Shown here in pieces: positions 1 to 64,000 of a stretch of 64,000 nucleotides of DNA (position 1 is the first letter of the stretch; each line of letters starts with the position of its first letter). Position numbers and translations under genes: made by a program. Source of the DNA: Myxococcales bacterium (GTDB lineage Bacteria; Myxococcota_A; Polyangia; Polyangiales; Polyangiaceae); contig SECP01000010.1 of assembly GCA_004193285.1 (NCBI GenBank), positions 1 through 64,000 of the forward strand, given 5' to 3'. Under the pieces are notes generated by a model. The model did not search any database. It was not told the DNA's origin and worked only from the letters and a program-made list of their open reading frames with translations.

Positions 1-576
1 ACCGGTCCCTACGATGGCGCCGCCGTCAGTGCCGCCAGCGTTGCGATCGAGGGCCGCGCCGAGCAGCACCCTTACGACGACGACGATGAGGAGGAAGACC
101 TGCCCACGGTCAAGCCGAAGCGCGCGTGGTACGGCTGGCAGACGCTCATCGTGGATGGTGCGTCGCTTTCGGCGGTGCTGCTCGGCGCGGCCCTCGATCG
201 CAACGCTGGCGGCACTGACGGCGGCGCCATCGTAGGGACCGGTCTGCTCGCCTATGAATTCGGCCCGGGCGTCGTGCACTTCGTCCATCGCAACCCGGGC
301 CGCGGCTTCGCGAGCTTCGGAGTTCGGCTCGGCATGCCGCTCGCTGGTGCTTTCCTGGGCGCGAGCCTCTCCAGCAACTGTGACGGCTACGAGTGTGAAG
401 GCGATGGTGCGGGGGCAGGCCTGCTGCTGGGTATGGCCGGCGCCATCGCGATCGATGCCGCGGTTTTTGCCTACGACGACCGACGTCCGCGCCCCGCGCG
501 CACCGGGGCGCGCATCGTTCCGCTCGCATCGCTCCGCCCGGGGCACGCGTGGATTGGGCTCGGCGGCGAGCTTTGA
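1..576 (+). CDS. Partial myxobacterial-type membrane protein of unknown function (3' end)
   Basis: The reading frame is open from the first base of the window and stops at a TGA at 574-576, so the N-terminus lies upstream. The visible part has an acidic stretch (DDDDEEED around residues 22-29) and a WYGWQTLI segment. Glycine/alanine-rich hydrophobic stretches follow that look like two or three membrane segments, with a small Cys pair (NCDGYEC) in a loop. Short proteins with a WYGWQ-type start of the hydrophobic part are common hypothetical proteins in myxobacteria, from memory of the group. I assign no function. The next gene is on the opposite strand and ends two bases away, so the two are convergent. 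Confidence 0.6.
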   Translation, partial: TGPYDGAAVSAASVAIEGRAEQHPYDDDDEEEDLPTVKPKRAWYGWQTLIVDGASLSAVLLGAALDRNAGGTDGGAIVGTGLLAYEFGPGVVHFVHRNPGRGFASFGVRLGMPLAGAFLGASLSSNCDGYECEGDGAGAGLLLGMAGAIAIDAAVFAYDDRRPRPARTGARIVPLASLRPGHAWIGLGGEL

Positions 577-577
577 G

Positions 578-1615
578 TCAGGGCAGGGGGAGCAACGTCA
601 ACGTCTCGCCCGGGCTAGCCCCGAGCTGCTCCGCAAAGTCGCTCGGCAGCAGCAGCTGCCCTTCGCGCTCGGTGAAGCGGCAAGCGACGGCCCGGAAGTA
701 GGGCGCCTGTTTCCGCTCGGCCGCGACGAGCGCACGCGCCTTCGCGCCCCCGTCTCCGTCCGTGAGGACGCCGCCGAACGGGAGCTGGCGAGTCGCTTGC
801 ACGAGCGAGACCTCGTCGGCGCTTGCCACGAAGTGCGGCCCGCCGTCGAAGGGGTCGATGCGCTCGGCGTAGCGGAACCCAACTCGCCGCAGCATGCGCT
901 CGACCCCTCGCGTTTGCGCGCCCACCTTGCCGATGACGTCCTGAGCGTCCTGCGACAGCAGGCTGGCGTACACCTCGCCGCGCGGAAACAAGTCGCGAAT
1001 GAAGGTCTTGTCCTCGCTCGAGCGCAGGTCCGCCTCCGCGTAGCTCATGCCGGTGAAGCGGCGCCCGAACGCTTCCCACAAATGGCTCGTGCCGTCCGGC
1101 TCCAGCGGCGGCATCAGCTCGGCGAGCAGCTCGCTCTTGAAGAGGTCCCGGTGCGCGGCGATGAACGCGAAGCGCACGTAGGAAATCAGCAAGCCGAGCT
1201 TCTCGTCCGCGCGGCGATGCTCCGGGTGCACGACGAGGCCTCCTAGCTCCGTCGGGCCATCGTAGGAGAACCCGATGCGCAGGACGCGGTGCTGAAAGTG
1301 CTTGTCGGTCGAGCTCGAATACTTCTCCTCGGTGCTGACGTCCAAATAGATGTAGGGCGCGTCACGGCGGCCGAGCTGCGCGACGATCATGGACGTGCCC
1401 ACCGCTTCGCCGCGCTCGAGGTCTCGGATCAAGAAGACGTACTTGCGCCGCCGAGGGTTCTCGATTTGACCGGTGAAGCTCTTCTCGGAGGTCTCCAGCA
1501 AGCGAGTGATGTGCCCTGGCTCGTGCGGCAGGTTCACCGAGTTGAGGTGGCGGGCGAGGTTGAGCAGCTCGCCGAGGTCACTCGGCACTGCCCCGCGGAT
1601 CTCGTAGCGAGCCAT
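578..1615 (-). CDS. astA: Arginine N-succinyltransferase (AstA) family protein
   Basis: This 345-residue protein is full length for the AstA family, which transfers succinyl from succinyl-CoA to the alpha-amino group of arginine in the ammonia-producing arginine catabolic (AST) pathway. Family features seen are the N-terminal RGAVPSDLGELLNLA, the GTSMIVAQLG strand, the long middle motif ending in ELGGLVVHPEHRR, and the segment LLAELMPPLEPDGTSHLWEA followed by GRRFTGMSYAEAD. The fold is GNAT-like and cytosolic. No other AST genes (astB, C, D, E) lie nearby, although an aminotransferase follows divergently at 1718. Substrate may therefore differ from arginine in this organism. The family call is firm; the pathway role is inferred. 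Confidence 0.88.
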   Translation of the reverse strand: MARYEIRGAVPSDLGELLNLARHLNSVNLPHEPGHITRLLETSEKSFTGQIENPRRRKYVFLIRDLERGEAVGTSMIVAQLGRRDAPYIYLDVSTEEKYSSSTDKHFQHRVLRIGFSYDGPTELGGLVVHPEHRRADEKLGLLISYVRFAFIAAHRDLFKSELLAELMPPLEPDGTSHLWEAFGRRFTGMSYAEADLRSSEDKTFIRDLFPRGEVYASLLSQDAQDVIGKVGAQTRGVERMLRRVGFRYAERIDPFDGGPHFVASADEVSLVQATRQLPFGGVLTDGDGGAKARALVAAERKQAPYFRAVACRFTEREGQLLLPSDFAEQLGASPGETLTLLPLP

Positions 1616-1717
1616 TCAGGGAACTCGAAAACCTAGCACGATCGGGAATTTTGCGGGCGCTCGGCCGCTCTTCCCCGGCGCGCCCCCCACACGCCGTGGT
1701 ACGGACCGCGCACCTGG

Positions 1718-2932
1718 ATGGCGATCATTCCCCCAGATTGGGCGTTTCCGCGAGCCGATTCGCTCCCCCCGTACGCCTTCGTCACGACGGACGCGGCGAA
1801 GGCAAAAGTGCTGGCGGCCGGCGCGGATCTCATCGACCTGGGGCTCGGCAACCCGGACCGCCCACCCCCCGCGGCCATCGTGGACGTGCTGCATGCGCAC
1901 GCGGACGCGGCCCAGAGCCACCGCTACCACCCGGGTATCGGCTTGCTCGAGCTACGCCAAGCGATAGGTCATTGGTACGCGGGGCGCTACGGGCTAACGC
2001 TCGACGTCGATTCCGAGGTGGTGGTGTGCATGGGGGCGAAGGAGGGCATCAGTCATTTTTGCTTCGCCGCGCTGAGCCCGGGCGACGTCGTCGTCGCACC
2101 GGACCCGTGTTACCCGATCCACGCCGGGGGGCCGCGGATCGCGGGCGCCGAGGTCGAGCCCTACGAGGCTCGCGCCGACGTCGCGCCGGCGGACGCGGTC
2201 GCCGCGGCCCTGGCGCGCGTCACCGCGCGCGGAGGGCGGACGAAGCTGGTGCTCGCGAACTATCCGCAAAATCCGACCGGCCGCAGCGTCAGCAAGGCCG
2301 AGCTGGCAGCGCTCGTGCGCGTGGTCCAGCGTTCGGGCGCGCTGCTGCTGCATGATTTGGCGTACGCGGATTTGGACTTCCAAGCGCGGTTTGCGCCCAG
2401 CATCTTCGATTGCGGAGTGCCCGCAGACGAAGTGAGAGCCTTCGCGGTCGAGGTCTGCTCGCTGTCCAAGAGCTACAGCATGCCGGGCTGGCGCGTTGGC
2501 TTCGTCGTCGGTAGCGAGCGCATGGTGGGCGCGCTGTCGCACCTGAAGAGCTACCTGGACTACGGCAGCTTCGTGCCGATCCACCATGCGGCGGCTTGGG
2601 CGCTCAGGCATGGGGACGCCATCGCGAGCGAGCTGCGCGAGCTGTACCGAGCGCGGGCCACCACGCTCGTGGCCGGTCTGCGTGAAGCGGGCTGGCCGGA
2701 GGTGGTAGAGCCGAGCAGCACCATGTTCGTGTGGGCGCCGCTCCCGCCCGCGTGGCGCGAGCGCGGCTCCATGGCCGCGGTCACCAGCCTCATCCAGGAA
2801 GCGCACGTCGCTGCGTCGCCGGGTGTGTGCTTCGGCCCCGGCGGCGACGGCCACGTGCGCTTCGCGCTCATCGAAGATCCGCCGCGCCTGCTGGAAGCTT
2901 GTGCCCGCATCGGGCGCTGGCTCGCGCGCTGA
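1718..2932 (+). CDS. Class I/II PLP aminotransferase (AlaC/DapL-like)
   Basis: This 404-residue cytosolic aminotransferase of fold type I carries the expected signatures. These are LIDLGLGNPDRPPP near the N-terminus, the RYHPGIGLLELRQAI substrate loop, NYPQNPTGR (the Asn that contacts the PLP ring), the HDLAYADLDF segment, and the Schiff-base lysine in SLSKSYSMPGWRVGF. The overall pattern resembles the AlaC / LL-diaminopimelate aminotransferase group, which moves amino groups between alanine, glutamate or LL-DAP and keto acids. The start ATG at 1718 gives the family-typical MAIIPPDWAF N-terminus. The gene stands alone between a divergent AstA-like gene and a convergent small membrane protein. 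Exact substrate cannot be told from sequence. Confidence 0.88.
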   Translation: MAIIPPDWAFPRADSLPPYAFVTTDAAKAKVLAAGADLIDLGLGNPDRPPPAAIVDVLHAHADAAQSHRYHPGIGLLELRQAIGHWYAGRYGLTLDVDSEVVVCMGAKEGISHFCFAALSPGDVVVAPDPCYPIHAGGPRIAGAEVEPYEARADVAPADAVAAALARVTARGGRTKLVLANYPQNPTGRSVSKAELAALVRVVQRSGALLLHDLAYADLDFQARFAPSIFDCGVPADEVRAFAVEVCSLSKSYSMPGWRVGFVVGSERMVGALSHLKSYLDYGSFVPIHHAAAWALRHGDAIASELRELYRARATTLVAGLREAGWPEVVEPSSTMFVWAPLPPAWRERGSMAAVTSLIQEAHVAASPGVCFGPGGDGHVRFALIEDPPRLLEACARIGRWLAR

Positions 2933-2938
2933 GGCGGC

Positions 2939-3289
2939 TCACGGCGCCGGCGGGGGCACGCTGGTGGGGACGGAGGCGGCCGAGATGCTGACCCGCTGTT
3001 CCTCGGGTGGCCGGCGCAGCCGCTGAAGCGCGGCCAGTGCCCCCCTCAGCGCGAGCGCGACGATGCCGCCGAGCGCGACTGCGTTCAGCGCTAGCAGCCC
3101 GAACGCTCCATGGTGCAAGAGCCGGCCTCCCCAATCCCAGAGGTCCCAAAGCCGCGTCAGGTCCGGAGTCAACGTGAACGCGGTCTCTTGCGTCAAACGA
3201 GGGCTGTAGCGGAGGTCCACCCAGGCGTACGCGACGATCGCCGCCGTCGCGGCAGCCCACGCCTTCAAGAAGCCCGCGACGGAGTCCAC
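2939..3289 (-). CDS. Small membrane protein of unknown function
   Basis: Taking the GTG at 3289 as start gives about 116 residues with two clear membrane segments (FLKAWAAATAAIVAYAWV and GAFGLLALNAVALGGIVALA). A periplasmic-type loop between them is rich in Trp (LWDLWDWGGRLLHHG), and the cytoplasmic tail is Pro-rich. A longer frame back to 3442 exists, but it would run into the start of the divergent decarboxylase gene and its extra residues look non-protein-like, so I chose the internal start. No family is recognised. It is convergent with the aminotransferase (7 bp apart). Confidence 0.5.
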   Translation of the reverse strand: MDSVAGFLKAWAAATAAIVAYAWVDLRYSPRLTQETAFTLTPDLTRLWDLWDWGGRLLHHGAFGLLALNAVALGGIVALALRGALAALQRLRRPPEEQRVSISAASVPTSVPPPAP

Positions 3290-3360
3290 TTCGGAGTCTA
3301 ACACGCAGCCGAGGGCGCGCCGGCCGCGCCCAGCGAGAGCGAGAGCGAGCCCGAGCCGCG

Positions 3361-4866
3361 ATGCGTCGAAAAGACACAGGTTTCCGAGCGCCGCCGAGAC
3401 GCGCGGTCGCGAAGGTCGTGTTACGTTTCGGTGCTTTGACACGGGCTTTCACTCTCTCTGGACTTGCTCGCGCCTCAAAGGGCCTGGTCAAGCGAGGGCT
3501 GCGGGCCGCCGTTCAGGCGCAGGCGGGAAAGGCGGGCGGAATCCCTCCCGAGCACTTCGGCCTCACGCGCGGCCCGAATGGCGAGCTCAGCCTCAGCGGA
3601 GTGACCTTCGCGGCGCTGACCGAGCGCTTCGGCTCTCCTCTTCACGTCGTGAACGCGGCGCGCCTGCGCGACAACGCGCGGCGGTTCGTCAGCGCAGCAC
3701 GGCGAGGGCCCGCGGACGTGGACGTGTTCTACTCGTTCAAGACGAACCCGGTTCCGGGCGTGATCGCGATGCTGCGCGAGCAGGGCTTCGGGGCCGAGGT
3801 CATCTCACACTACGAGCTGTGGCTGGCGCAAAAGCTCGGGTTCGCGCCCGACCGCATCGTCTACAACGGCCCGGTCAAATCGGACGAGTCGCTGCGCGAG
3901 GCCATCGCGAGCGACATCTTGCTCCTGAACGTGAACCACCGCGAAGAGCTGGAGCGGGTGGTGCGCATCGCGCGCGAGCTCGGCCGGCGGCCACGGGTCG
4001 GGGTGCGGGTCACGGTGGGGGAGGGCTGGTCCGGGCAATTCGGGACTCCAGTCGCCGGGGGCCTCGCCCTCCGCGTTTTCGAAGAGGCGGTCGCCAGCGG
4101 CGCGCTGAACGTGGTGGGGCTCCACGCGCACCGGGGCGGCATGCTCCGTTCCGAGGCGGACGTCACGGCGTTCGTAGACCAGGCGCTCGCCTTCGTGGAG
4201 GAGCTGCACGAACGCCTGGGGCTCGACCTCACCTTGCTCAACCTCGGGGGGAGCCTCGCGTCTCCGAGCGTGCGAGGCCTCTCGGACCAAGAGCTTCGGC
4301 TCAACCGCACGTTCGGCAGGGACATCGCGGCACCCGAGCCGTCGATGGCGCTGGGTATCGAACGCCACGTCGCGCTCGTCAGCGAGCGGGTGGCGAGCCA
4401 TTTCGCCACCCGCAGCCGACCGGCGCCGCGCGTGCTCTTGGAGCCGGGGCGCTCCGTCACGAGCGACTCGCAGCTCCTGGTCAGCCAGGTCCAGAGCCTG
4501 AAGGCGGATGCCGAACGGCTGTATGCCATCTTGAATGCCGGCATCAACTTGGCGGACAGCTGCCGCAGCGAGTACCACCAGCTCTTCGTGGCGAGCGCCA
4601 CCGCCGGCAGGGCGGAGCGGCTGCACGCGCTCGCAGGTCCCATCTGCACGCCGGGGGACACCTTGCACTGGGGCGTGCGGCTGCCCGCGCTGCAAGCAGG
4701 AGACCACCTGCTGGTGATGGACGCCGGCGCCTACTTCGTGCCGTTTTCGACTTCGTTCTCGTTCCCCCGGCCCGCCATCGTGACCGTCGATGACGGCCGC
4801 GTGGAGCTCCTCCGACGCGCCGAAACGTTCGACGACCTACTGGCATTCGATGAGCTGCAAAGGTAG
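3361..4866 (+). CDS. Type III PLP-dependent decarboxylase (LysA/ornithine-decarboxylase-like)
   Basis: This 501-residue protein of the alanine-racemase-fold decarboxylases carries the PLP lysine in VFYSFKTNPVPGV. It also has the HRGGM region, LLNLGGSL (a variant of the Gly-rich phosphate motif), LLEPGRSVTSD and the C-terminal MDAGAYFVPFSTSFSFPRP substrate segment. The Cys that contributes to the second active site in the family is probably in GPICTPGDTL. Such enzymes decarboxylate diaminopimelate, ornithine/lysine or carrier-bound amino acids (BtrK type). The N-terminal ~65 residues are basic and atypical, so the true start may be later. It is followed after about 120 bp by an ATP-grasp ligase in the same direction, which suggests a small-molecule pathway rather than plain lysine synthesis. 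Confidence 0.82.
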   Translation: MRRKDTGFRAPPRRAVAKVVLRFGALTRAFTLSGLARASKGLVKRGLRAAVQAQAGKAGGIPPEHFGLTRGPNGELSLSGVTFAALTERFGSPLHVVNAARLRDNARRFVSAARRGPADVDVFYSFKTNPVPGVIAMLREQGFGAEVISHYELWLAQKLGFAPDRIVYNGPVKSDESLREAIASDILLLNVNHREELERVVRIARELGRRPRVGVRVTVGEGWSGQFGTPVAGGLALRVFEEAVASGALNVVGLHAHRGGMLRSEADVTAFVDQALAFVEELHERLGLDLTLLNLGGSLASPSVRGLSDQELRLNRTFGRDIAAPEPSMALGIERHVALVSERVASHFATRSRPAPRVLLEPGRSVTSDSQLLVSQVQSLKADAERLYAILNAGINLADSCRSEYHQLFVASATAGRAERLHALAGPICTPGDTLHWGVRLPALQAGDHLLVMDAGAYFVPFSTSFSFPRPAIVTVDDGRVELLRRAETFDDLLAFDELQR

Positions 4867-4983
4867 GGAGCCATTTCACCACGCAGGTGGTCGGCTCGGG
4901 AGCCAGAGCTCGAGAGCCGCGGCCCCGCGTGGCGCCGCCGCTGGCGCAAGCTGGTGGGGGCACGCCCAACGCAGCGTCATCCC

Positions 4984-6309
4984 ATGAGCCACCTTCCGAA
5001 CAGCGCTGCGTCAGCTGCCCATTTCGCGGCGCGCCCCCCGCGCGCGGCTCACGGCGCACGCCCGCCGGTGCTGCTCACGATGCCCGGCTACCACGGCACT
5101 CTGGCCGCGGTGCGAAACCTCGGGCGCAACGGCATTTCCGTGACGACCGCGGATCCGGCCCGCTTCACGACCGGGAGCTGGTCCAAGTACGCAACGGAGC
5201 ACGTGCGCTGTCCGCCGGTGAGGCGCACCGATCGGTTCCTCGAGTGGCTACTCGCGTTCGGGCGCAGTCGGGGGCCCTACGTGCTCTTGCCCACGTGCGA
5301 CGACACCGCCTTCCTCTACTCCCTGCACCGAAGCGAGCTGTCCAAGTACTTCTACCTCGGCTTGCCGGACGTGACGGTGCTGCACTCGCTGCTGAACAAG
5401 CGCTTGCTTCGTGAGCACGCGGGCGCGGTGGGCCTGGCGACGCCTCAGAGCTGGATGCCGAGCTCGATTGCGGAAGTGGAGCAGCTGGCGCGAGAGGCTC
5501 GCTTCCCACTGCTCATCAAGCCCACGACGCAGGTGTTGTTCGATCCACGCGTCAAGGGCGCGCTCGTCAAAGAGCGCAAGAAGCTGGTCCCCACCTACAA
5601 GGACGTGTCGGGCGAAGCCTTCGGGCAGGAGCTGCGCGACTACGACGCTTCCGTCACGCGGCCGATCATCCAGGAGTTTTTCACGGACGCGGCCACGACG
5701 GGCATTTACAGCATTTGCGGCCACGCGCAGGGCGGCCGCATCGTCGGCTCGCGTAGCATGCGCAAGGTGCTGCAGTGGCCGCGGCGGTTGGGCATCGGTG
5801 TCTGCTTCGAAGGGGCGGAGCCGAGCGAGGACCTCGTGCGCGGCTTGGAGCGCCTCACCGAGCGCGTGGGTTTCAGCGGCACGTTCGAGGCCGAGTTCGT
5901 TCAAGATGGCACGCGCCGGCTGCTCATCGACTTCAACCCGCGCTTCTACAACCAGATGGGCTTCGACATCGCCAGAGGGCTGCCCCTGCCGCTGCTCGCC
6001 TATCTGGATGCCATTGGCGAGGCGTACGAGCCGCCGCCGAGCCCTTCCGGCGACGCCGCCGGGGAAGTAACGGCCTACGCCCACGGCGCGGCGCTCCAGC
6101 TGCTCCTCGGCTCGCAGCGCCTCTCGGGCGCGCTCAGCCGCGAGGAGTGGCAAAAGTGGCGTCACTGGCGAGACGGGCAGCGCCGGGTAGACGCGGTGGT
6201 GGACGCGGACGACCCGATGCCGGCCCTGTTCGACAAGATGAACATCGCGCGGGACGTCGCGCGGCACCCGCTGCGCTTCGTCAACGTGATCGCGCTGAAT
6301 CGAACCTAG
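4984..6309 (+). CDS. ATP-grasp family ligase
   Basis: The ATG at 4984 gives about 441 residues. The ATP-grasp architecture is visible: an N-terminal Rossmann-like part (PPVLLTMPGYHGTLAAVRNL), a central part with FPLLIKPTTQVLFDP (Lys for ATP) and IIQEFFTDAAT, and the metal-binding region FEAEFVQD, then LLIDFNPRFYNQM with the conserved D-x-N-P-R. Related proteins join a carboxylate to an amine or thiol through an acylphosphate. It lies directly after a PLP decarboxylase on the same strand. A second, unrelated-looking ATP-grasp gene is at 54101. Substrate is unknown. Start choice is not certain; the next in-frame ATG is at about 5080. Confidence 0.82.
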   Translation: MSHLPNSAASAAHFAARPPRAAHGARPPVLLTMPGYHGTLAAVRNLGRNGISVTTADPARFTTGSWSKYATEHVRCPPVRRTDRFLEWLLAFGRSRGPYVLLPTCDDTAFLYSLHRSELSKYFYLGLPDVTVLHSLLNKRLLREHAGAVGLATPQSWMPSSIAEVEQLAREARFPLLIKPTTQVLFDPRVKGALVKERKKLVPTYKDVSGEAFGQELRDYDASVTRPIIQEFFTDAATTGIYSICGHAQGGRIVGSRSMRKVLQWPRRLGIGVCFEGAEPSEDLVRGLERLTERVGFSGTFEAEFVQDGTRRLLIDFNPRFYNQMGFDIARGLPLPLLAYLDAIGEAYEPPPSPSGDAAGEVTAYAHGAALQLLLGSQRLSGALSREEWQKWRHWRDGQRRVDAVVDADDPMPALFDKMNIARDVARHPLRFVNVIALNRT

Positions 6310-6346
6310 CCGCGGCGGCCGAGCCTCGTGGCATCATGCGATCCCC

Positions 6347-7261
6347 ATGTCGCTATACGGAGCGATCGAAGCCGGCGGTACCAAGTTCATCTGCGCGGTG
6401 GGAGACAGCCCGAGCGACTTGCGCGCGCACGCTCGCTTCCCGACGACCACGCCAGCGGAAACGCTCGGCAAGTGCATCGACTTCTTCAAGGCGCAGCCAA
6501 GGATCGAAGCGCTCGGCGTCGGCTGCTTCGGCCCCCTCGAGCTCCGGCGCGGCGCGCTCCGGTACGGGCACGTCACGACCACGCCCAAGCCGGGGTGGTC
6601 CAACGCGGACGTGGTCGGCCCCCTGAAGCGAGCGCTAAAGGTGCCGATCGGCTTCGACACGGACGTGAATGGCGCGGTGCTGGGAGAGGCGCGCTGGGGC
6701 GCGGCGCAAGGCCTGGATACTGCGGTCTACGTCACCATCGGCACTGGCATCGGCGGGGGCGCCTTGATCGACGGCGAGCTCGTCCACGGCCTCGTGCACC
6801 CGGAGATGGGCCACTTGTTGCTGCCGCGAGAGCCGGACGACGCTAGCTTCGCCGGGGCGTGCCCCTTTCACGGGGCGCGCTGTTGGGAGGGCCTCGCTTC
6901 GGGGCCGGCGCTGGAGCGGCGCTGGGGCGCTCGAGCCGAGACGCTGCCGCCCGAGCACCCGGCTTGGGATCTGCAGGCGCGCTACATCGCCTCCGCGCTC
7001 ACCACGCTGGTGCTCGTGCTCTCGCCGCAGCGGCTGATCTTAGGGGGCGGCGTGATGCAAGCGGCGCAGCTCTTCCCGCTCGCACGGGGGCACCTTCGGC
7101 GCTCACTCAACGGCTACGTGCAAGCGGAGGCGCTTGCGGCCGGTATCGATTCTTACCTCGTTCCTCCCGGGCTCGGTCAGCACGCGGGCATCGCCGGAGC
7201 GTTCGCGCTCGCGGAGCGCGCCGCGCAAGCACCGCAGACAGCGGCCCCGGACGCTCGCTAG
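6347..7261 (+). CDS. ROK-family fructokinase-type sugar kinase
   Basis: This 304-residue protein starts with the ROK phosphate-1 motif YGAIEAGGTKF. It continues with GVGCFGPLEL, FDTDVNGAVLGEARWG (catalytic Asp in DTDVN), VTIGTGIGGG and HPEMGHLLLPREPDD. The zinc-site segment CPFHGARCWEGLASGPA matches the fructokinase subgroup (ScrK/GmuE type), which phosphorylates fructose or a related hexose at the expense of ATP. The C-terminal LILGGGVM closes the ATP domain. It is a single gene with ATG at 6347. Its TAG stop interlocks with the stop of the convergent gene inside a shared CTAG at 7258-7261. Confidence 0.88.
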   Translation: MSLYGAIEAGGTKFICAVGDSPSDLRAHARFPTTTPAETLGKCIDFFKAQPRIEALGVGCFGPLELRRGALRYGHVTTTPKPGWSNADVVGPLKRALKVPIGFDTDVNGAVLGEARWGAAQGLDTAVYVTIGTGIGGGALIDGELVHGLVHPEMGHLLLPREPDDASFAGACPFHGARCWEGLASGPALERRWGARAETLPPEHPAWDLQARYIASALTTLVLVLSPQRLILGGGVMQAAQLFPLARGHLRRSLNGYVQAEALAAGIDSYLVPPGLGQHAGIAGAFALAERAAQAPQTAAPDAR

Positions 7262-8721
7262 TTGTCGTAGCGTCGTTCGGGAGTCGCGGCGGGTGCGTCT
7301 TGCGACTTCTTGCACCCGAAGAAGCCGCGACGCTTGATGATCTCGGCGATTTCGGCCGGGACCATCTGCTCCCAGGCGGCGTCACCGGCCTTGATTCGCT
7401 CCAGCACGTCCCGAGAAAAGATGCTGAGACAGTTCGGGTCGTAGTTCTCCAGCTGCAAAATGCAGCCGCGATCGACGAGGTGGCCGTACAGTTTGGTGAG
7501 CTCCTTGGCGACCTCCAGGTTCTCCACCTTGCTGAGCTTGCCGGTGTCCGGATCCAGGAACGGGTAGACGTACAGCTTGAGGTCGTTCTTGAACAGCCGC
7601 CCGAAGGACTCCAGGATCCCGCCGTCCAGATCCGCGTAGTACTTTTCGTCGAACAGCGTTTGCAGGCTGGCTGCGCCGAGCGTGATCGCGATGGGGCGCG
7701 ACGTATGCTTTCGCAAATAGCTCGCGAGCCGGTAGTACTCGAAATAGTCGGAGATGAGCACGGTCTTGCCAGCCGCGGCGAGCACGTCCGCGCGGGCCAG
7801 AAAATCCCGGTAGTCGATCTGCCCGCCGACGATCAGGTTGCGCATCGTGATCTCGGCTAGCTCCACGATCTGCTCGCCGGGCGCGAGCGTCTTCTCGAAC
7901 TCTTCGTGGGCCGCCTTCAACATGTCGATGTTCACGTGGCACACCGGGCGAAAGCTACCGCGCTCCACGAGCACCGGCTTTTTGTACAGCACCTCCGCGG
8001 GCTGCAGCACCTGGCCTTTGGGGCCGAACATCGCCGCGCCGGAGAGGCCGAGCTGGACGAGCTTCAGGCTCATGACGCGGTTGTCCACGTGACGAAACTC
8101 GATGCCCGAGAACTCGATCATGTCGATCTCGATGCGCTGCGTGTTCAAGTTGTCCAGCAAAGACTCCACGAGGCGATCCGGATCGTGGTGCATGAAGAAG
8201 GCGCCGTAGAGCAGGTTGACGCCGACGATGCCGAGCGCCTCCTGCTGCAGCGCGTTCTCCGCGTCCAGCATGCGCACGTGGATGATGATCTCGCTGTCTT
8301 GGTCGCGGGGGTGGGCCTGAAATTTGACCCCCATCCACCCATGACACTCGTTGGTGCCCTTGAAGTTGCGCGCAGATACCGTGTCCGCGAACGCGAAGAA
8401 CGAGGTCGTGTCGCCACGCGCGTCGCGCAGGCGCTTCAAGTTCAAGTCGTGCTCGTAGTTGAGCATGCTCTCCAGGCGCTGCCGCGCCACGTAGCGCTGC
8501 GTCTGCCCGTAGATGGCGTCGCTCACCGCCATGTCGTACGCGCTGATGCTCTTGGCGATCGTGCCGGCCGCGCCCCCGACCCGAAAGAACCAGCGCACGA
8601 CCTCCTGCCCCGCGCCAATCTCCGCGAACGTGCCGTAGCGCTTGGCGTCCAGATTGATCGCGAGCGCCTTCTGATGCGTGTCGAGCTTGTCGGGCCTGTT
8701 CGGGTCGCGCTGAGTGAGCAT
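7258..8721 (-). CDS. Large conserved protein of unknown function (family shared with Bacteroidota)
   Basis: This 487-residue soluble protein has no signal peptide. The N-terminal region KRYGTFAEIGAGQEVVRWFF, followed by GGAAGTIAKSISAYDM, is very similar to a family I remember from Bacteroidota genomes. There it is often mislabelled as a TonB receptor or a nicotinate-nucleotide adenylyltransferase. None of the residues suggests either activity: there is no barrel, no plug and no clear nucleotidyltransferase HxGH. Conserved-looking blocks include LGIVGVNLLYGAFF, IEFSGIEFRHVDNRVMSLKLV and LISDYFEYYRLASYLRKHT. The C-terminus has a lone Cys (GFFGCKK). It stands alone, convergent with the sugar kinase. 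Function unknown. Confidence 0.8.
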   Translation of the reverse strand: MLTQRDPNRPDKLDTHQKALAINLDAKRYGTFAEIGAGQEVVRWFFRVGGAAGTIAKSISAYDMAVSDAIYGQTQRYVARQRLESMLNYEHDLNLKRLRDARGDTTSFFAFADTVSARNFKGTNECHGWMGVKFQAHPRDQDSEIIIHVRMLDAENALQQEALGIVGVNLLYGAFFMHHDPDRLVESLLDNLNTQRIEIDMIEFSGIEFRHVDNRVMSLKLVQLGLSGAAMFGPKGQVLQPAEVLYKKPVLVERGSFRPVCHVNIDMLKAAHEEFEKTLAPGEQIVELAEITMRNLIVGGQIDYRDFLARADVLAAAGKTVLISDYFEYYRLASYLRKHTSRPIAITLGAASLQTLFDEKYYADLDGGILESFGRLFKNDLKLYVYPFLDPDTGKLSKVENLEVAKELTKLYGHLVDRGCILQLENYDPNCLSIFSRDVLERIKAGDAAWEQMVPAEIAEIIKRRGFFGCKKSQDAPAATPERRYDN

Positions 8722-8976
8722 GAGCGGCCCTCAGTGCTAGCACGTCCTCCGCGCGCTTCCGTTACGGCTCTGTTTCGCGCCACCAGCGTCTTCGAGAAGA
8801 AGGGGCTGCCGCGCCGCGGCCTGCCTCGCAGAAGGCTGCCGTGCCGGCCTTCGGTCTCGCTGCTCGCCCGCAGCGGTGGCTCGCGCTGACGCCTCTGCCG
8901 GCGCCGCCGCGAGGCGAGATTTCTCCCACGAAGCTCGAGTATCGGACGGGGAGCGGAGACTGCGCCGAGCGCCTTC

Positions 8977-9597
8977 TCAGAATAGGAACGAGACGCCGAA
9001 CGAGAACGTGGGGTAGCCGAGACGCATCGTGAGCGTGATGTTATCAGTCAGGTGGAAGCGGCCGCCGGCGTAGAACACGAACGGGTCGAATTTGAAGTGG
9101 CCGTCTTGCACGTACAGCGCGACCCCCGGCTCGCCGAAGACGGACCAGCGCCGATGCAGCCAGAAATTCCACTGCATCACGACCGGCACGAAGAAGTAGT
9201 CGATGTCCCCGTCCGCGCCGCCCGAGATGCGGCGGCAGATGGGCACGCCGGCCGGACCGGAGACGCGCTGCTCGCAGTAGCCGCGCGGACCCTGCCAGCC
9301 GTCGTAGCGCAGGTAGTCCAGCCCGAAGCCGAGCGCGACGGAGTTGTTGAGCTTCGGGATGAACCCGTTTTTGACGAGCTCCACGCTGCCGCGCACGCCG
9401 AAGCCAAAGCCGGTTCCCGCGCCGTAGCCGGGCGGATTGAACAGACCGAGGGCGAGGTGCGGCTCGAGCTCGAACACGTAGGAGGGGCGGTCCCCCGGGC
9501 GCTTGATGGTGCTCTGGGCGCTCGCCGGGAGCGCAAAACACAGGCAAAACGTGGCAAGAAGCGCGAGCCAGAGCGCGCGCAGCGAGCGGCGGCTCAT
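8977..9597 (-). CDS. Outer-membrane beta-barrel protein with signal peptide
   Basis: The ATG at 9597 gives 206 residues. It begins with a clear Sec signal peptide (basic MSRRSLR, then ALWLALLATFCLCFALPASAQ with cleavage after ASA-Q). The rest alternates polar and hydrophobic residues with many aromatic and glycine residues, for example LEPHLALGLF, FGFGVRGSVELV and VVMQWNFWL. It ends in TFSFGVSFLF, a typical barrel C-terminal strand ending in Phe. One Cys pair (YCEQ...PICRR) could form a disulphide. Its start overlaps the stop of the cysteine-rich lipoprotein gene by 4 bp, so the two are translated together and probably work together at the cell surface. Confidence 0.78.
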   Translation of the reverse strand: MSRRSLRALWLALLATFCLCFALPASAQSTIKRPGDRPSYVFELEPHLALGLFNPPGYGAGTGFGFGVRGSVELVKNGFIPKLNNSVALGFGLDYLRYDGWQGPRGYCEQRVSGPAGVPICRRISGGADGDIDYFFVPVVMQWNFWLHRRWSVFGEPGVALYVQDGHFKFDPFVFYAGGRFHLTDNITLTMRLGYPTFSFGVSFLF

Positions 9598-10115
9598 GAG
9601 CAACCTCCGCATGCCACGTTGCCGTTGCTGCACTGGGTTTCGCCGCCGCCCAAGCACGTCACGTCGCAGTCGTTCACCGAAATGCACTCCACTTGGCACG
9701 CCCCGGCACATTCGATGGCGCAGGTGGTGAGGTTGGCGCAGCGCACCACGCTGCCGTCGCCCACCCTCGCTCCACAGCGGTCCGTATCGTGGCAATCGAA
9801 GTTGCAGTTGGCGCCGCACTCCATCCCGCAGGCGGTCGTGTTGTGGCACTCGAAGCTGCAGTCATTGCCGCAAACGGTGCTGCACTCCTTCACGTCGAAG
9901 CACTCCGAGTGGCAGTCGTCTTCGCACACCATGCCGCACCGATCCATCTGGAAGCAACGCGGGGCGCAGCCGTCGTCGTTGCAGCCGAAGTAGCAGTCGG
10001 TCGTGTTGCTGCATTCGCAGGGCTCACCCGCGTCGCAGTAGTCGTGATCGTTGCAGCCGAAGAGGCCTACGCTCAGTGAGAGCGCAATACCAAAGGCGGA
10101 GAGCAGGCGCCGCAT
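9594..10115 (-). CDS. Cysteine-repeat lipoprotein
   Basis: This 173-residue lipoprotein has signal peptide MRRLLSAFGIALSLSVG and lipobox LFGC, with the lipidated Cys at 21. By my count there are 31 cysteines. In the middle they follow a regular pattern C-x3-C-x3-C-x5-C-x3 with a period of 18 residues (for example CEDDCHSECFDVKECSTV, then the same spacing again). The loops are acidic or Asn/Thr-rich. The regularity suggests a disulphide- or metal-stabilised solenoid on the outer membrane or cell surface. It precedes and overlaps (ATGA) the barrel gene at 8977-9597. I recognise no named family. The order of genes makes it the first gene of a two-gene operon. Confidence 0.78.
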   Translation of the reverse strand: MRRLLSAFGIALSLSVGLFGCNDHDYCDAGEPCECSNTTDCYFGCNDDGCAPRCFQMDRCGMVCEDDCHSECFDVKECSTVCGNDCSFECHNTTACGMECGANCNFDCHDTDRCGARVGDGSVVRCANLTTCAIECAGACQVECISVNDCDVTCLGGGETQCSNGNVACGGCS

Positions 10116-10187
10116 GTTGCGCGGACTATGCCACCTGGAACCGCTACCACCAATGAAATCGCGCGGTTCCGCGCCCGCAAGGCTGCC

Positions 10188-10796
10188 TCAGCGCCACCGC
10201 AGCGAATTGCCCTGCGCGTCGCGAAAACTACCAGTTGCGCACAAGATGGCGTCGATGAACGTCCAAAAACCGAAGCCGCCGCAAGTGACGAGCTTGAGTA
10301 TCCCCAGGCCGGTTTGCCCGAGCATGAAACGATCCACCCCGAAGCTACCGGCCAGAATACCCGCGAGCAGCACGTGGTTGCCGTTGACGGTCGGTACGCC
10401 GACGACTTCGCGCGGCATCGCCAGGGGCTTGCCCTCGCTGTCTTTCGGCTCCCCCACCGTGAGGAGGATCAAATCGATCATCGTCCACAAACCGAAACCC
10501 CCGAGGGTGAGTAGCTTGAGGATGCCGAGCAGCACCTGACCGCGATAGAAGCGGTCGAGCCCGCAGATCAGGAACATGGCGGGCACGTAGGCGAGCACGA
10601 GGGCGGTCGCACGCGTCTTGTCCGACTCGCCCGTGACCGCCAAGGCCTGATCGAACACGGGCGGTGCGTACGGATTGGCGCCGTAGCCGTAGCCGCCCGG
10701 CGCTGGCGGCCCGTAGCCACCCGGACCCGGAGGAGGGCCGTAGCCGCCTGGAGGCTGACCGTACCCACCCGGCCCTGGCGGCGAACCGTACGACAT
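10188..10796 (-). CDS. Tandem TM2-domain membrane protein with Gly/Pro/Tyr-rich N-terminus
   Basis: The ATG at 10796 gives 202 residues. The first ~60 are a low-complexity GGYGxPPGPGGYG-type tail, probably cytoplasmic. Then come two TM2 units. Unit one includes LICGLDRFYRGQVLLGILKL followed by TLGGFGLWTMIDLILL. Unit two includes FGVDRFMLGQTGLGILKL followed by TCGGFGFWTFIDAIL. The conserved G-x-D-R-F and GGFGxWTxID signatures are both duplicated. TM2 proteins are small two-helix membrane proteins of mostly unknown role. Tandem duplication gives four membrane helices. The gene is divergent from the MglA-like GTPase, whose start lies 124 bp away. Confidence 0.85.
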   Translation of the reverse strand: MSYGSPPGPGGYGQPPGGYGPPPGPGGYGPPAPGGYGYGANPYAPPVFDQALAVTGESDKTRATALVLAYVPAMFLICGLDRFYRGQVLLGILKLLTLGGFGLWTMIDLILLTVGEPKDSEGKPLAMPREVVGVPTVNGNHVLLAGILAGSFGVDRFMLGQTGLGILKLVTCGGFGFWTFIDAILCATGSFRDAQGNSLRWR

Positions 10797-10920
10797 GGCG
10801 CAACGTATCAAACGAACAATGCGCTGTAAATTGCCGCAATCACTGGATAGATCGCGGAATGTCTGCATGTGGTGTGGCGGCGCCCTTGCGGCGCGTGCCT
10901 CGCCCGCGTTAGCAAGTGTC

Positions 10921-11781
10921 ATGGCGTCCTTCGATTCCGAGCGGAAGTGCCACGTCGTGCGCATCGTTTACGACGGCCCAGGCTTCGCCGGCAAGACGAC
11001 GAACCTGAAGCGTGTGCACGAGATCATTCCGCCCAGTCGGCGCAGCGAGATCGTGACCCCGGCCGAGCTGAAGGGTCGCACCATGTTCTTCGATTGGCTC
11101 GAAATCGAGGGGCCGCGCCAAGGCGGCGTCGGGCTCTATTTCCAGCTGATTACCGTGCCGGGGCAGATCGAGCGCAACTACCGGCGTCGTCCGTTGGTGG
11201 CGATGGCGGACGTGATCGTCTTCGTGTGCGACTCGAGCCCGGGCGCCATTGCGGACACGCAGCGCACGTTCGCGCGGCTTCGAGCCTCCATCAAACGCCG
11301 CACGGAACCCGTGAGCATCATCGTGCAGGCGAACAAGCAGGACGTGGAGGGCGCGCTCAGTCCGGCCATGCTGCGCCGCAAGCTGCGCTTGGACGGTTCG
11401 ATTCCGATGATCTCGGCCAACGCGGCGAGCGGCGACGGCGTGCGCGCCACCCTGAACGAAGCCATGCGCGTGGGCGTTCGGTCACTGAAGGGCGCCGAGC
11501 TGACGCCGCTCATCGCCGAGTTTGCCAACGCGGACAACCTGTTCGACCACGTGCTCACGTTCGAGGACCTGCCGAGCGCCGGCCCGGTGGACGTGGAAGA
11601 GGTCAACGTTCGCGCGGAAGACATCGACGTGGAGGCGCAAGAGATGGCCGCTCACCTCGGCGCGTCTTCGCTGGACGCGCTCGAAGCACGCGCGCGGCGC
11701 GCGGCGGCGCGGAGTGGGCTCCACCCGCTCGAGGCTCCCGCTGACGGAGCTGATGGCGCCGAAGGCGCTTCGCGACCCTGA
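10921..11781 (+). CDS. MglA-like small GTPase with C-terminal extension
   Basis: The ATG at 10921 gives 286 residues. G1 is GPGFAGKTTNL, G3 is TVPGQ, and G4 is NKQD, all with the spacing of the bacterial MglA family of Ras-like GTPases that set polarity and drive gliding or pilus motility in myxobacteria. The G-domain covers about residues 1-190. It is followed by a ~95-residue extension containing an acidic block (VEEVNVRAEDIDVEAQE) and an Ala/Arg-rich end, which canonical 195-residue MglA lacks. No mglB-type Roadblock gene is adjacent. It is therefore a paralogue and may act in another switch. An upstream in-frame start at 10795 would overlap the divergent TM2 gene and is unlikely. Confidence 0.85.
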   Translation: MASFDSERKCHVVRIVYDGPGFAGKTTNLKRVHEIIPPSRRSEIVTPAELKGRTMFFDWLEIEGPRQGGVGLYFQLITVPGQIERNYRRRPLVAMADVIVFVCDSSPGAIADTQRTFARLRASIKRRTEPVSIIVQANKQDVEGALSPAMLRRKLRLDGSIPMISANAASGDGVRATLNEAMRVGVRSLKGAELTPLIAEFANADNLFDHVLTFEDLPSAGPVDVEEVNVRAEDIDVEAQEMAAHLGASSLDALEARARRAAARSGLHPLEAPADGADGAEGASRP

Positions 11782-11809
11782 GTCTGAGTGGGCGGCGCTG
11801 GCCGCTGGC

Positions 11810-12202
11810 TCAGCCGTTGGCCGCGACGACGACCGCGGCCGCGAAGCCGCCCGCAATGACCAGGCTGGCCGACACCGCGAGCAGCGCGCGCAAGCGAAGG
11901 TGAGCGCGGCGCTGCGGATCCAAGACCGCTTCGCTCCCGTGGTCCGCGCCACGTGCGCCCTTCAGCCCGTAGTACACGCAGATGCCGAGGCTGCCGGAGA
12001 TGAGCAGGTACGCCGAGAGCGCGGCCGGCAAGGCGACCAGCCAGCCGAGCTTTTTGGTCAGCCCGAGCTCCGAGGCCAAGAGGGCCCAGCCGAGGGCGAC
12101 GCCGCCCATGATGACGCCCAACCGCACCGCGCGGCTGCGGGCGCGTTCTCCGAGGTTCTGCTGCTGGTGGCAACCGAGCATCTGCCCTAAAAGTAAGCCC
12201 AT
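11810..12202 (-). CDS. Small three- to four-helix membrane protein, unknown function
   Basis: From the ATG at 12202 the product has 130 residues. It starts MGLLLGQMLGCHQQQN. It has hydrophobic segments around LGVIMGGVALGWALLASELG, LGWLVALPAALSAYLLIS with LGICVYYG, and LLAVSASLVIAGGFAAAVVV. No family is recognised. A longer start at 12235 would overlap the divergent transporter's upstream region and gives a poorer N-terminus. It is convergent with the GTPase gene (28 bp gap). It sits between that gene and the carrier-type transporter, about 60 bp from the latter's start. Confidence 0.5.
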   Translation of the reverse strand: MGLLLGQMLGCHQQQNLGERARSRAVRLGVIMGGVALGWALLASELGLTKKLGWLVALPAALSAYLLISGSLGICVYYGLKGARGADHGSEAVLDPQRRAHLRLRALLAVSASLVIAGGFAAAVVVAANG

Positions 12203-12261
12203 ACCTTTTGCGCCGCAAGCCGGCCGACCCCCCAAAGTTCGTTCGTGACGAGATTCTCTCC

Positions 12262-14964
12262 GTGAAAAGCGCCGCTCTGTCCCGCACTGTCGGCCGCTTC
12301 GTGGACCTCCGCGCTGGTGAGGGTGTGGTCTTTTTGCGGGCTTTCTTCGTCCTGCTGCTCACGATCTCCGCCCATACGGTACTGGAGACCGCGCGGGACG
12401 CGCTGTTTTTGACCAAGCTGGCTCCGCGAAACCTGGCTTTCGTCTATGTCGCCACCGCGGTCTTCACGATTGCCCTCACGCCGCTCAGCGTGAGGCTGAC
12501 GCGCGCGGCCGGGAGCAAAAATGCGCTCGTGGTCTCGTTGCTGGTCTCGGCTTTCTCCGCGGCCTACTTCCGCATACGTCCGCCCGGCGCCGCGAGCGTG
12601 TTCAGCCTGTATGTGTTCGGCGCACTCTCTGCCACCGTCCTGGTCGGCCAGTTTTGGCAGCTCGCGGGCACCCTGTTCACCGCGGCGCAGAGCCGGCGAT
12701 TGTTCGGGCCACTCGCCTCCGGAGGCGTGCTCGGCGGCGTGGGTGGAGGCGCGGTCGCGGCCCTGCTGCTGCACGTCGTGCCCGTGCACGGCCTGCTCGG
12801 TGTCGCGTCACTGCTCTACTTCGCCTCTGCGCTCGTCGCGACGCAGCTCAACTTGGAGGACACGGTCGCGGCGAGCCCCGGGGGCCGCTTGGGGTCGAGC
12901 CCGACCGCGAGCCGAGCGCCGCTCGGCCCGCAGCTCTCCACGGTCCGTCACGACCCGTTCCTCATCCGCCTGGCGCTGATCGCGGCGCTCTCGATCGCGC
13001 TCTCGGTGGTGGTGGACTACCTGTACAAGGCCAAGGTCTCTCGGACCGTCGCGCCCGAGGATCTCGGTGAGTTCTTCGCGCGTTATCAGCTGGTGTTGAG
13101 CCTGGGGGCGCTGGTGCTGCAGCTGGCCATCACGGGCCCGGTGGTGCAGCGCGTGGGGGTCGTCGGCTTGGCGCTGACGGGGCCCTTGTTGCTGAGCGCG
13201 GGCGCCACTCTCACCGCGCTGCTGGGCGCACCATTTTGGATCGTCGTGCTGCTCAAGGGAACGGACACTTCGCTGCGCAACTCGCTCGGGCGCGTCGCGG
13301 GCGAGCTGCTTTGGGCGCCGGTGGAGCAGCAGGCCCGCGCGCGAGGTTTCGTGGATCTGGTCGTCACGCGCGTGGCGCAAGCGGTGGCGGGCGGCGTGCT
13401 GCTCGCGGCCACGATGCAGCGCGAGTTCCGTCCGGGCCACCTTGCCGCCACCGCCGCGACGCTGGCGGTGCTGTGGTTGGCGGTCGGCATCGGCATCAGA
13501 AAACCGTACATCGCTCTGTTTCGGCAGGCGCTCAGCCGCGGCAGTGAGGAACGCGAGTTCATGCTCGCGGAGCTGGACCTCACCTCGGTAGAGACGCTGG
13601 TCGAGGCACTGGCGCGGCCCGAGCCCGCCGAGGTCATCGCGGCGATGAACGTGCTCGCCGAGCGCAAGCGCGAACGCCTCATTCCCGCGCTGATTCTGCT
13701 GCACGGCGACGAGGGAGTGCTGCTGCGGGCGCTCGAGATACTGGGGCCCAGCAGGCGCCGGGACTGGTTCTCGCTCGGCGAGCGGCTGCTCAAATCACCG
13801 TCGGCGGCGGTGCAGCAGGCCGCAGTGCGCGCCTTCGCCCTCGCCGGCGAGGTAGACATCTTGGATCACGTGGCCGCGCACGGTAGCCCCGCGCTGCGCA
13901 CCTTCGCGACGCTGTACCTGGCGCAGCTGGGCGGGCACGTGATGGACGGCGACCCGCTCACCTGGCAGCTCTTCTCGGACGACGACGACGACCACTCATT
14001 GAAGCTCGCGTTCATCGAGTCGCTCGCCGCCCACCCGACCGCGGATACTCCGCGGCTGCTGCTCGCGTTCGCGCGCCTCCCTGCGCTGGCCAGCGCAGTG
14101 ACGGCGGCGCTCGAGACGGCGGCGGACGAAACTTGCATCGACTTTTTGATCGAGCGCCTGAAGCTCGCGGACGATCGCTTGTCGGCGCGGCGCGGGCTCG
14201 TGCGCATCGGCGCGCCCGCTCTCGAAGCGTTGTCGCGCGCGGTCACGGACCAATCGCTGGACCGGCGGGTGCGCATCCACGTGCCGCGCAGCATTTCTGC
14301 CTTCTTGTCGAAGGAGGCGCTGCACATCTTGCTGAAAATCGTGGTCGAGCACGAAAATGGGCTCGTGCGCTACAAGGCGCTCCGCGGCTTGGAGCAGATC
14401 GCGCTCGAGACATCGCTGCGCATCGAGCCGGGGCCCATCCTCCACGAAATCAACCGCAACGCGCTGGAGTACCTGCGCTTGTTCGCGGCCGAGCTCGCAC
14501 TCAAGAGCGACCGCGTCGCCGCCGCTAAGCTAGAGAGCCAGCTCGTCATCGAGCTCCTCGAGGATAAAATCGCTCAGTCGCGCGACCGGCTGGCGCGGCT
14601 GCTCCAGGTGCTGCACCGGGGCGACGACATCCCCGCCATCTTCGCGGCACTCACCTCACGGGACCGCCGGCGCCGCGGTCGCGCGGTCGAGTTTTTGGAC
14701 GCGCTCATCCGCGGGCTGGATCGCGCGGCGGACGAGGTAGCGCCGCTGCTCCGGCTCGTCGTGGACGACCTGCCGGACGAGCTCCGTGCGGAGCGAGCTC
14801 AGGAGCTGGTCGGCTCGTTCGTGGACGCGCGGGGCGCGCTCACCGCCTTGTCACGGGACCCGGACAGCATCGTCAGCTCGCTCTCCACCCGCGCCCTACG
14901 CGAGCTCGGCTCGCTGCCCCCGCCGGCGCCGCCGCTCGCGGTGCTCACGGAGCGACCCGCATGA
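12262..14964 (+). CDS. ADP/ATP-carrier-like (NTT/Tlc) transporter fused to HEAT-like repeats
   Basis: The GTG at 12262 gives 900 residues; an in-frame TTG at 12208 is the alternative. Residues ~20-430 are a polytopic membrane part with the look of the bacterial/plastid nucleotide-translocase family: VFLRAFFVLLLTISAHTVLE, FVYVATAVFTIALTPLSVRL, then LFGPLASGGVLGGVGGG and a GTDTSLRNSLGRV-type cytoplasmic loop. Residues ~430-880 are soluble helical repeats of HEAT type (EPAEVIAAMNVLAERKRERL and similar units). Canonical family members swap ATP for ADP, but members in free-living bacteria have unproven substrates. The gene overlaps the following cNMP-binding gene by 4 bp, so the two products are probably partners. 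A second family member lies at 18937-20313 in the converging operon. Confidence 0.8.
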   Translation: MKSAALSRTVGRFVDLRAGEGVVFLRAFFVLLLTISAHTVLETARDALFLTKLAPRNLAFVYVATAVFTIALTPLSVRLTRAAGSKNALVVSLLVSAFSAAYFRIRPPGAASVFSLYVFGALSATVLVGQFWQLAGTLFTAAQSRRLFGPLASGGVLGGVGGGAVAALLLHVVPVHGLLGVASLLYFASALVATQLNLEDTVAASPGGRLGSSPTASRAPLGPQLSTVRHDPFLIRLALIAALSIALSVVVDYLYKAKVSRTVAPEDLGEFFARYQLVLSLGALVLQLAITGPVVQRVGVVGLALTGPLLLSAGATLTALLGAPFWIVVLLKGTDTSLRNSLGRVAGELLWAPVEQQARARGFVDLVVTRVAQAVAGGVLLAATMQREFRPGHLAATAATLAVLWLAVGIGIRKPYIALFRQALSRGSEEREFMLAELDLTSVETLVEALARPEPAEVIAAMNVLAERKRERLIPALILLHGDEGVLLRALEILGPSRRRDWFSLGERLLKSPSAAVQQAAVRAFALAGEVDILDHVAAHGSPALRTFATLYLAQLGGHVMDGDPLTWQLFSDDDDDHSLKLAFIESLAAHPTADTPRLLLAFARLPALASAVTAALETAADETCIDFLIERLKLADDRLSARRGLVRIGAPALEALSRAVTDQSLDRRVRIHVPRSISAFLSKEALHILLKIVVEHENGLVRYKALRGLEQIALETSLRIEPGPILHEINRNALEYLRLFAAELALKSDRVAAAKLESQLVIELLEDKIAQSRDRLARLLQVLHRGDDIPAIFAALTSRDRRRRGRAVEFLDALIRGLDRAADEVAPLLRLVVDDLPDELRAERAQELVGSFVDARGALTALSRDPDSIVSSLSTRALRELGSLPPPAPPLAVLTERPA

Positions 14965-15920
14965 CCATCGCCGACAGCGCGCGTCTGAAGCGCGAAATCC
15001 TCCTTCGTTCGATGTTTCCGAGCATGCCGGTGGCGGCGCACGTCCGCTTCATCGAGCTGCTGGAGGACGTCGAGCTGGCCGCGGGCAAGGTCCTGTTCGA
15101 CGTGGGCGACCCGCCGGACCGCTTTCTCTTCTTGGTGGAGGGCCGCGTGACGATGGAGCGCCCGGGCGAGCGCGCTTGGGAGTTTGCCCCGCTCGCAGTC
15201 GTCGGGGTGATGGACGCGATCATGGAGCGACCGCGCACCCGAAACTGTCGCGCGCTCGAGCTCAGCCGCTTCCTCTCGCTCCGGATCGCTGACTGGTTCG
15301 ACATGCTCGAGGACAACGGGCAGATCGCGCGCGCCGCCATCCGCAACTTCGCGACCCAGCTGCACGGGCGCTGGCGCGAGCTGGCTCCCCGCGTAGAGCG
15401 GCAGAGCGAGCTCCCGCCGCCCTTGGCGACCGGCCCCATGGAGACCTACGACAAGATCCTCGCGCTGCGTCGCGCCGGGTTCCTCCGCTCCGCGGGCATG
15501 CAAGCGATCGCGAGCTTGGCGACGGTGGCGGAGCCGCTTCACCTTCGAGCGGGCGAGACGTTGTTCGAGCTCGGCAGCGACGCGGAGATGCTCTACGTGC
15601 TCACGCGCGGCAGCATCGAGCTGACCGCGCCGGGCGATTTTCGATACACGCACCGGCGCGGTGACTTGGTCGGGGGAGCGGCGGCCTTCTGCCACGCGCT
15701 CCCGGGCTACGCCGCGCGAGCCCTCGGCGACGCGACGTTGCTCTGCATTTCCGAGCAGGACTTCTACGATCAGGCGGAGGAGCACGGGCGGCTCACCCGC
15801 GGCACCCTCAAGTACCTGATTTCAGAGCTCGAGCCGCTCCTGGAGGTCGACGAATCCTCGGCCTCGACGACCTCCGCGCCGATGGCGCTGCGCCCGCCTC
15901 AGGTCACTTCGGGCGCTTGA
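14961..15920 (+). CDS. Protein with two cyclic-nucleotide-binding-type domains
   Basis: This 319-residue protein has no membrane segment or DNA-binding motif. Two CAP_ED-like beta-barrel domains are seen. The first spans ~residues 20-135 (LLEDVELAAGKVLFDVGDPPDRFLFLVEG). The second spans ~165-290 (TVAEPLHLRAGETLFELGSDAEMLYVLTRG, then HRRGDLVGGAAAFC). The second keeps the G-E-x-L-F-x-x-G entry but the phosphate-binding cassette (GELALL-type) is poorly kept in both, so nucleotide binding is unproven. It is translationally coupled to the transporter-HEAT gene (ATGA overlap at 14961), which suggests it gates or senses for that protein. Its last 17 bp overlap the convergent lipoprotein gene. Confidence 0.78.
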   Translation: MTIADSARLKREILLRSMFPSMPVAAHVRFIELLEDVELAAGKVLFDVGDPPDRFLFLVEGRVTMERPGERAWEFAPLAVVGVMDAIMERPRTRNCRALELSRFLSLRIADWFDMLEDNGQIARAAIRNFATQLHGRWRELAPRVERQSELPPPLATGPMETYDKILALRRAGFLRSAGMQAIASLATVAEPLHLRAGETLFELGSDAEMLYVLTRGSIELTAPGDFRYTHRRGDLVGGAAAFCHALPGYAARALGDATLLCISEQDFYDQAEEHGRLTRGTLKYLISELEPLLEVDESSASTTSAPMALRPPQVTSGA

Positions 15921-17595
15921 GCGCCTCGGGCCGCTCCACGCCCGCGAGGCGGTACCCGCTCGTTCCCTGATCGTACAGGTGGACGCGCAACGGACCGGGC
16001 GCGTACCCGTTCGTGATGTCCAGCACCACGTAGCGCTCCGGATCCTCTGCGGGGACCGAAGGCGGGAGGGCGCGGTGCGGTATATCCACGCAGACGTCTG
16101 GTGCGGCGACGCGGCGAAAGCGAGGCTTGCCCGCCGGCTCGAGATCGGCGCCGCGGTAGAGGTACGCGCGAAACGACATCTCTTCGTTCGGCACGATGCC
16201 GGTCGCACGCGCGAGATCCACGCCGCAGACGCCCTCTTGGTTCGCGCTGATGCGCCCGATCGGCGACACCTTCGCGAAGTAACGCTGCAAGATGGCGCGC
16301 CGACGCGCGATGAGCGTCTCGGTCAGGTAGCGCTCGCTGATGGTGTCGTACTGGCCAACCTTGACCACGGCCGTCGTGAGCTCGTCGTCGAAGCCGGCGA
16401 GGATGCGCGCCATCCACGCGCCGTCCTGCTCCGTCATGCGCATGAAGGCAGGGTTCGGGTACTCGCCGCGCCATTCTTGCGGATCGAAATCACGCGCGCT
16501 GAAGTAGCCGAAGATGCCGCCCGTGAGGCGCGCCTTTTCCCAGGGCCGCTCGATGGTGCCGAGGGTGATGAAGTCCTCACCGACGTGACCGCCGTCGAAG
16601 ATGTACGAGTTACCCAGGCGCCGGGAAATGCCGTCTACCGCCCACTGGCTGCCGAAGCAGTCACCCATGTCGATGATGTAGTGGCGGACGTAGCCCGGGC
16701 CGTCTTTGCGACCTTTTTCCGCGGGCAAGAACACGTCCATCGTGTTCTGCTCGCGGCTGTCGAAATGGTTGAGCCACGCGGCGACGAGCCTGCCCGCGCG
16801 TACCTCACGCCGGTCCTCGTGGGGAATGACGTCGTTGGGGTCGTCGTCGCGGGTGCCCTCGTAGCGATAGGGACCGATCGGTTTGCCGGGCAGCCACGAC
16901 GAGGCGACCATGCGAACGAGGCCGTTGCGGTGCGAGGCGGTCTTCAGGACGGCACCGAGAGCGGCTTCATCGAACGGGCGAGTCACGCCCTCGTTGTTGG
17001 TGACGGTGAGCCCCGGCTTCAGCTTCAGTAGCGAAGGGCGGAAGTACACGACCGTATCGCACGCCGAGTAATAGCCGACCGCGTGGTAGACGCGGGAGGC
17101 GATCGCGGTGGCACCGGTGGCGCGGTCCGGCGCGTCGTCGGTGTCTACCTTCAGCATGAACTTGCCGAGGCCTTCGATGTTGACGCGGAAGCCCGGGTTG
17201 GCGCCGTTGTCCTTCCCCTTGTCGATCGTCCACGTCCCATCCGGGGCGTTCGGGTCCAGGACCGCGTCGTCGCACGCGCCGCGCGTCACTTCTTCTGCGG
17301 TCATGCGCCGCACGCCGAGACGATTCTCGAACCAGCTGGAGTCCGGCACTTCGTCCAGCGCGTTGACGTTCGTGGCCGCCCCCGCCGGGTCCACCGCGAA
17401 GAAGCGGGAAATCGGGTGGAATACCATGTAGTTCGCGCCGTCCCAAGCGAACGGGGAGTAGTACTCCTCCGGAGCGGCGGCGAACGGCGCATCGTCTGCA
17501 TCGCGAGTGAGCGGCGCCTTGAGGGGGAAGCGCGCGGACGAAGCGCAGCCGACGAGCGCCAAAAACAGCAGACCGAATCTAAGCTTAGAAGCCAC
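15904..17595 (-). CDS. Lipoprotein with kinase-like catalytic constellation, unknown family
   Basis: This 563-residue protein has signal peptide MASKLRFGLLFLALVGC, lipobox LVGC and lipidated Cys17, so it is exported. I see a protein-kinase-like set of residues: a candidate ATP lysine in KFMLKVD (K149), a catalytic-loop-like HFDSREQN (H277, D279, N284) with the exact HxDxxxxN spacing of HRDLKPEN, and a DFG-like DMGD (D309) after a basic strand YVRHYIID. The wide lysine-to-Asp distance recalls HipA/PI4K-like kinases. I recall similar hypothetical lipoproteins in Acidobacteriota-type genomes. It is the last gene of an operon with an Omp85 barrel and a carrier-type transporter, overlapping the barrel gene by 11 bp. 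Kinase activity is inference; the lipoprotein call is firm. Confidence 0.72.
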   Translation of the reverse strand: MASKLRFGLLFLALVGCASSARFPLKAPLTRDADDAPFAAAPEEYYSPFAWDGANYMVFHPISRFFAVDPAGAATNVNALDEVPDSSWFENRLGVRRMTAEEVTRGACDDAVLDPNAPDGTWTIDKGKDNGANPGFRVNIEGLGKFMLKVDTDDAPDRATGATAIASRVYHAVGYYSACDTVVYFRPSLLKLKPGLTVTNNEGVTRPFDEAALGAVLKTASHRNGLVRMVASSWLPGKPIGPYRYEGTRDDDPNDVIPHEDRREVRAGRLVAAWLNHFDSREQNTMDVFLPAEKGRKDGPGYVRHYIIDMGDCFGSQWAVDGISRRLGNSYIFDGGHVGEDFITLGTIERPWEKARLTGGIFGYFSARDFDPQEWRGEYPNPAFMRMTEQDGAWMARILAGFDDELTTAVVKVGQYDTISERYLTETLIARRRAILQRYFAKVSPIGRISANQEGVCGVDLARATGIVPNEEMSFRAYLYRGADLEPAGKPRFRRVAAPDVCVDIPHRALPPSVPAEDPERYVVLDITNGYAPGPLRVHLYDQGTSGYRLAGVERPEALKRPK

Positions 17596-18940
17596 GGCGC
17601 GCTCCTAGGGCGATGCGCAAGGAATCTATCTTGCCGCCGCTCTCGAAGGTTTCACTACCAAAACCGATGACCGCCTGAAACACGCTATCGCGCGAGCTGT
17701 TGCTCTCGATGCCGAGGGCGGCGGAGAGACGATTGCGCTCGGCGCGAAAGCCGCTCAGGTGCTCGCCGAACACGTTGCCGACGGCGCCTTGCAGCGAGCC
17801 GTTCAGCCAAATCCAAATCGGCCAAGAGTAGCGCAGGGTCGCGACCACCGCGCTCCGGTCGTAGAGACGCCCAGGGCGAAACCCGGGCATCAAGTCCGTG
17901 CCGCCGAGCGTCACCAGCTCGGTCAGAGGTACGGGGCGCTGCCCGAGCTGGTCCGACATGATGGTCGTCAGTGACAGGCCCAGCACGCGACCGCTGTCCC
18001 CCAAGTCCAAGAAAGCGCCGACCGAGCCGCTGTAGCGAACCCAGCCGGAGGTGGGCGAGTTCTTCAGGTCCACCCCTTGCTCGCCCGTCAGCTCGGCACG
18101 AAAACCGGTCGCGGAGCCCTTCGGATCGCGCGAATCCAGGATCAAGCGACCGCGACCGAAAGGCGCGCGGTAACCGTCCTTGAAGCCGGGCGGGTAGGGG
18201 ATACGGCCGGCGGCGGCCTCCTCGACGACCGAGGGCTGGTAGGAGTCGCGACCGCGGTTGACCTCGTCGAAATCCGTATCGTGGAAGGAGTAGCCGCGGT
18301 AGCCCGCGCCGGCCTCCACCATGCTGCTGCTCCAAAAGCCGGCTCGGACGTCCGCGCGCGCGTCGACCCAGTCTGCGCGGTAGCGCATCAAGTCGTTCTG
18401 ATGGGAGTCCGGGCCGATGCCGAAGAAGGCGTAGTCCGGCCGGCGCGTGGCGATCGCGTTGAGCGTGATGTCCGCCCGCTCACTGAAGACGAACCGCTCC
18501 GTCGCGGCCCCGGACAGCCAGCTCGGACCCCACGTGGATCCGCGCAAGCGCAGCTGGTGACCTTTGAAGCCAGCGTCGTCCCAGAACGCGTACAGGCCCA
18601 CGCTGGGCTTGAAGCCGAACTCCAGGAACGCGAACGGCACCACGCCGGCGGAGTGATCGGGGCCGAACGCAAAGAAGTCGTAGAGCGCGGCCGGCAGCTC
18701 CGCCTTCTCCGCAGCCGTGATGGCCGCCCCGAGGGGACGGCGGATCACGAACTCGCTCACGAAATAGAGCGGAGAGAGGAGAATGCGCGGCACCCAAAGC
18801 GCCTTCTGGCCTGGGGTCTGCGGGGCGCCTCCGCGGCCGTCGTAGTCCGGCAGCCGACGCTTTTGCTGCTCTTCCGCCTGCGCCGATGGCGCGGCCAGCG
18901 CGGCGGAAAGACAGAGCAGCGACAGTAGAGCGCGCTTCAT
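17585..18940 (-). CDS. Omp85/BamA-type outer-membrane barrel (surface antigen)
   Basis: The ATG at 18940 gives 451 residues with signal peptide MKRALLSLLCLSAALAAPSAQAE. The C-terminal half has the Omp85 signature TLGGTDLMPGFRPGRLYDRS (compare the LGG-x-x-x-x-R-G-F motif that lines the pore), followed by VATLRYSWPIWIWLNG and a terminal LRIALGARRGF strand. Other barrel strands include GRLILDSRDPKGSATGFRAELTG. No POTRA domain is obvious: the N-terminal ~100 residues are short, so it looks like a small TamA/PNPLA-type barrel rather than BamA itself. It is coupled by ATGA to the upstream transporter and by an 11-bp overlap to the downstream lipoprotein, which may be its cargo or partner. Confidence 0.8.
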   Translation of the reverse strand: MKRALLSLLCLSAALAAPSAQAEEQQKRRLPDYDGRGGAPQTPGQKALWVPRILLSPLYFVSEFVIRRPLGAAITAAEKAELPAALYDFFAFGPDHSAGVVPFAFLEFGFKPSVGLYAFWDDAGFKGHQLRLRGSTWGPSWLSGAATERFVFSERADITLNAIATRRPDYAFFGIGPDSHQNDLMRYRADWVDARADVRAGFWSSSMVEAGAGYRGYSFHDTDFDEVNRGRDSYQPSVVEEAAAGRIPYPPGFKDGYRAPFGRGRLILDSRDPKGSATGFRAELTGEQGVDLKNSPTSGWVRYSGSVGAFLDLGDSGRVLGLSLTTIMSDQLGQRPVPLTELVTLGGTDLMPGFRPGRLYDRSAVVATLRYSWPIWIWLNGSLQGAVGNVFGEHLSGFRAERNRLSAALGIESNSSRDSVFQAVIGFGSETFESGGKIDSLRIALGARRGF

Positions 18941-20313
18941 GTGCCGAGCTTCTCCTTTCGCTCTTCCAAGCCGTGATACAGCCGCCCGATCGCGATCGCG
19001 AGGAACAGCCAGCAGCCCGCCAAGATGATGCTGAGCCAAGCGAAAGTCGGCACGGAGAACTTCAGGAAATCCACGAGCAGGAACACGGACGCGGCCGAGA
19101 AGACGTCGCCCATGCGCACGCAGAAGGTGTCCACCACCTGCTTCGCCTTGTATTTCATGTCCGGAGAGGTCACGAGCCAGAGCATTTGCTTGAGGGTATT
19201 GTTGAGCGAGTAGTCGATCGCGTTCTCCGCGCCCTTGCCGATCTTGGCGACGAACGGCACGAACGCGAACAGGAACCCGTTCGTCAGCGCGAGCGCGGGC
19301 ATGAACAAGAAAGCGGCGGGGAGCTTGAGCCAGCGCACCACGCGCGACACCACGAAGGTTTGCAGCACGACGCCGGCCACGTTCACGTAGAAGAAGAAGT
19401 CCGCGTAGGCGGCGCCGATCGCGCTGCCCTTGTCTTTGGCCGCGAGCTTCCCCTCTTTGATGAGGCCGAGCGCCTCCTCCTGAATGACCCGGCTGAGCAT
19501 GTACTCGCCGTTGCTGTTGACCCAGTTGTAGATCAGGGCGAACAGCGCGATGAGGAGGAGGTAGCGCTGCCCCAGGACCAGACCGAAACCGCCTTTTTTC
19601 GTCTTCTTTTCGTCGCCCTCGGCGCGGCTCGCAGGCGCTTTTTCCGTAGGGTTGCCTTCGCGCCGCTCGACTAGGTAATAGAGCCCTGCGCACAGCACGA
19701 GTAGGCCCGCCGCCACGAGCAACATCGTCGGCTCGCCCAGGCCGTTGATCAAGAACTTGGCACCTTTGCTCCCGACCGCCGCCCCCACGGAGGCGCCGAT
19801 AGCGACCATCGGGAACAGACGATCGCCCTGCTCTTTTTCGTACAGGTCGTTGGCGTAACCCCAGAACTGCGCCACCACCATGACGTTGAAGATGCCGACC
19901 CACACGTAAAAGACGTACCCGAGATTGTCTTTGAGGGCGGGGATCGCGATCGCGACGTAGAAGAGGAGCAGCTGAGCGGCGAAGGCCAGGCTCACGCCGA
20001 TGACGAGCTTGATGCGCGGCAGCGCGTCCACCAGCTTGCCGTACGCAGGGACGAGCGCGAACAGCAGCAGGGCGATCGCGCCGCTGAGGTAAGACTTGTA
20101 CTCCGCCCCCGAGTCCTTCGCCAAAATGAGGTCCTCGCGGAGCGGCTTGAGGACGTAGTAGGCGCTAAGCAGCAGGAAGACGTTGGCGGTGAGGAGGAGC
20201 GCAGTGACCGCCTCTCCCGGGTGAACGTCCGTGACGAGCCGGAGCGCGCGGGCGAGCCAGGCGGGTTCTTGCTTTTTGGATTCGGGTTCGTTCAAGAGGG
20301 TCTCGAGCCGCAC
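18937..20313 (-). CDS. ADP/ATP-carrier-like (NTT/Tlc) nucleotide transporter
   Basis: This 458-residue inner-membrane protein has about 11-12 helices. The family entry motif is clear: LLLTANVFLLLSAYYVLKPL followed by REDLILA. Further matching segments are FNVMVVAQFWGYANDLYEKE followed by GDRLFPMVAIGASVGAAVG, then ALIYNWVNSNGEYML and the late NAIDYSLNNTLKQMLW. These are hallmark blocks of the nucleotide translocase superfamily found in plastids and energy parasites and also in free-living bacteria. Substrate in free-living members is not established. It starts the operon transporter - Omp85 barrel - kinase-like lipoprotein. Its start lies only 64 bp from the divergent tex gene, so both promoters sit in 20314-20377. 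Confidence 0.83.
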   Translation of the reverse strand: MRLETLLNEPESKKQEPAWLARALRLVTDVHPGEAVTALLLTANVFLLLSAYYVLKPLREDLILAKDSGAEYKSYLSGAIALLLFALVPAYGKLVDALPRIKLVIGVSLAFAAQLLLFYVAIAIPALKDNLGYVFYVWVGIFNVMVVAQFWGYANDLYEKEQGDRLFPMVAIGASVGAAVGSKGAKFLINGLGEPTMLLVAAGLLVLCAGLYYLVERREGNPTEKAPASRAEGDEKKTKKGGFGLVLGQRYLLLIALFALIYNWVNSNGEYMLSRVIQEEALGLIKEGKLAAKDKGSAIGAAYADFFFYVNVAGVVLQTFVVSRVVRWLKLPAAFLFMPALALTNGFLFAFVPFVAKIGKGAENAIDYSLNNTLKQMLWLVTSPDMKYKAKQVVDTFCVRMGDVFSAASVFLLVDFLKFSVPTFAWLSIILAGCWLFLAIAIGRLYHGLEERKEKLGT

Positions 20314-20377
20314 CCTAGCCTAGTCACGCCGCGTGTAGATTTCGTTTCGTGGCGCGGTTATGTGACGAGTCGTCCGA

Positions 20378-22708
20378 ATGACGAGCGTCAACGATTCCGC
20401 CGCGAGCGTTTCTGTCCCAGCCTTCGACCCCGTGCCCGGCATCTGCCAGGAGCTGAAGCTACAAGCATCCAGCGTTCGGGCGGTGGTAGCGCTGCTCGTC
20501 GAGGGCGCGACGGTGCCGTTCATCGCTCGGTACCGCAAAGAAGCCACGGGCGGTCTGGACGAAGTGGCGATTCGCAACATCGACGAGCGCCGCACTTACC
20601 TGCTGGAGCTGGAGGGGCGGCGCGCGAGCGTGCTCGCCGAGATCCGTAGCCAGGGCAAGCTCACGGCCGCTCTGGAGGCAAAGCTCAAGGCGGCCGGGAC
20701 CAAGGCGGAGCTCGAGGACTTGTATTTGCCCTACAAACCCAAGCGACGCACCCGCGCCGTCATCGCCAAGGAACGGGGGCTGGAGCCGCTGGCGGACCTG
20801 CTCTGGGCGCAGCAGGACCCGAGGGGGCCGGCCGGCTCCGCTGCCGCGTTCGTAGACGCCGCGAAGGAGGTGCCGGACGTGGCGGCGGCGCTTGCGGGGG
20901 CGCGGGACATCGTGGCGGAGCGCATCGCGGAGGACGCCGAGGTCCGTCGAGCCACCCGCGAGGTTTATTTCAAGGAGGGCCAGATCGAGGTCGGCAAGAC
21001 CAAGGAGCACCAAGACAAGGTCACGAAGTTCGACGCTTACGCGAGCTTCGCCGAGCCCATCGCGAACATTCCTTCGCACCGCTACCTGGCCATTCGTCGC
21101 GGCGAGACCGAAGGAGTTCTGCGCGCCTCCCTCGCCGTGGACAAGGAGGCGCTCACCGAGCGCGTCGCCAAACCGCGCGTGCGTGCGGGCTCGCCGTGGG
21201 CAGAACAGATGGCGCTCGCCACGAAGGACGCGGTGTCGCGCCTGCTCGTGCCTTCCGTGGAGGTAGACGTGCGGGTCGAGCTCAAGCTGTCGGCGGACCG
21301 GGCCGCAATCGACGTGTTCGCCAAGAATCTGCGCGAGCTCTTGCTCTCCGCGCCGCTCGGTACCCGCCCGGTGCTGGGCATCGACCCGGGGCAGCGCACC
21401 GGCTGCAAGTGCGTCGTCGTCGACGAGACCGGCAAGCTGCTCGAGCACGAGACGGTGTACCTGGTGCAAGGGGACGCGTCGCTAGCGCGCGCGAAACAAA
21501 CGCTGAAGGCCATGCTCGCGCGCCACCCGATCGTTGCCATCGCGGTCGGCAACGGCACGCACGGTCGCGAAACAGAAGCGTTCGCAAAAGACGTGCTGCG
21601 CGAGCTCGGCGCGACCCCGGGGCTGCCGTTCGTGGTGAGCGTCAGCGAGGCCGGGGCGAGCATCTACTCGGCGAGCGACGTCGCTCGCGAGGAATTCCCG
21701 GACTTGGATTTGACCATCCGCGGAGCGATCAGCATCGCGCGGCGGCTGCAAGACCCGCTCGCAGAGCTGGTCAAGCTGGACCCGAAGAGCATCGGCGTCG
21801 GTCAGTACCAGCACGACGTATTTCAGGCCTTTTTGGCTAAAAAGCTGGATGAAGTGGTCGAGAGCTGCGTCAACGGGGTCGGAGTGGAGCTGAACACCGC
21901 CAGCGCGTCTTTGCTCTCTCGCGTCGCCGGGCTCGGGCCGAGCGTGGCGAAGCGCATCGTCGCGCATCGAAACGAGAAGGGCGCGTTCAAGAGCCGTCGT
22001 GCGCTCTTGGCGGTCGCGGGGATGGGGCCGAAGACGTTCGAGCAAGCGGCCGGCTTCGTGCGCGTGAGAGGCGGCGAGCACCCGCTGGACTCGAGCGCCG
22101 TACATCCTGAACGCTACGAGCTGGTGGAGCGAATCGCCAAAGATCTCGGCGTGCCCGTGGCGTCCCTGGTCGGTAACGCGGAGCTGGTCAAGCGCATCGA
22201 CCGCGCGCGTTACCAATCGACGGAGGTCGGTAGCTTTACGTTGGACGACATCTTCGCCGAGCTCCTGCGTCCCGGGCGGGATCCGCGCGACGAGTTCCAG
22301 CCTCCGCAGTTTCGCGACGACGTCCGCACCCTCGAGGATCTGCAGCCAGGGATGCAGCTGGAGGGCGTGGTCACCAACGTGACCGCGTTCGGCGCCTTCG
22401 TGGACGTGGGCGTGCACCAGGACGGGCTCGTGCACGTCTCCCAGCTCGCCGACCGCTTCGTCAAAGACCCGAGCGAGGTCGTGAAGGTAGGCGACAAGGT
22501 GAGCGTCCGCGTGCTGGAGGTGGACCTGCAGCGGCGGCGCATCGCGCTCACCCGCAAGTCCGGAGCCCAGCCGGCCCCCGCGCCGGGCACGGCCTCGCCA
22601 GCGCCAGACGCGCGCGCTCGGAAGGGGACGACCAAGCCTGCCGCCCCTATGCCCAAACCGGCGGAAACCTTCCGCAACAATCCATTCGCGTCGCATTTCA
22701 GGAAATAG
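20378..22708 (+). CDS. tex: Transcription accessory protein Tex
   Basis: This 776-residue cytosolic RNA-binding protein is of usual Tex length. Order of domains: helical Tex N-terminal region with PFIARYRKEATGGLDE and LEDLYLPYKPKRRTRA; YqgF/RNase-H-like domain from LGIDPGQRTGCKCVVVDE; helix-hairpin-helix repeats with VAGLGPSVAKRIVAHRNEKG and LLAVAGMGPKTFEQAAGF; S1 domain at about residues 655-727 (GVVTNVTAFGAFVDVGVHQDGLVH split over strands). A short Ala/Pro/Lys tail follows. Tex influences transcript stability and transcription in stressed cells. The gene is single, divergent from the transporter operon. Confidence 0.96.
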   Translation: MTSVNDSAASVSVPAFDPVPGICQELKLQASSVRAVVALLVEGATVPFIARYRKEATGGLDEVAIRNIDERRTYLLELEGRRASVLAEIRSQGKLTAALEAKLKAAGTKAELEDLYLPYKPKRRTRAVIAKERGLEPLADLLWAQQDPRGPAGSAAAFVDAAKEVPDVAAALAGARDIVAERIAEDAEVRRATREVYFKEGQIEVGKTKEHQDKVTKFDAYASFAEPIANIPSHRYLAIRRGETEGVLRASLAVDKEALTERVAKPRVRAGSPWAEQMALATKDAVSRLLVPSVEVDVRVELKLSADRAAIDVFAKNLRELLLSAPLGTRPVLGIDPGQRTGCKCVVVDETGKLLEHETVYLVQGDASLARAKQTLKAMLARHPIVAIAVGNGTHGRETEAFAKDVLRELGATPGLPFVVSVSEAGASIYSASDVAREEFPDLDLTIRGAISIARRLQDPLAELVKLDPKSIGVGQYQHDVFQAFLAKKLDEVVESCVNGVGVELNTASASLLSRVAGLGPSVAKRIVAHRNEKGAFKSRRALLAVAGMGPKTFEQAAGFVRVRGGEHPLDSSAVHPERYELVERIAKDLGVPVASLVGNAELVKRIDRARYQSTEVGSFTLDDIFAELLRPGRDPRDEFQPPQFRDDVRTLEDLQPGMQLEGVVTNVTAFGAFVDVGVHQDGLVHVSQLADRFVKDPSEVVKVGDKVSVRVLEVDLQRRRIALTRKSGAQPAPAPGTASPAPDARARKGTTKPAAPMPKPAETFRNNPFASHFRK

Positions 22709-22746
22709 CCAAGGGCCCTGGGGAGGGTTGGTCACACTCCAGACGT

Positions 22747-23670
22747 ATGCGCCGATGGACCAAAGCCACCATGGTCATGTCGGACGCTCCGGGCAGCCTG
22801 CAAACGCGAATCGCGGATCCCAAACTGCGACGCGAGGTGCAGGCTGCCGTGCGGCGCCGCGTCCGAGGGGAAGACGCCGAGGACCTCGTGCAAGCGACGC
22901 TCGCGGACGTGCTCTCCGCCCGGCAAGTGCCCGAGGACGCGGAAGAGTTTCGTCGATTCGTCTTCGGAGTCGCGCGCAACAAAGTCTTCGACCACTTCCG
23001 ACGTCGTCGCCGCACGGAGGGGCTGGACGAAGCGGACGCCGCCGCACCGGAGGCGCCGCTTTCGGCCCGCGACATCCTCCGTTGGGCGGAAGGGGAGCTC
23101 GGCGAAGGGGACGCGGAGTCGCGCAGCACCCTGGAGTGGATGCTCCGCGAAGGCGACGGGGAAAAGCTGGAGCACATCGCGAGGGACGCGAAGGTGCCGG
23201 CCACGCGCGTTCGCAAACGGGTCTCGCGTCTGCGGAAGCTCCTGCGCGAGCGCTGGGCGGCCGAGCTCATGCTGGTAGGCCTGCTCCTCTCGCTGCTGGG
23301 CGGCTTGGGCGCCCTCTACTGGTATAGCCGCGGCCAAACCGGGCCAGACGTAGTCGAGCGCGAGCCTCCCCGAACGCCCCCCAGCGCATCGGAGCCGCTC
23401 CCGACATCGCGCCCCGCCGGCAGTGCGGCGCCGATTCCCAGCCTCGTCCTTCCCGCGCCCTCGACGAGCGCGGCGCGGCCACCGCTGCGCGCGCCGAGCG
23501 CGGGCCCGGTCAGGACGAGCGCGCCGAAGAGCCTCCCCGCGCCGAAGGTCCGTCCGTACGCGGCGCCCACCAAGGCGAGCGTGAACGACGGGAACGGTTT
23601 GCAGGGCCAGAAGCAGCAGTCCAGTCTCGAGCCGAGTGAGCCCTCACTAGAGCTGGACCAGAAGAAGTAG
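22747..23670 (+). CDS. ECF-like sigma factor with C-terminal membrane anchor and Pro/Ala-rich exported tail
   Basis: Of the 307 residues, about 30-90 match sigma region 2 (EDAEDLVQATLADVLSA, then FRRFVFGVARNKVFDHFRRR). Residues 125-168 look like a reduced region 4 (LEHIARDAKVPATRVRKRVS). A single membrane segment follows at about 172-193 (ELMLVGLLLSLLGGLGALYW). A ~110-residue tail rich in Pro, Ala and Ser ends in an acidic/Gln stretch. The order suggests an RNA-polymerase sigma or sigma-like regulator tethered to the inner membrane, with its tail in the periplasm. No separate anti-sigma gene is adjacent. ATG at 22747 is used; in-frame ATGs at 22771 and 22777 are possible. Residues before region 2 show nothing recognisable. 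Confidence 0.72.
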   Translation: MRRWTKATMVMSDAPGSLQTRIADPKLRREVQAAVRRRVRGEDAEDLVQATLADVLSARQVPEDAEEFRRFVFGVARNKVFDHFRRRRRTEGLDEADAAAPEAPLSARDILRWAEGELGEGDAESRSTLEWMLREGDGEKLEHIARDAKVPATRVRKRVSRLRKLLRERWAAELMLVGLLLSLLGGLGALYWYSRGQTGPDVVEREPPRTPPSASEPLPTSRPAGSAAPIPSLVLPAPSTSAARPPLRAPSAGPVRTSAPKSLPAPKVRPYAAPTKASVNDGNGLQGQKQQSSLEPSEPSLELDQKK

Positions 23671-23727
23671 CCGCGGCGGTCACAGTCCGCGCTCTCCCGG
23701 CGATGTCCTGAGCAACCGAGGCGCTGT

Positions 23728-23749
23728 CTCTAAACCCTGAGGGTTAGAG
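23728..23749. terminator. Hairpin downstream of the sigma-like gene, possible terminator or operator
   Basis: CTCTAA, a bulged A, CCC, loop TGA, then GGG and TTAGAG form a near-perfect stem of nine pairs. It lies 58 bp after the stop of the sigma-like gene and 56 bp before the secreted hydrolase start. No T-tract follows, so it is not a textbook intrinsic terminator. It could equally be a DNA-binding dyad upstream of the next gene. Confidence 0.35.
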
Positions 23750-23804
23750 GGCGGCGACGCCGAGCGCTTCGTGGAAACCCACGCGCGCCTTCGGAGGGCT
23801 CGTC

Positions 23805-24536
23805 ATGAATCGAAACTGGGCGCGCCTCGCGCGCGCATCGGGACGCGTGTGCGCGCGGCTCGCCTTTTTGGCGCTCTGGCTGTTCGCATCACGCGCGCAC
23901 GCCGCCGCCCCGCTGCCCGCGAGCGAGAGTGAGCTCGCGTTCGTCGTGTATCCAGCGGTCACGCCCGGGCCTCACCCCGTGACCGTCGTCCTGCACGGGA
24001 TGTGCGGCGAGCCGCTGCGCACCTGCGCTCATTTTGCGCCGGAGGTGACGAAGCGTGAGCACTTGATCTGCCCGCGCGCCAGCAATCGCTGCGAAGGCGG
24101 AGGCGCGAGCTGGGCCTCGCGCGGCTTCGTTGGCCCCATCCAAGCCGCGGTGAGGCGCGCGGAGCTCCAGCTCGGGCCGCTCGTCGATCGCGAGGCGGGG
24201 AGAACGCTGATCGGCTACTCCCTCGGGGCGTACCGCGCGGCGGCGCTTCTGCAGCAAGTGGGCAGCGACTACCGGCGGGCCATGTTGATCGGCGCGCGCC
24301 TCGTGATGGAGCCGCGCCTGTTCCGAGACGGAAGCTCGACGCGTCTGGTGCTCGCAGCGGGCGCGTGGGACATGACCTTTGCTCCGCTGCAGCGTGAGGC
24401 GGCGCGCCTGACGCGCGCAGGAGTCACGGTACGCTTCGAGAGCCTCGGAGCGGTGGGGCACGCCCTCACGCCGAGCTTTCAGAGTCATTTGGAGTCGGCG
24501 CTCAGGTGGTTGAACGACCTTGGCTCGGTGGGATGA
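23805..24536 (+). CDS. Exported alpha/beta-hydrolase-like protein
   Basis: This 243-residue protein has an arginine-containing signal peptide (MNRNWARLARASGRVCARLA, hydrophobic FLALWLFASRAHAA, cleavage near AHA-A). The mature part shows an alpha/beta-hydrolase layout: the HGMCGEP oxyanion-type turn after VTVVLHG, nucleophile elbow GYSLGAYRAA (Ser), a possible acid in AAGAWDMTF (Asp) and a C-terminal His in GAVGHALTP. Four Cys around residues 66-90 may form disulphides. Substrate is unknown; esterase or peptidase are both possible. The 3' end overlaps the convergent oxidase/acetyltransferase gene by 52 bp. A start RBS-like GGAGGG lies just upstream of the ATG. Confidence 0.72.
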   Translation: MNRNWARLARASGRVCARLAFLALWLFASRAHAAAPLPASESELAFVVYPAVTPGPHPVTVVLHGMCGEPLRTCAHFAPEVTKREHLICPRASNRCEGGGASWASRGFVGPIQAAVRRAELQLGPLVDREAGRTLIGYSLGAYRAAALLQQVGSDYRRAMLIGARLVMEPRLFRDGSSTRLVLAAGAWDMTFAPLQREAARLTRAGVTVRFESLGAVGHALTPSFQSHLESALRWLNDLGSVG

Positions 24537-25594
24537 GCGGATGGCGGACGACGCAGTAGAAGATTCGTCACCGAAAATCCGAGATCGACCTGCCGCTCGG
24601 GCACGAAGCCAAACCGCTCGTAGAACGCCTGAGCGTCCGCGGTCGCGAGACGCACCGAGGTCACACGGCGCAGGCATGGATGGTCCAGAAGGAGCTGGAG
24701 CAAGGCCGAGCCCAAGCCGCGGTCGCGGTGCTCCGCTGCTACGGCCACGTCGGCGACGTAGGCGTGGCGGACTCCATCGCTGTTCGCGCGCGCCGTGGCG
24801 ACCAGCCGCCCCGCTTCATCGCGGGCGCCGACCCAAACGCTGGAGCCGAGCTGCGCCTCGATCAGGAGCGCTTCGGAGGTGCCACGCGTCCAGTATTGGT
24901 CGCGCAGCAGCGCGGCGGCTTGGGCTCCTTCGCTCGCCTCGAGCCAGGGCCAGAGCCAGGTGCCCCCCGGCCCTCGAAATCGGCTCGGGCGCGCCTCTTC
25001 CGAATGATGCTGGAACATGAGCGAGATGGCGCGCGCGTCGCCCGGGGCGCCCCTTCGCCAGAGCGCGGTCATGATCCCCTGCGCCTGGGGAGCGGCCTTG
25101 TTTTGGCCGAGCTTGGCCTTACCCGTCACCTCCGCGAGGCGAACCCCGAGCACCAGGATGCCGCGGATCGCGTTTTGGTAGATGGGGGAGTCGAAGGAGA
25201 TCGGCGCGTGCCCGCCCTCGGGCTGATAGCGCTGCATGATGAGCTGCAGCGCTTCCGCCTTGACGTGCGGATCCGTGATGCGCTCGAGCGTGCCGTGCAC
25301 CTGCACGCTGCGAAAGAACGTCGTCGCCGGGCAAGCCTTCTCCGGATCGGTGAAGTAGCTGGGGATGGTGGCGATTATCTCCTCCGCTTGAACGACGGCG
25401 GGGCGTCCTACGCACTGCGCCTTTTCACCGCTCGGGGAGCCATGAACGAACAACCAGTCGTCGCTGACGGCGGCGTTCAGGGAACGGAGCACGGGGCTGC
25501 CGTCAGGTCGGGTGAGGGCCAGATGCAAGACCTCGGACTCACGCAGAAACTTGAGCGCGGCAGCTCGGGTCATGGCGAATTCGGGGCGGCGCAT
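24485..25594 (-). CDS. Pyridoxamine-oxidase-like flavin domain fused to GNAT acetyltransferase
   Basis: The ATG at 25594 gives 369 residues. Residues ~1-205 are a split-barrel FMN-binding domain of the PPOX class (LHLALTRPDGSPVLRSLNAA, WLFVHGSPSGEKAQCVG, then LVLGVRLAEVTGKAKLGQNK). Residues ~215-350 are a GNAT domain with AYVADVAVAAEHRDRGLGSA (acetyl-CoA loop R-D-R-G-L-G) and AQAFYERFGFVPE. A fusion of a flavin reductase-like and an acyltransferase domain suggests modification of a small amine or aldehyde-related compound. It is divergent from a MocR/PLP regulator with shared operator-like repeats in between, so it is probably that regulator's target. The start is chosen to leave this 65-bp control region free. 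Confidence 0.82.
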   Translation of the reverse strand: MRRPEFAMTRAAALKFLRESEVLHLALTRPDGSPVLRSLNAAVSDDWLFVHGSPSGEKAQCVGRPAVVQAEEIIATIPSYFTDPEKACPATTFFRSVQVHGTLERITDPHVKAEALQLIMQRYQPEGGHAPISFDSPIYQNAIRGILVLGVRLAEVTGKAKLGQNKAAPQAQGIMTALWRRGAPGDARAISLMFQHHSEEARPSRFRGPGGTWLWPWLEASEGAQAAALLRDQYWTRGTSEALLIEAQLGSSVWVGARDEAGRLVATARANSDGVRHAYVADVAVAAEHRDRGLGSALLQLLLDHPCLRRVTSVRLATADAQAFYERFGFVPERQVDLGFSVTNLLLRRPPSAHPTEPRSFNHLSADSK

Positions 25595-25661
25595 GAGCCG
25601 AGCTTGCTCCCTGTCTGGTAGGTCAAAAAGTGCCAGATCTGATAAAAGGCACCATCCAGAT
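25595..25661. promoter_or_regulatory. Divergent control region with CCAGAT repeats (candidate MocR operator)
   Basis: Between the two divergent starts lie TCTGG at 25614-25618, CCAGAT at 25633-25638 and CCAGAT again at 25656-25661. The first two are inverted and the last two are direct repeats 23 bp apart. The palindrome CAGATCTG is at 25634-25641, and an inverted GTGCC/GGCAC pair is at 25630-25634 and 25648-25652. MocR regulators are known to bind mixed direct and inverted repeats of this kind next to their own gene. The second CCAGAT overlaps the ATG at 25660, which fits autorepression. Binding is inferred. Confidence 0.5.
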
Positions 25662-27144
25662 GGCGCGCAGCAATTATCGCCCCGAGCCGCCTCAGCCCCA
25701 CGGGGAGGGCCCACTGTTCCTACAAATTGCCCGCCGCATCGCGGAGGACATCCAGCGCCGGGTGCTCCGCCCCGGCTCGGCCCTGCCGAGCACCCGTGAG
25801 CTTTCGCGCGTGCTCGGCGTCCACCGCAGCACCGCGGTCGCGGCGGTGGCGGAGCTGACCGCTCAGGGCTGGGTGACGACGGAGCCGCGCCGCGGCGCGT
25901 TCGTTTCAGAGCGCATCCCGGAGACCCGCACGCGCCGCTTCGCCCGGCCGCTCACGCTTCCGCGAGCCCCCCTCGAGCTACCGGAAGCAGCGCCGGTCGA
26001 GCCGGTGGTGTCGCTTCGCGCGGGGGTGCTGCCCCTCGTCGGGGGCACTCCGGATCACCGCCTCATGCCCGTCGCGGAGCTTTCCCGAGCGTACCGCCGC
26101 GCACTCCGTCAGGGCGCGCACCTGCTCGGGTACGGCTCGGAGCTCGGTGAGCCGCGCCTGCGCGACGTGCTGGCCCGGCAGCTGCGCGAAGCGCGTCACG
26201 TGCCGGTGGAGCCGGAAGGGCTCATGGTGACGCGCGGCAGCCAAATGGCGCTGTTCCTCCTGGCGCGCGTGCTCTCCCACCCCGAGCGCGTCGTTGCGGT
26301 GGAGGGGCTCGGCTATCGGCCCTGCTGGGAGGCTTGGCACCTCGCGGGGGCACGCCTCGCGCCGCTCCCGGTCGACGCGGAGGGAGTCTCGATTGCCGCG
26401 CTGCGCGAGCTGCTCGGGCGCGAGCGCGTCGCGGCCGTGTACACCACTCCCCACCACCAGTATCCGACCATGGTCACGCTGACGGCGCCTCGCCGGCTCG
26501 AGCTCTTGGCTCTCGCGCGCCAGCACGGCTTCGTGATCATCGAGGACGACTACGACTACGAGCACCACTACGACGGCCGCGCGGTGCTCCCGCTCGCCAG
26601 CGTCGACGCGGACGTGGTCGCTTACGTCGGCACCCTGTCCAAGGTCCTCGCTCCCGGGCTTCGCATCGGCTACCTCGCTGCCCGCTCGGAGATCGTGCAG
26701 CGCGCGGCCCGCGCTCGGCGCTACGTCGACCGGTCTTCGGATCACGTCGTGGAGCGGGCGGTCGCGGACTTGCTGGAGGAGGACGTCGTGGGCCGTCATG
26801 TGCGGCGAACGCGCCGCGAATACGCAGCGCGTCGAGACGCTCTGGTTTACGAGCTGGAGCGTCGGCTGGGCGGCGCTCTCTCGTTCCGCACCCCCGCCGG
26901 CGGCATGTCTTTGTGGGCCAAGGTGACCTCGAAAGGCACGTCCAGCGACGCTTGGGCAGAGCGGGCTTTGGAACGAGGCGTGCTCGTTCACGCGGCGCGT
27001 CGCTTTCGGTTCGACGGACGCGAGGCGCCCTTCCTGCGGCTCGGTTTCGCCCCCTTGCGGCCGGAGGAGATCCGAACCGCGGTCGAGCGCCTGGCCCGCG
27101 CGCTGCCTAGTCGGCCTTCCGCTCGAAGTACTGGAGGTCGATGA
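25660..27144 (+). CDS. MocR-family transcription regulator (GntR HTH plus aminotransferase-fold domain)
   Basis: The ATG at 25660 gives 494 residues; a GTG at 25630 is less likely. Residues ~15-85 are a GntR-type winged helix (PLFLQIARRIAEDIQRRVLR, PGSALPSTRELSRVLGVHRS, TEPRRGAFV). Residues ~130-485 are a fold-type I PLP domain with YGSELGEPRLRD, TTPHHQYPTM, IIEDDYDYE and the Schiff-base lysine in GTLSKVLAPGLRIGY. MocR proteins sense PLP or aldimines and control vitamin B6, GABA, taurine or similar genes. Here the divergent flavin-oxidase/GNAT gene is the evident target. Effector unknown. The 3' end overlaps the convergent scramblase-like gene by 38 bp. Confidence 0.92.
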   Translation: MARSNYRPEPPQPHGEGPLFLQIARRIAEDIQRRVLRPGSALPSTRELSRVLGVHRSTAVAAVAELTAQGWVTTEPRRGAFVSERIPETRTRRFARPLTLPRAPLELPEAAPVEPVVSLRAGVLPLVGGTPDHRLMPVAELSRAYRRALRQGAHLLGYGSELGEPRLRDVLARQLREARHVPVEPEGLMVTRGSQMALFLLARVLSHPERVVAVEGLGYRPCWEAWHLAGARLAPLPVDAEGVSIAALRELLGRERVAAVYTTPHHQYPTMVTLTAPRRLELLALARQHGFVIIEDDYDYEHHYDGRAVLPLASVDADVVAYVGTLSKVLAPGLRIGYLAARSEIVQRAARARRYVDRSSDHVVERAVADLLEEDVVGRHVRRTRREYAARRDALVYELERRLGGALSFRTPAGGMSLWAKVTSKGTSSDAWAERALERGVLVHAARRFRFDGREAPFLRLGFAPLRPEEIRTAVERLARALPSRPSARSTGGR

Positions 27145-27724
27145 ACAGGGCCGCGGCCAGCACGAGCGAGCGCTCGTCCAGCGACAGCTCCGGCGAGTCG
27201 AACGCGACGCGAAAGCGGTCCGCATCCGTGAACGCCTCGCGCAGCATGCCGGACCACTTTTTCTCGACGCGCGCCAGCTCGCGCCCCTCGCGCTCGAAAG
27301 AGAACGTCCACGGCCGCCAGATCGGCGACGACACGCTCAGGAGCAACCGGCCAGTCGCGTCCGTCACGTCGAACTTCTTGGAGAAGACCGCGAAGCGCTG
27401 CTCTATCACCCCTAGCTGTCGCCCGTCCGCCGTCGTCACCTCCAAGCGCTGAAACAGGAAGCGAAATGGGTGGACGACGCGCAGCACGAGCTGCCGCTGG
27501 TTGTCGAAGACGTGAATCTCGAACGACCGCCAGTGCCCGACGAACATGCGCGCCAAGAACGCGAGCCCGCCTTTGCCCTGCTCCGCGGCGAACGCGAGCT
27601 GCACCCCGCCCGCCTCGATCGAATACTTGTTGCGCGTTTCGAAGCCGAACAGCTCGGCCAGCTCGCGACGCTGCACGACCATGAGCTCACTCGACTGCTG
27701 CACGATGGCGAGCATCTCGGACAT
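27107..27724 (-). CDS. Phospholipid-scramblase-like (LURP-one fold) protein
   Basis: The ATG at 27724 gives 205 residues. The start MSEMLAIVQQSSELMVVQRR and the ELFGFETRNKYSI segment match the scramblase-related/Tubby-C-like family. Later blocks are VLRVVHPFRFLFQRLEV, GQLGVIEQRFAVFSKKFDV-like text and a hydrophobic C-terminal helix (LSLDERSLVLAAALFIDLQYF). In eukaryotes the family is tied to lipid scrambling. In bacteria the role is not known and the fold may simply bind membranes or lipids. No signal peptide is present. The gene overlaps the MocR gene convergently and is divergent from the imelysin gene. Confidence 0.78.
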   Translation of the reverse strand: MSEMLAIVQQSSELMVVQRRELAELFGFETRNKYSIEAGGVQLAFAAEQGKGGLAFLARMFVGHWRSFEIHVFDNQRQLVLRVVHPFRFLFQRLEVTTADGRQLGVIEQRFAVFSKKFDVTDATGRLLLSVSSPIWRPWTFSFEREGRELARVEKKWSGMLREAFTDADRFRVAFDSPELSLDERSLVLAAALFIDLQYFERKAD

Positions 27725-27852
27725 GGCCGCGAGCCTGGCACGAACCCGCGGGCGTGGAGCCGCACAAATCGGCTCTCCTGGCGGCGCACTTGACTCGATT
27801 CGACCCAAAAGCTACGCCTAAGCCCGCAGCGTCGCCGCGGCCGGCTCCGTAT

Positions 27853-29013
27853 ATGCCGAAAAAACTAATAAAGTTGGTTAGTTGCACTGAATTTGAAAAG
27901 CATTTTCAAGTTCGACCGCGCCTGGCCGCTGCGCTCGGCGCGCTGCTCCTGCTGCTCGGTTGCTCGCCGGTGTCGATCTCGGATGGCGAGCGGCGGGTGG
28001 CGCTGGGCCAGACCACCGAGCAAGTGATCTTGCCCACCTACGCTGAGCTGAGGGATCGCTCCGCCGAGCTCGCCGCGCTCCTGGAAGAGCTCGCCGCCGC
28101 GCCCGCGGAGGGGGACCTCAGCGCGATTCGTGCCGCGTACCTGGACGTGCGCTCGCCGCTGGAGGAAGCGGAGGCCTTCGCGTTCGGACCCGCCGCCGAC
28201 TCCAGCGCGACCGCGGCGCTCGATCAGTTCCCGATCGACCCGGCGAAGATCGACGCGGCCCTGAGCTCGGACGCAGAGCTGAGCGTCAAGTACTTGCGCT
28301 CGCTCGGCGCGAACAAGCGAGGCTTGCACGGCATCGAGTACCTGCTGTTTCCCGCCGAGGACTCGGAGCTCGAGGGCGCGCTACTCTCACCGGAGCCGTC
28401 CGGCGAGCGGCGCCGCCAGTACGCCGCCTCCGCTGCACGCATCGTTGCGGAAGAAGCCGAGGAGCTGCACGACGCCTGGGCGCCGGAGGGAGGGGACTAC
28501 GCGGGCAAGTTCTCGCGACCCGGCGCCGAAGAGAGCGTGTCCAGCAACGTGCAAGCTGGCTTGGACACCTTGTTGAACGAGACCGTCGTGCTGACGGAGG
28601 CCATCGCAAACCTGAAGCTCGGTAAGCCACTCGGGGTGACCACGGGCGGAACGATCGACCCTGCGGCTCAAGAATCCGAGCGCGCCTCGGCTTCGCTCAG
28701 CGACATGCTCGCGAACCTGCGCGGCATTCGCAACGTCTACCTGGGGACCCGCGACGGCAGCGTCGGCACCAGCCTCTCCTCCCTCGTCCACGCCAAGAGC
28801 GCGAGCGTGGACGTGCGAGTGCGCACTGCCATCGAGGAGGCGGAGGCCGCTGTGCGCGCCGTCCCGGAGCCGTTCACGACCGCCCTCGAGCGTCATCCGG
28901 CCGCGGTGCAGGCGGCCTACGATGCCGCGAAGGCGCTGAAACGCGTGCTCGCCACCGAGGTGCTCGGTACCCTGGGCGCCAGCCTGAAGTTCAGTGACAA
29001 CGATGGGGATTAG
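27853..29013 (+). CDS. Imelysin-family lipoprotein (iron-related, IrpA/ICMP type)
   Basis: From the ATG at 27853 the product has 386 residues. Lipobox LLGC puts the lipidated Cys at 37. The imelysin GxHxxE motif is present as GLHGIE (G157, H159, E162) in KRGLHGIEYLLFP, and the helical bundle continues to the end. Imelysins are periplasmic or surface proteins linked to iron uptake; the HxxE pair is the presumed metal site, though peptidase activity is doubtful. The N-terminal region before the hydrophobic stretch is unusually long and is encoded by an AT-rich stretch that contains a palindrome (27893-27909), so the real start is uncertain. It is the first gene of a three-gene operon with the carboxylase-like and barrel proteins. 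Confidence 0.85.
   Translation: MPKKLIKLVSCTEFEKHFQVRPRLAAALGALLLLLGCSPVSISDGERRVALGQTTEQVILPTYAELRDRSAELAALLEELAAAPAEGDLSAIRAAYLDVRSPLEEAEAFAFGPAADSSATAALDQFPIDPAKIDAALSSDAELSVKYLRSLGANKRGLHGIEYLLFPAEDSELEGALLSPEPSGERRRQYAASAARIVAEEAEELHDAWAPEGGDYAGKFSRPGAEESVSSNVQAGLDTLLNETVVLTEAIANLKLGKPLGVTTGGTIDPAAQESERASASLSDMLANLRGIRNVYLGTRDGSVGTSLSSLVHAKSASVDVRVRTAIEEAEAAVRAVPEPFTTALERHPAAVQAAYDAAKALKRVLATEVLGTLGASLKFSDNDGD
27893..27909. promoter_or_regulatory. Fur-box-like palindrome in an AT-rich stretch
   Basis: TTGAAAA-GCA-TTTTCAA is a perfect 7-3-7 dyad within about 55 bp of DNA far more AT-rich than its surroundings (27853-27910). Fur-type operators often read as TTGAAAA/TTTTCAA-like arms around a short centre, and imelysin genes are commonly iron-regulated. 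The site falls inside the N-terminal coding region if the ATG at 27853 is right. This either argues for a later start or for an operator overlapping the start of the gene. Seen: the palindrome. Inferred: Fur binding. Confidence 0.42.
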
Positions 29014-30367
29014 GCAGCGCCTCACCGAGCCGGTCGACGCCGCCAGCCTCGCCGTGTTTCGCATGGCCTTTGGAGCCCTGCTGCTCGTGCTCGTCCTTCG
29101 CTACTTCGAGCACGGCTGGATCAGCGAGTATTTCCTCCAGCCGAAGCACCTCTTCAAGTACTGGGGATTCGGCTGGGTTCGGCCGTTGCCCGGAGTGGGC
29201 ATGTACGTCGTGTTCGGGGTCATGGCCGTGTGCGCGCTCGGCGTGGCGCTCGGCTACCGCTACCGCACCTCGGTCCTCGGGTATGGGCTGCTCTTCGCCT
29301 ACCAGCACCTGCTCGACAAGACTCACTACCTCAACCACTACTACCTGGTCGCGTGCGTCTGCGGATTGATGGCCTGCCTACCGCTCGCGGCGACCTGGTC
29401 GCTGGACGCGCGGCGGGGCCGTGCGCCGGGGGCGGACCTCGTCCCGACTTACGCGCTTTGGGCGCTGCGGGCTCAGCTCGGGCTCGTCTACGTCTTCGGC
29501 GGGCTGGCGAAGCTGAACGAGGACTGGCTGCTCCGCGCGGAGCCGCTCCGGTTTTGGTTGCAGCGCAAGAGCGAGCTTTGGCTGCTCGGCCCGCTCGCCA
29601 GCCAGGCTTGGCTCGGCTTTTCGATGAGCTGGGCCGGCGCGGCGTTCGACTTGTGCATCGTACCGCTGCTGCTGGCGCGGAAGACCCGTCGCTTCGCCTT
29701 CGTGGCGCTGTTCGGCTTTCATCTGGCGACCGCCCAGCTGTTCTCGATCGGGATGTTCCCGTACCTGATGATGGCGGGCTCGTTGCTGTTCGCGGAGCCC
29801 AACTGGCCGCGGAGGTTGCTCTCGCGCCTGGGCGTGAGCTCGGCGCGCGTCCGCCCCGTGTGGACTTCGGCGCCGACACCTCGCCTCGCGCTGCCGGTTC
29901 TGGGCTTGTACTTCGCGCTTCAGCTGGTCTTGCCGCTCCGACACTGGCTTTACCCCGGCGACGCACGATGGACGGAGCAAGGGTTTCGGTTTTCGTGGAG
30001 CGTCATGGTCATGGAGAAGAACGGCTCGGTGGACTTCCGCGTCCTGGAGCCGCAGACCGGCCGCGTATTTCACGTCGCTCCTAGCGAGTACTTCACGCCG
30101 TACCAGGTGGCCATGATGGCTCCTCAACCGGACATGGTGCAGGAGGCCGCGCGCGTCGTCGCGCAGGATTTCCGCTCCCGTGGCGTCGCCGAGCCGAAGG
30201 TATTCGTGGACGCGTACGCTTCGTTGAACGGCCGCGCGATGCAGCGCCTGATCGACCCGAGCGTGGATCTTTCTCGCGCGCCGGACGGGCTGGCGGCAAA
30301 ACCTTGGATTTTACCGCTCACGCCTCGGCCTCAGGAGTCGCTAGCGGTAGCTCGGAGCATGGAATGA
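28994..30367 (+). CDS. HTTM/vitamin-K-dependent gamma-carboxylase-like membrane protein
   Basis: This 457-residue protein has about six to seven membrane helices followed by a soluble C-terminal part. It shows the HTTM/VKGC pattern: LDKTHYLNHYYLVACVCGLM (LNHYYL at 113-118), a SLDARR turn, then LGLVYVFGGLAKLNEDWL with the lysine (K173) that corresponds to the catalytic base region of human gamma-glutamyl carboxylase. It also has a conserved FHLATAQLFSIGMFPY segment. Eukaryotic members carboxylate Glu with vitamin K hydroquinone and CO2; activity of bacterial homologues is mostly untested. GTG at 28994 overlaps the imelysin stop by 20 bp; ATG at 29003 is possible. The next gene overlaps by ATGA, so the three genes form one operon. 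Confidence 0.87.
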   Translation: MTTMGIRQRLTEPVDAASLAVFRMAFGALLLVLVLRYFEHGWISEYFLQPKHLFKYWGFGWVRPLPGVGMYVVFGVMAVCALGVALGYRYRTSVLGYGLLFAYQHLLDKTHYLNHYYLVACVCGLMACLPLAATWSLDARRGRAPGADLVPTYALWALRAQLGLVYVFGGLAKLNEDWLLRAEPLRFWLQRKSELWLLGPLASQAWLGFSMSWAGAAFDLCIVPLLLARKTRRFAFVALFGFHLATAQLFSIGMFPYLMMAGSLLFAEPNWPRRLLSRLGVSSARVRPVWTSAPTPRLALPVLGLYFALQLVLPLRHWLYPGDARWTEQGFRFSWSVMVMEKNGSVDFRVLEPQTGRVFHVAPSEYFTPYQVAMMAPQPDMVQEAARVVAQDFRSRGVAEPKVFVDAYASLNGRAMQRLIDPSVDLSRAPDGLAAKPWILPLTPRPQESLAVARSME

Positions 30368-31200
30368 AGAAAGCCACGACGTTCGCGCTTGCGCTCGTAG
30401 CGCCGCTCACACTCGCGGTGGCGGCGCCGAGCGCGCTCGCCAACCCGCACCCGCTGCCGTTTTCTTATCCGTACCAGACGCTGCCGAAGGGCAAAATCGA
30501 GGTGGAGGAGATCGCGGACCTCATCCCCATGCGAGTGGCGCGTGAGAAAGAGGACGGCACCCGAGACGCCGTGACTTCGCTTCGCTCCCGTCTGCAAACG
30601 GAGCTCGAGCTGGGAATCACGGACCGGCTGGAGCTCGGGCTCTACTTCCAGTTTCAACAGGGCGCCTCCGCGGACACGCCGGCCATGCGCTTCGACGGCA
30701 TGAAGCAGCGCCTGCGCTACCGCTTCGCGGAAGAGGGAGACTTGCCGGTCGACATCGGCGTCTACTTCGAGGTGGCCGAGTTCCACAACGAAGTGGAAAT
30801 CGAAGAGAAGCTGCTGCTATCCCGGCGCTTTGGCTACCTCACCGCGGTCGCCAACCTATGGGTCGAGCAGGAGTACTACTTCCAGGCTCAGGAGTGGAAG
30901 CTGCTCTACAACCCGACCGCGGGTATGCATTACGAGCTCTCGCCCAACTTCATGCTGGGTCTGGAGTACTGGGCCCGCGGCAGGTTCGACGACGCTAAAG
31001 CCCCCACCAGCAACGCGCAAACGAGCGACACCCCCACCGGGGCGCGACACTTCCTCGGGCCAACCGTCTTGCTGCAGTCGGGCGAAGCCTGGTGGTCTAC
31101 CGGTGTCTACGCCCGGCTAGACCACCTGGGCGATGCTCTGAAGCCGGAGGACCCCTACGGCAAGGTGTGGATCCGCACGATGATAGGCTTCGGCTTTTAA
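30364..31200 (+). CDS. Outer-membrane barrel-type protein of the imelysin operon
   Basis: The ATG at 30364 (overlapping the previous stop) gives 278 residues with signal peptide MKKATTFALALVAPLTLAVA and cleavage near ALAN. The mature protein alternates as beta strands: KIEVEEIADLIPMRV, QTELELGITDRLELGLYFQF, MKQRLRYRFAEEG, LPVDIGVYFEVAEF, and a final WIRTMIGFGF strand with terminal Phe. This is the pattern of an outer-membrane barrel. Its position after imelysin and the carboxylase-like protein suggests it is the surface partner or target of the pathway. No specific family is recognised. The following Ser/Thr kinase gene starts 72 bp downstream. Confidence 0.75.
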   Translation: MKKATTFALALVAPLTLAVAAPSALANPHPLPFSYPYQTLPKGKIEVEEIADLIPMRVAREKEDGTRDAVTSLRSRLQTELELGITDRLELGLYFQFQQGASADTPAMRFDGMKQRLRYRFAEEGDLPVDIGVYFEVAEFHNEVEIEEKLLLSRRFGYLTAVANLWVEQEYYFQAQEWKLLYNPTAGMHYELSPNFMLGLEYWARGRFDDAKAPTSNAQTSDTPTGARHFLGPTVLLQSGEAWWSTGVYARLDHLGDALKPEDPYGKVWIRTMIGFGF

Positions 31201-31272
31201 CGCCGGCTTCGCGCGCGAGCGGCGCGCGGGCCTGCTGTGGTAGCTTGCGAAGCCCGCCATGGGAGCCAGCGC

Positions 31273-32610
31273 GTGAGCGACAGAAAAGACAGCCAGGAGT
31301 CCGCGGACCCCGTCTACGTCATCGAGAACATCCCGGTGGCGGGTGAGCACGAGGTCAGCCCGGTGGAGATTGCCCGCGAGGGAGTCCCGACGCCGCCGCA
31401 CCTACGTCTATTCCGGGAGATCGGCCGGGGTGGCATGGGGCGCATCCATCCGGCTACGGACCGTAACCTCCTGCGCCACGTCGCCCTCAAGCGGTTGGAC
31501 CGCGAGCTGGCGAAGGTGCCCATGTACAAGGACGGGTTCATCGCGGAGGCGCAGATGACCGGGCAGCTGGAGCACCCGAACATCGTGCCCGTTCACGAGC
31601 TCGCGGTCTCCGACGAGGGCGTCCCGTACTTCACGATGAAGCTCGTTCAGGGCATCAACTTCGACGACTGGCTGCGCGATCCGTTCCGAGCGCCGGGCAG
31701 CACCGCGCGGTTGGAGGAGGGGCTCGAGATTTTCTTGAAGGTGTGCGACGCGGTTGCCTACGCGCACCACCGCGGCGTCATTCACCGCGACCTCAAGCCC
31801 GAAAACGTGATGGTGGCAGACTTCGGTCAGACCTACCTCATGGACTGGGGGCTCGCCAAGCTCACGCGCAGCAAGCCCGCCTCTGGCTCCAGCGCGCAGA
31901 TGGAGGCGCCCGGTCCCGTTGGCACTCCGACCCACATGGCGCCCGAGCAAGCGCGCGGCAACCCCGCCGAGATGGACGAGCGCAGCGACGTGTTCGGGCT
32001 CGGCGCCATCCTTTACGAGATCGTCAGCGGCAAGCTGCCCTACGGCGAAGCGCAGGACGTGGACGCGGTGCTGAAGCGCGCGGAGGCAGGGAAAATCGTG
32101 CCTATCGACGTGGCCTGCATGGGAATCGGGGTCTCCAAGCGTATCCGCAGCATCGTGGAGCGCGCGGTCTCGGTCCGCCCGGAGGACCGCCACGAGTCGG
32201 TGGTGGAGCTGCAGTCGGAGGTGCGCACCTTCTTGCGCGGCGGCTTGCACTTGCCGCGCCGGGTGTTCCCGCCGGGCAGCGTCATCATCCGCGAGGGTGA
32301 CGTAGGCGAGGATGCTTACATGATCGTGAGCGGGCGCTGCCAGGTCATGCGCCGTGTGGGGGATCAGCAGGAGCTCATCACGACGATGGGGGCGGGGGAC
32401 GTCTTCGGGGAGATGGCGCTGCTGCTTTCCGAGCCCCGCGCCGCCACCGTCGTCGCCGAAGACAACGTGACGGTGTTGGTTTTGGACCAACGCACGCTCA
32501 GCGCCGGCCTCGGCGCAGACGGCTGGACGGGCGCGTTGGTCCGCGCGCTCGCGCAGCGCTTTCGGGACTTGGAGCACACCATCCGCGAATCCGGCGTGCG
32601 CAGGGGCTAA
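31273..32610 (+). CDS. Serine/threonine protein kinase with C-terminal cNMP-binding-type domain
   Basis: The GTG at 31273, preceded by a GGGAG ribosome site at 31261, gives 445 residues. Kinase motifs: GRGGMGRI (Gly loop), VALKRLD (Lys), HRDLKPENVMV (catalytic loop), LMDWGLAKL (DxG) and MAPEQA. Residues ~330-435 form a CAP_ED domain (VFPPGSVIIREGDVGEDAYM, then GDVFGEMALLLSEPRAATV) with a well-kept phosphate-binding cassette GEMALLxxxPRAATV. There is no membrane segment. Direct joining of a Hanks kinase to a cyclic-nucleotide domain suggests cNMP-gated phosphorylation. It precedes a small HATPase gene by about 140 bp; the two may belong to one signalling unit. Confidence 0.92.
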   Translation: MSDRKDSQESADPVYVIENIPVAGEHEVSPVEIAREGVPTPPHLRLFREIGRGGMGRIHPATDRNLLRHVALKRLDRELAKVPMYKDGFIAEAQMTGQLEHPNIVPVHELAVSDEGVPYFTMKLVQGINFDDWLRDPFRAPGSTARLEEGLEIFLKVCDAVAYAHHRGVIHRDLKPENVMVADFGQTYLMDWGLAKLTRSKPASGSSAQMEAPGPVGTPTHMAPEQARGNPAEMDERSDVFGLGAILYEIVSGKLPYGEAQDVDAVLKRAEAGKIVPIDVACMGIGVSKRIRSIVERAVSVRPEDRHESVVELQSEVRTFLRGGLHLPRRVFPPGSVIIREGDVGEDAYMIVSGRCQVMRRVGDQQELITTMGAGDVFGEMALLLSEPRAATVVAEDNVTVLVLDQRTLSAGLGADGWTGALVRALAQRFRDLEHTIRESGVRRG

Positions 32611-32714
32611 AGTCACCAAAGCGAGACGCCCGAGACGGCGCTTTTTCGTCATCGCCCTTGGTTTCAGGGCTGAAGTCGCCCGTCCTTCGTCCGTTCGATC
32701 GGGCGAGGCCACAT

Positions 32715-32735
32715 AAGGCGCCAATCCGGCGCCTT
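32715..32735. other. Perfect hairpin upstream of the HATPase gene
   Basis: AAGGCGCC - AATCC - GGCGCCTT is a perfect eight-pair stem with a five-base loop, ending 19 bases before the GTG at 32755. No T-tract follows. It could attenuate, mark a transcript end, or act as an operator. A second weaker stem (AAAGCG/CGCTTT, 32618-32644, then TTT) lies nearer to the kinase stop and is a better candidate terminator. Confidence 0.45.
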
Positions 32736-32754
32736 GAGAACAGCCGGGGACGGC

Positions 32755-33333
32755 GTGAACGACAGGGCACGGCACGAAACCAATTTCGAGGACTTCGAAG
32801 AGATGGCGTCGGCGGACCCGCGCAGTCGCAGCAGCGGCGTGCGTCGAGCCGAGCCGGTGAGCGCGCACCTGCCGGTCGTGCTGGGCGCGGCGCCGCAGCT
32901 CTCCATCGGCATGCCGGCAAGCGAGGCTCTGCTCGAGCCCACGTACGCCTACCTCTCCGCCTACTGCTTCGCGGTGTTCGGTCCGGGCGTAGCGCAGCGC
33001 CTCAACGTCGCCGTCTACGAGCTGTTCGCGAACGCGCTCCGGCACGGCAGCGGCCAGGAGGACGTTCGCATCGAGCTGCGGCGCTTCGGCAGCGGGGTGA
33101 TGCTGCTCGTCACCAATCACGCCAGCGCGGCTCACGTAGAGCGCCTCCGCAAGCACCTGGATCGCGTTCAATGTAGCCCCAAGGCTGCCTTCAACCGCGA
33201 GATGAGCCGCTTCGAAGCTGCGGGCGAAGGCGAGCCGATGCTCGGGATCGTTCGAGTGGCGCACGAGGCGGGGCTCGCCCTCCACCTGCGCGTGGAAGGC
33301 GGCTCCGTAGAGATGTCGACGCTCTGCGACTGA
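32755..33333 (+). CDS. Small GHKL-type ATPase domain protein (anti-sigma/regulator kinase-like)
   Basis: The GTG at 32755 gives 192 residues. The N-box-like motif of the HATPase fold is seen in VAVYELFANALRHGSGQEDV, followed by the strand IELRRFGSGVMLLVTNHAS (G1-like region) and a C-terminal EPMLGIVRVAHEAGL stretch equivalent to the G2/helix region. Proteins of this size in the anti-sigma-factor/Slr1861-like group either phosphorylate STAS partners or only bind ATP. No STAS or sigma gene adjoins it, but a cNMP-gated Ser/Thr kinase is just upstream. The first ~40 residues look disordered. The role is inferred from domain type. Confidence 0.72.
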   Translation: MNDRARHETNFEDFEEMASADPRSRSSGVRRAEPVSAHLPVVLGAAPQLSIGMPASEALLEPTYAYLSAYCFAVFGPGVAQRLNVAVYELFANALRHGSGQEDVRIELRRFGSGVMLLVTNHASAAHVERLRKHLDRVQCSPKAAFNREMSRFEAAGEGEPMLGIVRVAHEAGLALHLRVEGGSVEMSTLCD

Positions 33334-33402
33334 GCTTCAGGGGAACTTCGGCCAAGTGGCCGCATTGCGCGACCCACTTTCTCCGCGCATCGTTCGCGCC
33401 CC

Positions 33403-34596
33403 GTGACTGCCGCCGCGTCGAGCCCTTTGGATTTCGTACCGCGCATCGTCTGTGCGCGATGTGAAAGGCCCAGCGTCGTGTGCCTGTGTGCGACGCTGTC
33501 GCCGCTGACGACGCGCACTCGCGTCGTCATCCTGCAGCACCCGCGCGAGAGCGACGTGCCGATCAACACCGCGCGGCTCGCCGAGCTGCAGCTGCAGCGG
33601 GCCGAGCTTCACGTAGGCATCCGGCTGGGCGAAGTGCCGGCGTTGCGCGCGCGGCTCCAGGACGCGGAGGCGCCGCCGATTTTGCTCTATCCAGGTGAGG
33701 GCGCGATCGACTTGGCCGAAGCGCCGCCGCCAGGCCCGGTGACGCTCGTGATCTTGGACGGCACGTGGTGGCAAGCCAAGAAGCTGTTTCAGCATAACCC
33801 CGAGCTGGCTCACCTACCGCGCTACGGGCTCTCGCCGAGCGCGCCGAGCCGTTACCGAATCCGCCGGGAGCCGGCCGTACACTGCGTGTCGACGATCGAG
33901 GCCATCGGGGAAGCGCTCGCGCTGCTCGAGCCGGGCGGGTTCGATCGCGAGGCGCTGCTGAAGCCGTTCGATGCCATGGTCGAGCACCAGCTGCACTACG
34001 CCACCCAGCGGAGCGCGCGTCGACACCTGGCGTTTCGGGAGCGCCCTCGCAAGGCCCCGGCGGCGCTCCTGCTGCGCGAGCGGGCGGCGGATCTCGTCGT
34101 TGGCTATGGCGAGGCCAACGCGTGGCCGCGCGGCAGTGAGCTGGGCGGAGACGCGGAGCTCGTCCATTGGGTGGCGGAGCGCGTCGTGACTGGCGAGCGC
34201 TTCGAGGCGTTGATCGCGCCCCGCCGTGAGCTGTCACCCTCGTTCACCGCTCACACGCGCTTGCCCGCGGAGGTCGTCCTCGCCGGTGAGAGCACGGCCG
34301 ACTTTCGGCAGCGCTGGCTTTCTTTCCGGCGCCCTGGTGACTTGCTCGCGGGCTGGGGTCACTACGCTGCGGACCGCCTCGCCGCGGAGGCGGGGGACGC
34401 GCCGGACCGCGCCGACTTGCGGGAGCTTGCGCGTCGGCAGCTCCGAGGCAAAACGGGTGAGGTGGCGGCGTGCGCTCGGGAGCTGGGGGCGAGCCTACCG
34501 CAGCCGTGGGCGCGTGGCCGCGCGGGCGAGCGGTTGTCAGCGGCGGTCGCGGTGACGCGAGCGCTCCTCTCGCGCGCTGGCTACACCTCGGAGTAG
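33403..34596 (+). CDS. DTW-domain tRNA acp3U-transferase-like protein fused to an exonuclease-like domain
   Basis: The GTG at 33403 gives 397 residues. Residues ~10-210 are a DTW domain: the Cys cluster CARCERPSVVCLC, the RVVILQHPRE strand and the signature LDGTWWQAKKL. DTW enzymes (TapT/DTWD) add a 3-amino-3-carboxypropyl group to uridine in tRNA using S-adenosylmethionine. Residues ~225-390 form a second domain that reads like a degenerate DnaQ/DEDD exonuclease: VVGYGEANAWP, ELVHWVAERVVTGERFEALI, then APRRELSPSFTAHTRLP and WLSFRRPGDLLAGWGHYAAD. Its acidic residues are only partly kept, so catalysis is doubtful. The fusion is unusual. It is convergent with the importer operon (16-bp overlap). 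Confidence 0.82.
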   Translation: MTAAASSPLDFVPRIVCARCERPSVVCLCATLSPLTTRTRVVILQHPRESDVPINTARLAELQLQRAELHVGIRLGEVPALRARLQDAEAPPILLYPGEGAIDLAEAPPPGPVTLVILDGTWWQAKKLFQHNPELAHLPRYGLSPSAPSRYRIRREPAVHCVSTIEAIGEALALLEPGGFDREALLKPFDAMVEHQLHYATQRSARRHLAFRERPRKAPAALLLRERAADLVVGYGEANAWPRGSELGGDAELVHWVAERVVTGERFEALIAPRRELSPSFTAHTRLPAEVVLAGESTADFRQRWLSFRRPGDLLAGWGHYAADRLAAEAGDAPDRADLRELARRQLRGKTGEVAACARELGASLPQPWARGRAGERLSAAVAVTRALLSRAGYTSE

Positions 34597-36272
34597 CCGC
34601 TCGCGCGGTCGCTCACGAGGCGCCGCGCGACCCAAACCGCCGTCGCCAAGAGCAGCATCGCCCAAACCCCGAGCGCGCCGGCGAGGAGCCGCCCTTCCCC
34701 AATCAGCTGCGAGAGCTCGTAGATGGCCTTGGTGATCGGAAAATGGGCCTCTTGCTGGGCCAAGATCAGCGAATCCGACACCTCCAGCATCGAAAGCGCG
34801 AACGCAAAGAGGCCGCCCGCCAAGAGATGCGGCAGCACGAGGGGGAGGGTGACGCGCCATAGCGTGCGCGGCGGGGGCGCGCCCAGGCTTTGGGCGGCGT
34901 CCTCTACGCTGCGACTCATTTGCAGGAGGCCCGCCTCCGCGGACCGAAGCACGAAGGGCAGCCGGCGCATCGCGTAAGCGACCACGAGGAGCACGGTCGG
35001 GTCACGCGCGGGGTTGAACATGTCCAGCGGTCTACCCTCGCGAGAGATGGCGAGGTAGCCGAAGGCCATCACCAGGCCTGGCACCGAGAGCGGCAGCATG
35101 GCCAAAATATCCAGCAGCTTTCGACCCGGCGCATTGCTCCGTACCACCACCCAGGCGATGGCAAAGCCCAGCACCAAGTCGAGCGCGGTCGCGAGCGACA
35201 CGTAGCGCAGGCTTTGGGCGATGGAGGGCACGACCCAGGCGTGCCCGAGCGCATTGCGGTAGTGGTCGAGCGTGAAGGCGGTCGGCAGCACGGTCGCGTG
35301 CCAGTCTCGAGAAGAGGCGAGCAGTACCACCGCGAGGTTCGGCAGCGCCGCCGTCACCAGCACGAGCAGCGCAAAGCCCGTACAGACCCAGCCGGAAAGA
35401 CCGCGCAAGTGTCGCCGCTCGCGCCGAGCCGCGCCCTTCACCCCCGCGGTCACGTCCAGCCGACGGAGCAGCAGCCGGCTGAGCGCGTACAGGCCGACGG
35501 TTGCGAGCAGCGCGATGGTCACGAGCCCGTAAACGAACGGGTTTTGACCAATATCCTTCAGACCGACGAAGATTTGAACGGAGGTGACGCGGTCGTAGTC
35601 ACAGAGCAGAGGCACCCCGAGCTCCGTGAGCGACCAAATGAAGATGATGGTCAGCGACGCGAACAGGCTGGGCGCGGTGAGCGGAAGCGTCACGCGCCAC
35701 AGCTTGCGGAGGCCGTGCGCACCGAGCGTCTCCGCGGCGCGCTCCAGCTCCGGATTTTGCCCCGCCAGGGAGGCGGAGAGGTTGAAGTAGAGGACAGGGT
35801 AGAGGTGCAGCGCCGTGAGCGTGATCACCGCGAAGTAGCGCCCGTCGCGTAGCCAGTCCACCGGCGCGCTCGGATCCGAAAGCCCCATGCTGGCGAGCGC
35901 CGCGTTGAGCGCTCCGTTCGGCCCGAGCAGCCGCTGAACGCCGAGCGCCCCCACGAAAGGCGGTACGAACAGCGGTAGCGGGATCAGCGCCGAGAGCCAG
36001 CGCCGCCCCGGGAACTCCCAGCGCGCGAAGACGAGAGAGAGCGGAATTCCGACCAGCGCGCACAGCACGGTCGCGCCGATCGCGACCCCCAGCGTGTTGC
36101 GGAAGCCTTCCAAGTAGGTGGGGTTTTGGAAGACCGCGATCACGTAGGCGAGCGTGAGCCGGCCCTGCTGGTCCACGAAGGCGCCGCGCATGCTCTCCAT
36201 CAGCGGCCACAGGAAGAATACGCCGAAAATCAGGGCTACCGCCGGGAGCAGCCAGCTGGAGGGGTTCCTCAC
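34581..36272 (-). CDS. Fe(III)-type ABC importer permease (two fused halves)
   Basis: This 563-residue inner-membrane protein has about 12 helices arranged as two binding-protein-dependent permease modules, as in FbpB/SfuB. Module 1 carries the EAA-like loop LERAAETLGAHGLRKLWRVT, module 2 the equivalent SVEDAAQSLGAPPPRTLWRV, both followed by a hydrophobic LPLxxP stretch. The GTG at 36272 overlaps the end of the binding-protein gene (GTGA). It completes a three-gene operon with ATPase and binding protein. Iron is the usual cargo of this subfamily, but 2-aminoethylphosphonate or sugars cannot be excluded. Confidence 0.9.
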   Translation of the reverse strand: MRNPSSWLLPAVALIFGVFFLWPLMESMRGAFVDQQGRLTLAYVIAVFQNPTYLEGFRNTLGVAIGATVLCALVGIPLSLVFARWEFPGRRWLSALIPLPLFVPPFVGALGVQRLLGPNGALNAALASMGLSDPSAPVDWLRDGRYFAVITLTALHLYPVLYFNLSASLAGQNPELERAAETLGAHGLRKLWRVTLPLTAPSLFASLTIIFIWSLTELGVPLLCDYDRVTSVQIFVGLKDIGQNPFVYGLVTIALLATVGLYALSRLLLRRLDVTAGVKGAARRERRHLRGLSGWVCTGFALLVLVTAALPNLAVVLLASSRDWHATVLPTAFTLDHYRNALGHAWVVPSIAQSLRYVSLATALDLVLGFAIAWVVVRSNAPGRKLLDILAMLPLSVPGLVMAFGYLAISREGRPLDMFNPARDPTVLLVVAYAMRRLPFVLRSAEAGLLQMSRSVEDAAQSLGAPPPRTLWRVTLPLVLPHLLAGGLFAFALSMLEVSDSLILAQQEAHFPITKAIYELSQLIGEGRLLAGALGVWAMLLLATAVWVARRLVSDRASGYSEV

Positions 36273-37864
36273 TGCCCGCTCCGGGCCAGCTCGCTGACCT
36301 GTTCGTAGTGCCGCTTCAACGCCGTCACGAGTCGGTTCTGCAGCGCCACTTCGCGCAAAGGATCGCCGCTGGCGAGCGCGGGAGCGATCTCATTTTTCAC
36401 GACCTCGTGTGAGACGAGCGACATGTCGTCGAACGCGGCCTTGGCGCGCGGCGGGTTACCATGGGCGGCGAGCGCCGCGGAGGCGTCGTGCAGCTCTTCT
36501 TCCGTATCCACGCACATGAGGCGGATGACGAAGGACAGCGCACGGAACAGCGGAGCCGTCCACGCCGCGCGGTAGGTGAACGCGTGCGCGGCGAGGTACG
36601 GGTTTTCGTCCGGATCGGACAAGAAGGGGCGCCGCGCGGGCTCGAACATCACGGGCAAGATCGGGGTGCGCCTGAGCGCATAGCGCACCGGGCCGCCCGG
36701 GACGCCGCGCTTGTAAGCCCACATCGCTTGGCCGGCGGGGCTCAGCACGAAATCGATGAAGGTTTTGGCGAGCTCGGGGGCGGGGGCGCCGCGCAACAAG
36801 CCGATCGGGTCCGCGCCCATCGAGCTGCCGCCGTCCGGAAGCACGAACCTGAGCCGCTCGGCGGCTCCGGAGCCTTCGCTCTCGAACCGGCCGTAGAAAT
36901 CGATGCACATGCCGATGGCGGCGCTACCGCTCTGCACGTCTTGCACGACCTTCGTCGCTTGGTCGCTGAAGTAGCGCGAAACGCCGCCGATGCGCCGAAT
37001 CAGCCGCATGCCGTCATCGAAGCCGCGCGAGAGCGCCTTCGCTTCCTCGGGCGTACCCTTCGCGGGCGAGCCTGCCGCCGCCATGGCATCGCTCATGGCC
37101 TGCTGCACGATCATCTCGAAAGCCTTGTTGGCTGAGCCGCTCTTGCTCGGATCGGCCAGCGCGACCTTCCCCGCGAGGCGCGGATCTGCCAGATCCTGCC
37201 AGCGGTGCGGAGCCTCGGAGATGCCGAGCTGGCGTAGCGCTTGCGGGTTGTAACAAATGCCGAAGCCGGAGACGCAGGTGCCTACCCATCGACCTTGCTT
37301 GTCCCAGTACGGCTCCCCGCCGACCGTTTGCGGGATGGCACCGTCGCCGAACAGCTCCGGGTGACGCTCGGCGACGCGGGCATCCACGAGCCGACCGGCA
37401 GCGGCGTGCTGTGAGAAATCGTAGCTGCCACCGCCGAACAAGATGTCGATGTTGATGCTGACGTTCGAGGCGAGGAACAAGCGGCGGGCGCGAGCGGCTT
37501 CGTCGTCACCCTCCTCCGCTTGCTTGGGGTTGGCAAACGCTTGGGCGGCGCGCTCACTGAGAGAGCTGCCCGTTTGCGCGGCGTAGTATTGCTCGAAGGC
37601 GGAGCGATACTCGGACGAGAGGTAGCGCGCGATCTCGGTCGTACCTCCCGGGTTTCGCCAATCGAGCCGAACCGGCGGCTGCCCGCGCTGCTCGAGGAAG
37701 CTTCGAAAGCCCCGGGTCATCTCGTAGCGGATGGCCTCGTTGTGGGGCGTGAGCAGCACCAAGCGGCGCGCGGTATCCGGCTCGGCGGCGAGCTTTGGGC
37801 GGAGCGCGAACGGCACGAGAAGCAGCGCCGCCAGCGCGATGAGGCCCGGCAGCGCGGCTTTCAT
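36269..37864 (-). CDS. Periplasmic substrate-binding protein of the ABC importer
   Basis: The ATG at 37864 gives 531 residues, longer than typical FbpA/FutA proteins (~340). The signal anchor MKAALPGLIALAALLLVPFA precedes the mature part. Binding-protein features include LVLLTPHNEAIRYEMTRGF, GRWVGTCVSGFGICYNPQAL, WQDLADPRLAGKVALADPSK with SGSA, and FVLPDGGSSMGADPIGLLRG. An inserted region around residues 60-120 contains an acidic/Ala-rich linker. The C-terminal ~150 residues (VDTEEELHDASAALAAHG and on) are extra relative to short family members. It overlaps the ATPase gene (ATGA) and the permease gene, so the three are co-translated. Iron(III) is the likely ligand by family; this is inference. 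Confidence 0.88.
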   Translation of the reverse strand: MKAALPGLIALAALLLVPFALRPKLAAEPDTARRLVLLTPHNEAIRYEMTRGFRSFLEQRGQPPVRLDWRNPGGTTEIARYLSSEYRSAFEQYYAAQTGSSLSERAAQAFANPKQAEEGDDEAARARRLFLASNVSINIDILFGGGSYDFSQHAAAGRLVDARVAERHPELFGDGAIPQTVGGEPYWDKQGRWVGTCVSGFGICYNPQALRQLGISEAPHRWQDLADPRLAGKVALADPSKSGSANKAFEMIVQQAMSDAMAAAGSPAKGTPEEAKALSRGFDDGMRLIRRIGGVSRYFSDQATKVVQDVQSGSAAIGMCIDFYGRFESEGSGAAERLRFVLPDGGSSMGADPIGLLRGAPAPELAKTFIDFVLSPAGQAMWAYKRGVPGGPVRYALRRTPILPVMFEPARRPFLSDPDENPYLAAHAFTYRAAWTAPLFRALSFVIRLMCVDTEEELHDASAALAAHGNPPRAKAAFDDMSLVSHEVVKNEIAPALASGDPLREVALQNRLVTALKRHYEQVSELARSGQ

Positions 37865-38943
37865 GGGCCGTGTTCCGGCTCGAGTAGGACCACGTCCCCC
37901 GGGCTGATGTGAGCCCACAGCTCGGAGCCGGAGCCGTGACGATCCGGAGCGTGCGGGTTGAGCTCGTAGGCGCGCAGCGTGACGCCGCGATGCGAGACCT
38001 CGTGCTCGCACAGCTCGCCCAGGTAGCTGCTTCGTTCCGCCTGCACTGGGAAGGCATGCTCCCCCTGCTGGGCGCCCGAAAGTCGCACCGCCTCCGGCCG
38101 GATCGAGAGCAGCGCCATCTGCCCCGGTTCGAAGCCCTCGCGCCCTTGCGCCAGCAGCTTCAGCGCGCCGACCTCCACCTCGAGCAGCGGACCACGGCGG
38201 GCGACCACGCGCGCTTCGAGCAGGTTGGTCTCGCCCAGAAATGTCGCCACGCTGCGGGAGCGGGGTGAACGATACACCTCCCACGGCGAGCCCACTTGCT
38301 CCAGCTGCCCGGCTCTCATGACCGCAATGCGGTCCGCGATGGCGAGCGCTTCCTTCTGGTCGTGCGTGACGTAGAGAGTGGTCAGCCCGTGCTCTTTGCA
38401 AACGCGGCGAATCTCCTCGCGCATGCTGTGGCGTAGCCCAGCGTCCAGGTTGGACAGGGGCTCGTCGAGCAGGAGGCAGCGGGGGCGAGTGACGAGCGCG
38501 CGCGCCAGGGCAACCCGCTGCTGCTCACCGCCCGAGAGCTGATCCACGCGACGCGCGGCAAAACCGCCCATTTTTACGTCGGAGAGCGCGCGCTCGATGC
38601 GCTCGGTGATCTCGGCTTTGGGCCGCTTCTGCTCGCGAAGCCCAAAGGCGACGTTTTCCCCGACCGTGAGGTGCGGGAATAGGGCGAAGCTCTGGAACAC
38701 CATGCCGATCTGCCGTCGGTGGGGCGGCACGTCGGTCACGTCCTCACCGTCGAACAGCACACGGCCGGCTTGGGGGGAGACGAACCCGGCGATGCTCCTG
38801 AGCAGCGTGCTCTTGCCGCAGCCGCTCGGTCCGAGCAAGAGCAGCAGCTCCCCCGGTTCGACGCTCAGGCTGACCGAGCGCAGCGCCACGTTGTCGCCGA
38901 AGCGGACCGCTACCCCTTCTACGGCGATGGCGATCTTCGTCAA
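37861..38943 (-). CDS. ABC importer ATPase with TOBE-type C-terminus
   Basis: This 360-residue cytosolic ATPase has Walker A GPSGCGKSTLL, Q-loop region VFQSFALFPHLTVGENVAFG, signature LSGGEQQRVALARAL, Walker B CLLLDEPLSNLD and the H-loop VTHDQKEAL. The C-terminal ~110 residues are a TOBE-type regulatory domain (LSIRPEAVRLSG). It is the first gene of the importer operon. The reading frame's only good start is a TTG at 38943, 3 bp before the end of the upstream TerB-like gene region. FbpC/PotA-like family; cargo inferred from its partners. Confidence 0.92.
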   Translation of the reverse strand: MTKIAIAVEGVAVRFGDNVALRSVSLSVEPGELLLLLGPSGCGKSTLLRSIAGFVSPQAGRVLFDGEDVTDVPPHRRQIGMVFQSFALFPHLTVGENVAFGLREQKRPKAEITERIERALSDVKMGGFAARRVDQLSGGEQQRVALARALVTRPRCLLLDEPLSNLDAGLRHSMREEIRRVCKEHGLTTLYVTHDQKEALAIADRIAVMRAGQLEQVGSPWEVYRSPRSRSVATFLGETNLLEARVVARRGPLLEVEVGALKLLAQGREGFEPGQMALLSIRPEAVRLSGAQQGEHAFPVQAERSSYLGELCEHEVSHRGVTLRAYELNPHAPDRHGSGSELWAHISPGDVVLLEPEHGP

Positions 38944-38946
38944 GAC

Positions 38947-39303
38947 TCAGCCTGCGGCGCCCACTCGCTGCGGGAGCTGCCAGAGCATTGCCAGCTCGTT
39001 CAAGAGCGCCGCTTCGCTCTCCGCGATCGTGCCTTGGATGGCCATCCCGTACACCAGCTCGAAGACGACCTCGCGCGCCTCTTGCCGCTCGACGCCCCCA
39101 GCCGCGCGAAGGATGGAAGAGCCGTCCGACAGCGCGGCGGCTTGGTCGCGCGCGGCGTCGAAACGCTCGGGCCCGATCTCGTCAGCGATTTGCTCCAGAA
39201 GCTCCAGTTCCTCCTGGGACACGCTGCCGTCCATTCGGGCCATCAACCCGACCAGCGCCAAGAGCACGACTTGTTCGGGCTGCGACAGATCATCCAGGGT
39301 CAT
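38947..39303 (-). CDS. TerB-like small helical protein
   Basis: This 118-residue soluble protein is mostly helical, with the TerB/DjlA-type acidic repeats LLALVGLMARMDGSVSQEEL and MAIQGTIAESEAALLNELAM. Each repeat has an Asp/Gly or Gly turn followed by a Glu-rich helix. TerB domains bind metal in tellurite-resistance complexes and are also found as unknown add-ons. It lies 3 bp upstream of the iron-type importer ATPase on the same strand, so it is probably the first gene of that transcript. Whether it senses metal for the importer is inference. Confidence 0.72.
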   Translation of the reverse strand: MTLDDLSQPEQVVLLALVGLMARMDGSVSQEELELLEQIADEIGPERFDAARDQAAALSDGSSILRAAGGVERQEAREVVFELVYGMAIQGTIAESEAALLNELAMLWQLPQRVGAAG

Positions 39304-39344
39304 GGGCGACCCTTCGTAACACGCCGGAGGGCTCGGGAGAACGC

Positions 39345-40058
39345 CTACTGCAAGAAGCCCTCGCGGGTGAGTCGATCCACCACGCGCTTGTCGTCCTTGA
39401 TGTCCGGCTTCGCGACCTGCTTCCGCAAAGCCGTGAGCGTCTTATGGGGCCAGCTCTTTTGGACCATGTTCACGATGAAGGTCGGTACGGCGCCCTTCGG
39501 ATCCACGACGACCTCGGCGACCACGATCGTGCCTTTCGTCTTCGTCCCGTCCTTATTGGTGCGCTCGGCCATGGTCAGCTCGAACTTCCCGGACTTGAAG
39601 CTGCCGCGCACGTAGTCGTCGTACTCCGGAGCGATGGGGTCCGTGACCGAGTAGTAGCTGAACACGACCTTCTTCTTCGCGGGGTCCGTCGTGATGAGGC
39701 TCTTGAAGACGAAGTCGCGATCCTTGAGGGGCGAGGGCGTCTTGATGTGATTCCAGTTGATGGACTCGCTCTCGCTGATCTCCCGAATGACCTTGGTCTT
39801 GACCAGACGGTCGATCCACTCCGTGCTGCGCTTCCGATCCGCGAGCACGCTAGCGACGCGCACGATCGGAGCCGCGATGAACCCTTCGCCGCGCAAACCA
39901 ACGACGGACGTGCCGGGCACGTCCCGCCGGTACATGCGGATGCCGTCTTCTTCGTCGAACTGCTCCCACTGCGCGCTTTCCTTGGGAGGGTCTGCGTGGG
40001 CCGCGGCGGTGAGCGCGAAGGTGGTGAGCAGGGCGGAAGCGAGCAAACGAACGCGCAT
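39345..40058 (-). CDS. Exported START-domain lipid-binding protein
   Basis: This 237-residue protein has a clear signal peptide (MRVRLLASALLTTFALTAAA, cleavage at AHA-D). The mature part is a START/SRPBCC domain: QWEQFDEEDGIRMYRRDVPG, GEGFIAAPIVRVASVLAD, WNHIKTPSPLKDRDFVFKS, and a C-terminal helix from NMVQKSWPHKTLTALRKQVA. Such exported single START domains carry hydrophobic ligands between membranes or store them. No operon partner is obvious; it lies 41 bp from the TerB-like gene on the same strand and could be upstream in that transcript. Confidence 0.88.
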   Translation of the reverse strand: MRVRLLASALLTTFALTAAAHADPPKESAQWEQFDEEDGIRMYRRDVPGTSVVGLRGEGFIAAPIVRVASVLADRKRSTEWIDRLVKTKVIREISESESINWNHIKTPSPLKDRDFVFKSLITTDPAKKKVVFSYYSVTDPIAPEYDDYVRGSFKSGKFELTMAERTNKDGTKTKGTIVVAEVVVDPKGAVPTFIVNMVQKSWPHKTLTALRKQVAKPDIKDDKRVVDRLTREGFLQ

Positions 40059-40145
40059 GGCTTGGACCTCGGTACGCTAGCTTATCGCAGAAACTTCCCA
40101 AGGCGGAGGCGAGCGGGGCTGTCTCACCCGCGGAGAACGGCACAC

Positions 40146-40541
40146 ATGCGTACCCTTGGAACCTGGCTGCTCATCCTTTTCGCGCTTCCCGCCTGCGCCG
40201 CTCGGTCTGCCGCCTTGCCCAGCTCGGCTCGCGCCCCGGCCCCCGCGCGCCAGGTTTCCGCCTCCACGCCGCCGGAACCGGCACCGCGCGACGGCTTGGC
40301 GCAGGCCGACTTGGCCTACATTTCACAGTTAGGCGCGTCGCGAGGGGGTCGTTTCGACACAGAGCGGCAGATTTCACAGCTCGAGCGCGCGGTCGAGCTC
40401 TACGCTCAATTCTTGGAGCGCGCTGCCGGCCGTCCCGAGCTCGCGAGCGCCGTCAAGAAGAGTCAGGAGCGGCTCGCGGACGCGCGCGAAACCATCGACT
40501 TCTTGAAGCAGTCGCTGAACGACGAAGCGAAACCTCGCTAG
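40146..40541 (+). CDS. Small lipoprotein with C-terminal helical segment
   Basis: The ATG at 40146 gives 131 residues with signal peptide MRTLGTWLLILFALPAC; lipobox LPAC places the lipidated Cys at 17. A Pro/Ala-rich linker is followed by a helical segment with possible coiled-coil character (ERQISQLERAVELYAQFLER then VKKSQERLADARETIDFL). No family is recognised. It is convergent with the degenerate GlutR-like gene; their stops interlock in a shared CTAG at 40538-40541. Confidence 0.7.
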   Translation: MRTLGTWLLILFALPACAARSAALPSSARAPAPARQVSASTPPEPAPRDGLAQADLAYISQLGASRGGRFDTERQISQLERAVELYAQFLERAAGRPELASAVKKSQERLADARETIDFLKQSLNDEAKPR

Positions 40542-41257
40542 CTGGTCTTGCGCTCGGAGAGCGGCAGCAGGCTGAAGGGCGAAATCCGCAGCCGCATGCA
40601 GCTGCCCGGCTCGTCCGCAGCATAGGGAGGTAGCGAGCTTCGCGGTGCCGGCACGGAGGAGCGCGCCGCCTCGTCGTTGGCCGCCGCGAGCTGGAAGGCG
40701 ATCAGCTGCTCTTCGTAGATGCGCTCGGCGCCGAGCGCTTCGATCTGGCGTGAGGCGCGCGTCGAGTGCGGCGCGGAGAGCGCGGTCTCGCTTTCGCTGC
40801 GATCGGCCGTGCTCAGCGCCAAGCTGAACAGCTCGCTCAAGTCGTCACTCAGCGTCCGGAAGCGGCGCGCTTGGGTGCACGCGGATTGAATCGCGGACGA
40901 GTACGACAGCCCGTGCTCGGTGGACTCGAGGCCCGCAGCTTGACGGAGCATGTGCCGCACGGCGGCGTGGCCGGCTGCTTCCCGCGTGCGAATACGCTCG
41001 AAGCCCTCCAGGTTTCTACCCAAGGACCACAAGCTCTCGAGCAGCGGCTTGAAGGCGGCGCGGCGCCCCGCGTCACTCGAGTACAGGTCCACGCTGTCCG
41101 GACCGCACACGATCGCGAGCGGCGCGCCGGCGGCTCGGGCGCGCTCGAGCCAGTGCTCCACGTCGTCCGGGTCGAGCTCGAGCACCGCCCGTAGGCTGTT
41201 CGGCGCCGAGTGAAGATCGATGGAGAGTAAGTGTAAGGTGGTACCGGCAGTGGCCAT
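40538..41257 (-). CDS. Degenerate glutamyl-tRNA-reductase-like N-terminal domain protein
   Basis: The ATG at 41257 gives 239 residues. The order of segments follows the N-terminal catalytic domain of glutamyl-tRNA reductase (HemA): LHLLSIDLHSAPNSLRAVLE (compare the GlutR start), VCGPDSVDLYSS at the place of the sTCNRxExY loop, and HAAVRHMLRQAAGLESTEHG, matching the AVxHLFxVAxGLDSxxxGE block. The catalytic Cys is displaced or lost: C-G-P-D-S-V-D-L-Y has two extra residues before the Tyr. The NADPH Rossmann and dimerisation domains are missing; a disordered Ala/Ser-rich tail replaces them. It is therefore not a reductase. It may bind tRNA-Glu or haem-pathway partners. Similarity is judged by eye. 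Confidence 0.66.
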   Translation of the reverse strand: MATAGTTLHLLSIDLHSAPNSLRAVLELDPDDVEHWLERARAAGAPLAIVCGPDSVDLYSSDAGRRAAFKPLLESLWSLGRNLEGFERIRTREAAGHAAVRHMLRQAAGLESTEHGLSYSSAIQSACTQARRFRTLSDDLSELFSLALSTADRSESETALSAPHSTRASRQIEALGAERIYEEQLIAFQLAAANDEAARSSVPAPRSSLPPYAADEPGSCMRLRISPFSLLPLSERKTS

Positions 41258-41306
41258 GGGCCTCGGCCAGCACAACGGCTGCCCCCCGCCCGGACTTCAG
41301 CCCCAA

Positions 41307-41322
41307 AGACCCAGATGGGTCT
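41307..41322. promoter_or_regulatory. Palindrome in divergent control region
   Basis: AGACCCA-GA-TGGGTCT is a perfect 7-2-7 dyad in the 151-bp gap between the GlutR-like gene and the LON-domain gene. A half-site TGGGTC recurs about 20 bp further on. A TATAGT (41396-41401) sits only eight bases before the LON gene ATG, compatible with a leaderless transcript, but no good -35 is seen. Operator function is inferred. Confidence 0.4.
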
Positions 41323-41408
41323 CGAAAGACCGCCCCCCTGGGTCAAAATCCGTGGATGAGCAGGGTTAAGCGCCCACTTGGCCCGCGGACCTAGCTATAG
41401 TCGGCTGG

Positions 41409-42083
41409 ATGGCGTTGCCTGAGCTCGAGGCAGAAGACCTCGCTGAGCTTCCAATCTTTCCCCTGCCGAGCGTCGCGCTCTTTCCCGGGGCTCTGTTGCC
41501 ACTGCACGTTTTCGAGCCGCGCTACCGCGAGCTCGTCCGTGAAGCGCTCGCGGGCCGCCGCATTTTCGCTGTAGCTCGGCTGAGACCCGGCTTCGAGAAC
41601 GACTACGAGGGGCGCCCGCCGATTTTCGACGTGTGCGGGGTCGGCGCCATCGAGACGCACGCGGAGCGAAAAGACGGCCGCTTCGACCTGGGCCTGCGCG
41701 GTCTCGCCCGCGTGCGCATCGTGGAGGAGCTGCCGCCGCTTCGCGCGTTTCGGCGGGTTCGAGCCGAGAGGCTGGTCGAGCGCACTCCCGACCCGGCGCT
41801 GGTTGCGGCCTGGCAGAACAAGCTCGCGGCTCTGTGGCGTACCCTCGCGCCGCACCTGCCCGACCCCGTGCGCGACTTGGCGGCGCTCACTCGAGACGCC
41901 GACACGCCATCGGCCTACTCCGACCGACTCGCGGCTGCGCTGGTGGCGGACCCGGAGGCGACTCAGCAGCTGCTCAGCGAGCTGGATCCGAGCGAGCGGC
42001 TACGGATGCTGACGGCTCGCGTGCAAGAGCTGGTGGACGCCCTCACGCCGCCGAGCGTCGCCAAGCAGCGCGCTCTGAACTAG
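41409..42083 (+). CDS. LON substrate-binding-domain protein
   Basis: This 224-residue soluble protein consists of the Lon N-terminal (LAN/PUA-like) domain only: LPIFPLPSVALFPGALLPLH followed by VFEPRYRELVREAL, then VGAIETHAERKDGRFDLGLR and a helical C-terminal part. Lon's AAA and protease domains are absent. Such stand-alone proteins are widespread in bacteria and related to cereblon in fold; their role is unknown, perhaps binding unfolded protein. The start of uridine kinase follows 10 bp after its stop, so the two are probably cotranscribed. Confidence 0.9.
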   Translation: MALPELEAEDLAELPIFPLPSVALFPGALLPLHVFEPRYRELVREALAGRRIFAVARLRPGFENDYEGRPPIFDVCGVGAIETHAERKDGRFDLGLRGLARVRIVEELPPLRAFRRVRAERLVERTPDPALVAAWQNKLAALWRTLAPHLPDPVRDLAALTRDADTPSAYSDRLAAALVADPEATQQLLSELDPSERLRMLTARVQELVDALTPPSVAKQRALN

Positions 42084-42093
42084 CCTGGGCTTC

Positions 42094-42717
42094 ATGCAAC
42101 GGGCGCCGCTTCTGATCGGAATCGCGGGTGGCACGGGCAGCGGCAAGTCCACCCTCGCCGCCGGGCTGATTGGCCAGCTCAGCGCGGACGTCGCGGTGCT
42201 GGAGCACGATTGGTACTACCGGGATCGCTCGGGAATGACCGAAGCGGAGCGTGAAAACGTGAACTACGACGAGCCCGCCGCGCTCGACAATCGGCTCCTG
42301 GTGCAGCACCTCGCCGACCTGCGCGCCGGGTGCGCGGTGGAGTGCCCGCAGTACGACTTCGCGACCCACACCCGCAAGGCGACGACTCGCCGCGTCGCGC
42401 CGGCCCGCATCGTGGCGGTGGAGGGCATCCTCCTGTTTGCGATCCCGGACCTGTGCGCCTCGTTCGACCTGCGCATCTTCGTGGATACGGACGACGACAT
42501 TCGGCTCATGCGCCGCATCGCGCGGGACATCGTGGAGCGGCAGCGCGACATCGCTTCCATCCAGCACCAGTACTATTCGACGGTGCGGCCGATGCACCTC
42601 CTACACGTCGCGCCGAGCAAGCGCCAAGCGCACCTCATCGTGCCGGAGGGCGGGGAAAACGCGGAGGCGCTGGACGTCATCGTTGGCCGGCTGAAGTACC
42701 TCCTCCTTGGCCACTAG
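42094..42717 (+). CDS. udk: Uridine kinase
   Basis: This 207-residue protein phosphorylates uridine and cytidine to UMP/CMP in pyrimidine salvage. P-loop GIAGGTGSGKSTLA, the DWYYRD substrate loop, NYDEPAALDN, CPQYDFATHTRK and the IVAVEGILLFA strand are all present in family order, followed by the RRIARDIVERQRDI LID region. It is of normal length (E. coli Udk ~213). It lies 10 bp after the LON-domain gene. Its TAG interlocks with the stop of the convergent Cache-kinase gene in CTAG at 42714-42717. Confidence 0.95.
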   Translation: MQRAPLLIGIAGGTGSGKSTLAAGLIGQLSADVAVLEHDWYYRDRSGMTEAERENVNYDEPAALDNRLLVQHLADLRAGCAVECPQYDFATHTRKATTRRVAPARIVAVEGILLFAIPDLCASFDLRIFVDTDDDIRLMRRIARDIVERQRDIASIQHQYYSTVRPMHLLHVAPSKRQAHLIVPEGGENAEALDVIVGRLKYLLLGH

Positions 42718-44999
42718 CGCTCGGCGGGCCGGGCCGCGAGCACGTCCGCGATGCGCAGCTGGCCCTGCGGAGAGGGAGTCAGCCCCGGCCCGGTCGAGAC
42801 GCGCTGCGGCGGCGGCTGGTGCTTGAGCCACCAGGCGTGGGCGCGCTCTTCCGTCCACACCTCCTCGGGCGCGAGCTCCTTTTCCGCTTGGAGGAGACGA
42901 CGGAGCAAGTCCCGCGCATCCGCGGGGCGGTCCCCCGGAGCTTTCGCCAAGCAGGCGGCGATGCACTGCTTGAGCGCGAGTGGTACGGGAGCCAAGCAGT
43001 AGCGCTCGAGCGGCGCCGGCGGCTCGTTGATGTGCGCGATCAAGAGCATCATCGGAGTGTTCTTCACGAACACCAAGCGGCCGGCGAGCAGCCAATAGGC
43101 GACGCACCCCAGCGCGTAGAGGTCAGCGCGGCCGTCCACCTCGTGACCGAGCGCTTGCTCGGGAGCCATGAACTCGGGCGTCCCCATGACGCTGCCCGCG
43201 CGCGTGAGCTTACCATTGGGCCCCGTATCGATCCCGGCCGCTGCGGTCGTATCCAAGACCGCCTGGGTGCTGAGCGGCGCGGAGCCGGCGTCGTCGCTGA
43301 GCGTGCGCACCAGGCCGAAATCTAGCACTTTGACGAGGTCCACCTCGTCCGCCGCGCGGCACACGAACAGGTTGGCGGGTTTGATGTCGCGGTGCACTAG
43401 GCCCACGTCGTGCGCTTCTGCCAGCGAGCGGCAGGCCTGGACCATCAAGCGCAGAACGCGCCCGGGGGGCTGAGCGCCATAGCGCACGACCAAGCTCTCG
43501 AGATCCAAGCCCTCCAGCAGCTCCATGACGTAAAAGAACGTGCCGTCATCCGCGACGCCGTAGTCGAACAGCTCGATGGTGTTGCGCGAGCGGAGAGCGG
43601 CGAGGGTCTGCGCCTCGCGACGGAAGCGCTCTTGCGCGTCAGTCGCGTCCGCCCCGTTGTCCAGACGGATGAGCTTGATTGCGGCTTCACGCGCCAGGAG
43701 CCGGTGCTCGGCCCGCCAGACCTCGCCCATCCCGCCTTTGCCCAGACGCTTGACGAGGCGATAGCTTCCGAGCTCGCGGGCCTCTTGATGGGCTCGCTTG
43801 GCCTCCGCGCGCGCCTCCGCGGCTTCGCGCCGCACCCGCACCACCAGCCGCGCGAACGCGACCGAGACGCCCAGTGCCAGGAGCACCGCCACTGCCGCGA
43901 TGCCGAAGCTGCGCCGCCCGTAGACGTGGAGGCTCTCGAAGAAGACGCTCTCCGGCACCAAGTAAGCGACGCTCCAATCCAGCTCCGGGTCGTCTGCCAC
44001 CTGGGCGAGGGCTGCCAATTGCTGCGCGCCGCCGGCGTCGAAGCTCAGGGGCGCGCTCTGACCCGGCGGCCGCGATCCGAGCGCCGCGAAGAAGGAATCC
44101 AGCAGCGGCTCCTGCAAATCAGCGAAGGAAAGGGCGCGGTCCCGGATCGGTAGCGCCGCGATACGCCTCTCCGCTTGAGGGTAGGCGAGAAGCGTGCCGG
44201 ACCGAGTGAAGAGCAGCGTGCGTACGTCGGGGAGCTCGCCGGCGCGCATCAAGCGGGAGAGAGCGTTCACGTCGAAATCCACCGTGAGCACCGCGTGTAA
44301 GCGGCGCTCGCTTCCGACCTGCAGGTAAACGGGCGCGGCGCGAGTGATGCCGGTGTAGTGGGTCCGGTAAAACGGGTAGGGCTTCGTCCAGATGCGCGTT
44401 CGGGCTGCCTCGGCAGCGCGGTAGAAATCGCGCTTCCGTGGGTCGTAGACCGACGCCTCCTCTTTCCACAATTCCAGCGCACCGTGCCCTCGGTAGTCGT
44501 AACGGCGCACGCGAGTGCCCGCGGAGGAGACGCGGCTATCTTGAAAGCGGACCGCGCCGTCCGTGTCGATCTGCGTGCCCTGGAAGGTGCCGTCCGGGAA
44601 GCTGATGCTGACGAACGCAACCCCCGCCCGGCCTTGCATCAAGTCCAACATCACCGCCGCCGCCGGCTCGATGGGCTCGTCCGGTGCATGGGTCAAGGTG
44701 AAGTCGGACAGGCGGTCCAGGATCGGGTCCGCGGAGTCGAGCGCCCCTCGCAGGTGTGTCGCGACCAGGCTGGCTTGCTCCGCCAACCGCCGTTGACCGA
44801 GCGCCACGTTGCTCACCTTGAGCGCGCGCTGGCCGACGAGCGCCAGAAACAAACCGACGCACAGGACGATGCCCGGGAAAATGATGAGGATGCCGTACGG
44901 CGATGCCAAGGCGCGCGCGAGCACGAAGGCTTGGCTCTCCGCGCGCGTGGAGGGGCTGGCCCGCGCCAGCTCCTTTTTGCCGATTCTCGGCGCTGTCAT
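42714..44999 (-). CDS. Transmembrane Ser/Thr kinase with periplasmic Cache sensor domain
   Basis: The ATG at 44999 gives 761 residues. A first membrane helix at ~37-57 (GILIIFPGIVLCVGLFLALV) is followed by a ~300-residue periplasmic dCache-like domain (LTVDFDVNALSRLM, then LLFTRSGTLLAYPQ). A second helix is at ~363-385 (FGIAAVAVLLALGVSVAFA) and an Ala/Glu/Arg-rich coiled-coil linker precedes the kinase. Kinase motifs: GKGGMGEVW, REAAIKLIRL, HRDIKPANLFV, VLDFGLVRT, MAPEQALG. Cache domains bind amino acids or small acids outside the cell; here they are on the N-terminal side, so ligand binding likely controls cytosolic kinase activity. It stands alone, divergent from pirin. Confidence 0.92.
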   Translation of the reverse strand: MTAPRIGKKELARASPSTRAESQAFVLARALASPYGILIIFPGIVLCVGLFLALVGQRALKVSNVALGQRRLAEQASLVATHLRGALDSADPILDRLSDFTLTHAPDEPIEPAAAVMLDLMQGRAGVAFVSISFPDGTFQGTQIDTDGAVRFQDSRVSSAGTRVRRYDYRGHGALELWKEEASVYDPRKRDFYRAAEAARTRIWTKPYPFYRTHYTGITRAAPVYLQVGSERRLHAVLTVDFDVNALSRLMRAGELPDVRTLLFTRSGTLLAYPQAERRIAALPIRDRALSFADLQEPLLDSFFAALGSRPPGQSAPLSFDAGGAQQLAALAQVADDPELDWSVAYLVPESVFFESLHVYGRRSFGIAAVAVLLALGVSVAFARLVVRVRREAAEARAEAKRAHQEARELGSYRLVKRLGKGGMGEVWRAEHRLLAREAAIKLIRLDNGADATDAQERFRREAQTLAALRSRNTIELFDYGVADDGTFFYVMELLEGLDLESLVVRYGAQPPGRVLRLMVQACRSLAEAHDVGLVHRDIKPANLFVCRAADEVDLVKVLDFGLVRTLSDDAGSAPLSTQAVLDTTAAAGIDTGPNGKLTRAGSVMGTPEFMAPEQALGHEVDGRADLYALGCVAYWLLAGRLVFVKNTPMMLLIAHINEPPAPLERYCLAPVPLALKQCIAACLAKAPGDRPADARDLLRRLLQAEKELAPEEVWTEERAHAWWLKHQPPPQRVSTGPGLTPSPQGQLRIADVLAARPAER

Positions 45000-45054
45000 C
45001 CCACCCCGGACATTACCCCGCACGGGCGGCGCGCCGCTACGCTAGAACTGGAGC

Positions 45055-45927
45055 ATGAAGCCAGAGCTGGTGATCGAAGCTCGCGAGCGAGACGTGGGCG
45101 GGTTCTTCGTGCGCCGCGCCCTGCCTACCCTGAGGCGCAAGCTCGTCGGACCCTTCGTGTTTTACGACCACCTGTGCCGGGTGGACTTCCAGCCCGGCCA
45201 GGGGCTGGACGTACGTCCGCACCCGCACATCGGCCTGGCCACCGTGACTTACCTCTTCGAAGGCACGTTTCAGCACCGCGACAGCTTGGGCTACGTCCAA
45301 TCCATCCTCCCCGGTGACGTGAACTGGATGATTTCCGGTAGCGGCATCGCGCATTCGGAGCGCACCCCGCCGGAGCTCAAACAGAGCGGCGGGCCGCTCC
45401 ACGGGATTCAATGTTGGGTGGCCCTGCCTCAAGAGCACGAGGAGATCGACCCGAGCTTCGTGCACCATCCCGCGGCCACCATTCCGCGCGTCGACCGGCC
45501 GGGCGTGGACTTACGCGTCATCGCTGGCAGCGCCTACGGGGAAACGTCCCCGGTGCGGGTGCTATCGCCCACGCTGTACGTCAACGCGCACTTGCGGGCC
45601 GGCGCGAGCCTCACCGTAGACGAGCAGCATGAAGAACGAGCCGTTTACGTAGCCGCGGGCGTCGTGTCGCTCGTGGGCGACGACGCCCTCTACGGCGAGG
45701 GGAGCTTGCTCATTTTGCCCGCCGGCGAGGCGGTGCTGCACAGCCATGACGGCGCGAACGTCATGCTGCTGGGCGGCGCGCGGCTCGGAGGCGAGCGGCA
45801 CGTCTTCTGGAATTTCGTGTCGAGCTCCCTCGACCGCATCGAGCGCGCCAAGCAAGATTGGAGCGAGGGTCGCTTCGGCAAGGTCGTGGGAGACGAGCTG
45901 GAGCACATCCCGCTGCCGACCTCCTGA
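45055..45927 (+). CDS. Pirin-family protein
   Basis: This 290-residue cupin is of usual bacterial pirin length. It has FVFYDHLCRVDFQPGQGLDV, the metal-site strand RPHPHIGLATVTYLFEG (HxH), SLGYVQSILPGDVNWM and the GIAHSERTP histidine/glutamate pair, then the second cupin with EERAVYVAAGVV. Pirins bind Fe and act as quercetinases or redox-linked regulators. Its ATG lies 55 bp from the divergent kinase start. The next gene is convergent (6 bp). Confidence 0.94.
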   Translation: MKPELVIEARERDVGGFFVRRALPTLRRKLVGPFVFYDHLCRVDFQPGQGLDVRPHPHIGLATVTYLFEGTFQHRDSLGYVQSILPGDVNWMISGSGIAHSERTPPELKQSGGPLHGIQCWVALPQEHEEIDPSFVHHPAATIPRVDRPGVDLRVIAGSAYGETSPVRVLSPTLYVNAHLRAGASLTVDEQHEERAVYVAAGVVSLVGDDALYGEGSLLILPAGEAVLHSHDGANVMLLGGARLGGERHVFWNFVSSSLDRIERAKQDWSEGRFGKVVGDELEHIPLPTS

Positions 45928-45932
45928 CGCCT

Positions 45933-46457
45933 TCAGGCGGCGCGTATCCGGCCACGCCGGATGCCGAGCGCGCGGGTGGCCTCTTTGTGGCAAGCCCAGC
46001 ACAGCGTCCGCAGGTTGGACAGTCCGCATGATCCGCCTCCTTCGACGACGGGGAGGATGTGATCCACTTCCCAGTAGCGGCGACGGCTGAGCAAGTAGGC
46101 GGGGAGCCCCAGCTCCTGCAGGCGCCGCGGGCGAAGCGCGCGCTTCGTCACGCGAATCTTTCGGAAGAGCGCGTCGCAGTCGCGCTGGCACTGCACGCAT
46201 ACTCCCCGGTCCCGGGCGTGGACGCGCTCGGCCGCGAAATCAGGCTGGGTTCTGATTTTCCACTCCACCACGCAGTCTTCGGAGCAAAAGGTGCGGCGCC
46301 CGCTCCCCTTGGGGATTTCCAGCTGGCACTTGCGGCACAGCGGCCGTCCTTGCGGGCCACGCGCCAGCTCCTTGGGATCGACCCAGCCCCCCGCTTGCTT
46401 TCGAGGCGGGCGGCTGAGGGGGGCTTCTATCTCGAGCTCGTCGCGGTCGTCGGCCAC
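45933..46457 (-). CDS. HNH endonuclease with preceding zinc-ribbon-like segment
   Basis: The GTG at 46457 gives 174 residues. Residues ~35-80 form a Cys-containing ribbon (LCRKCQLEIP, FCSEDCVVEWKI). The HNH core is CVQCQRDCDALF, then YWEVDHILPVVEGGG, LSNLRTLCWACHKEAT, with the histidine in VDH and the catalytic Asn/His spacing kept. The combination of the CxxC/FCSxxC segment with this HNH core resembles the C-terminal nuclease of the eukaryotic ZRANB3 helicase, but no helicase is fused here. Target DNA unknown. A longer start at 46508 would overlap the start region of the divergent DUF3445 gene. Confidence 0.8.
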   Translation of the reverse strand: MADDRDELEIEAPLSRPPRKQAGGWVDPKELARGPQGRPLCRKCQLEIPKGSGRRTFCSEDCVVEWKIRTQPDFAAERVHARDRGVCVQCQRDCDALFRKIRVTKRALRPRRLQELGLPAYLLSRRRYWEVDHILPVVEGGGSCGLSNLRTLCWACHKEATRALGIRRGRIRAA

Positions 46458-46536
46458 GTTGCTCGGCCTACGAAGACCGGGTCGGCTGGGCCAAGTTCTC
46501 GGCCCCAAGCGAGCGTGGCGGCGCTAATCTGAGGGG

Positions 46537-47355
46537 GTGAGCCCGTCGCGGCCCGTCTACTTTCCGGTCAAGGCGGAGCCTCTGCGCATGCAGCCGGGCC
46601 TGTTCCGCTTCGGTACGGACTTCGGTAACGGCGACCTCGATCGGCAGTTTTTGCCGAGGGACGAGCAGCACGCCCATTACACGGCCGAGAAGCGCCGGAT
46701 CCTCGCCGACCACCCCCGCCGCGTGCTCGTGGCGGCGGTCAGTGAGGAGGACCACGCTGCGCTGGAGGCAGCGCGCTGTTTCCTCGTGCAAACAGCCGAG
46801 AACGAGGGGCACCCCGTGCGGTCGGAGCTGTCGCTCGCGCAGCTCGGAGCAGAGCTGGCCGAAGACTTCGCGGTGCTGACCCGCGCCGATCGTGCCGTGA
46901 TGGTGCACGTTTGCTTTCCCAGCGGCTGGCGTCCGGAAGCGGTGGTCGGCGAGAGCTTCGTCCGCATTCACCGTCACGTACCCGCGTTCGGCGCGATTGC
47001 GGAGCGAGCGCACGGCTTGCTCGAGGCGATGCTCACTCGCGGCCCCTACGTCCGCTTCGTGTGGACGGTCACCGCCGACGACCAGCTCGACCACCACCCC
47101 GAGCAGGGAGCCAGGCTCCCGTGGACAGCCCAAACCGCTCACGGCTTTCTGCGCGTCGAGAGGCAAACGACGGTGCCCCTGGCGGGCGGCACTGCCAGCT
47201 TGTTCCTGATCCGCACTTACCTCTACCCCTTTGCGGAGCTTTCGGAGAGCCAGCGCGCGATCTTGTCGGAGGCTCTTCGGCAGATGCCGGCCGAGCTAGC
47301 CGCCTACAAGCAGCTCACGTCTGCGGTACCTCGCGCGCTTCAGCTGCTGCGATGA
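46537..47355 (+). CDS. DUF3445 family (haem-dependent oxidative N-demethylase-like) protein
   Basis: This 272-residue protein carries the DUF3445 blocks: MQPGLFRFGTDFGNGDLDRQ, HVCFPSGWRPEAVVGESFVR followed by IHRHVPAF, WTVTADDQLDHHP, and the ERQTTVPL strand ending in IRTYLYPFAEL. Characterised members (HODM type) use haem b to remove a methyl group from dimethylamine-like substrates; most bacterial members are untested. There is no signal peptide. Redox partner genes for the demethylase complex are not seen nearby. GTG/ATG choice: the frame starts at the GTG at 46537. Confidence 0.87.
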   Translation: MSPSRPVYFPVKAEPLRMQPGLFRFGTDFGNGDLDRQFLPRDEQHAHYTAEKRRILADHPRRVLVAAVSEEDHAALEAARCFLVQTAENEGHPVRSELSLAQLGAELAEDFAVLTRADRAVMVHVCFPSGWRPEAVVGESFVRIHRHVPAFGAIAERAHGLLEAMLTRGPYVRFVWTVTADDQLDHHPEQGARLPWTAQTAHGFLRVERQTTVPLAGGTASLFLIRTYLYPFAELSESQRAILSEALRQMPAELAAYKQLTSAVPRALQLLR

Positions 47356-47373
47356 CGCCCGGCTCGTGAGCGC

Positions 47374-48372
47374 TCAAAGAAGAATGTGGCTTACCGCGCG
47401 CAGCGACAGCAACCCACCGACGCGCCAAGAGTCGTACGCGGTACCCAGGTTGTCGATGGCAAAGTCGCTCTGCCGCAGCGGCAACAGCGCGGTCACTCCG
47501 AGCTCGAGCCCAAACGCTCCCGAACGCGCCGACAACGAAGCCTCCAGCGGCACCGCCAGCCAGGCGCGTTTCAACGCTTCGTTTCGGGTGTAACCACTGG
47601 CCTCGACGTGCACGAGGCCCGCGTAGATGCCGGTGCACAGCTCGACGCGCAGCGGTCGCCGGTCCATGGCGGCGTAGCAACTACGCGCTACCCCGGCCAG
47701 TAACGTCTGGCTCAGGTGACCCGGAGCGAGGCTGAGTTGCTGCGCCGGCATCCACAGCGCGCCGACGCCACCGTGAAAGCGATTCACGACGATGCCAGCG
47801 TCCACCAGCAGGGCCGGTGCCGCCGGCCCGAGCACCCCGAACAGTCCCGCGCCGCCGACCGATAGCGTTCCGTGGACGTCGTGGAGCGGCTCGGGCGGCT
47901 CACGTACCGTTGGTACCGGCGCGGGCTCGGGGGGCGCGACGCGAGGCGGCTCGGGCTCGTGCTCTTCGACCGTGAGCTCGTGCGCGTCCGAGTCGAGCAA
48001 CAGCGCGAGCGTGAGCGCCGTCGCTTGCTCCAGCGAAGCGCACGAAGGCCCGCGGTCTTGCAGGACGCGCAGCCCGCCCCCGACGCCCATACGGATTGCG
48101 GCGCGGTAGACCCCGCTGCGGTGACTGAACGTCACTTGGTAGGAGCCGCGCGCACCTGCTCCCTCGCCTCCGCGGAGCCGCGCGACGTGGGCGGATAGCT
48201 CGGCCGTGTCCGGGCAGCCTTCGGCGTCGGCTTCGCGCGTCACGGTCAGCGGCGAGCTCGGCAGGGCGGCGTCTCGCGCTGGTGCATCACTCGATTGCGC
48301 CCGCGCCGCACCCGCAGGCGATAGCCCGGCGCCAAGGCTCAGTGCAGAAAGGAGCGCGAAAGCCGAGCGCAT
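47374..48372 (-). CDS. Exported protein of myxobacterial type, unknown function
   Basis: This 332-residue protein has signal peptide MRSAFALLSALSLGAGLSPA and cleavage around ARAQ. An N-terminal exported domain with two Cys (ADAEGCPDTAEL, GPSCASLEQAT) is followed by a Pro/Glu-rich linker (EEHEPEPPRVAPPEPAPVP), then a ~150-residue Gly/Ala-rich part with strand-like alternation (LSVGGAGLFGVLG, LLVDAGIVVNRFHGGVGALW) compatible with a small outer-membrane barrel. This two-part layout is common among myxobacterial exported proteins of unknown role. The gene is single; its start is 185 bp from the divergent sigma factor gene. Confidence 0.7.
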   Translation of the reverse strand: MRSAFALLSALSLGAGLSPAGAARAQSSDAPARDAALPSSPLTVTREADAEGCPDTAELSAHVARLRGGEGAGARGSYQVTFSHRSGVYRAAIRMGVGGGLRVLQDRGPSCASLEQATALTLALLLDSDAHELTVEEHEPEPPRVAPPEPAPVPTVREPPEPLHDVHGTLSVGGAGLFGVLGPAAPALLVDAGIVVNRFHGGVGALWMPAQQLSLAPGHLSQTLLAGVARSCYAAMDRRPLRVELCTGIYAGLVHVEASGYTRNEALKRAWLAVPLEASLSARSGAFGLELGVTALLPLRQSDFAIDNLGTAYDSWRVGGLLSLRAVSHILL

Positions 48373-48557
48373 CGGGGCCGACGAGAGTAGCCGCGACCAG
48401 GCTCCCCGCGCGACTGCGGCGGTCTTTTTTGTGATCGGGGGAGGGCTCCGTCCCCACTCACGCTGACGAGTGGTACCGTCGACCGAGAGGCATCCTTCAC
48501 GCGCTTACGCCCAGCCGACCGGAAGCAGGCGGGAAAACCGAAGGTCTTTTTCCGGGC

Positions 48558-49100
48558 ATGAGCACGCCGCAACCCGAATTTCGAGCCATTTATGACGCGA
48601 ACTTCAACTTCGTCTGGTGCTCGCTCCGTCGTCTCGGCGTGCGCGAGGCGGACGTGCTCGATCAGGCGCAGAAGGTGTTCCTAACCGCACACTTCAAGCT
48701 CGCGGAGTTCGAGGGCCGCTCTCAGCTCACCACCTGGCTGTTCGGGATTTGCCAGCGGGTCGCCAGCGACTACCGCCGCTCGGCGCTGTTCCGGCGCGAG
48801 GTCACGACCGACGCCGCGGAAATGGACCTATACGGCGGCTCCCACGAGGATTTGGCGCAGGGTGCCGAGTCGCGCCAGCGGGCGCAGGCGGCGGAGGCGA
48901 TCTTGAACAAGCTGCCGGAGCCGCAGAGGCTCGTCTTCGTGCTGTTCGAGCTGGAAGAGATGAGCGGTCAGGACATCGCGCAGTTGCTCGGTATTTCGGT
49001 CGGAACGGTGCGCTCACGGCTGCGCCTCGCTCGGGAGGCGTTCTCGCGCGAGGTCAAGCGGCTGTCGGTTGCTCGCGGCGGCACCAAGGAGGCCGTATGA
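48558..49100 (+). CDS. ECF-type RNA polymerase sigma factor
   Basis: This 180-residue protein has region 2 in FRAIYDANFNFVWCSLRRLG followed by LDQAQKVFLTAHFKLAEFEG and WLFGICQRVASDYRR, and region 4 in LPEPQRLVFVLFELEEMSGQ with DIAQLLGISVGTVRSRLRLA. Both are complete, so it should direct RNA polymerase to its own promoters. The stop overlaps the next gene's start (ATGA at 49097), and that gene encodes a likely membrane anti-sigma partner. The 185 bp upstream region, shared with the divergent exported-protein gene, should hold its promoter. Confidence 0.94.
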   Translation: MSTPQPEFRAIYDANFNFVWCSLRRLGVREADVLDQAQKVFLTAHFKLAEFEGRSQLTTWLFGICQRVASDYRRSALFRREVTTDAAEMDLYGGSHEDLAQGAESRQRAQAAEAILNKLPEPQRLVFVLFELEEMSGQDIAQLLGISVGTVRSRLRLAREAFSREVKRLSVARGGTKEAV

Positions 49101-49825
49101 GCGGCGATCCGGAGCGCCTGCTGAGCGTGAGCGGCGGGGAGTCTTCACTGGAGCGGGAGCTGCTGGAGAGCGTGCGCGACGTTGGCCCGCCCCGCGCGGC
49201 CAAGGAGGAAGCGTGGCGCGCCATCGCCGCGCAAGTTGCGGTCGCTACCGCCGTCGGTACGGCGGCTGGCTCCACTGCTGCGGCCACGAGCAAAGCTGGC
49301 GCGTCCGCCCTCGCGAGCTGGGCCCTCTCTACGAAAGTCGCGGTGGTGGCGCTGGGCGGCGGGCTCGCGCTCGGCGGCGGGTACCTCGGGCTACGCGAGC
49401 CGAACGCGCCGCCCCCCGTTGCTGCGCGCGCGCCGGCCGCGCCTCGAGACGCGCAAGAGCGCTCCGTCGTGGCGCCCACCGCGGCGCCGAATGACTGGTC
49501 GTCGACCACCGAGCTTCCCGCCGAAGAACCGCCGCCCCGGAAGCTCGAGCCACGCCGTTCGGACTCGTTGAAGGCGGAGAGCGCGCTGTTGATGCAAGCG
49601 CGCTCGGAGCTGCGGTCCGGCAACGCCGCCGGCGCGCAGTCCGTGCTGGAGCGCCTGCAGGCGCAGTTCCCGCAGGGAATGCTCGCTCAGGAGCGCGAGG
49701 TGCTGGCGATCGAGGTCCTGCAAGCGCGCGGCAACGTGGAGAGCGCGAAGCGTCGGGCGAGGGCCTTCATCAGGGCATACCCGAAGAGCCCCCATAGCCA
49801 AAAGCTCGCGCGCTTCGTGGAGTAG
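49097..49825 (+). CDS. Membrane protein with C-terminal helical repeat, likely anti-sigma partner
   Basis: The ATG at 49097 gives 242 residues. The N-terminal ~75 residues are cytosolic (SLERELLESVRDVGPPRAAK, the place where anti-sigma domains sit). One membrane helix follows (VAVVALGGGLALGGGYLGLR), then a Pro/Glu linker. The C-terminal part is TPR-like (LKAESALLMQARSELRSGNA, AQSVLERLQAQFPQG, LAIEVLQARGNVESAKRRAR). Coupling to the ECF sigma gene and this topology match the myxobacterial pattern of a membrane protein that holds the sigma factor until a signal arrives. No zinc-type anti-sigma motif is seen, so the role is inferred. Confidence 0.75.
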   Translation: MSGDPERLLSVSGGESSLERELLESVRDVGPPRAAKEEAWRAIAAQVAVATAVGTAAGSTAAATSKAGASALASWALSTKVAVVALGGGLALGGGYLGLREPNAPPPVAARAPAAPRDAQERSVVAPTAAPNDWSSTTELPAEEPPPRKLEPRRSDSLKAESALLMQARSELRSGNAAGAQSVLERLQAQFPQGMLAQEREVLAIEVLQARGNVESAKRRARAFIRAYPKSPHSQKLARFVE

Positions 49826-49988
49826 CAGCGCGAGCGCGGATGCGCGCAGGGAGTCCTACCTCCACCGACTCGCAGCACCCAACGGGGCGACGTCTGCGCG
49901 CGCGCGCAATCGAGTGATCGCATTCGGCGTCGACCACCACGAACCGGCAGAGCGCTGCGGTGCCCTCTCGACCGAAAGACCTACATCC

Positions 49989-51743
49989 TTGGCGAACGAA
50001 TCCAAAGCGCACGGAAGCCTCGTGACCCTCGCCAGCGGGCTCGCGTTGCTCGCGGCTTCGGCCTGCACCGGCAACCTCAGCGGCAACTCCGGTGAAAACG
50101 GGGCCGCTGGCGTCGCCACCACCACTGGCGGCTCGAGCAGCGGGGGCGCGTCGGGGGGAGGCGCCGTGCCGCCGGGAGCGGGCGCGCCGGTGGATTCGCT
50201 GAATTGCGCCGATCACGTCGTGGACCCCGGTCCTTCGCCGATGCGGCTCCTGTCGCGCCAGCAGTACCTGAGCACGGTGAAGGACCTCGTCGGTGACGTG
50301 GCGGGGCTCGAGCAAGCCCTGGGTCCGAGCGACGCCGCGTCGGCGTTCGGCCTCGTGCAGCCCGACGTCACCCAGGTCGAGCTCGAGCATTACCAGGCCG
50401 CCGCCCAGGCTATCGCGGCCGCGGTCGTCTCGGAGCCGGCACGGCTCGACCGGCTGGCCCCGTGTGCCGCCGGCGCGGCGCCGACCGAGTGCGCCAAAAG
50501 CTTGGTGACGAAGCTCGGCGCGCTAGCGTACCGCGCGCCCATTACGGACGCCGCGGACATCGACCGCCACGTGCAGCTGTTCAGCGGCGGGGCGGCGACG
50601 AGCTACGCCCACGGCGTCGAGCTATTGCTGCAGGGGATCTTCCAGTCGCCGCGCTTCCTCTATCGGGTCGAGGTCGGCACCGGGGAGCGGGTCAGTGAAA
50701 AGGCGGTGAAGCTGTCGCCGTACGAGATCGCGGCGCGCTTGTCTTACGCGCTCTGGGATTCACCGCCCAGCGAGAGGCTCGTCGAGACGGCGGCGACCGG
50801 TGGCCTGAACGACGCGGCGGGCGTCAGCTCTCAGCTCGATTGGATGCTCCAAGATCCGAAGGGTCAGAAGCTGGTCAACCGCTTCCTCGAGAGCTGGCTG
50901 CACATTGGTCAGATCGACCGAATGGTGAAGAGCTCGGAGCAGTACGCGCAGTTTCAGTCCGCGACCTTCAAGGAGTCGCTCAAGGGGCAGGCGCGCGCCT
51001 TCTTCGAAGATTTGCTGACCAAGCAGGGCGGCAAGCTGCAAGCCCTCTTCCAATCGCAGACGGTGTTCTACAACCGAGATTTGGGCGACTATTACGGCGT
51101 TACGGGGACGGACGCCTTTCAGTCCCTGGAGAGGGCGGACGGCACTGCGGCCGGCATCCTCACGCTGCCGGTCGTCATGGCCGTGCAGGCCAAGCCCGAC
51201 GAGAGCTCGCCCATCTACCGAGGCCGTTTCGTGCGCGAGGCGCTGCTCTGCCAGCAGCTCCCGGCGCCGCCCGCGAACATTCCGCCCGCTCCGACCGTCA
51301 CCCCCGGTGTCTCCACCCGCGAGCGCGCGGCCCAGCACGAGGCAGACCCCACGTGCGCGGGCTGTCACCTGCTGCTCGACCAGGTGGGCTTCGGCTTCGA
51401 GAACTACGATGCGCTGGGGCGCTACCGCACGGAGGACGGCGGTAAGCCCATCGACGCGAGCGGACAGCTCGTGGGCACGCGCGACGCGAACGGGCCGTTC
51501 AATGGGGTTCAGGAGCTGGCCGAAAAGCTCGCCGGCAGCGCCGAGGTCAAAGAGTGCGTCACGCGGCAGTGGTTCCGTTTCGCCATGGCTCGCTTCGAGC
51601 AGCCGGTGGACGGCTGCAGCATGAAGAGCGTGCTCGATGACTTCGACGCTGCCGGACAAGACTTGAACGCGCTCCCGCGAGCCACCGTGCAGACCGACGC
51701 TTTTCTCTACCGCCGCCCGCTGGATATGGAGGTGAAGCCGTGA
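49989..51743 (+). CDS. DUF1587/DUF1592/DUF1588/DUF1585-type exported lipoprotein
   Basis: The TTG at 49989 gives 584 residues with a lipoprotein signal ending in LLAASAC; a GTG at 49914 gives a longer, less signal-like N-terminus. After a Gly/Ser-rich linker come the recognisable blocks: MRLLSRQQYLSTVKDLVGD (DUF1587-like), YEIAARLSYALWDSPPSERL (DUF1592 region), YRGRFVREALLCQQLPAPP and the CAGCH segment in ADPTCAGCHLLLDQVGFGFE (DUF1588), then VQTDAFLYRRPLD at the end (DUF1585). CxxCH could bind haem c, although a matched cytochrome context is not evident. The family pairs with DUF1552 proteins in Planctomycetota and Myxococcota; its function is unknown. Overlap with the next gene couples the pair. 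Confidence 0.87.
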   Translation: MANESKAHGSLVTLASGLALLAASACTGNLSGNSGENGAAGVATTTGGSSSGGASGGGAVPPGAGAPVDSLNCADHVVDPGPSPMRLLSRQQYLSTVKDLVGDVAGLEQALGPSDAASAFGLVQPDVTQVELEHYQAAAQAIAAAVVSEPARLDRLAPCAAGAAPTECAKSLVTKLGALAYRAPITDAADIDRHVQLFSGGAATSYAHGVELLLQGIFQSPRFLYRVEVGTGERVSEKAVKLSPYEIAARLSYALWDSPPSERLVETAATGGLNDAAGVSSQLDWMLQDPKGQKLVNRFLESWLHIGQIDRMVKSSEQYAQFQSATFKESLKGQARAFFEDLLTKQGGKLQALFQSQTVFYNRDLGDYYGVTGTDAFQSLERADGTAAGILTLPVVMAVQAKPDESSPIYRGRFVREALLCQQLPAPPANIPPAPTVTPGVSTRERAAQHEADPTCAGCHLLLDQVGFGFENYDALGRYRTEDGGKPIDASGQLVGTRDANGPFNGVQELAEKLAGSAEVKECVTRQWFRFAMARFEQPVDGCSMKSVLDDFDAAGQDLNALPRATVQTDAFLYRRPLDMEVKP

Positions 51744-53161
51744 CCAAAAACGAGCCCATCGATCTTCGAACCGCGATCAGCCGCCGCAAGCTGCTGGGCG
51801 GCCTGAGCGCGCTCACGGTGGCGCTATCCAGCCCGATCTGGCGCCCTGCGACCGTGTTCGGGCAGGACGCCAATCGCAAAGCCGCGAAGCGCTTCATCGG
51901 GATCTTCAGCGCCAACGGCACCGTCGGCAAAGCCTTTTGGCAGAGCGGCGCCGGCACGGACATCCCGCTCACGGCCATGACGCCGATCTTGGCGCCGCTG
52001 GAGGCGTACAAAGACAAGCTGCTCGTCCTGAAGGGCTTGCACATGTACTCCACGATCGAGAACGAGCTCGGGCAGGTAGACGGCGCCGAGGGAGCGTTGG
52101 ACGTACCCAACAAGCCGGGCGGTCCGCACATGAAGGGCCCGGGCGCCATGCTGACGGGCGGCTCACTGCTCGCGGGCAGCTTCACCGGCTCAGGGGGGCC
52201 CGCCGGCTGGGCCGATCGCCAATCGGTAGATCAGTACATTGCGGAGCGCATCGGCGCGGCCGATGTTCAGTACAAGTCGCTCGAGCTCGGCGTGCGTATC
52301 GAAGGGCAAGAGCCGCTGCGGGTCATCTCCTACCGGGGCCCGAACCAGCCGAACACTGCCGTCGACGACCCTTTCCAGATGTACCAGCGCATCTTCGCGG
52401 ACGCGAACCTGTCGCAGGATGAGCTGAAGAAGGTGCTCGCCGAGCGGCAAAGCGTGCTCGATTTTTTGAAGGACGACTTGGCCCGCTTGCAAGGCCGCGT
52501 GAGCAGTGAAGACAAAGCCAAGCTCGAAGCGCACCTGGCCGGGATCCGCAACTTGGAGCAACGCATGCAAAACGCCGGGCATGGCTGCACCCCGCTCACG
52601 ATGCCGCCAAAGTTCGACACGCGCGCCATGGACAGATTCCCGGAGGTCGGGCGTTTGCAGACGGACCTCATGCTCCTCGCGCACACGTGCGGCATGACGC
52701 GCGTCTCCACGTTCATGTGGGCCAACGCCGACAGCTGGCAATACTACCCATGGATCGGGGTGGACGAAGAGCACCACGAGCTGTCTCACGCCGGCGACGC
52801 CGACGACGTCGCAAACGAGAAGCTCGTGAAGATCAACCAGTGGCACAGTGAGCAGCTCAAGTACGTGCTGGACCAGCTCGCCGCCGTTCAGGAGCCGGAC
52901 GGCACGAGCATGCTGGACAGCAGCCTCGTTCTTTGGGGCAACGAGCTCGGCGCCGGCAACACGCACACCTACAAGAACATCCCCTGGGTGCTCGCGGGCG
53001 GCGCCGGCGGGTACCTCAAGATGGGGCGGCAGCTGACCTACGCCGACAAGCCCCACAACGACCTGCTCGTCTCCGTGTGCAACGCCATGGGCTTCGACGA
53101 CGTGAAGACGTTCGGCATCCCCGGCGTTTGCACGGGGCCGCTGCAGGGGCTGCAGGCCTAA
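51740..53161 (+). CDS. DUF1552 Tat-exported protein
   Basis: This 473-residue protein starts at GTG 51740, overlapping the preceding stop. The N-terminus has the twin-arginine signal ISRRKLLGGLSALTVALSS. DUF1552 blocks: RFIGIFSANGTVGKAFWQSG, LLVLKGLHMYST, PGGPHMKGPGAMLTGG, and WANADSWQYYPWIGVDEEHH followed by ELSH, then LWGNELGAGNTHTY. The fold is probably sulfatase/alkaline-phosphatase related, to judge by the His/Asp-rich motifs (inference). It is exported folded, so a cofactor is likely. It always travels with the DUF1592-type partner; cell location is periplasmic or outer surface. Confidence 0.87.
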   Translation: MTKNEPIDLRTAISRRKLLGGLSALTVALSSPIWRPATVFGQDANRKAAKRFIGIFSANGTVGKAFWQSGAGTDIPLTAMTPILAPLEAYKDKLLVLKGLHMYSTIENELGQVDGAEGALDVPNKPGGPHMKGPGAMLTGGSLLAGSFTGSGGPAGWADRQSVDQYIAERIGAADVQYKSLELGVRIEGQEPLRVISYRGPNQPNTAVDDPFQMYQRIFADANLSQDELKKVLAERQSVLDFLKDDLARLQGRVSSEDKAKLEAHLAGIRNLEQRMQNAGHGCTPLTMPPKFDTRAMDRFPEVGRLQTDLMLLAHTCGMTRVSTFMWANADSWQYYPWIGVDEEHHELSHAGDADDVANEKLVKINQWHSEQLKYVLDQLAAVQEPDGTSMLDSSLVLWGNELGAGNTHTYKNIPWVLAGGAGGYLKMGRQLTYADKPHNDLLVSVCNAMGFDDVKTFGIPGVCTGPLQGLQA

Positions 53162-53176
53162 GCTCGGCTCGAGCCT

Positions 53177-53557
53177 TCAGCGGCGGGCAGCGCGGCGCGG
53201 CGCGGCCGCGACTTCGCTCGGCGCGGTGCTTAGGAGATCGCGAGCGAGGGCGAGCGCGTAGGCCTGGCGCGCGGTGAGGTACTCGAAGGAGACGCCAAAG
53301 TGGCAGTCCAGCTCCCAGTCCACCATCCCCGGGACCTCGAACTCGATGTAGCGACCCGGCAGCGTGATGGCCACGAGCACTTTGGTGCCGAGCTGCAGAG
53401 GGCGCGGGGCGCTCAGGCGGAGCGCGGAGGTGCCCAGCTCGATGAGGGTAGCGCGCCCAAGCGGCTTGTGGTCGGCGCCAAAGAGCCGAACCGTGGTGCC
53501 CGGCGCCACGGGTGCGCGATCGGTTTTGAAGAAGACACCGCTCACGTGCCGAGCCAT
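53177..53557 (-). CDS. PilZ-like domain protein
   Basis: This 126-residue soluble protein is a small beta-barrel of PilZ type: GKATLIELGTSALRLSAPRP-like strand order (here LGRATLIELGTSALRLSAPR), VLVAITLPGRYIEFEVPGMV, and DWELDCHFGVSFEYLTARQA. The classic RxxxR and D/NxSxxG c-di-GMP contacts are not clearly kept; the place of the latter reads LGTSALRL. Binding of c-di-GMP is therefore doubtful. Myxobacteria carry many such divergent PilZ proteins. It is convergent with the DUF1552 gene. Confidence 0.68.
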   Translation of the reverse strand: MARHVSGVFFKTDRAPVAPGTTVRLFGADHKPLGRATLIELGTSALRLSAPRPLQLGTKVLVAITLPGRYIEFEVPGMVDWELDCHFGVSFEYLTARQAYALALARDLLSTAPSEVAAAPRRAARR

Positions 53558-54100
53558 GACGATCGCAATACCCGAGGTTGAGTCTCGCGTGAGTAACTAT
53601 TCGGCTTCTGTAAGCGTCATTTCGCGCCGACGGTCCGCCCTCCGCAGGCTCGCCGCACGCTCGTAACGAAGCTGAAATAGTCATGGCACATTCGGAAACC
53701 AAACCGGGCATTGGTGCTTCCGGCGGGGGCGTTGAGCTCGAGCGTCCGAGTCGGAGCCGGCAGGCGCAGGCCATGGCGCGGGTCTGGACGCAAGCGAGGG
53801 CACGGCTCCGGACGTGGAAGCGCCGAGGACGCCGGCGTGACGGGGGCGCGTGCTCGGGGCGCTTGACGAGCTGCTCGGCGCTCGGCACAATCGCCCGCAT
53901 GAATTGGCGCGTCGTCGGTCATCGTTTTCCCGCTTCGGGCGAGGGAACGTGCGCGCGCCACGGCGGCCGCGCAGGCTAGGCGGCGCGGCACTCGAGGCTC
54001 GCATCGAGCCGCCTGGCTGCTGGCCAAGGCGGCTTTCGAGCTTTTGTGGTTTGGTGGGTTCGTTTAGCGGGTTTTGTCTGTTTTCCTAAGGGGTTTACTC
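53558..54100. other. Gap of about 540 bp without a supported gene
   Basis: I see no convincing gene here. Short frames (for example 53683-53979, Arg-rich) lack a ribosome site and family features. The last ~60 bp before the ATP-grasp start are strikingly T-rich (GTTTTGTCTGTTTTCCT) and contain an AAGGGG ribosome site before ATG 54101. This is probably the leader and promoter of the ATP-grasp/exporter operon. No tRNA-like fold was noticed. Confidence 0.5.
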
Positions 54101-55318
54101 ATGAATTCGGTCTCACGTCCGCGGGTGCTGCTGGTAGCGCTAGCCAACTGGTTCGGTGGGCCGCGCTTGCCGCGCGCGTTTTCGCGTGCGGGGTTTCACG
54201 TCACGACCTTCGCGCTCTCCGGGCTGCTCATTTTGCGCTCGCAGGCTACCGACGAAACGGTATTGCTGCCGGAGGCAACCAGTAACGAGGAGCTGCTGGC
54301 GGCGCTCCTCGCGGCGATCGAGCGCACCCAGCCGGACATCGTGGTGCCTACGGACGAAAGCAGCATTCTGGCGCTGCACGCGGTGGCCGCGCGGTCACGG
54401 CAACCGGGGGTGAGCGATCGCGCCCGCGGTGCAATCGCCGCGTCCATCGGGGGTCCGAAGAGCGCAGCCACGGTTCGGAACCGAAAGGCGCTCGCGGAGC
54501 TGGCAAGCTCGCGCGGCGTCCGCACCCCGGACCACGCGGTGGTGCGCTCGGAGGCGGACGCGCTCGCGTTCGGAGCGCGGCATGGCTACCCGGTCGTGCT
54601 GAAGGAGGAGGACAGCGCGGCGGGCTTCGGCGTGTTCATCTGTAAAGACGAGGGAGCGCTGCGCGAGGCTCTGCGCAAGTCTTCGCAGCACCCCGCCGTG
54701 TACGAACAGGGGCTCTTGGCGCAGACGTTCATTGCTGGGCGCACGGCGATGCGGGTCGTGGTGGCGCAGGCGGGCAACGTGCTGGGCGGGCTCTCGGCGC
54801 TCAAGCTGGAGACGTGGCCCACTGCGCAAGGGCCGAGCACCTGCGTCGAGTTGTTCGACCATCCCGAGATGAAGGCCTCGTGCGAGGCCATCGTCGGCGC
54901 GCTCGGCTACAGCGGCTTCGCGAGCTTCGACTTCATGATCGACGAAGCGTCGCGGGCGCACCTGATCGAGCTGAACGCGCGTCCGACGCCCATCTCCCAC
55001 CTGGGGGAGCGCTACGGCGCGTGCCTGTGCCGCCACTTGCACGCGGCTCTCACGGGGGAGCCGACGAGCGCGGGCGAGCCGCAAGGGCTTCCCAGCCGTG
55101 TCGCGCTGTTCCCGCAGGAGTGGGTGCGCGATCAGAACAGCGCGCACCTTCGCGCCGGCGTGTACCACGACGCTCCGTGGGAGGAGCCGGACTTGGTGGA
55201 GGCTTACGTGGCATTTGGGCGAGGCCAAATGCGGTACATGGCCTACCGCGTCCTGGACGCGCGGGACGAAGACTTGCGAAAGAAGCTGACCGAGCTCGAG
55301 CGCTCGGCCGAGGCGTAG
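54101..55318 (+). CDS. ATP-grasp family ligase of the exporter operon
   Basis: The ATG at 54101, preceded by AAGGGG, gives 405 residues. The layout is N-terminal RVLLVALANWFGG Rossmann part, PDIVVPTDESSI, then GYPVVLKEEDSAAGFGVFIC (ATP lysine and flexible loop), and HLIELNARPTPISHL (metal-binding E-x-N-x-R). The Asn-Ala-Arg form of the last motif is normal for the superfamily. Substrate unknown; an amide, thioester or peptide bond with ATP is expected. The ABC exporter genes follow 12 bp later, so a ligated small molecule may be exported. The protein differs from the ATP-grasp enzyme at 4984. Confidence 0.83.
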   Translation: MNSVSRPRVLLVALANWFGGPRLPRAFSRAGFHVTTFALSGLLILRSQATDETVLLPEATSNEELLAALLAAIERTQPDIVVPTDESSILALHAVAARSRQPGVSDRARGAIAASIGGPKSAATVRNRKALAELASSRGVRTPDHAVVRSEADALAFGARHGYPVVLKEEDSAAGFGVFICKDEGALREALRKSSQHPAVYEQGLLAQTFIAGRTAMRVVVAQAGNVLGGLSALKLETWPTAQGPSTCVELFDHPEMKASCEAIVGALGYSGFASFDFMIDEASRAHLIELNARPTPISHLGERYGACLCRHLHAALTGEPTSAGEPQGLPSRVALFPQEWVRDQNSAHLRAGVYHDAPWEEPDLVEAYVAFGRGQMRYMAYRVLDARDEDLRKKLTELERSAEA

Positions 55319-55330
55319 GACGGCGAGGCG

Positions 55331-56359
55331 ATGGCATTCAGTATTCGTGTCGAAGGGCTACACAAGAGCTACCAGCGGCGGGTGCGTAAGCCGGGCTTGC
55401 TCGGCGCCGTGCGCGGTCTGTTCTCGGCCGAACGCCAGACGGTCCCGGCCGTGCAGGAGCTGAGCTTCACCATCAGCCCGGGCGAGCGCGTGGGTCTCAT
55501 CGGGGAGAACGGCGCTGGCAAATCGACCACCCTCAAGATGCTCACGGGCATCCTGCTGCCCACGAGCGGGCGCCTGGAGGTGCTGGGCCTGGAGCCTTGG
55601 CGGCAGCGTCGGCAATTGGCGGCCCGCATCGGCGTGGTCTTCGGTCAACGCCCGCAGCTCCTTTGGGACATCCCGGTGCGAGAAACGTTCACGCTGCTGA
55701 AGACCATGTACGGGGTGGACGAAAAACTATTTCAGGCCACGTACGCGGAGGCGGTGAAGCGCCTGGACCTCGAGCCGCTGCTCGGGGTCGCGGTGCGGAA
55801 GCTGTCACTCGGTCAGCGCATGCGCTGCGACCTGGCGGCTTCCTTGCTGCACGCCCCCGCGATCGCCTTCTTGGACGAGCCGACGATTGGGCTGGACGTG
55901 TCAGTGAAGGAGCAAGTCCGCGAGTACGTGGTCGAGATGCAGCGGCGCTTCGGCACCACTCTGCTTCTCACGACCCACGACCTCAAAGACATCACGGAGA
56001 CGTGCGATCGCCTGCTGCTGCTGGACCGGGGGCGGCTCCTTTTCGACGGCTCCCTGAAGGACTTCGAACGCCGCTTCGCGACCGAACGCCGCATCTTGCT
56101 CGAGCTGAACAAGCCCGTCGCGGAGTCGGCCGCCGCCGAGCTTTCGGTCGCGCTCGCGCCTCTCGGAGGCGTGCTCGTCGAGCATCGAGGGCACCGCGTC
56201 GTAGTCAGCTACCAGCGCGAAGGAGCGGCGCCGGCGCTCACTCAATGCCTGCTCAGCCTGCTCCCGGTGTCGGACATCGTGCTGGAAAAGGCCGATATCG
56301 ACAGCATGGTGGCCAGCATCTACCGTCGCTCTACCGAAGTGGAAGTGGGGGCGGCTTGA
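55331..56359 (+). CDS. ABC-2 type exporter ATPase (NatA-like, COG4586 group)
   Basis: This 342-residue ATPase has Walker A GENGAGKSTTLKML, a Q-loop region GVVFGQRPQLLWDIPV, signature KLSLGQRMRCDLAASL, Walker B IAFLDEPTIGLD and the H-loop LLTTHDLKDI. The C-terminal ~100 residues follow the group's extra domain (ILLELNKPVAESAAAELS). The GQRPQLLWDIP segment and the pairing with two permeases are typical of the COG4586/COG4587/COG3694 exporters. The next gene starts inside its stop (TTGA at 56356). Confidence 0.93.
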   Translation: MAFSIRVEGLHKSYQRRVRKPGLLGAVRGLFSAERQTVPAVQELSFTISPGERVGLIGENGAGKSTTLKMLTGILLPTSGRLEVLGLEPWRQRRQLAARIGVVFGQRPQLLWDIPVRETFTLLKTMYGVDEKLFQATYAEAVKRLDLEPLLGVAVRKLSLGQRMRCDLAASLLHAPAIAFLDEPTIGLDVSVKEQVREYVVEMQRRFGTTLLLTTHDLKDITETCDRLLLLDRGRLLFDGSLKDFERRFATERRILLELNKPVAESAAAELSVALAPLGGVLVEHRGHRVVVSYQREGAAPALTQCLLSLLPVSDIVLEKADIDSMVASIYRRSTEVEVGAA

Positions 56360-57174
56360 GGCCCGCTACGGCCTCGCAAGAGCTGCGCGCCCAGGCCGCT
56401 TTGTTCGTGCGCTCCGTGCGCACGAGCTTTGCCTACAAACCGGCGCTGGTTTTGAGCATGCTCTCGGTAGCAATCGCCTACCTGGTGCCGATGCTGGTGT
56501 GGCGCCACGTGTACCAAGCGCGGGGGGACACGTTGGCGGTGCCGGCGAGCCGCCTGTTTCCCTACCTTCTGCTCGCGGCCGCCCTGAATACTTGCTTCTT
56601 TTTGGGAGTGGAAGGGCGCATCGGTCAGCGCATTCGGATGGGGCTCATCGCGACCGATTTGCTGCGCCCGGTGGACTTCCAGCTCACGCAGTTGAGCCAG
56701 GCGCTCTCGGACGTGGTCTTGAACGTGACGATGGTGTTGCCATTCTTGGCGCTCGCTTACGGGCTGTGGGGGAGCGCCGCGCTTCCAGGAGACGGCTGGA
56801 GCTTGCTCGGGTTTTTCGCGAGTAGCGGGCTCGCGCTCCTCATTCATTTCGCGCTGTCGTTCATCTTCGTTCAAGCGGCCTTCGTTACCTTCAGCAACTA
56901 CGGTATCTTCGTGGCGAAGTCCGCGCTGCAGCAGGCCTTCTCGGGGCTATCGGCGCCGCTCGCTCTGTTCCCGCCGAGCTTGCGCGCGGTGGCGGAATAC
57001 CTACCGTTCTGTCACACGATTCACTCCCCGGTGTCGATCTACCTCGGGGACGTCTCCGGTCCCGCGGTCTGGCAAGTTCTCGCGGTGCAGGCGGCGTGGG
57101 CGGCTGGTCTGCTGCTCACCGGGCGGGCGCTGCTCGGGCTTTCGCTCCGCTACCTGGAGATTCAAGGTGGCTGA
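56356..57174 (+). CDS. ABC-2 exporter permease 1 (COG4587 type)
   Basis: From the TTG at 56356 the product has 272 residues and six membrane helices (for example LVLSMLSVAIAYLVPMLVW, LFPYLLLAAALNTCFFLGVE, LLGFFASSGLALLIHFALSF, and LAVQAAWAAGLLLTGRALLG). The start is a TTG in the overlapping stop of the ATPase gene because no ATG/GTG fits the family length. The segment RIGQRIRMGLIATDLLRPVD is the group's cytoplasmic loop that meets the ATPase. It overlaps the second permease by 8 bp, so all three subunits are made together. Confidence 0.88.
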   Translation: MRPATASQELRAQAALFVRSVRTSFAYKPALVLSMLSVAIAYLVPMLVWRHVYQARGDTLAVPASRLFPYLLLAAALNTCFFLGVEGRIGQRIRMGLIATDLLRPVDFQLTQLSQALSDVVLNVTMVLPFLALAYGLWGSAALPGDGWSLLGFFASSGLALLIHFALSFIFVQAAFVTFSNYGIFVAKSALQQAFSGLSAPLALFPPSLRAVAEYLPFCHTIHSPVSIYLGDVSGPAVWQVLAVQAAWAAGLLLTGRALLGLSLRYLEIQGG

Positions 57175-57970
57175 AGAACGCGGGGTCGCCGCTTCGTTGC
57201 GCGTGTACCTTCGAGCGTACAGCGCATCGCTCCAAGCGAAGCTGGAGTACCGAACGGATTTGGCCATCGGCCTCGTCACCTCGATGATGCTGCAGGCCGC
57301 TGGCCTCAGCCTCTTGTGGATCGTGCTGCGCGTCGCCCCCAGCTTGAACGGCTGGACGGCGCCGCAGGTGCTCTATCTATTCGGCATGACCGCGGCGTGC
57401 CTCGGCGGCTCCGAGCTGTTCTTCAACCAGATCTGGAGCTTGCCGGGCGCGATCGTGATGGGGGACCTCGACCGGCTGTTGACCTACCCGGTGCGCGCCT
57501 TGCCATTTTTTCTGCTGACGCGGCCGGAGCTGCACGCTTTCGGCAACGTGCTCACTGGCTTTTCCTACGTGACCGCGTCGTTGCTGTGGCTGAGCGCACC
57601 CTGGTACGTGTGGCTGGCGGCGCCGCTGCTCTGGCTGTGCGGAATGCTGGTGTACACCGCCGTCCTCGTGTGGTTCGGCTGCCTTTCGTTCCGCGTGCTC
57701 GGGCCGCAGCTCTCCAGCATGATGGTTGCGCACAACCTCTTGCAGGCGACGCGCTACCCGCTCGGCGCTTACCCGCGCGGGGTGCGTTTCGCGCTGTTGT
57801 TCCTCTTTCCGTTCGGCGCCTTCCACTACGTGCCGGGCAGCATCTTCTTCGGCCACGGGGCGCCGCTGATCGGTTTGGTCGGCGCGCCGCTCGCCGCCTT
57901 GGTCACGATGTGGCTCGCGCAGCGCGCCTGGGACCTCGGTCTCGCGAGCTACGAGAGCACCGGCTCGTAG
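57167..57970 (+). CDS. ABC-2 exporter permease 2 (COG3694 type)
   Basis: This 267-residue protein has six helices and starts with a GTG at 57167. Typical blocks are LEYRTDLAIGLVTSMMLQAA, LYLFGMTAACLGGSELFFNQ, GDLDRLLTYPVRALPFFLLT and ATRYPLGAYPRGVRFALLFL, then PFGAFHYVPGSIFFG. The GDLDRLLTYP motif and the RYPxxAYP motif are hallmarks of this subfamily. Cargo of the family is unknown, with small molecules and peptide-like compounds suggested. It is the last gene of the operon ATP-grasp - ATPase - permease - permease; the convergent dioxygenase gene ends 12 bp beyond. Confidence 0.9.
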   Translation: MAEERGVAASLRVYLRAYSASLQAKLEYRTDLAIGLVTSMMLQAAGLSLLWIVLRVAPSLNGWTAPQVLYLFGMTAACLGGSELFFNQIWSLPGAIVMGDLDRLLTYPVRALPFFLLTRPELHAFGNVLTGFSYVTASLLWLSAPWYVWLAAPLLWLCGMLVYTAVLVWFGCLSFRVLGPQLSSMMVAHNLLQATRYPLGAYPRGVRFALLFLFPFGAFHYVPGSIFFGHGAPLIGLVGAPLAALVTMWLAQRAWDLGLASYESTGS

Positions 57971-57982
57971 TCGCGGCGCTGT

Positions 57983-58789
57983 TCAGCCGAAGGCGTGAGC
58001 CGAGAGCTCTACGCCCATGAAGGTGTCGTGGTAGGCCGCGCGGCCCCGGTCGGAGCCGGCCGCGCCTGCGACCACCATGAGCGGAAGCAGGTGCTCCTCA
58101 CGGGGGTGGGCGACGCGGGCGGAGGGAGCCTCTGCCCAGCTGGCGAGGCGCGCGTCATGCTCCGCGGCGTCACGGGGCGTGGTATCGCGCAGCCAAGCGT
58201 CGAAGGCAGAAGACGCGGCGCGCCCCTGGGGGCCGAAGCCGCGCATGTTGTGGAAGGTCATGCCGCTGCCGATGATGAAGACGCCTTCGTCGCGTAGAGG
58301 AGCGAGGGCGCGACCGATGGCGAGGTGCTCACGCGGATCGAGACCGGTCTTGAGCGATAGCTGGAGGGTGGGGATTTCAGCGTCGGGGTAAGTGAGCTTG
58401 AGTGGAACGAAGGTGCCGTGATCGAAGCCGCGATCCGAGCTCGCGCCATTCTGGATACCGGCTTGCGTGAGCAGCTCGCGAACGCGGCCCGCGACCTCGG
58501 GTGAGCCGGGTGCCGGCCAAGACAGCCGGTACGACTCCTCGGGGAAGCCGTAGTAGTCGTACAGCAGGGGCGGCTGCGCGCTGGTCATGACCGTGGGCTG
58601 CGCCTCTTCCCAATGGGCAGAGACGACGAGCAGCGCGCGCGGAGGAGCGGCCGGCATGTCGCGTACGCTTTGGAGGTAGCGGGTGAGCGCCTGCTTCTCC
58701 GGCTCGCTGCCGATGCCGTTCACGAACGGCCACGGACCACCCCCGTGGGGGAGGAAAACGACGGGAAGACGCGGGGAAGGGCTGGCCAT
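57983..58789 (-). CDS. ygiD: LigB-type extradiol dioxygenase (DODA/YgiD family)
   Basis: The ATG at 58789 gives 268 residues. The fold is the class III extradiol dioxygenase: LPVVFLPHGGGPWPF (first His), VVSAHWEEAQPTV (second His), YDYYGFPEESYRLSW, FDHGTFVPLKL (third His region), and PTLQLSLKTGLDPREHLAIG, ending in REEHLLPLMVV. Named members open the ring of 4,5-DOPA; others use Zn instead of Fe. The usual length (~260) fits. It is single, divergent from the DEAD-box helicase across a gap with nested inverted repeats. Substrate not defined here. Confidence 0.9.
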   Translation of the reverse strand: MASPSPRLPVVFLPHGGGPWPFVNGIGSEPEKQALTRYLQSVRDMPAAPPRALLVVSAHWEEAQPTVMTSAQPPLLYDYYGFPEESYRLSWPAPGSPEVAGRVRELLTQAGIQNGASSDRGFDHGTFVPLKLTYPDAEIPTLQLSLKTGLDPREHLAIGRALAPLRDEGVFIIGSGMTFHNMRGFGPQGRAASSAFDAWLRDTTPRDAAEHDARLASWAEAPSARVAHPREEHLLPLMVVAGAAGSDRGRAAYHDTFMGVELSAHAFG

Positions 58790-58807
58790 GAGCCCAAGAT
58801 ACGGCTC

Positions 58808-58865
58808 GTTCGCAGAGTTACAATACGTCTGTTCAGGACCACATTGTTGCTGCGAACACAACAAT
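58808..58865. promoter_or_regulatory. Nested inverted repeats in the dioxygenase/helicase divergent gap
   Basis: GTTCGCAG (58808-58815) pairs with CTGCGAAC (58850-58857), and ATTGTTG (58843-58849) pairs with CAACAAT (58859-58865) across a 9-bp spacer. On the minus strand TTGTAA, then 16 bp, then TATCTT ends just before the dioxygenase ATG and could be its promoter. The gap (58790-58968) is more AT-rich than its neighbours. Binding of a regulator is inferred. Confidence 0.45.
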
Positions 58866-58968
58866 AACGACGTGCCGTGGTGCGCGTTGCTGCTACAACC
58901 CGCCCGCGCCCAGCTTTCGCGGTCTTGCCCTCGCGGGTCCCGTCGCCACGCTGCAGCCGCGCCCAAGT

Positions 58969-61149
58969 ATGTCAGAAGAGCTCGAGCCGTCGTCTATCCC
59001 TGTCCCCGATCTCACCGATCTGCTCGGCCCCGAGCTGGCGTCGGCGTTTGCCAAGAAAGGCTACTCGACGCTCACGCCCGTGCAGCACGCGGTGCTTGCT
59101 CCCGAGAACGAGGGGCGCGACCTGCGCATCAGCTCGCAGACGGGGTCAGGCAAGACGCTCGCGATCGGTTTGGCCCTGCGCCACGCCGTCACTGGCGAGC
59201 TGGCGGATTCGCCCATCGCGCGGCCACTCGCGCTCGTGATCGTGCCCACGCGGGAGCTGGCGAAGCAGGTGAACGACGAGCTTGGCTGGCTGTACGCGCC
59301 GCGTAAGCTGCGCATCGCTTCCGTGACCGGCGGCACCTCCTACCGCGACGAGCACCGCATGCTCTCGTCGCGACCGGCGGTGGTGGTCGGGACGCCGGGG
59401 CGGCTCTTGGATCACCTGAACCGCGGCGGCATCGAGGCCGGCGACGTGCAGGCGGTGGTGCTGGACGAAGCGGACAGGATGCTGGATTTGGGCTTCCGCG
59501 ACGAGCTGGAAGCCATTCTGGAGAAGGCTCCGGACGGGCACCGGACGCACCTGGTATCGGCGACCTTCGCGCGGGACGTGGCGGCGCTGGCCGACCGCGT
59601 GCAGGCCAACCCCAAGCGCATCGAGGGGACGCCGCTCGGCACCGCGAACCGGGACATCGATCACATCGTGTACTTGGTGAACCCCTCCCAGCGGGTGGAC
59701 GCCCTCATCAACGTGCTGCTTCACCACCCGGAGGAGCAGACGCTGGTGTTCGCGCGCACACGCGCGGACGTCTCGGAGATCGCGCGGGAGCTGCAGCAAG
59801 CGGGCTTCGCGAGCGGATCCATCTCGGGCGAGATGGATCAGAACGCGCGCAACCGCGCGCTCAGCGCCTTCAAGCGAGGCGAAATCCGCGCGCTGATCGC
59901 GACGGACGTGGCCGCGCGCGGCATCGACGTGCAGGACATCGCGCGGGTGATCCAGGTGGATCCGCCCACCGATCCGGACACTTACACCCACCGAAGCGGG
60001 CGCACGGGGCGCGCCGGTCGCAAGGGCGTGAGCGCGGTGCTCGTCGCCCCGGCGGGCTTGCGCCGCGCTACCGCTCTGCTGCAGCGGGCGCGTGTGCAGT
60101 TCCGGGTCGAGCCGATTCCGACCGCGGCCGCCATCCGCGAGGCTCAAGACGCGCGCTGGCTCGCGGAGCTGATGCAAGGCGATCAGCGCGAGGTCTCCGA
60201 GCGCGTTCGCAAGCAGGTCGAGCAGATCGTCGAGGCGGGTCTGAGCGAGCGCGCTCTGGCGCAGCTCATCATCAGCGTACGGCGTGCGACCGGCGAGCCA
60301 CGCGAAGTGACCCCACTCCTGGAGCTCAAGGGGGGCAAGCCGCAGCGGCCCCAGCGCTTCGACGATCGCGCGCCGGCCCGCTTCGAGGACCGACGCCCCC
60401 CGCGACCGCGCTTCGACTCCGAGCGGCCGCGCTTCGATTCCGAGCGCCCTCCGCAACCTCCGCGTGCCGAAGGCGAGGGCGGTGATTGGGTGCCGTTTCG
60501 AGTCAGCTGGGGCGAGCAACAAGGCGCGGACGCGCGTCGCTTGGTCGCGATGCTGTGCCGCCGCGGAAACATCCGCGGCTCGGACATCGGTGCGATCCGC
60601 GTGACGCGCACGAGCTCGACGGTCGAGGTGGCGGGTGCGGTCGCGCAAGGCTTTGCGGAGGCGGCGCGTGAGCCGGATCCGCGAGACCCGCGCGTCATGA
60701 TCACGCCACTCAGCGGCGGCTCGGACTCCGATGCCGAGCCGGAAGCACCCCGCCGTGCGCCGCAGCGCCCGCGTGCCGACGTCCCGCCCTCCGAGCACCG
60801 TCCCCCGCGCGCGCCTCGTTCATTCGACGGTCCGGCGCCGCGGGCTCCGCGTTCGTTCGACGGTCCGGCGCCGCGGGCTCCGCGTTCGTTCGACGGTCCG
60901 GCGCCTCGGGCTCCGCGCTCGTTCGACGGTCCGGCGCCTCGGGCTCCGCGCTCGTTCGACGGTCCGGCGCCTCGGGCTCCGCGCTCGTTCGACGGTCCTG
61001 CGCCGCGGGCGCATGCCCCGGCCCCGAAGCAACCCGCGAAGTCGGCGCCTGCAGTCGCCTCCAAGCCAGTGCGCGACACCGCGCCCAAGCGGCCCGCACG
61101 CCGCGTAATCGTGGAGGCGCCGCCGCCACGCCGGCCGAAGAAGAAGTAA
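58969..61149 (+). CDS. DEAD-box RNA helicase with DbpA-type RNA-binding domain and repeat tail
   Basis: This 726-residue protein has the Q-motif region STLTPVQHAVLAP, Walker A SSQTGSGKT (55-63), PTRELAKQV, DEAD at 166-169 in VLDEADRML, SATFARDVA, LVFARTRADV, ATDVAARGIDVQD and HRSGRTGRAGRKG. After a basic linker with repeated PRFDSERP/RFEDR pieces, residues ~505-580 form a DbpA/CsdA-type RNA-binding domain (WVPFRVSWGEQQGADARRLV, GAIRVTRTSSTVEVAG). The tail (~614-679) is six perfect repeats of RAPRSFDGPAP, then a Lys/Arg/Pro end. Such helicases assist ribosome assembly or cold RNA decay. The repeat tail suggests condensate-type RNA contacts. Confidence 0.94.
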   Translation: MSEELEPSSIPVPDLTDLLGPELASAFAKKGYSTLTPVQHAVLAPENEGRDLRISSQTGSGKTLAIGLALRHAVTGELADSPIARPLALVIVPTRELAKQVNDELGWLYAPRKLRIASVTGGTSYRDEHRMLSSRPAVVVGTPGRLLDHLNRGGIEAGDVQAVVLDEADRMLDLGFRDELEAILEKAPDGHRTHLVSATFARDVAALADRVQANPKRIEGTPLGTANRDIDHIVYLVNPSQRVDALINVLLHHPEEQTLVFARTRADVSEIARELQQAGFASGSISGEMDQNARNRALSAFKRGEIRALIATDVAARGIDVQDIARVIQVDPPTDPDTYTHRSGRTGRAGRKGVSAVLVAPAGLRRATALLQRARVQFRVEPIPTAAAIREAQDARWLAELMQGDQREVSERVRKQVEQIVEAGLSERALAQLIISVRRATGEPREVTPLLELKGGKPQRPQRFDDRAPARFEDRRPPRPRFDSERPRFDSERPPQPPRAEGEGGDWVPFRVSWGEQQGADARRLVAMLCRRGNIRGSDIGAIRVTRTSSTVEVAGAVAQGFAEAAREPDPRDPRVMITPLSGGSDSDAEPEAPRRAPQRPRADVPPSEHRPPRAPRSFDGPAPRAPRSFDGPAPRAPRSFDGPAPRAPRSFDGPAPRAPRSFDGPAPRAPRSFDGPAPRAHAPAPKQPAKSAPAVASKPVRDTAPKRPARRVIVEAPPPRRPKKK
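60808..61005 (+). repeat. Six in-frame 33-bp tandem repeats in the helicase tail
   Basis: Six direct copies of a 33-bp unit encode RAPRSFDGPAP each time. DNA differs only at a few third positions (for example CCGCGG against CCTCGG). Near identity at the DNA level means recent expansion, and copy number may vary between strains. It is coding, not CRISPR: there are no unique spacers. Confidence 0.95.
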
Positions 61150-61165
61150 CGCGGGCCGCGCCGGC

Positions 61166-62167
61166 TCAGCGCTCGCTATCCAGGTGTTGCATCTGGGCGG
61201 CCAGGTAGCGGTCGCCCTGGACGCCCAGCGCGTCCACGACCGCCTCCACGCGAGTCACGTCCTCTGCGGACAGGCTCGTGCTCGTCACCGACAGCGCTTC
61301 TTCCAGCTGCTTGCGCGTGCGCGCGCCCAGCACCGGGACGACGTGCTTGCCTTTGCTCATGACGTAGGCGATCGCGAGCTGGCTCGTGCTGAGGCCGCGC
61401 TCCTGGGCGAAGGTCGTCAGGGCCTGCACCAGCTTGCGGTTGTGCTCTCCGGCCTGGCCCGCGAAGCGCGGCAGATGAGCGCGGTAGTCGCCCGGCCCTT
61501 TCAGCGGCGAGCCGCTGAGCAAGCCGCGTGACAGCACGCCGTACGCCGTAACGCTGGCGCCGAGCTCCTGGAGCACCGGGAAAATCTTGGTCTCCGGGCC
61601 GCGGCTGATCAGCGAATACTCGATCTGAAGGTCCGTGATCGGGTGAACGGCGGCGGCGCGGCGCAGGGTGTCCGCGCCGACCTCCGAAAGACCGATGGCC
61701 CGCACGTAGCCTTCCTTCACCAGCTCGGCGAGCGCTCCCATCGTTTCTTCGATGGGTACGTTCGGGTCTAGGCGCGAGGGGCGGTAGATGTCCAGGTAGT
61801 CCGTCCCCAAGCGCGTCAGGCTGTAGGTGAGGAAGTTCTTGATCGCGGCGGGCCGGGTGTCGATGCCGACGAACGCGCCGTTGGGCGCGCGCAGCGCTCC
61901 GAACTTGACCGAGAGGATCGCCTGCTCGCGCTTGCCGGCCAGCGCGCGGGACAGGAGTAGCTCGTTGTGGCCCATTCCGTAGAAGTCCCCGGTGTCGAGC
62001 AAGCTCACTCCGCGCTCGAGGGCGGCGTGGATGGTCGCGATGCTCTCCGTTTCGTCCGTGGGGCCGTAGATGTGCGACATGCTCATGCAACCGAGCGCGA
62101 TCGGGAACACCTCCGGGCCGGCGTTACCGAGCTTCACGCGCGCTGAGCTTCTTCGAATTTCGTTCAT
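61166..62167 (-). CDS. Aldo/keto reductase
   Basis: This 333-residue TIM-barrel oxidoreductase has the catalytic tetrad of the family in LLDTGDFYGMGHNELLLSRA (Asp, Tyr), the lysine in ILSVKFGALR, and a changed fourth place: the usual His in the YxxHR segment reads LDIYRPSRLDPNVP (S or R). NADPH-binding end VPVLGARTRKQLEEALS is kept. The family reduces aldehydes and ketones. The YRPSRLDP form (usual YxxHRxDP) is known in some AKR groups. It is divergent from a LysR gene with 63 bp between starts, so it is probably that regulator's target. Confidence 0.92.
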   Translation of the reverse strand: MNEIRRSSARVKLGNAGPEVFPIALGCMSMSHIYGPTDETESIATIHAALERGVSLLDTGDFYGMGHNELLLSRALAGKREQAILSVKFGALRAPNGAFVGIDTRPAAIKNFLTYSLTRLGTDYLDIYRPSRLDPNVPIEETMGALAELVKEGYVRAIGLSEVGADTLRRAAAVHPITDLQIEYSLISRGPETKIFPVLQELGASVTAYGVLSRGLLSGSPLKGPGDYRAHLPRFAGQAGEHNRKLVQALTTFAQERGLSTSQLAIAYVMSKGKHVVPVLGARTRKQLEEALSVTSTSLSAEDVTRVEAVVDALGVQGDRYLAAQMQHLDSER

Positions 62168-62230
62168 GTGGTGGCTCCTGGTTCACCCAACGTACGTCCC
62201 GGATATGCATCAAACCAGTGAATAGGATAT
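62168..62230. promoter_or_regulatory. Divergent promoter region of reductase and LysR genes
   Basis: The 63-bp gap contains two copies of ATATGCA (62203-62209 and 62229-62235), the second overlapping the LysR ATG at 62231, and a locally AT-rich core. LysR regulators usually bind such divergent gaps and control both genes. No exact -35/-10 pair is convincing. Confidence 0.42.
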
Positions 62231-63166
62231 ATGCAACACATGCAGGAAAGTTATGGGAGGGATCTGGACCTGAACCTTCTGCGGGTTTTCCTGGTGGTCG
62301 CGGACGCGGGCAGCGTCACCGCGGCGGCCGCGCGCTTGTACCTGACGCAGCCCGCGGTGAGCGCCGCCCTGCGCCGCCTGACGACCGCGGTCGGAGCGCC
62401 GCTCTTCGTGCGTCGAGGAAGAAGCCTGGCGCTCAGCAGCCGCGGCGCGGCCCTGCGCGCCAAAGCTCAGCTGCACCTCTCTGCCCTCGTGGAGGCCGCG
62501 CTCGCGCCTCAACTGTTCGACCCCGTGACGAGCGAGCGCGTGCTCCGGGTCGGTCTTTCGGACGCGGCCGAGGCCTGGCTCTTGCCGCGACTGCTGAGGC
62601 TCTTGTCACGGCGCGCGCCGCGCATGAGCCTCATCGCGGTGCCGGTTCAGTTCAGAACGGTGGGCGAAGCCCTGAGCAATGGGCGAGTGGACGTGGCGGT
62701 GACGGTAGCAGACGAGCTACCGCCGTCCGTGCGCCGTAAGACGCTGTTGTGGACGGACCTGGTCTGCCTCTTCGACCGTCGCCACGCTCGGGTGGGCAAG
62801 CGCCTCACCGAGCGAGTCTACTTCGCGCACGAGCATGTCATCGTCTCGTACAACGCAGACCTGCGCGGCATCATCGAGGACGCGCTTCACAAGCAGAGGC
62901 GCACGCGCTGCTCGGTCGCCGGCTTCGCGAACGTGCCGGAGATAGTGGAGGGGAGCGCCTTGCTGGCGACCGTGCCCCGCCTGCTCGCCGAGGACGCCTC
63001 ACGCCGCCGTCCCGCGCTGGCTTGGCGCGAGCTCCCGTTCCAGCCCAGCGCGGCCAGCACGGACATGCTGTGGCCGGTCACGGCCGAAGACGACGACGCG
63101 TGCCGCTTCTTGCGGGAGCAGCTGGTGGAGGTCACGGCCCAGCTCTCGCTCAGAGCCCCGCGTTGA
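62231..63166 (+). CDS. LysR-family transcription regulator
   Basis: This 311-residue protein has the winged helix at the N-terminus (LNLLRVFLVVADAGSVTAAA, RLYLTQPAVSAALRRLTTAV, PLFVRRGRSLALSSRG), then a two-lobed effector domain (ERVLRVGLSDAAEAWLLPRL, VDVAVTVADELPPSVRRKTL). Effector unknown. It lies 63 bp from the divergent aldo/keto reductase gene, the classical LysR-target layout. ATG at 62231 is used; ATG at 62240 is possible. Its 3' end overlaps the convergent trmY-type gene by 17 bp. Confidence 0.94.
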   Translation: MQHMQESYGRDLDLNLLRVFLVVADAGSVTAAAARLYLTQPAVSAALRRLTTAVGAPLFVRRGRSLALSSRGAALRAKAQLHLSALVEAALAPQLFDPVTSERVLRVGLSDAAEAWLLPRLLRLLSRRAPRMSLIAVPVQFRTVGEALSNGRVDVAVTVADELPPSVRRKTLLWTDLVCLFDRRHARVGKRLTERVYFAHEHVIVSYNADLRGIIEDALHKQRRTRCSVAGFANVPEIVEGSALLATVPRLLAEDASRRRPALAWRELPFQPSAASTDMLWPVTAEDDDACRFLREQLVEVTAQLSLRAPR

Positions 63167-63755
63167 AGCGCCGGTCCAGCTCGTTGTTCAGCAAGGCGAT
63201 GACGTCCTCCGCGTGCAAGCTGACCGGGCCGACGGAGACGGGCACGGCCGAGCGCGCGGCGAGTAGCTCGCGGGAGCCGACGTCGAACCCGCGGTGATCG
63301 CCGAGGAAGAACCAGGCGTCGCCGTTCACGAGCGGCTGAGCGCGCACGTCGTCGGCGCCCTCTTCCAGCACGTAGCAGGGTGCGCCGCCGACCTCCTTCA
63401 GCAGGTCGGCGAGGTCTCCGTCGCGCAGATGGATGCCGGGGCGCAGCTCCGTGAGCTCCGGTAGCACCGGAGGCGCCGCCTCGAGCGTCTTCTTGATCAG
63501 GATGGCGAGGCTGCGCTCGTCAGGGCGTAGGAACTTCACCCGTGCGCCTTCGACCCGCAGCACGCGCGGGGCGCGCGGGCCGCCGCGGAGCACCAGGTAG
63601 ACGCACACGTCGCGCCTCACGTCGTGCGAGACGAGCAGCGCGGCTCTCAGCGCTCGCAAGAGCGCGTCCAAGCGGCCGCTCGAGCTGGGCAGGTTCTCCA
63701 GCGAAAAATCAGCGGACGCCGAAGCCGTCTGCCCGATCAGCACGAAATGCCGCAC
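63150..63755 (-). CDS. trmY: TrmY-type tRNA (pseudouridine54-N1)-methyltransferase
   Basis: The GTG at 63755 gives 201 residues, the usual TrmY length. N-terminal RHFVLIGQTASASADFSLEN followed by LPSSSGRLDALLRAL and ALLVSHDVRRDVCVYLVL, then FLRPDERSLAILIKKTL and the SPOUT-knot end FFLGDHRGFD...VSVGPVSLHAEDVIALLNN all fit TrmY. TrmY of archaea methylates pseudouridine 54 of tRNA with S-adenosylmethionine. Most bacteria carry T54 instead, so a bacterial copy is unexpected (some have been seen in other Proteobacteria). The gene follows the sugar-transferase gene by 5 bp on the same strand, perhaps cotranscribed. Recognition is by eye. Confidence 0.83.
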   Translation of the reverse strand: MRHFVLIGQTASASADFSLENLPSSSGRLDALLRALRAALLVSHDVRRDVCVYLVLRGGPRAPRVLRVEGARVKFLRPDERSLAILIKKTLEAAPPVLPELTELRPGIHLRDGDLADLLKEVGGAPCYVLEEGADDVRAQPLVNGDAWFFLGDHRGFDVGSRELLAARSAVPVSVGPVSLHAEDVIALLNNELDRRFNAGL

Positions 63756-63760
63756 GAGCC

Positions 63761-64000
63761 TCAGTAAGCGTTCTGGCGCGTGCCCTTGCCGAACACGGTG
63801 AGCCAAACGACTCGCAGATCCAGCCCGAACGTCCACCCGCGGATGTACTCCAAATCATGCGAGACCCGCTGGACCATCTTGTCTACCGTGTCCGTCTCTC
63901 CGCGGAAGCCGTTCACTTGAGCCCAGCCGGTGATGCCAGGCCGCACCTTGTGGCGCAGCATGTATTCGAGGATCTTGGTGCGGTAGTGCTGGTTGTGCGC
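63761..64000 (-). CDS. Partial undecaprenyl-phosphate sugar transferase (C-terminus)
   Basis: Open beyond the right edge, only the last ~80 residues are visible. They match the end of bacterial sugar transferases that start exopolysaccharide synthesis (WcaJ/EpsE type): AHNQHYRTKILEYM, then RHKVRPGITGWAQVNGFRGE and DLEYIRGWTFGLDLRVVWLT. The GITGWAQVNG block is the hallmark. The enzyme moves a sugar phosphate onto undecaprenyl phosphate in the inner membrane. It suggests that an exopolysaccharide cluster lies to the right. Confidence 0.92.
   Translation of the reverse strand, partial: AHNQHYRTKILEYMLRHKVRPGITGWAQVNGFRGETDTVDKMVQRVSHDLEYIRGWTFGLDLRVVWLTVFGKGTRQNAY

Follow-up and report, generated by a model that had tools for sequence, protein, structure and literature searches.

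A gene for a lipobox protein that is predicted to fold as a kinase, and that keeps a conserved set of kinase active-site residues, has been found to be tied genetically to the gene for an outer-membrane barrel, and often to genes for NTT, NTT-HEAT and cNMP-binding proteins as well. The locus lies in the window, i.e., the whole stretch of 64,000 nucleotides from a Myxococcales bacterium that was analysed. We lean towards the view that it encodes a cell-envelope phosphorylation cassette, made up of an ATP-fed kinase lipoprotein, the barrel and the NTT carriers.

Predicted fold and active site of the lipoprotein

The centre of the locus is a three-gene unit on the reverse strand, which runs from the NTT-type carrier P0003 (18937–20313) through the Omp85-type outer-membrane barrel P0002 (17585–18940) to the kinase-fold lipoprotein P0001 (15904–17595). 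The first two genes overlap by 4 bp and the last two by 11 bp. These positions and overlaps had been given in the initial annotation, together with Cys17, K149 in KFMLKVD, D279 and N284 in HFDSREQN, and D309 in IDMGD, and all of them are indeed present in the sequence. The cluster described there exists, but it was drawn too small, as it missed two neighbours on the opposite strand (12208–15920) that accompany the cluster at other loci too. One is P0004 (12208–14964, forward strand, start codon uncertain), a putative NTT-HEAT fusion carrier and convergent partner of the unit, and the other is P0005 (14961–15920, forward strand), whose gene is convergent with that of the kinase and overlaps its 3' end.

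P0001 has ~560 aa, with extra regions beyond the kinase fold and a lipobox cysteine, Cys17 (codon 17545–17547, reverse strand as for all codons below); the lipobox pattern suggests an exported lipoprotein. Searches of Pfam and NCBIfam with P0001 gave no match. Since no kinase family in Pfam, HipA_C, CotH and Fam20C included, was matched at E 0.1 by any of the 47 family members, we have rejected its assignment to HipA_C, CotH or Fam20C. Sequence searches of PDB chains, with P0001 alone and with the family profile, reached 0.12 at best, to unrelated proteins, and did not match the CtkA/HipA kinases.

The AlphaFold2 model of P0001 has a pLDDT of 93.4 and a pTM of 0.92. In a Foldseek search of the PDB with this model, CtkA comes out best (probability 1.00), followed by HipA, Fam20, PI4K and others, and the best 50 of 604 matches are, by their titles, kinases, pseudokinases or kinase-holding complexes; a pre-ribosome chain among the matches, 6rbd_l, is taken by us as a Rio kinase. 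The E-values are modest (best 2e-3, none at or below 1e-3) and the TM-scores are low. According to DSSP of the model, K149 (codon 17149–17151) lies in beta3, at the end of strand 144–149, D279 (16759–16761) and N284 (16744–16746) lie in the catalytic loop, after helix 268–275 and before strand 285–291, respectively, and the DFG-like D309 (16669–16671) follows beta8 (strand 301–307). The DxxxxN spacing of the loop is presumably the same as in HipA. With kinases as the top matches and the four residues in the expected order of secondary structure, P0001 is confidently predicted to have a kinase fold of the CtkA/HipA/Fam20/PI4K group; a kinase-like protein had been proposed from motifs in the initial annotation.

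We have also examined the conservation of these residues in an alignment of 47 rows. It consists of P0001 plus 46 relatives, each matched over 300 residues or more; fragments below that length and identical duplicates were excluded. K149 and D279 are each retained in 41 rows, N284 in 40, D309 in 41 and the lipobox cysteine in 44. All losses of K149, D279 and D309 fall in one pseudokinase clade, so that the proportions in the 41-row active clade rise to 41/41, 41/41, 40/41 and 41/41. In a second group of genomes, the phylum of G189, the four residues and the lipobox cysteine are each kept in 12 of 12. This conservation bears out what had been expected of a functional site and, together with the predicted fold, rejects a chance motif match. 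Judged by sequence and predicted fold, P0001 and its relatives make up a new lipoprotein family with a kinase fold, which includes an inactive sister clade.

Barrel and carriers and their linkage to the kinase gene

P0002 alone matches PF01103 (Omp85) at E 0.005 with 16.8 bits, below the curated cut-off of 24. Its homologues match better (19 of 23 with E-values up to 0.01, the best being 6e-13), the family profile matches BamA barrels, and the N-terminus is signal-like by eye. POTRA domains were not matched at E 0.01 in any of the 23 family members. P0002 is thereby classed, from its sequence relatives, as an Omp85-type barrel without detectable POTRA, in line with the earlier reading of an Omp85-like barrel.

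P0003 matches PF03219 (TLC) at 6.3e-7 with 29 bits (cut-off 21), and MFS_1 as well; PF03219 is found at E 0.001 or better in 20 of 21 homologues. The family profile aligns over nearly the full length with the solved CpNTT1 (9j3n, 1e-36) and AtNTT1 (9j3j, 1e-30). By these profile matches P0003 is a member of the NTT family, so the "clear member" of the initial annotation holds for the family, but several residues of the characterised ATP/ADP carriers are absent from it. K155, E245, E385 and K527 are described as important charged residues of AtNTT1 in two papers (PMC4256464, PMC3306366). Mapped by eye, E385 corresponds to E270 of P0003 (E or D in 21/21 homologues), E245 to G140, K527 to D403 (K in 3/21 homologues) and K155 to S77, with a lysine, K73, four residues off. 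That is, one of the four is kept in place, P0003 lacks the residue set of the ATP/ADP-exchanging subgroup, and ATP as its substrate is therefore not assured. The mismatch is not decisive, since PMC4256464 describes NTTs of microsporidia in which three of these residues are changed.

P0004 carries HEAT_2 repeats (PF13646, 8e-12); its N-terminus is NTT-like and is matched by P0003 at 1e-8, while a PF03219 search of P0004 gave no match. P0005 has two cNMP-binding stretches (PF00027, 6.5e-23). The two proteins share the arrangement of an NTT-HEAT protein followed by an adjoining cNBD that is set out in Major et al. 2017 (PMC5381601), where P0003 would count as an NTT. A known defence system was rejected: PADLOC returned nothing for P0001–P0004, and for P0005 only TIR-effector models, at the cNMP-binding region.

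For the linkage analysis, 63 homologous loci were reduced to 58 by removing L015, L073, L079, L159 and L163, which are pieces or copies of others; among those kept, L003 nearly duplicates the window (92%). The barrel adjoins the kinase gene in 52 of the 58 loci, while an NTT-family gene lies within 2.2 kb in 23 of them, with gaps taken between stop-to-stop open segments, so that the true gaps are possibly somewhat larger, and with counts uncorrected for kinship. Where 5 kb or more of sequence is available on both sides, an NTT-family gene is nearby in 19/33 loci and none in 14/33. The barrel is thus the tighter partner of the kinase, and a local NTT is not obligatory. The NTT-linked rows are spread over most of the deep branches in the active kinase clade, in several gene orders.

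At the genome level, a close NTT (at least 100 bits) is present in 15 of 17 genomes with an active kinase, a list drawn by hand, and in 18 of 171 others (Fisher p 2e-11, kinship ignored). Only G111 and G081 among the 17 lack one, and G081 has a 71.9-bit NTT piece at a contig end. G070 and G079 were counted as lipoprotein-free, though they have short weak profile matches and G079 also has a kinase-barrel fusion elsewhere. In G177, picked as a single contig, four of five NTT-family genes are no more than 6 kb away from two of its four kinase genes, for which random placement has a probability of ~1e-8 in this one genome. The linkage counts and the placement in G177 reject chance neighbours. Co-occurrence with the transporter, which the initial annotation had named as a check, is far above chance, but not general. 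As far as the analysis reached, none of the refuting outcomes listed there, i.e., a fold unlike that of kinases, residues that are not conserved or a lack of co-occurrence, has come true.

NTT genes also occur by themselves. In the lipoprotein-free genomes, 11 of 18 close-NTT loci have none of these enzymes in the stretch (four on short stretches); in genomes with the lipoprotein, 7 of 8 further NTT loci are entirely solitary, and the remaining one is accompanied by NTT-HEAT and cNBD genes only. For weaker NTT or NTT-HEAT matches, the kinase is absent from 4 of 7 stretches. Besides, one recurrent neighbour family, in 12 loci, was recognised by eye as Hanks-type kinases; myxobacteria have many genes of this kind.

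A second kinase, fused to a barrel, and related systems

A different kinase domain, fused to an Omp85 barrel, lies beside an NTT gene in four loci (L106, L107, L111 and L188), the last three of which also have NTT-HEAT and cNBD genes. The fused kinase is apparently exported. Its model (pLDDT 82.8, from 8 sequences) matches the folds of CtkA, CotH, Fam20C, PI4K and HipA, with E-values from 3e-6 to 1e-3, and it resembles the lipoprotein in fold but hardly in sequence: hhalign of the two families gave a weak C-terminal helical match with a probability of at most 12%. Its profile reached 0.06 at best among PDB sequences, with an unrelated protein, and CtkA at 0.59; CotH of Pfam was hit at 0.18 in one of five members. 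A viral fold-model search returned phage and giant-virus kinases, plus uncharacterised or otherwise named viral proteins. In addition, a PPDK_N protein whose N-terminus is signal-like is encoded on the opposite strand within 2.6 kb in 7 of the 18 close-NTT loci of lipoprotein-free genomes; these seven share one arrangement and may represent a single event.

Fam20C and CotH are secretory-type or exported kinases. Fam20 matches the P0001 fold, and both match the fused-kinase fold (4kqa, 5yh0, 5jda); the P0001 family differs in having no Pfam match to either and in its outer-membrane context with carrier genes. CtkA and HipA (3akl, 4pu5) are alike in predicted fold, but P0001 has a lipobox and a larger size, and is not part of a toxin-antitoxin pair. 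The Omp85 'noNterm' proteins and Omp85 proteins that bear an enzyme, such as PlpD (PMC4104836), likewise have a POTRA-free barrel or an enzyme joined to a barrel; the partner here has a kinase fold, and the word "kinase" is absent from the main text of that paper. The available sections of Major et al. 2017 (PMC5381601) present NTTs without mention of exported kinases or Omp85 barrels, unlike this locus. In the open-licence literature, no description of this gene combination was found among the matches listed.

Proposed mechanism, alternatives and meaning

In the proposed cassette, the NTT and NTT-HEAT carriers of the inner membrane would bring nucleotide into the periplasm, most likely ATP out against ADP or another nucleotide in, and P0005 would regulate them through cNMP binding. 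The lipoprotein would be held in the outer membrane beside the barrel, where it may spend the nucleotide to phosphorylate or nucleotidylate an envelope substrate. Some kinase-fold enzymes nucleotidylate, and kinase-fold proteins are capable of other chemistry. The barrel may serve as an anchor, or the lipoprotein or its product may be exported through it; these roles are likelier than that of a mere substrate, because the kinase domain of the second family is fused to such a barrel.

Another reading is that the lipoprotein works with the barrel alone, as an envelope enzyme and its anchor or exporter, while the NTTs import nucleotides or NAD for general salvage and are joined to this pair only by a shared regulon for scavenging under predation or starvation. 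The stronger linkage of the barrel than of the NTT, the solitary NTT genes and the single ATP/ADP-carrier residue kept in place by P0003 all favour it, as does the six-row pseudokinase clade (L055, L056 and L074–L077), which has the barrel in 5/6 loci and a nearby NTT in 0/6, against 23/52 in the others (Fisher p 0.07); this clade is one event, so its lack of NTTs proves little. Plain salvage, however, predicts neither the recurrence of NTT, NTT-HEAT and cNBD genes at the second kinase-barrel fusion nor the NTTs near the PPDK-type enzyme, and we consider this reading rather unlikely.

The same clade bears on the idea that the lipoprotein is non-catalytic and serves Omp85-mediated insertion into the outer membrane, or export to the surface, as a binding scaffold or chaperone, since the members of the clade have lost all four active-site residues and keep the barrel, together with the 13 columns that are invariant across all 47 rows. 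This idea is improbable for the family, since the other clade and the second group of genomes keep the active site almost without exception, which a scaffold would not. There is also a slim chance that a lipid or a glycan, such as lipid A, capsule or undecaprenol, is the target and not a protein, perhaps with non-ATP phosphate donors: the lipid kinases PI4K and PI3K are among the Foldseek matches listed for P0001, but the linked NTTs point to a nucleotide donor, and no lipid or glycan gene has been recognised among the recurrent neighbour families identified.

Returning to the envelope phosphorylation cassette, a cluster of a kinase-shaped lipoprotein, a barrel and two carriers may mean that some bacteria perform ATP-fed phosphorylation outside the cytoplasm. 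The periplasm is commonly held to be free of ATP, and ATP-driven chemistry there is unexpected. More tentatively, we regard as plausible a new kind of bacterial system, in which an NTT and a cNMP-regulated NTT-HEAT carrier would export ATP to the periplasm and power three types of exported phosphotransferase, i.e., the kinase lipoprotein with its Omp85 partner, the kinase-Omp85 fusion, a second kinase type alongside the new lipoprotein family, and the PPDK-type enzyme. The Fam20C kinases of the Golgi are supplied with lumenal ATP, and the system, if true, would be their bacterial counterpart. NTT genes were found to be widespread among free-living bacteria by Major et al. 2017 (PMC5381601), who did not settle their roles. 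The locus offers one testable answer to these open roles and to the problem of periplasmic ATP, and experiments are possible because one member of the family (L013) is found in a named strain, Sorangium cellulosum So ce26.

The overlapping gene unit and its carriers

In the window, three minus-strand genes overlap in the order anticipated by the initial annotation: the NTT-type carrier P0003 (20313-18937) comes first, followed by the Omp85-type barrel P0002 (18940-17585, 4-bp overlap with the NTT gene) and the lipoprotein P0001 (17595-15904, 11-bp overlap with the barrel gene). Convergent with the lipoprotein gene, two plus-strand genes encode P0004 (12208-14964), which has an NTT-like N-terminus and HEAT repeats, and P0005 (14961-15920), which has two cNMP-binding stretches (cNBD). 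Querying the genome that contains the window with P0003 recovered P0003 itself and one further protein, P0004, each within this cluster. The same arrangement as P0004 and P0005, i.e., an NTT-HEAT gene followed by a cNBD gene, is described by Major et al. 2017 (PMC5381601), who leave its function open.

Over almost its entire length, profile A3 (21 sequences) aligns with the solved structures of CpNTT1 (1e-36) and AtNTT1 (1e-30), which bears out the assignment of the first gene to the NTT family. According to two studies (PMC4256464, PMC3306366), K155, E245, E385, and K527 of AtNTT1 are important for transport. Reading the printed alignment with one constant offset, E385 maps to E270 of P0003 (E or D in 21/21), E245 to G140, K527 to D403 (K in 3/21), and K155 to S77, with K73 four residues away. 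Because of this alignment and residue mapping, P0003-type carriers are, by sequence, NTT family members whose substrate cannot be called. As reported in PMC4256464, some NTTs differ at three of these four positions, and NTT substrates are unpredictable from sequence.

Predicted kinase fold and active-site residues

P0001 has no match in Pfam or NCBIfam, and at E 0.1 none of the 47 lipoprotein members gives a hit to a kinase family. An AlphaFold2 model was derived from the 47-member alignment (pLDDT 93.4). In the Foldseek comparison with the PDB, CtkA is at the top (probability 1.00, E 2e-3) and HipA, Fam20, PI4K, and PI3K are also among the matches, with modest E-values and TM-scores. Judged by title, the best 50 of 604 chains are kinases, pseudokinases, or kinase-containing complexes, if one pre-ribosome chain among them is taken as Rio kinase. 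In the model, K149 ends strand 144-149 and is followed by helix 158-173; further on, helix 268-275 precedes the pair D279/N284, then come two strands (285-291 and 301-307) and finally D309, which is the order of elements in a kinase. The kinase-like fold proposed for the lipoprotein thus agrees with both its best PDB matches and the modelled placement of the four residues, and we regard it as a predicted kinase.

The four residues, for which conservation had been expected, are kept in 41, 41, 40, and 41 of 47 aligned rows, respectively. The rows losing K149, D279, and D309 (L055, L056, L074-L077), where N284 is lost too, constitute one fully supported monophyletic clade, and L060, in the other clade, has Ser instead of N284. 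At these six pseudokinase loci the barrel is found in five, and NTT is absent nearby in all. In a second group of genomes, perhaps split off from the former Myxococcota, 9 of 117 match the lipoprotein (6 over most of its length), and all four residues plus the lipobox Cys are present in 12/12 loci read.

Linkage of kinase, barrel, and carriers

Among 188 genomes drawn from the phylum, the lipoprotein is matched in 21 by protein query and in 23 by profile query, a few matches being short pieces. For the linkage count, 58 loci were used, with 5 of 63 left out as copies or pieces. The barrel occurs at 52 of them (once on the other strand), an NTT or NTT-HEAT gene lies within 2.2 kb of the lipoprotein gene at 23, and barrel, NTT, NTT-HEAT, and cNBD are all together at 7, the same full set as in the window. 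Gene order is variable, with NTT upstream, downstream, or on the other strand. In the tree, most of the deep branches within the active clade carry NTT-linked rows, which are missing from the L047/L060/L073 branch and from L017.

The main rival explanation is that the NTTs serve general salvage, and only kinase and barrel belong together. The expected co-occurrence with the transporter stands in part: where at least 5 kb is available on both sides (33 loci), 19 loci show an NTT-family neighbour, against 14 without one. These 14 comprise paralogues (six of G149/G177, one of G107, one of the window's own genome), three pseudokinase loci, and three loci of the second group. In the one-contig genome G177, 4/5 of the NTT-family genes are located no more than 6 kb from 2/4 kinase genes. 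Overall, the linkage pattern is what selection for keeping the parts together gives, in counts that ignore kinship. G149 and G177 carry 6 and 4 kinase-lipoprotein paralogues (L048-L054, L057, L058, L078), with no NTT-family gene in the stretch examined at 8 of the 10 loci. The window's genome also has a divergent paralogue on contig C33 (L047, 6608-8347); it has a barrel of its own and lacks a neighbouring NTT.

As a control, we have inspected NTT genes located away from the lipoprotein. In genomes without it, a PPDK_N/PEP-utilizer protein of one family is found at 7 of 18 close-NTT loci, within 2.6 kb of NTT and always on the opposite strand (L083 9539-12952, L085 9453-12527, L086 345-3443, L087 2-3049, L089 5134-8109, L091 970-4806, and L092 3536-6796). 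A Pfam check of five of the seven gave matches of 3e-31 to 4e-38, and the N-termini of these five resemble signal peptides by eye. No such enzyme is seen at the remaining 11 loci (L084, L088, L090, and L094 being on short stretches) or at 7 of 8 further NTT loci of lipoprotein-bearing genomes; the eighth, L103, has NTT-HEAT and cNBD. Beta-lactamase2-type proteins adjoin NTT at L085 and L088.

A second predicted kinase and the proposed route

Among L106-L112, seven stretches where the NTT or NTT-HEAT match is weaker, three (L106, L107, L111) encode, beside NTT, a protein of 800-900 aa with a signal-like N-terminus by eye and an Omp85-like C-terminus (E 4e-6 in L106; PF01103 in 3/5 members). Its N-terminal 484 residues adopt a kinase fold in the predicted model (pLDDT 82.8), matching CtkA (3e-6), CotH (2e-5), Golgi casein kinase (5e-5), PI4K (7e-5), and HipA (1e-4), and the motif GDxDRHxxQ...DRD is invariant in 8/8 fused kinases. 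A comparison of profiles links it marginally to the lipoprotein family, and the model points to a second family of envelope kinases. NTT adjoins the fusion at four of eight loci (L106 7178-9934, L107 7334-10129, L111 2808-5165, and L188 6689-9346), together with NTT-HEAT and cNBD at the last three, the NTT-HEAT of L111 being cut by the contig end. No NTT is seen in more than 6 kb on each side of L189 and L190, nor within the shorter stretches of L164 and L165. The fusion loci with these neighbours reveal that kinase plus Omp85 barrel, as one gene or two, recurs with the same carriers. Omp85 proteins lacking the N-terminal domain are known (PMC4104836).

Among the matches listed from open-licence literature, neither an exported kinase with NTT carriers nor a kinase-Omp85 pair is described. 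Eukaryotic Fam20C, with its lumenal ATP supply, is a comparison for a putatively exported kinase with carriers. Individually, the components here have known folds or families, and the novelty lies in their composition as a system. The lipobox and signal-like N-termini suggest that the proteins bearing them are exported. Most likely, the carriers would supply the periplasm with a nucleotide, and the kinase lipoprotein would act on an envelope substrate. In this route, NTT and NTT-HEAT would carry nucleotide across the inner membrane, the cNMP-binding protein perhaps tuning the transport, and the kinase lipoprotein, sitting in this scheme next to the Omp85 barrel in the outer membrane, would use that nucleotide on its envelope target.
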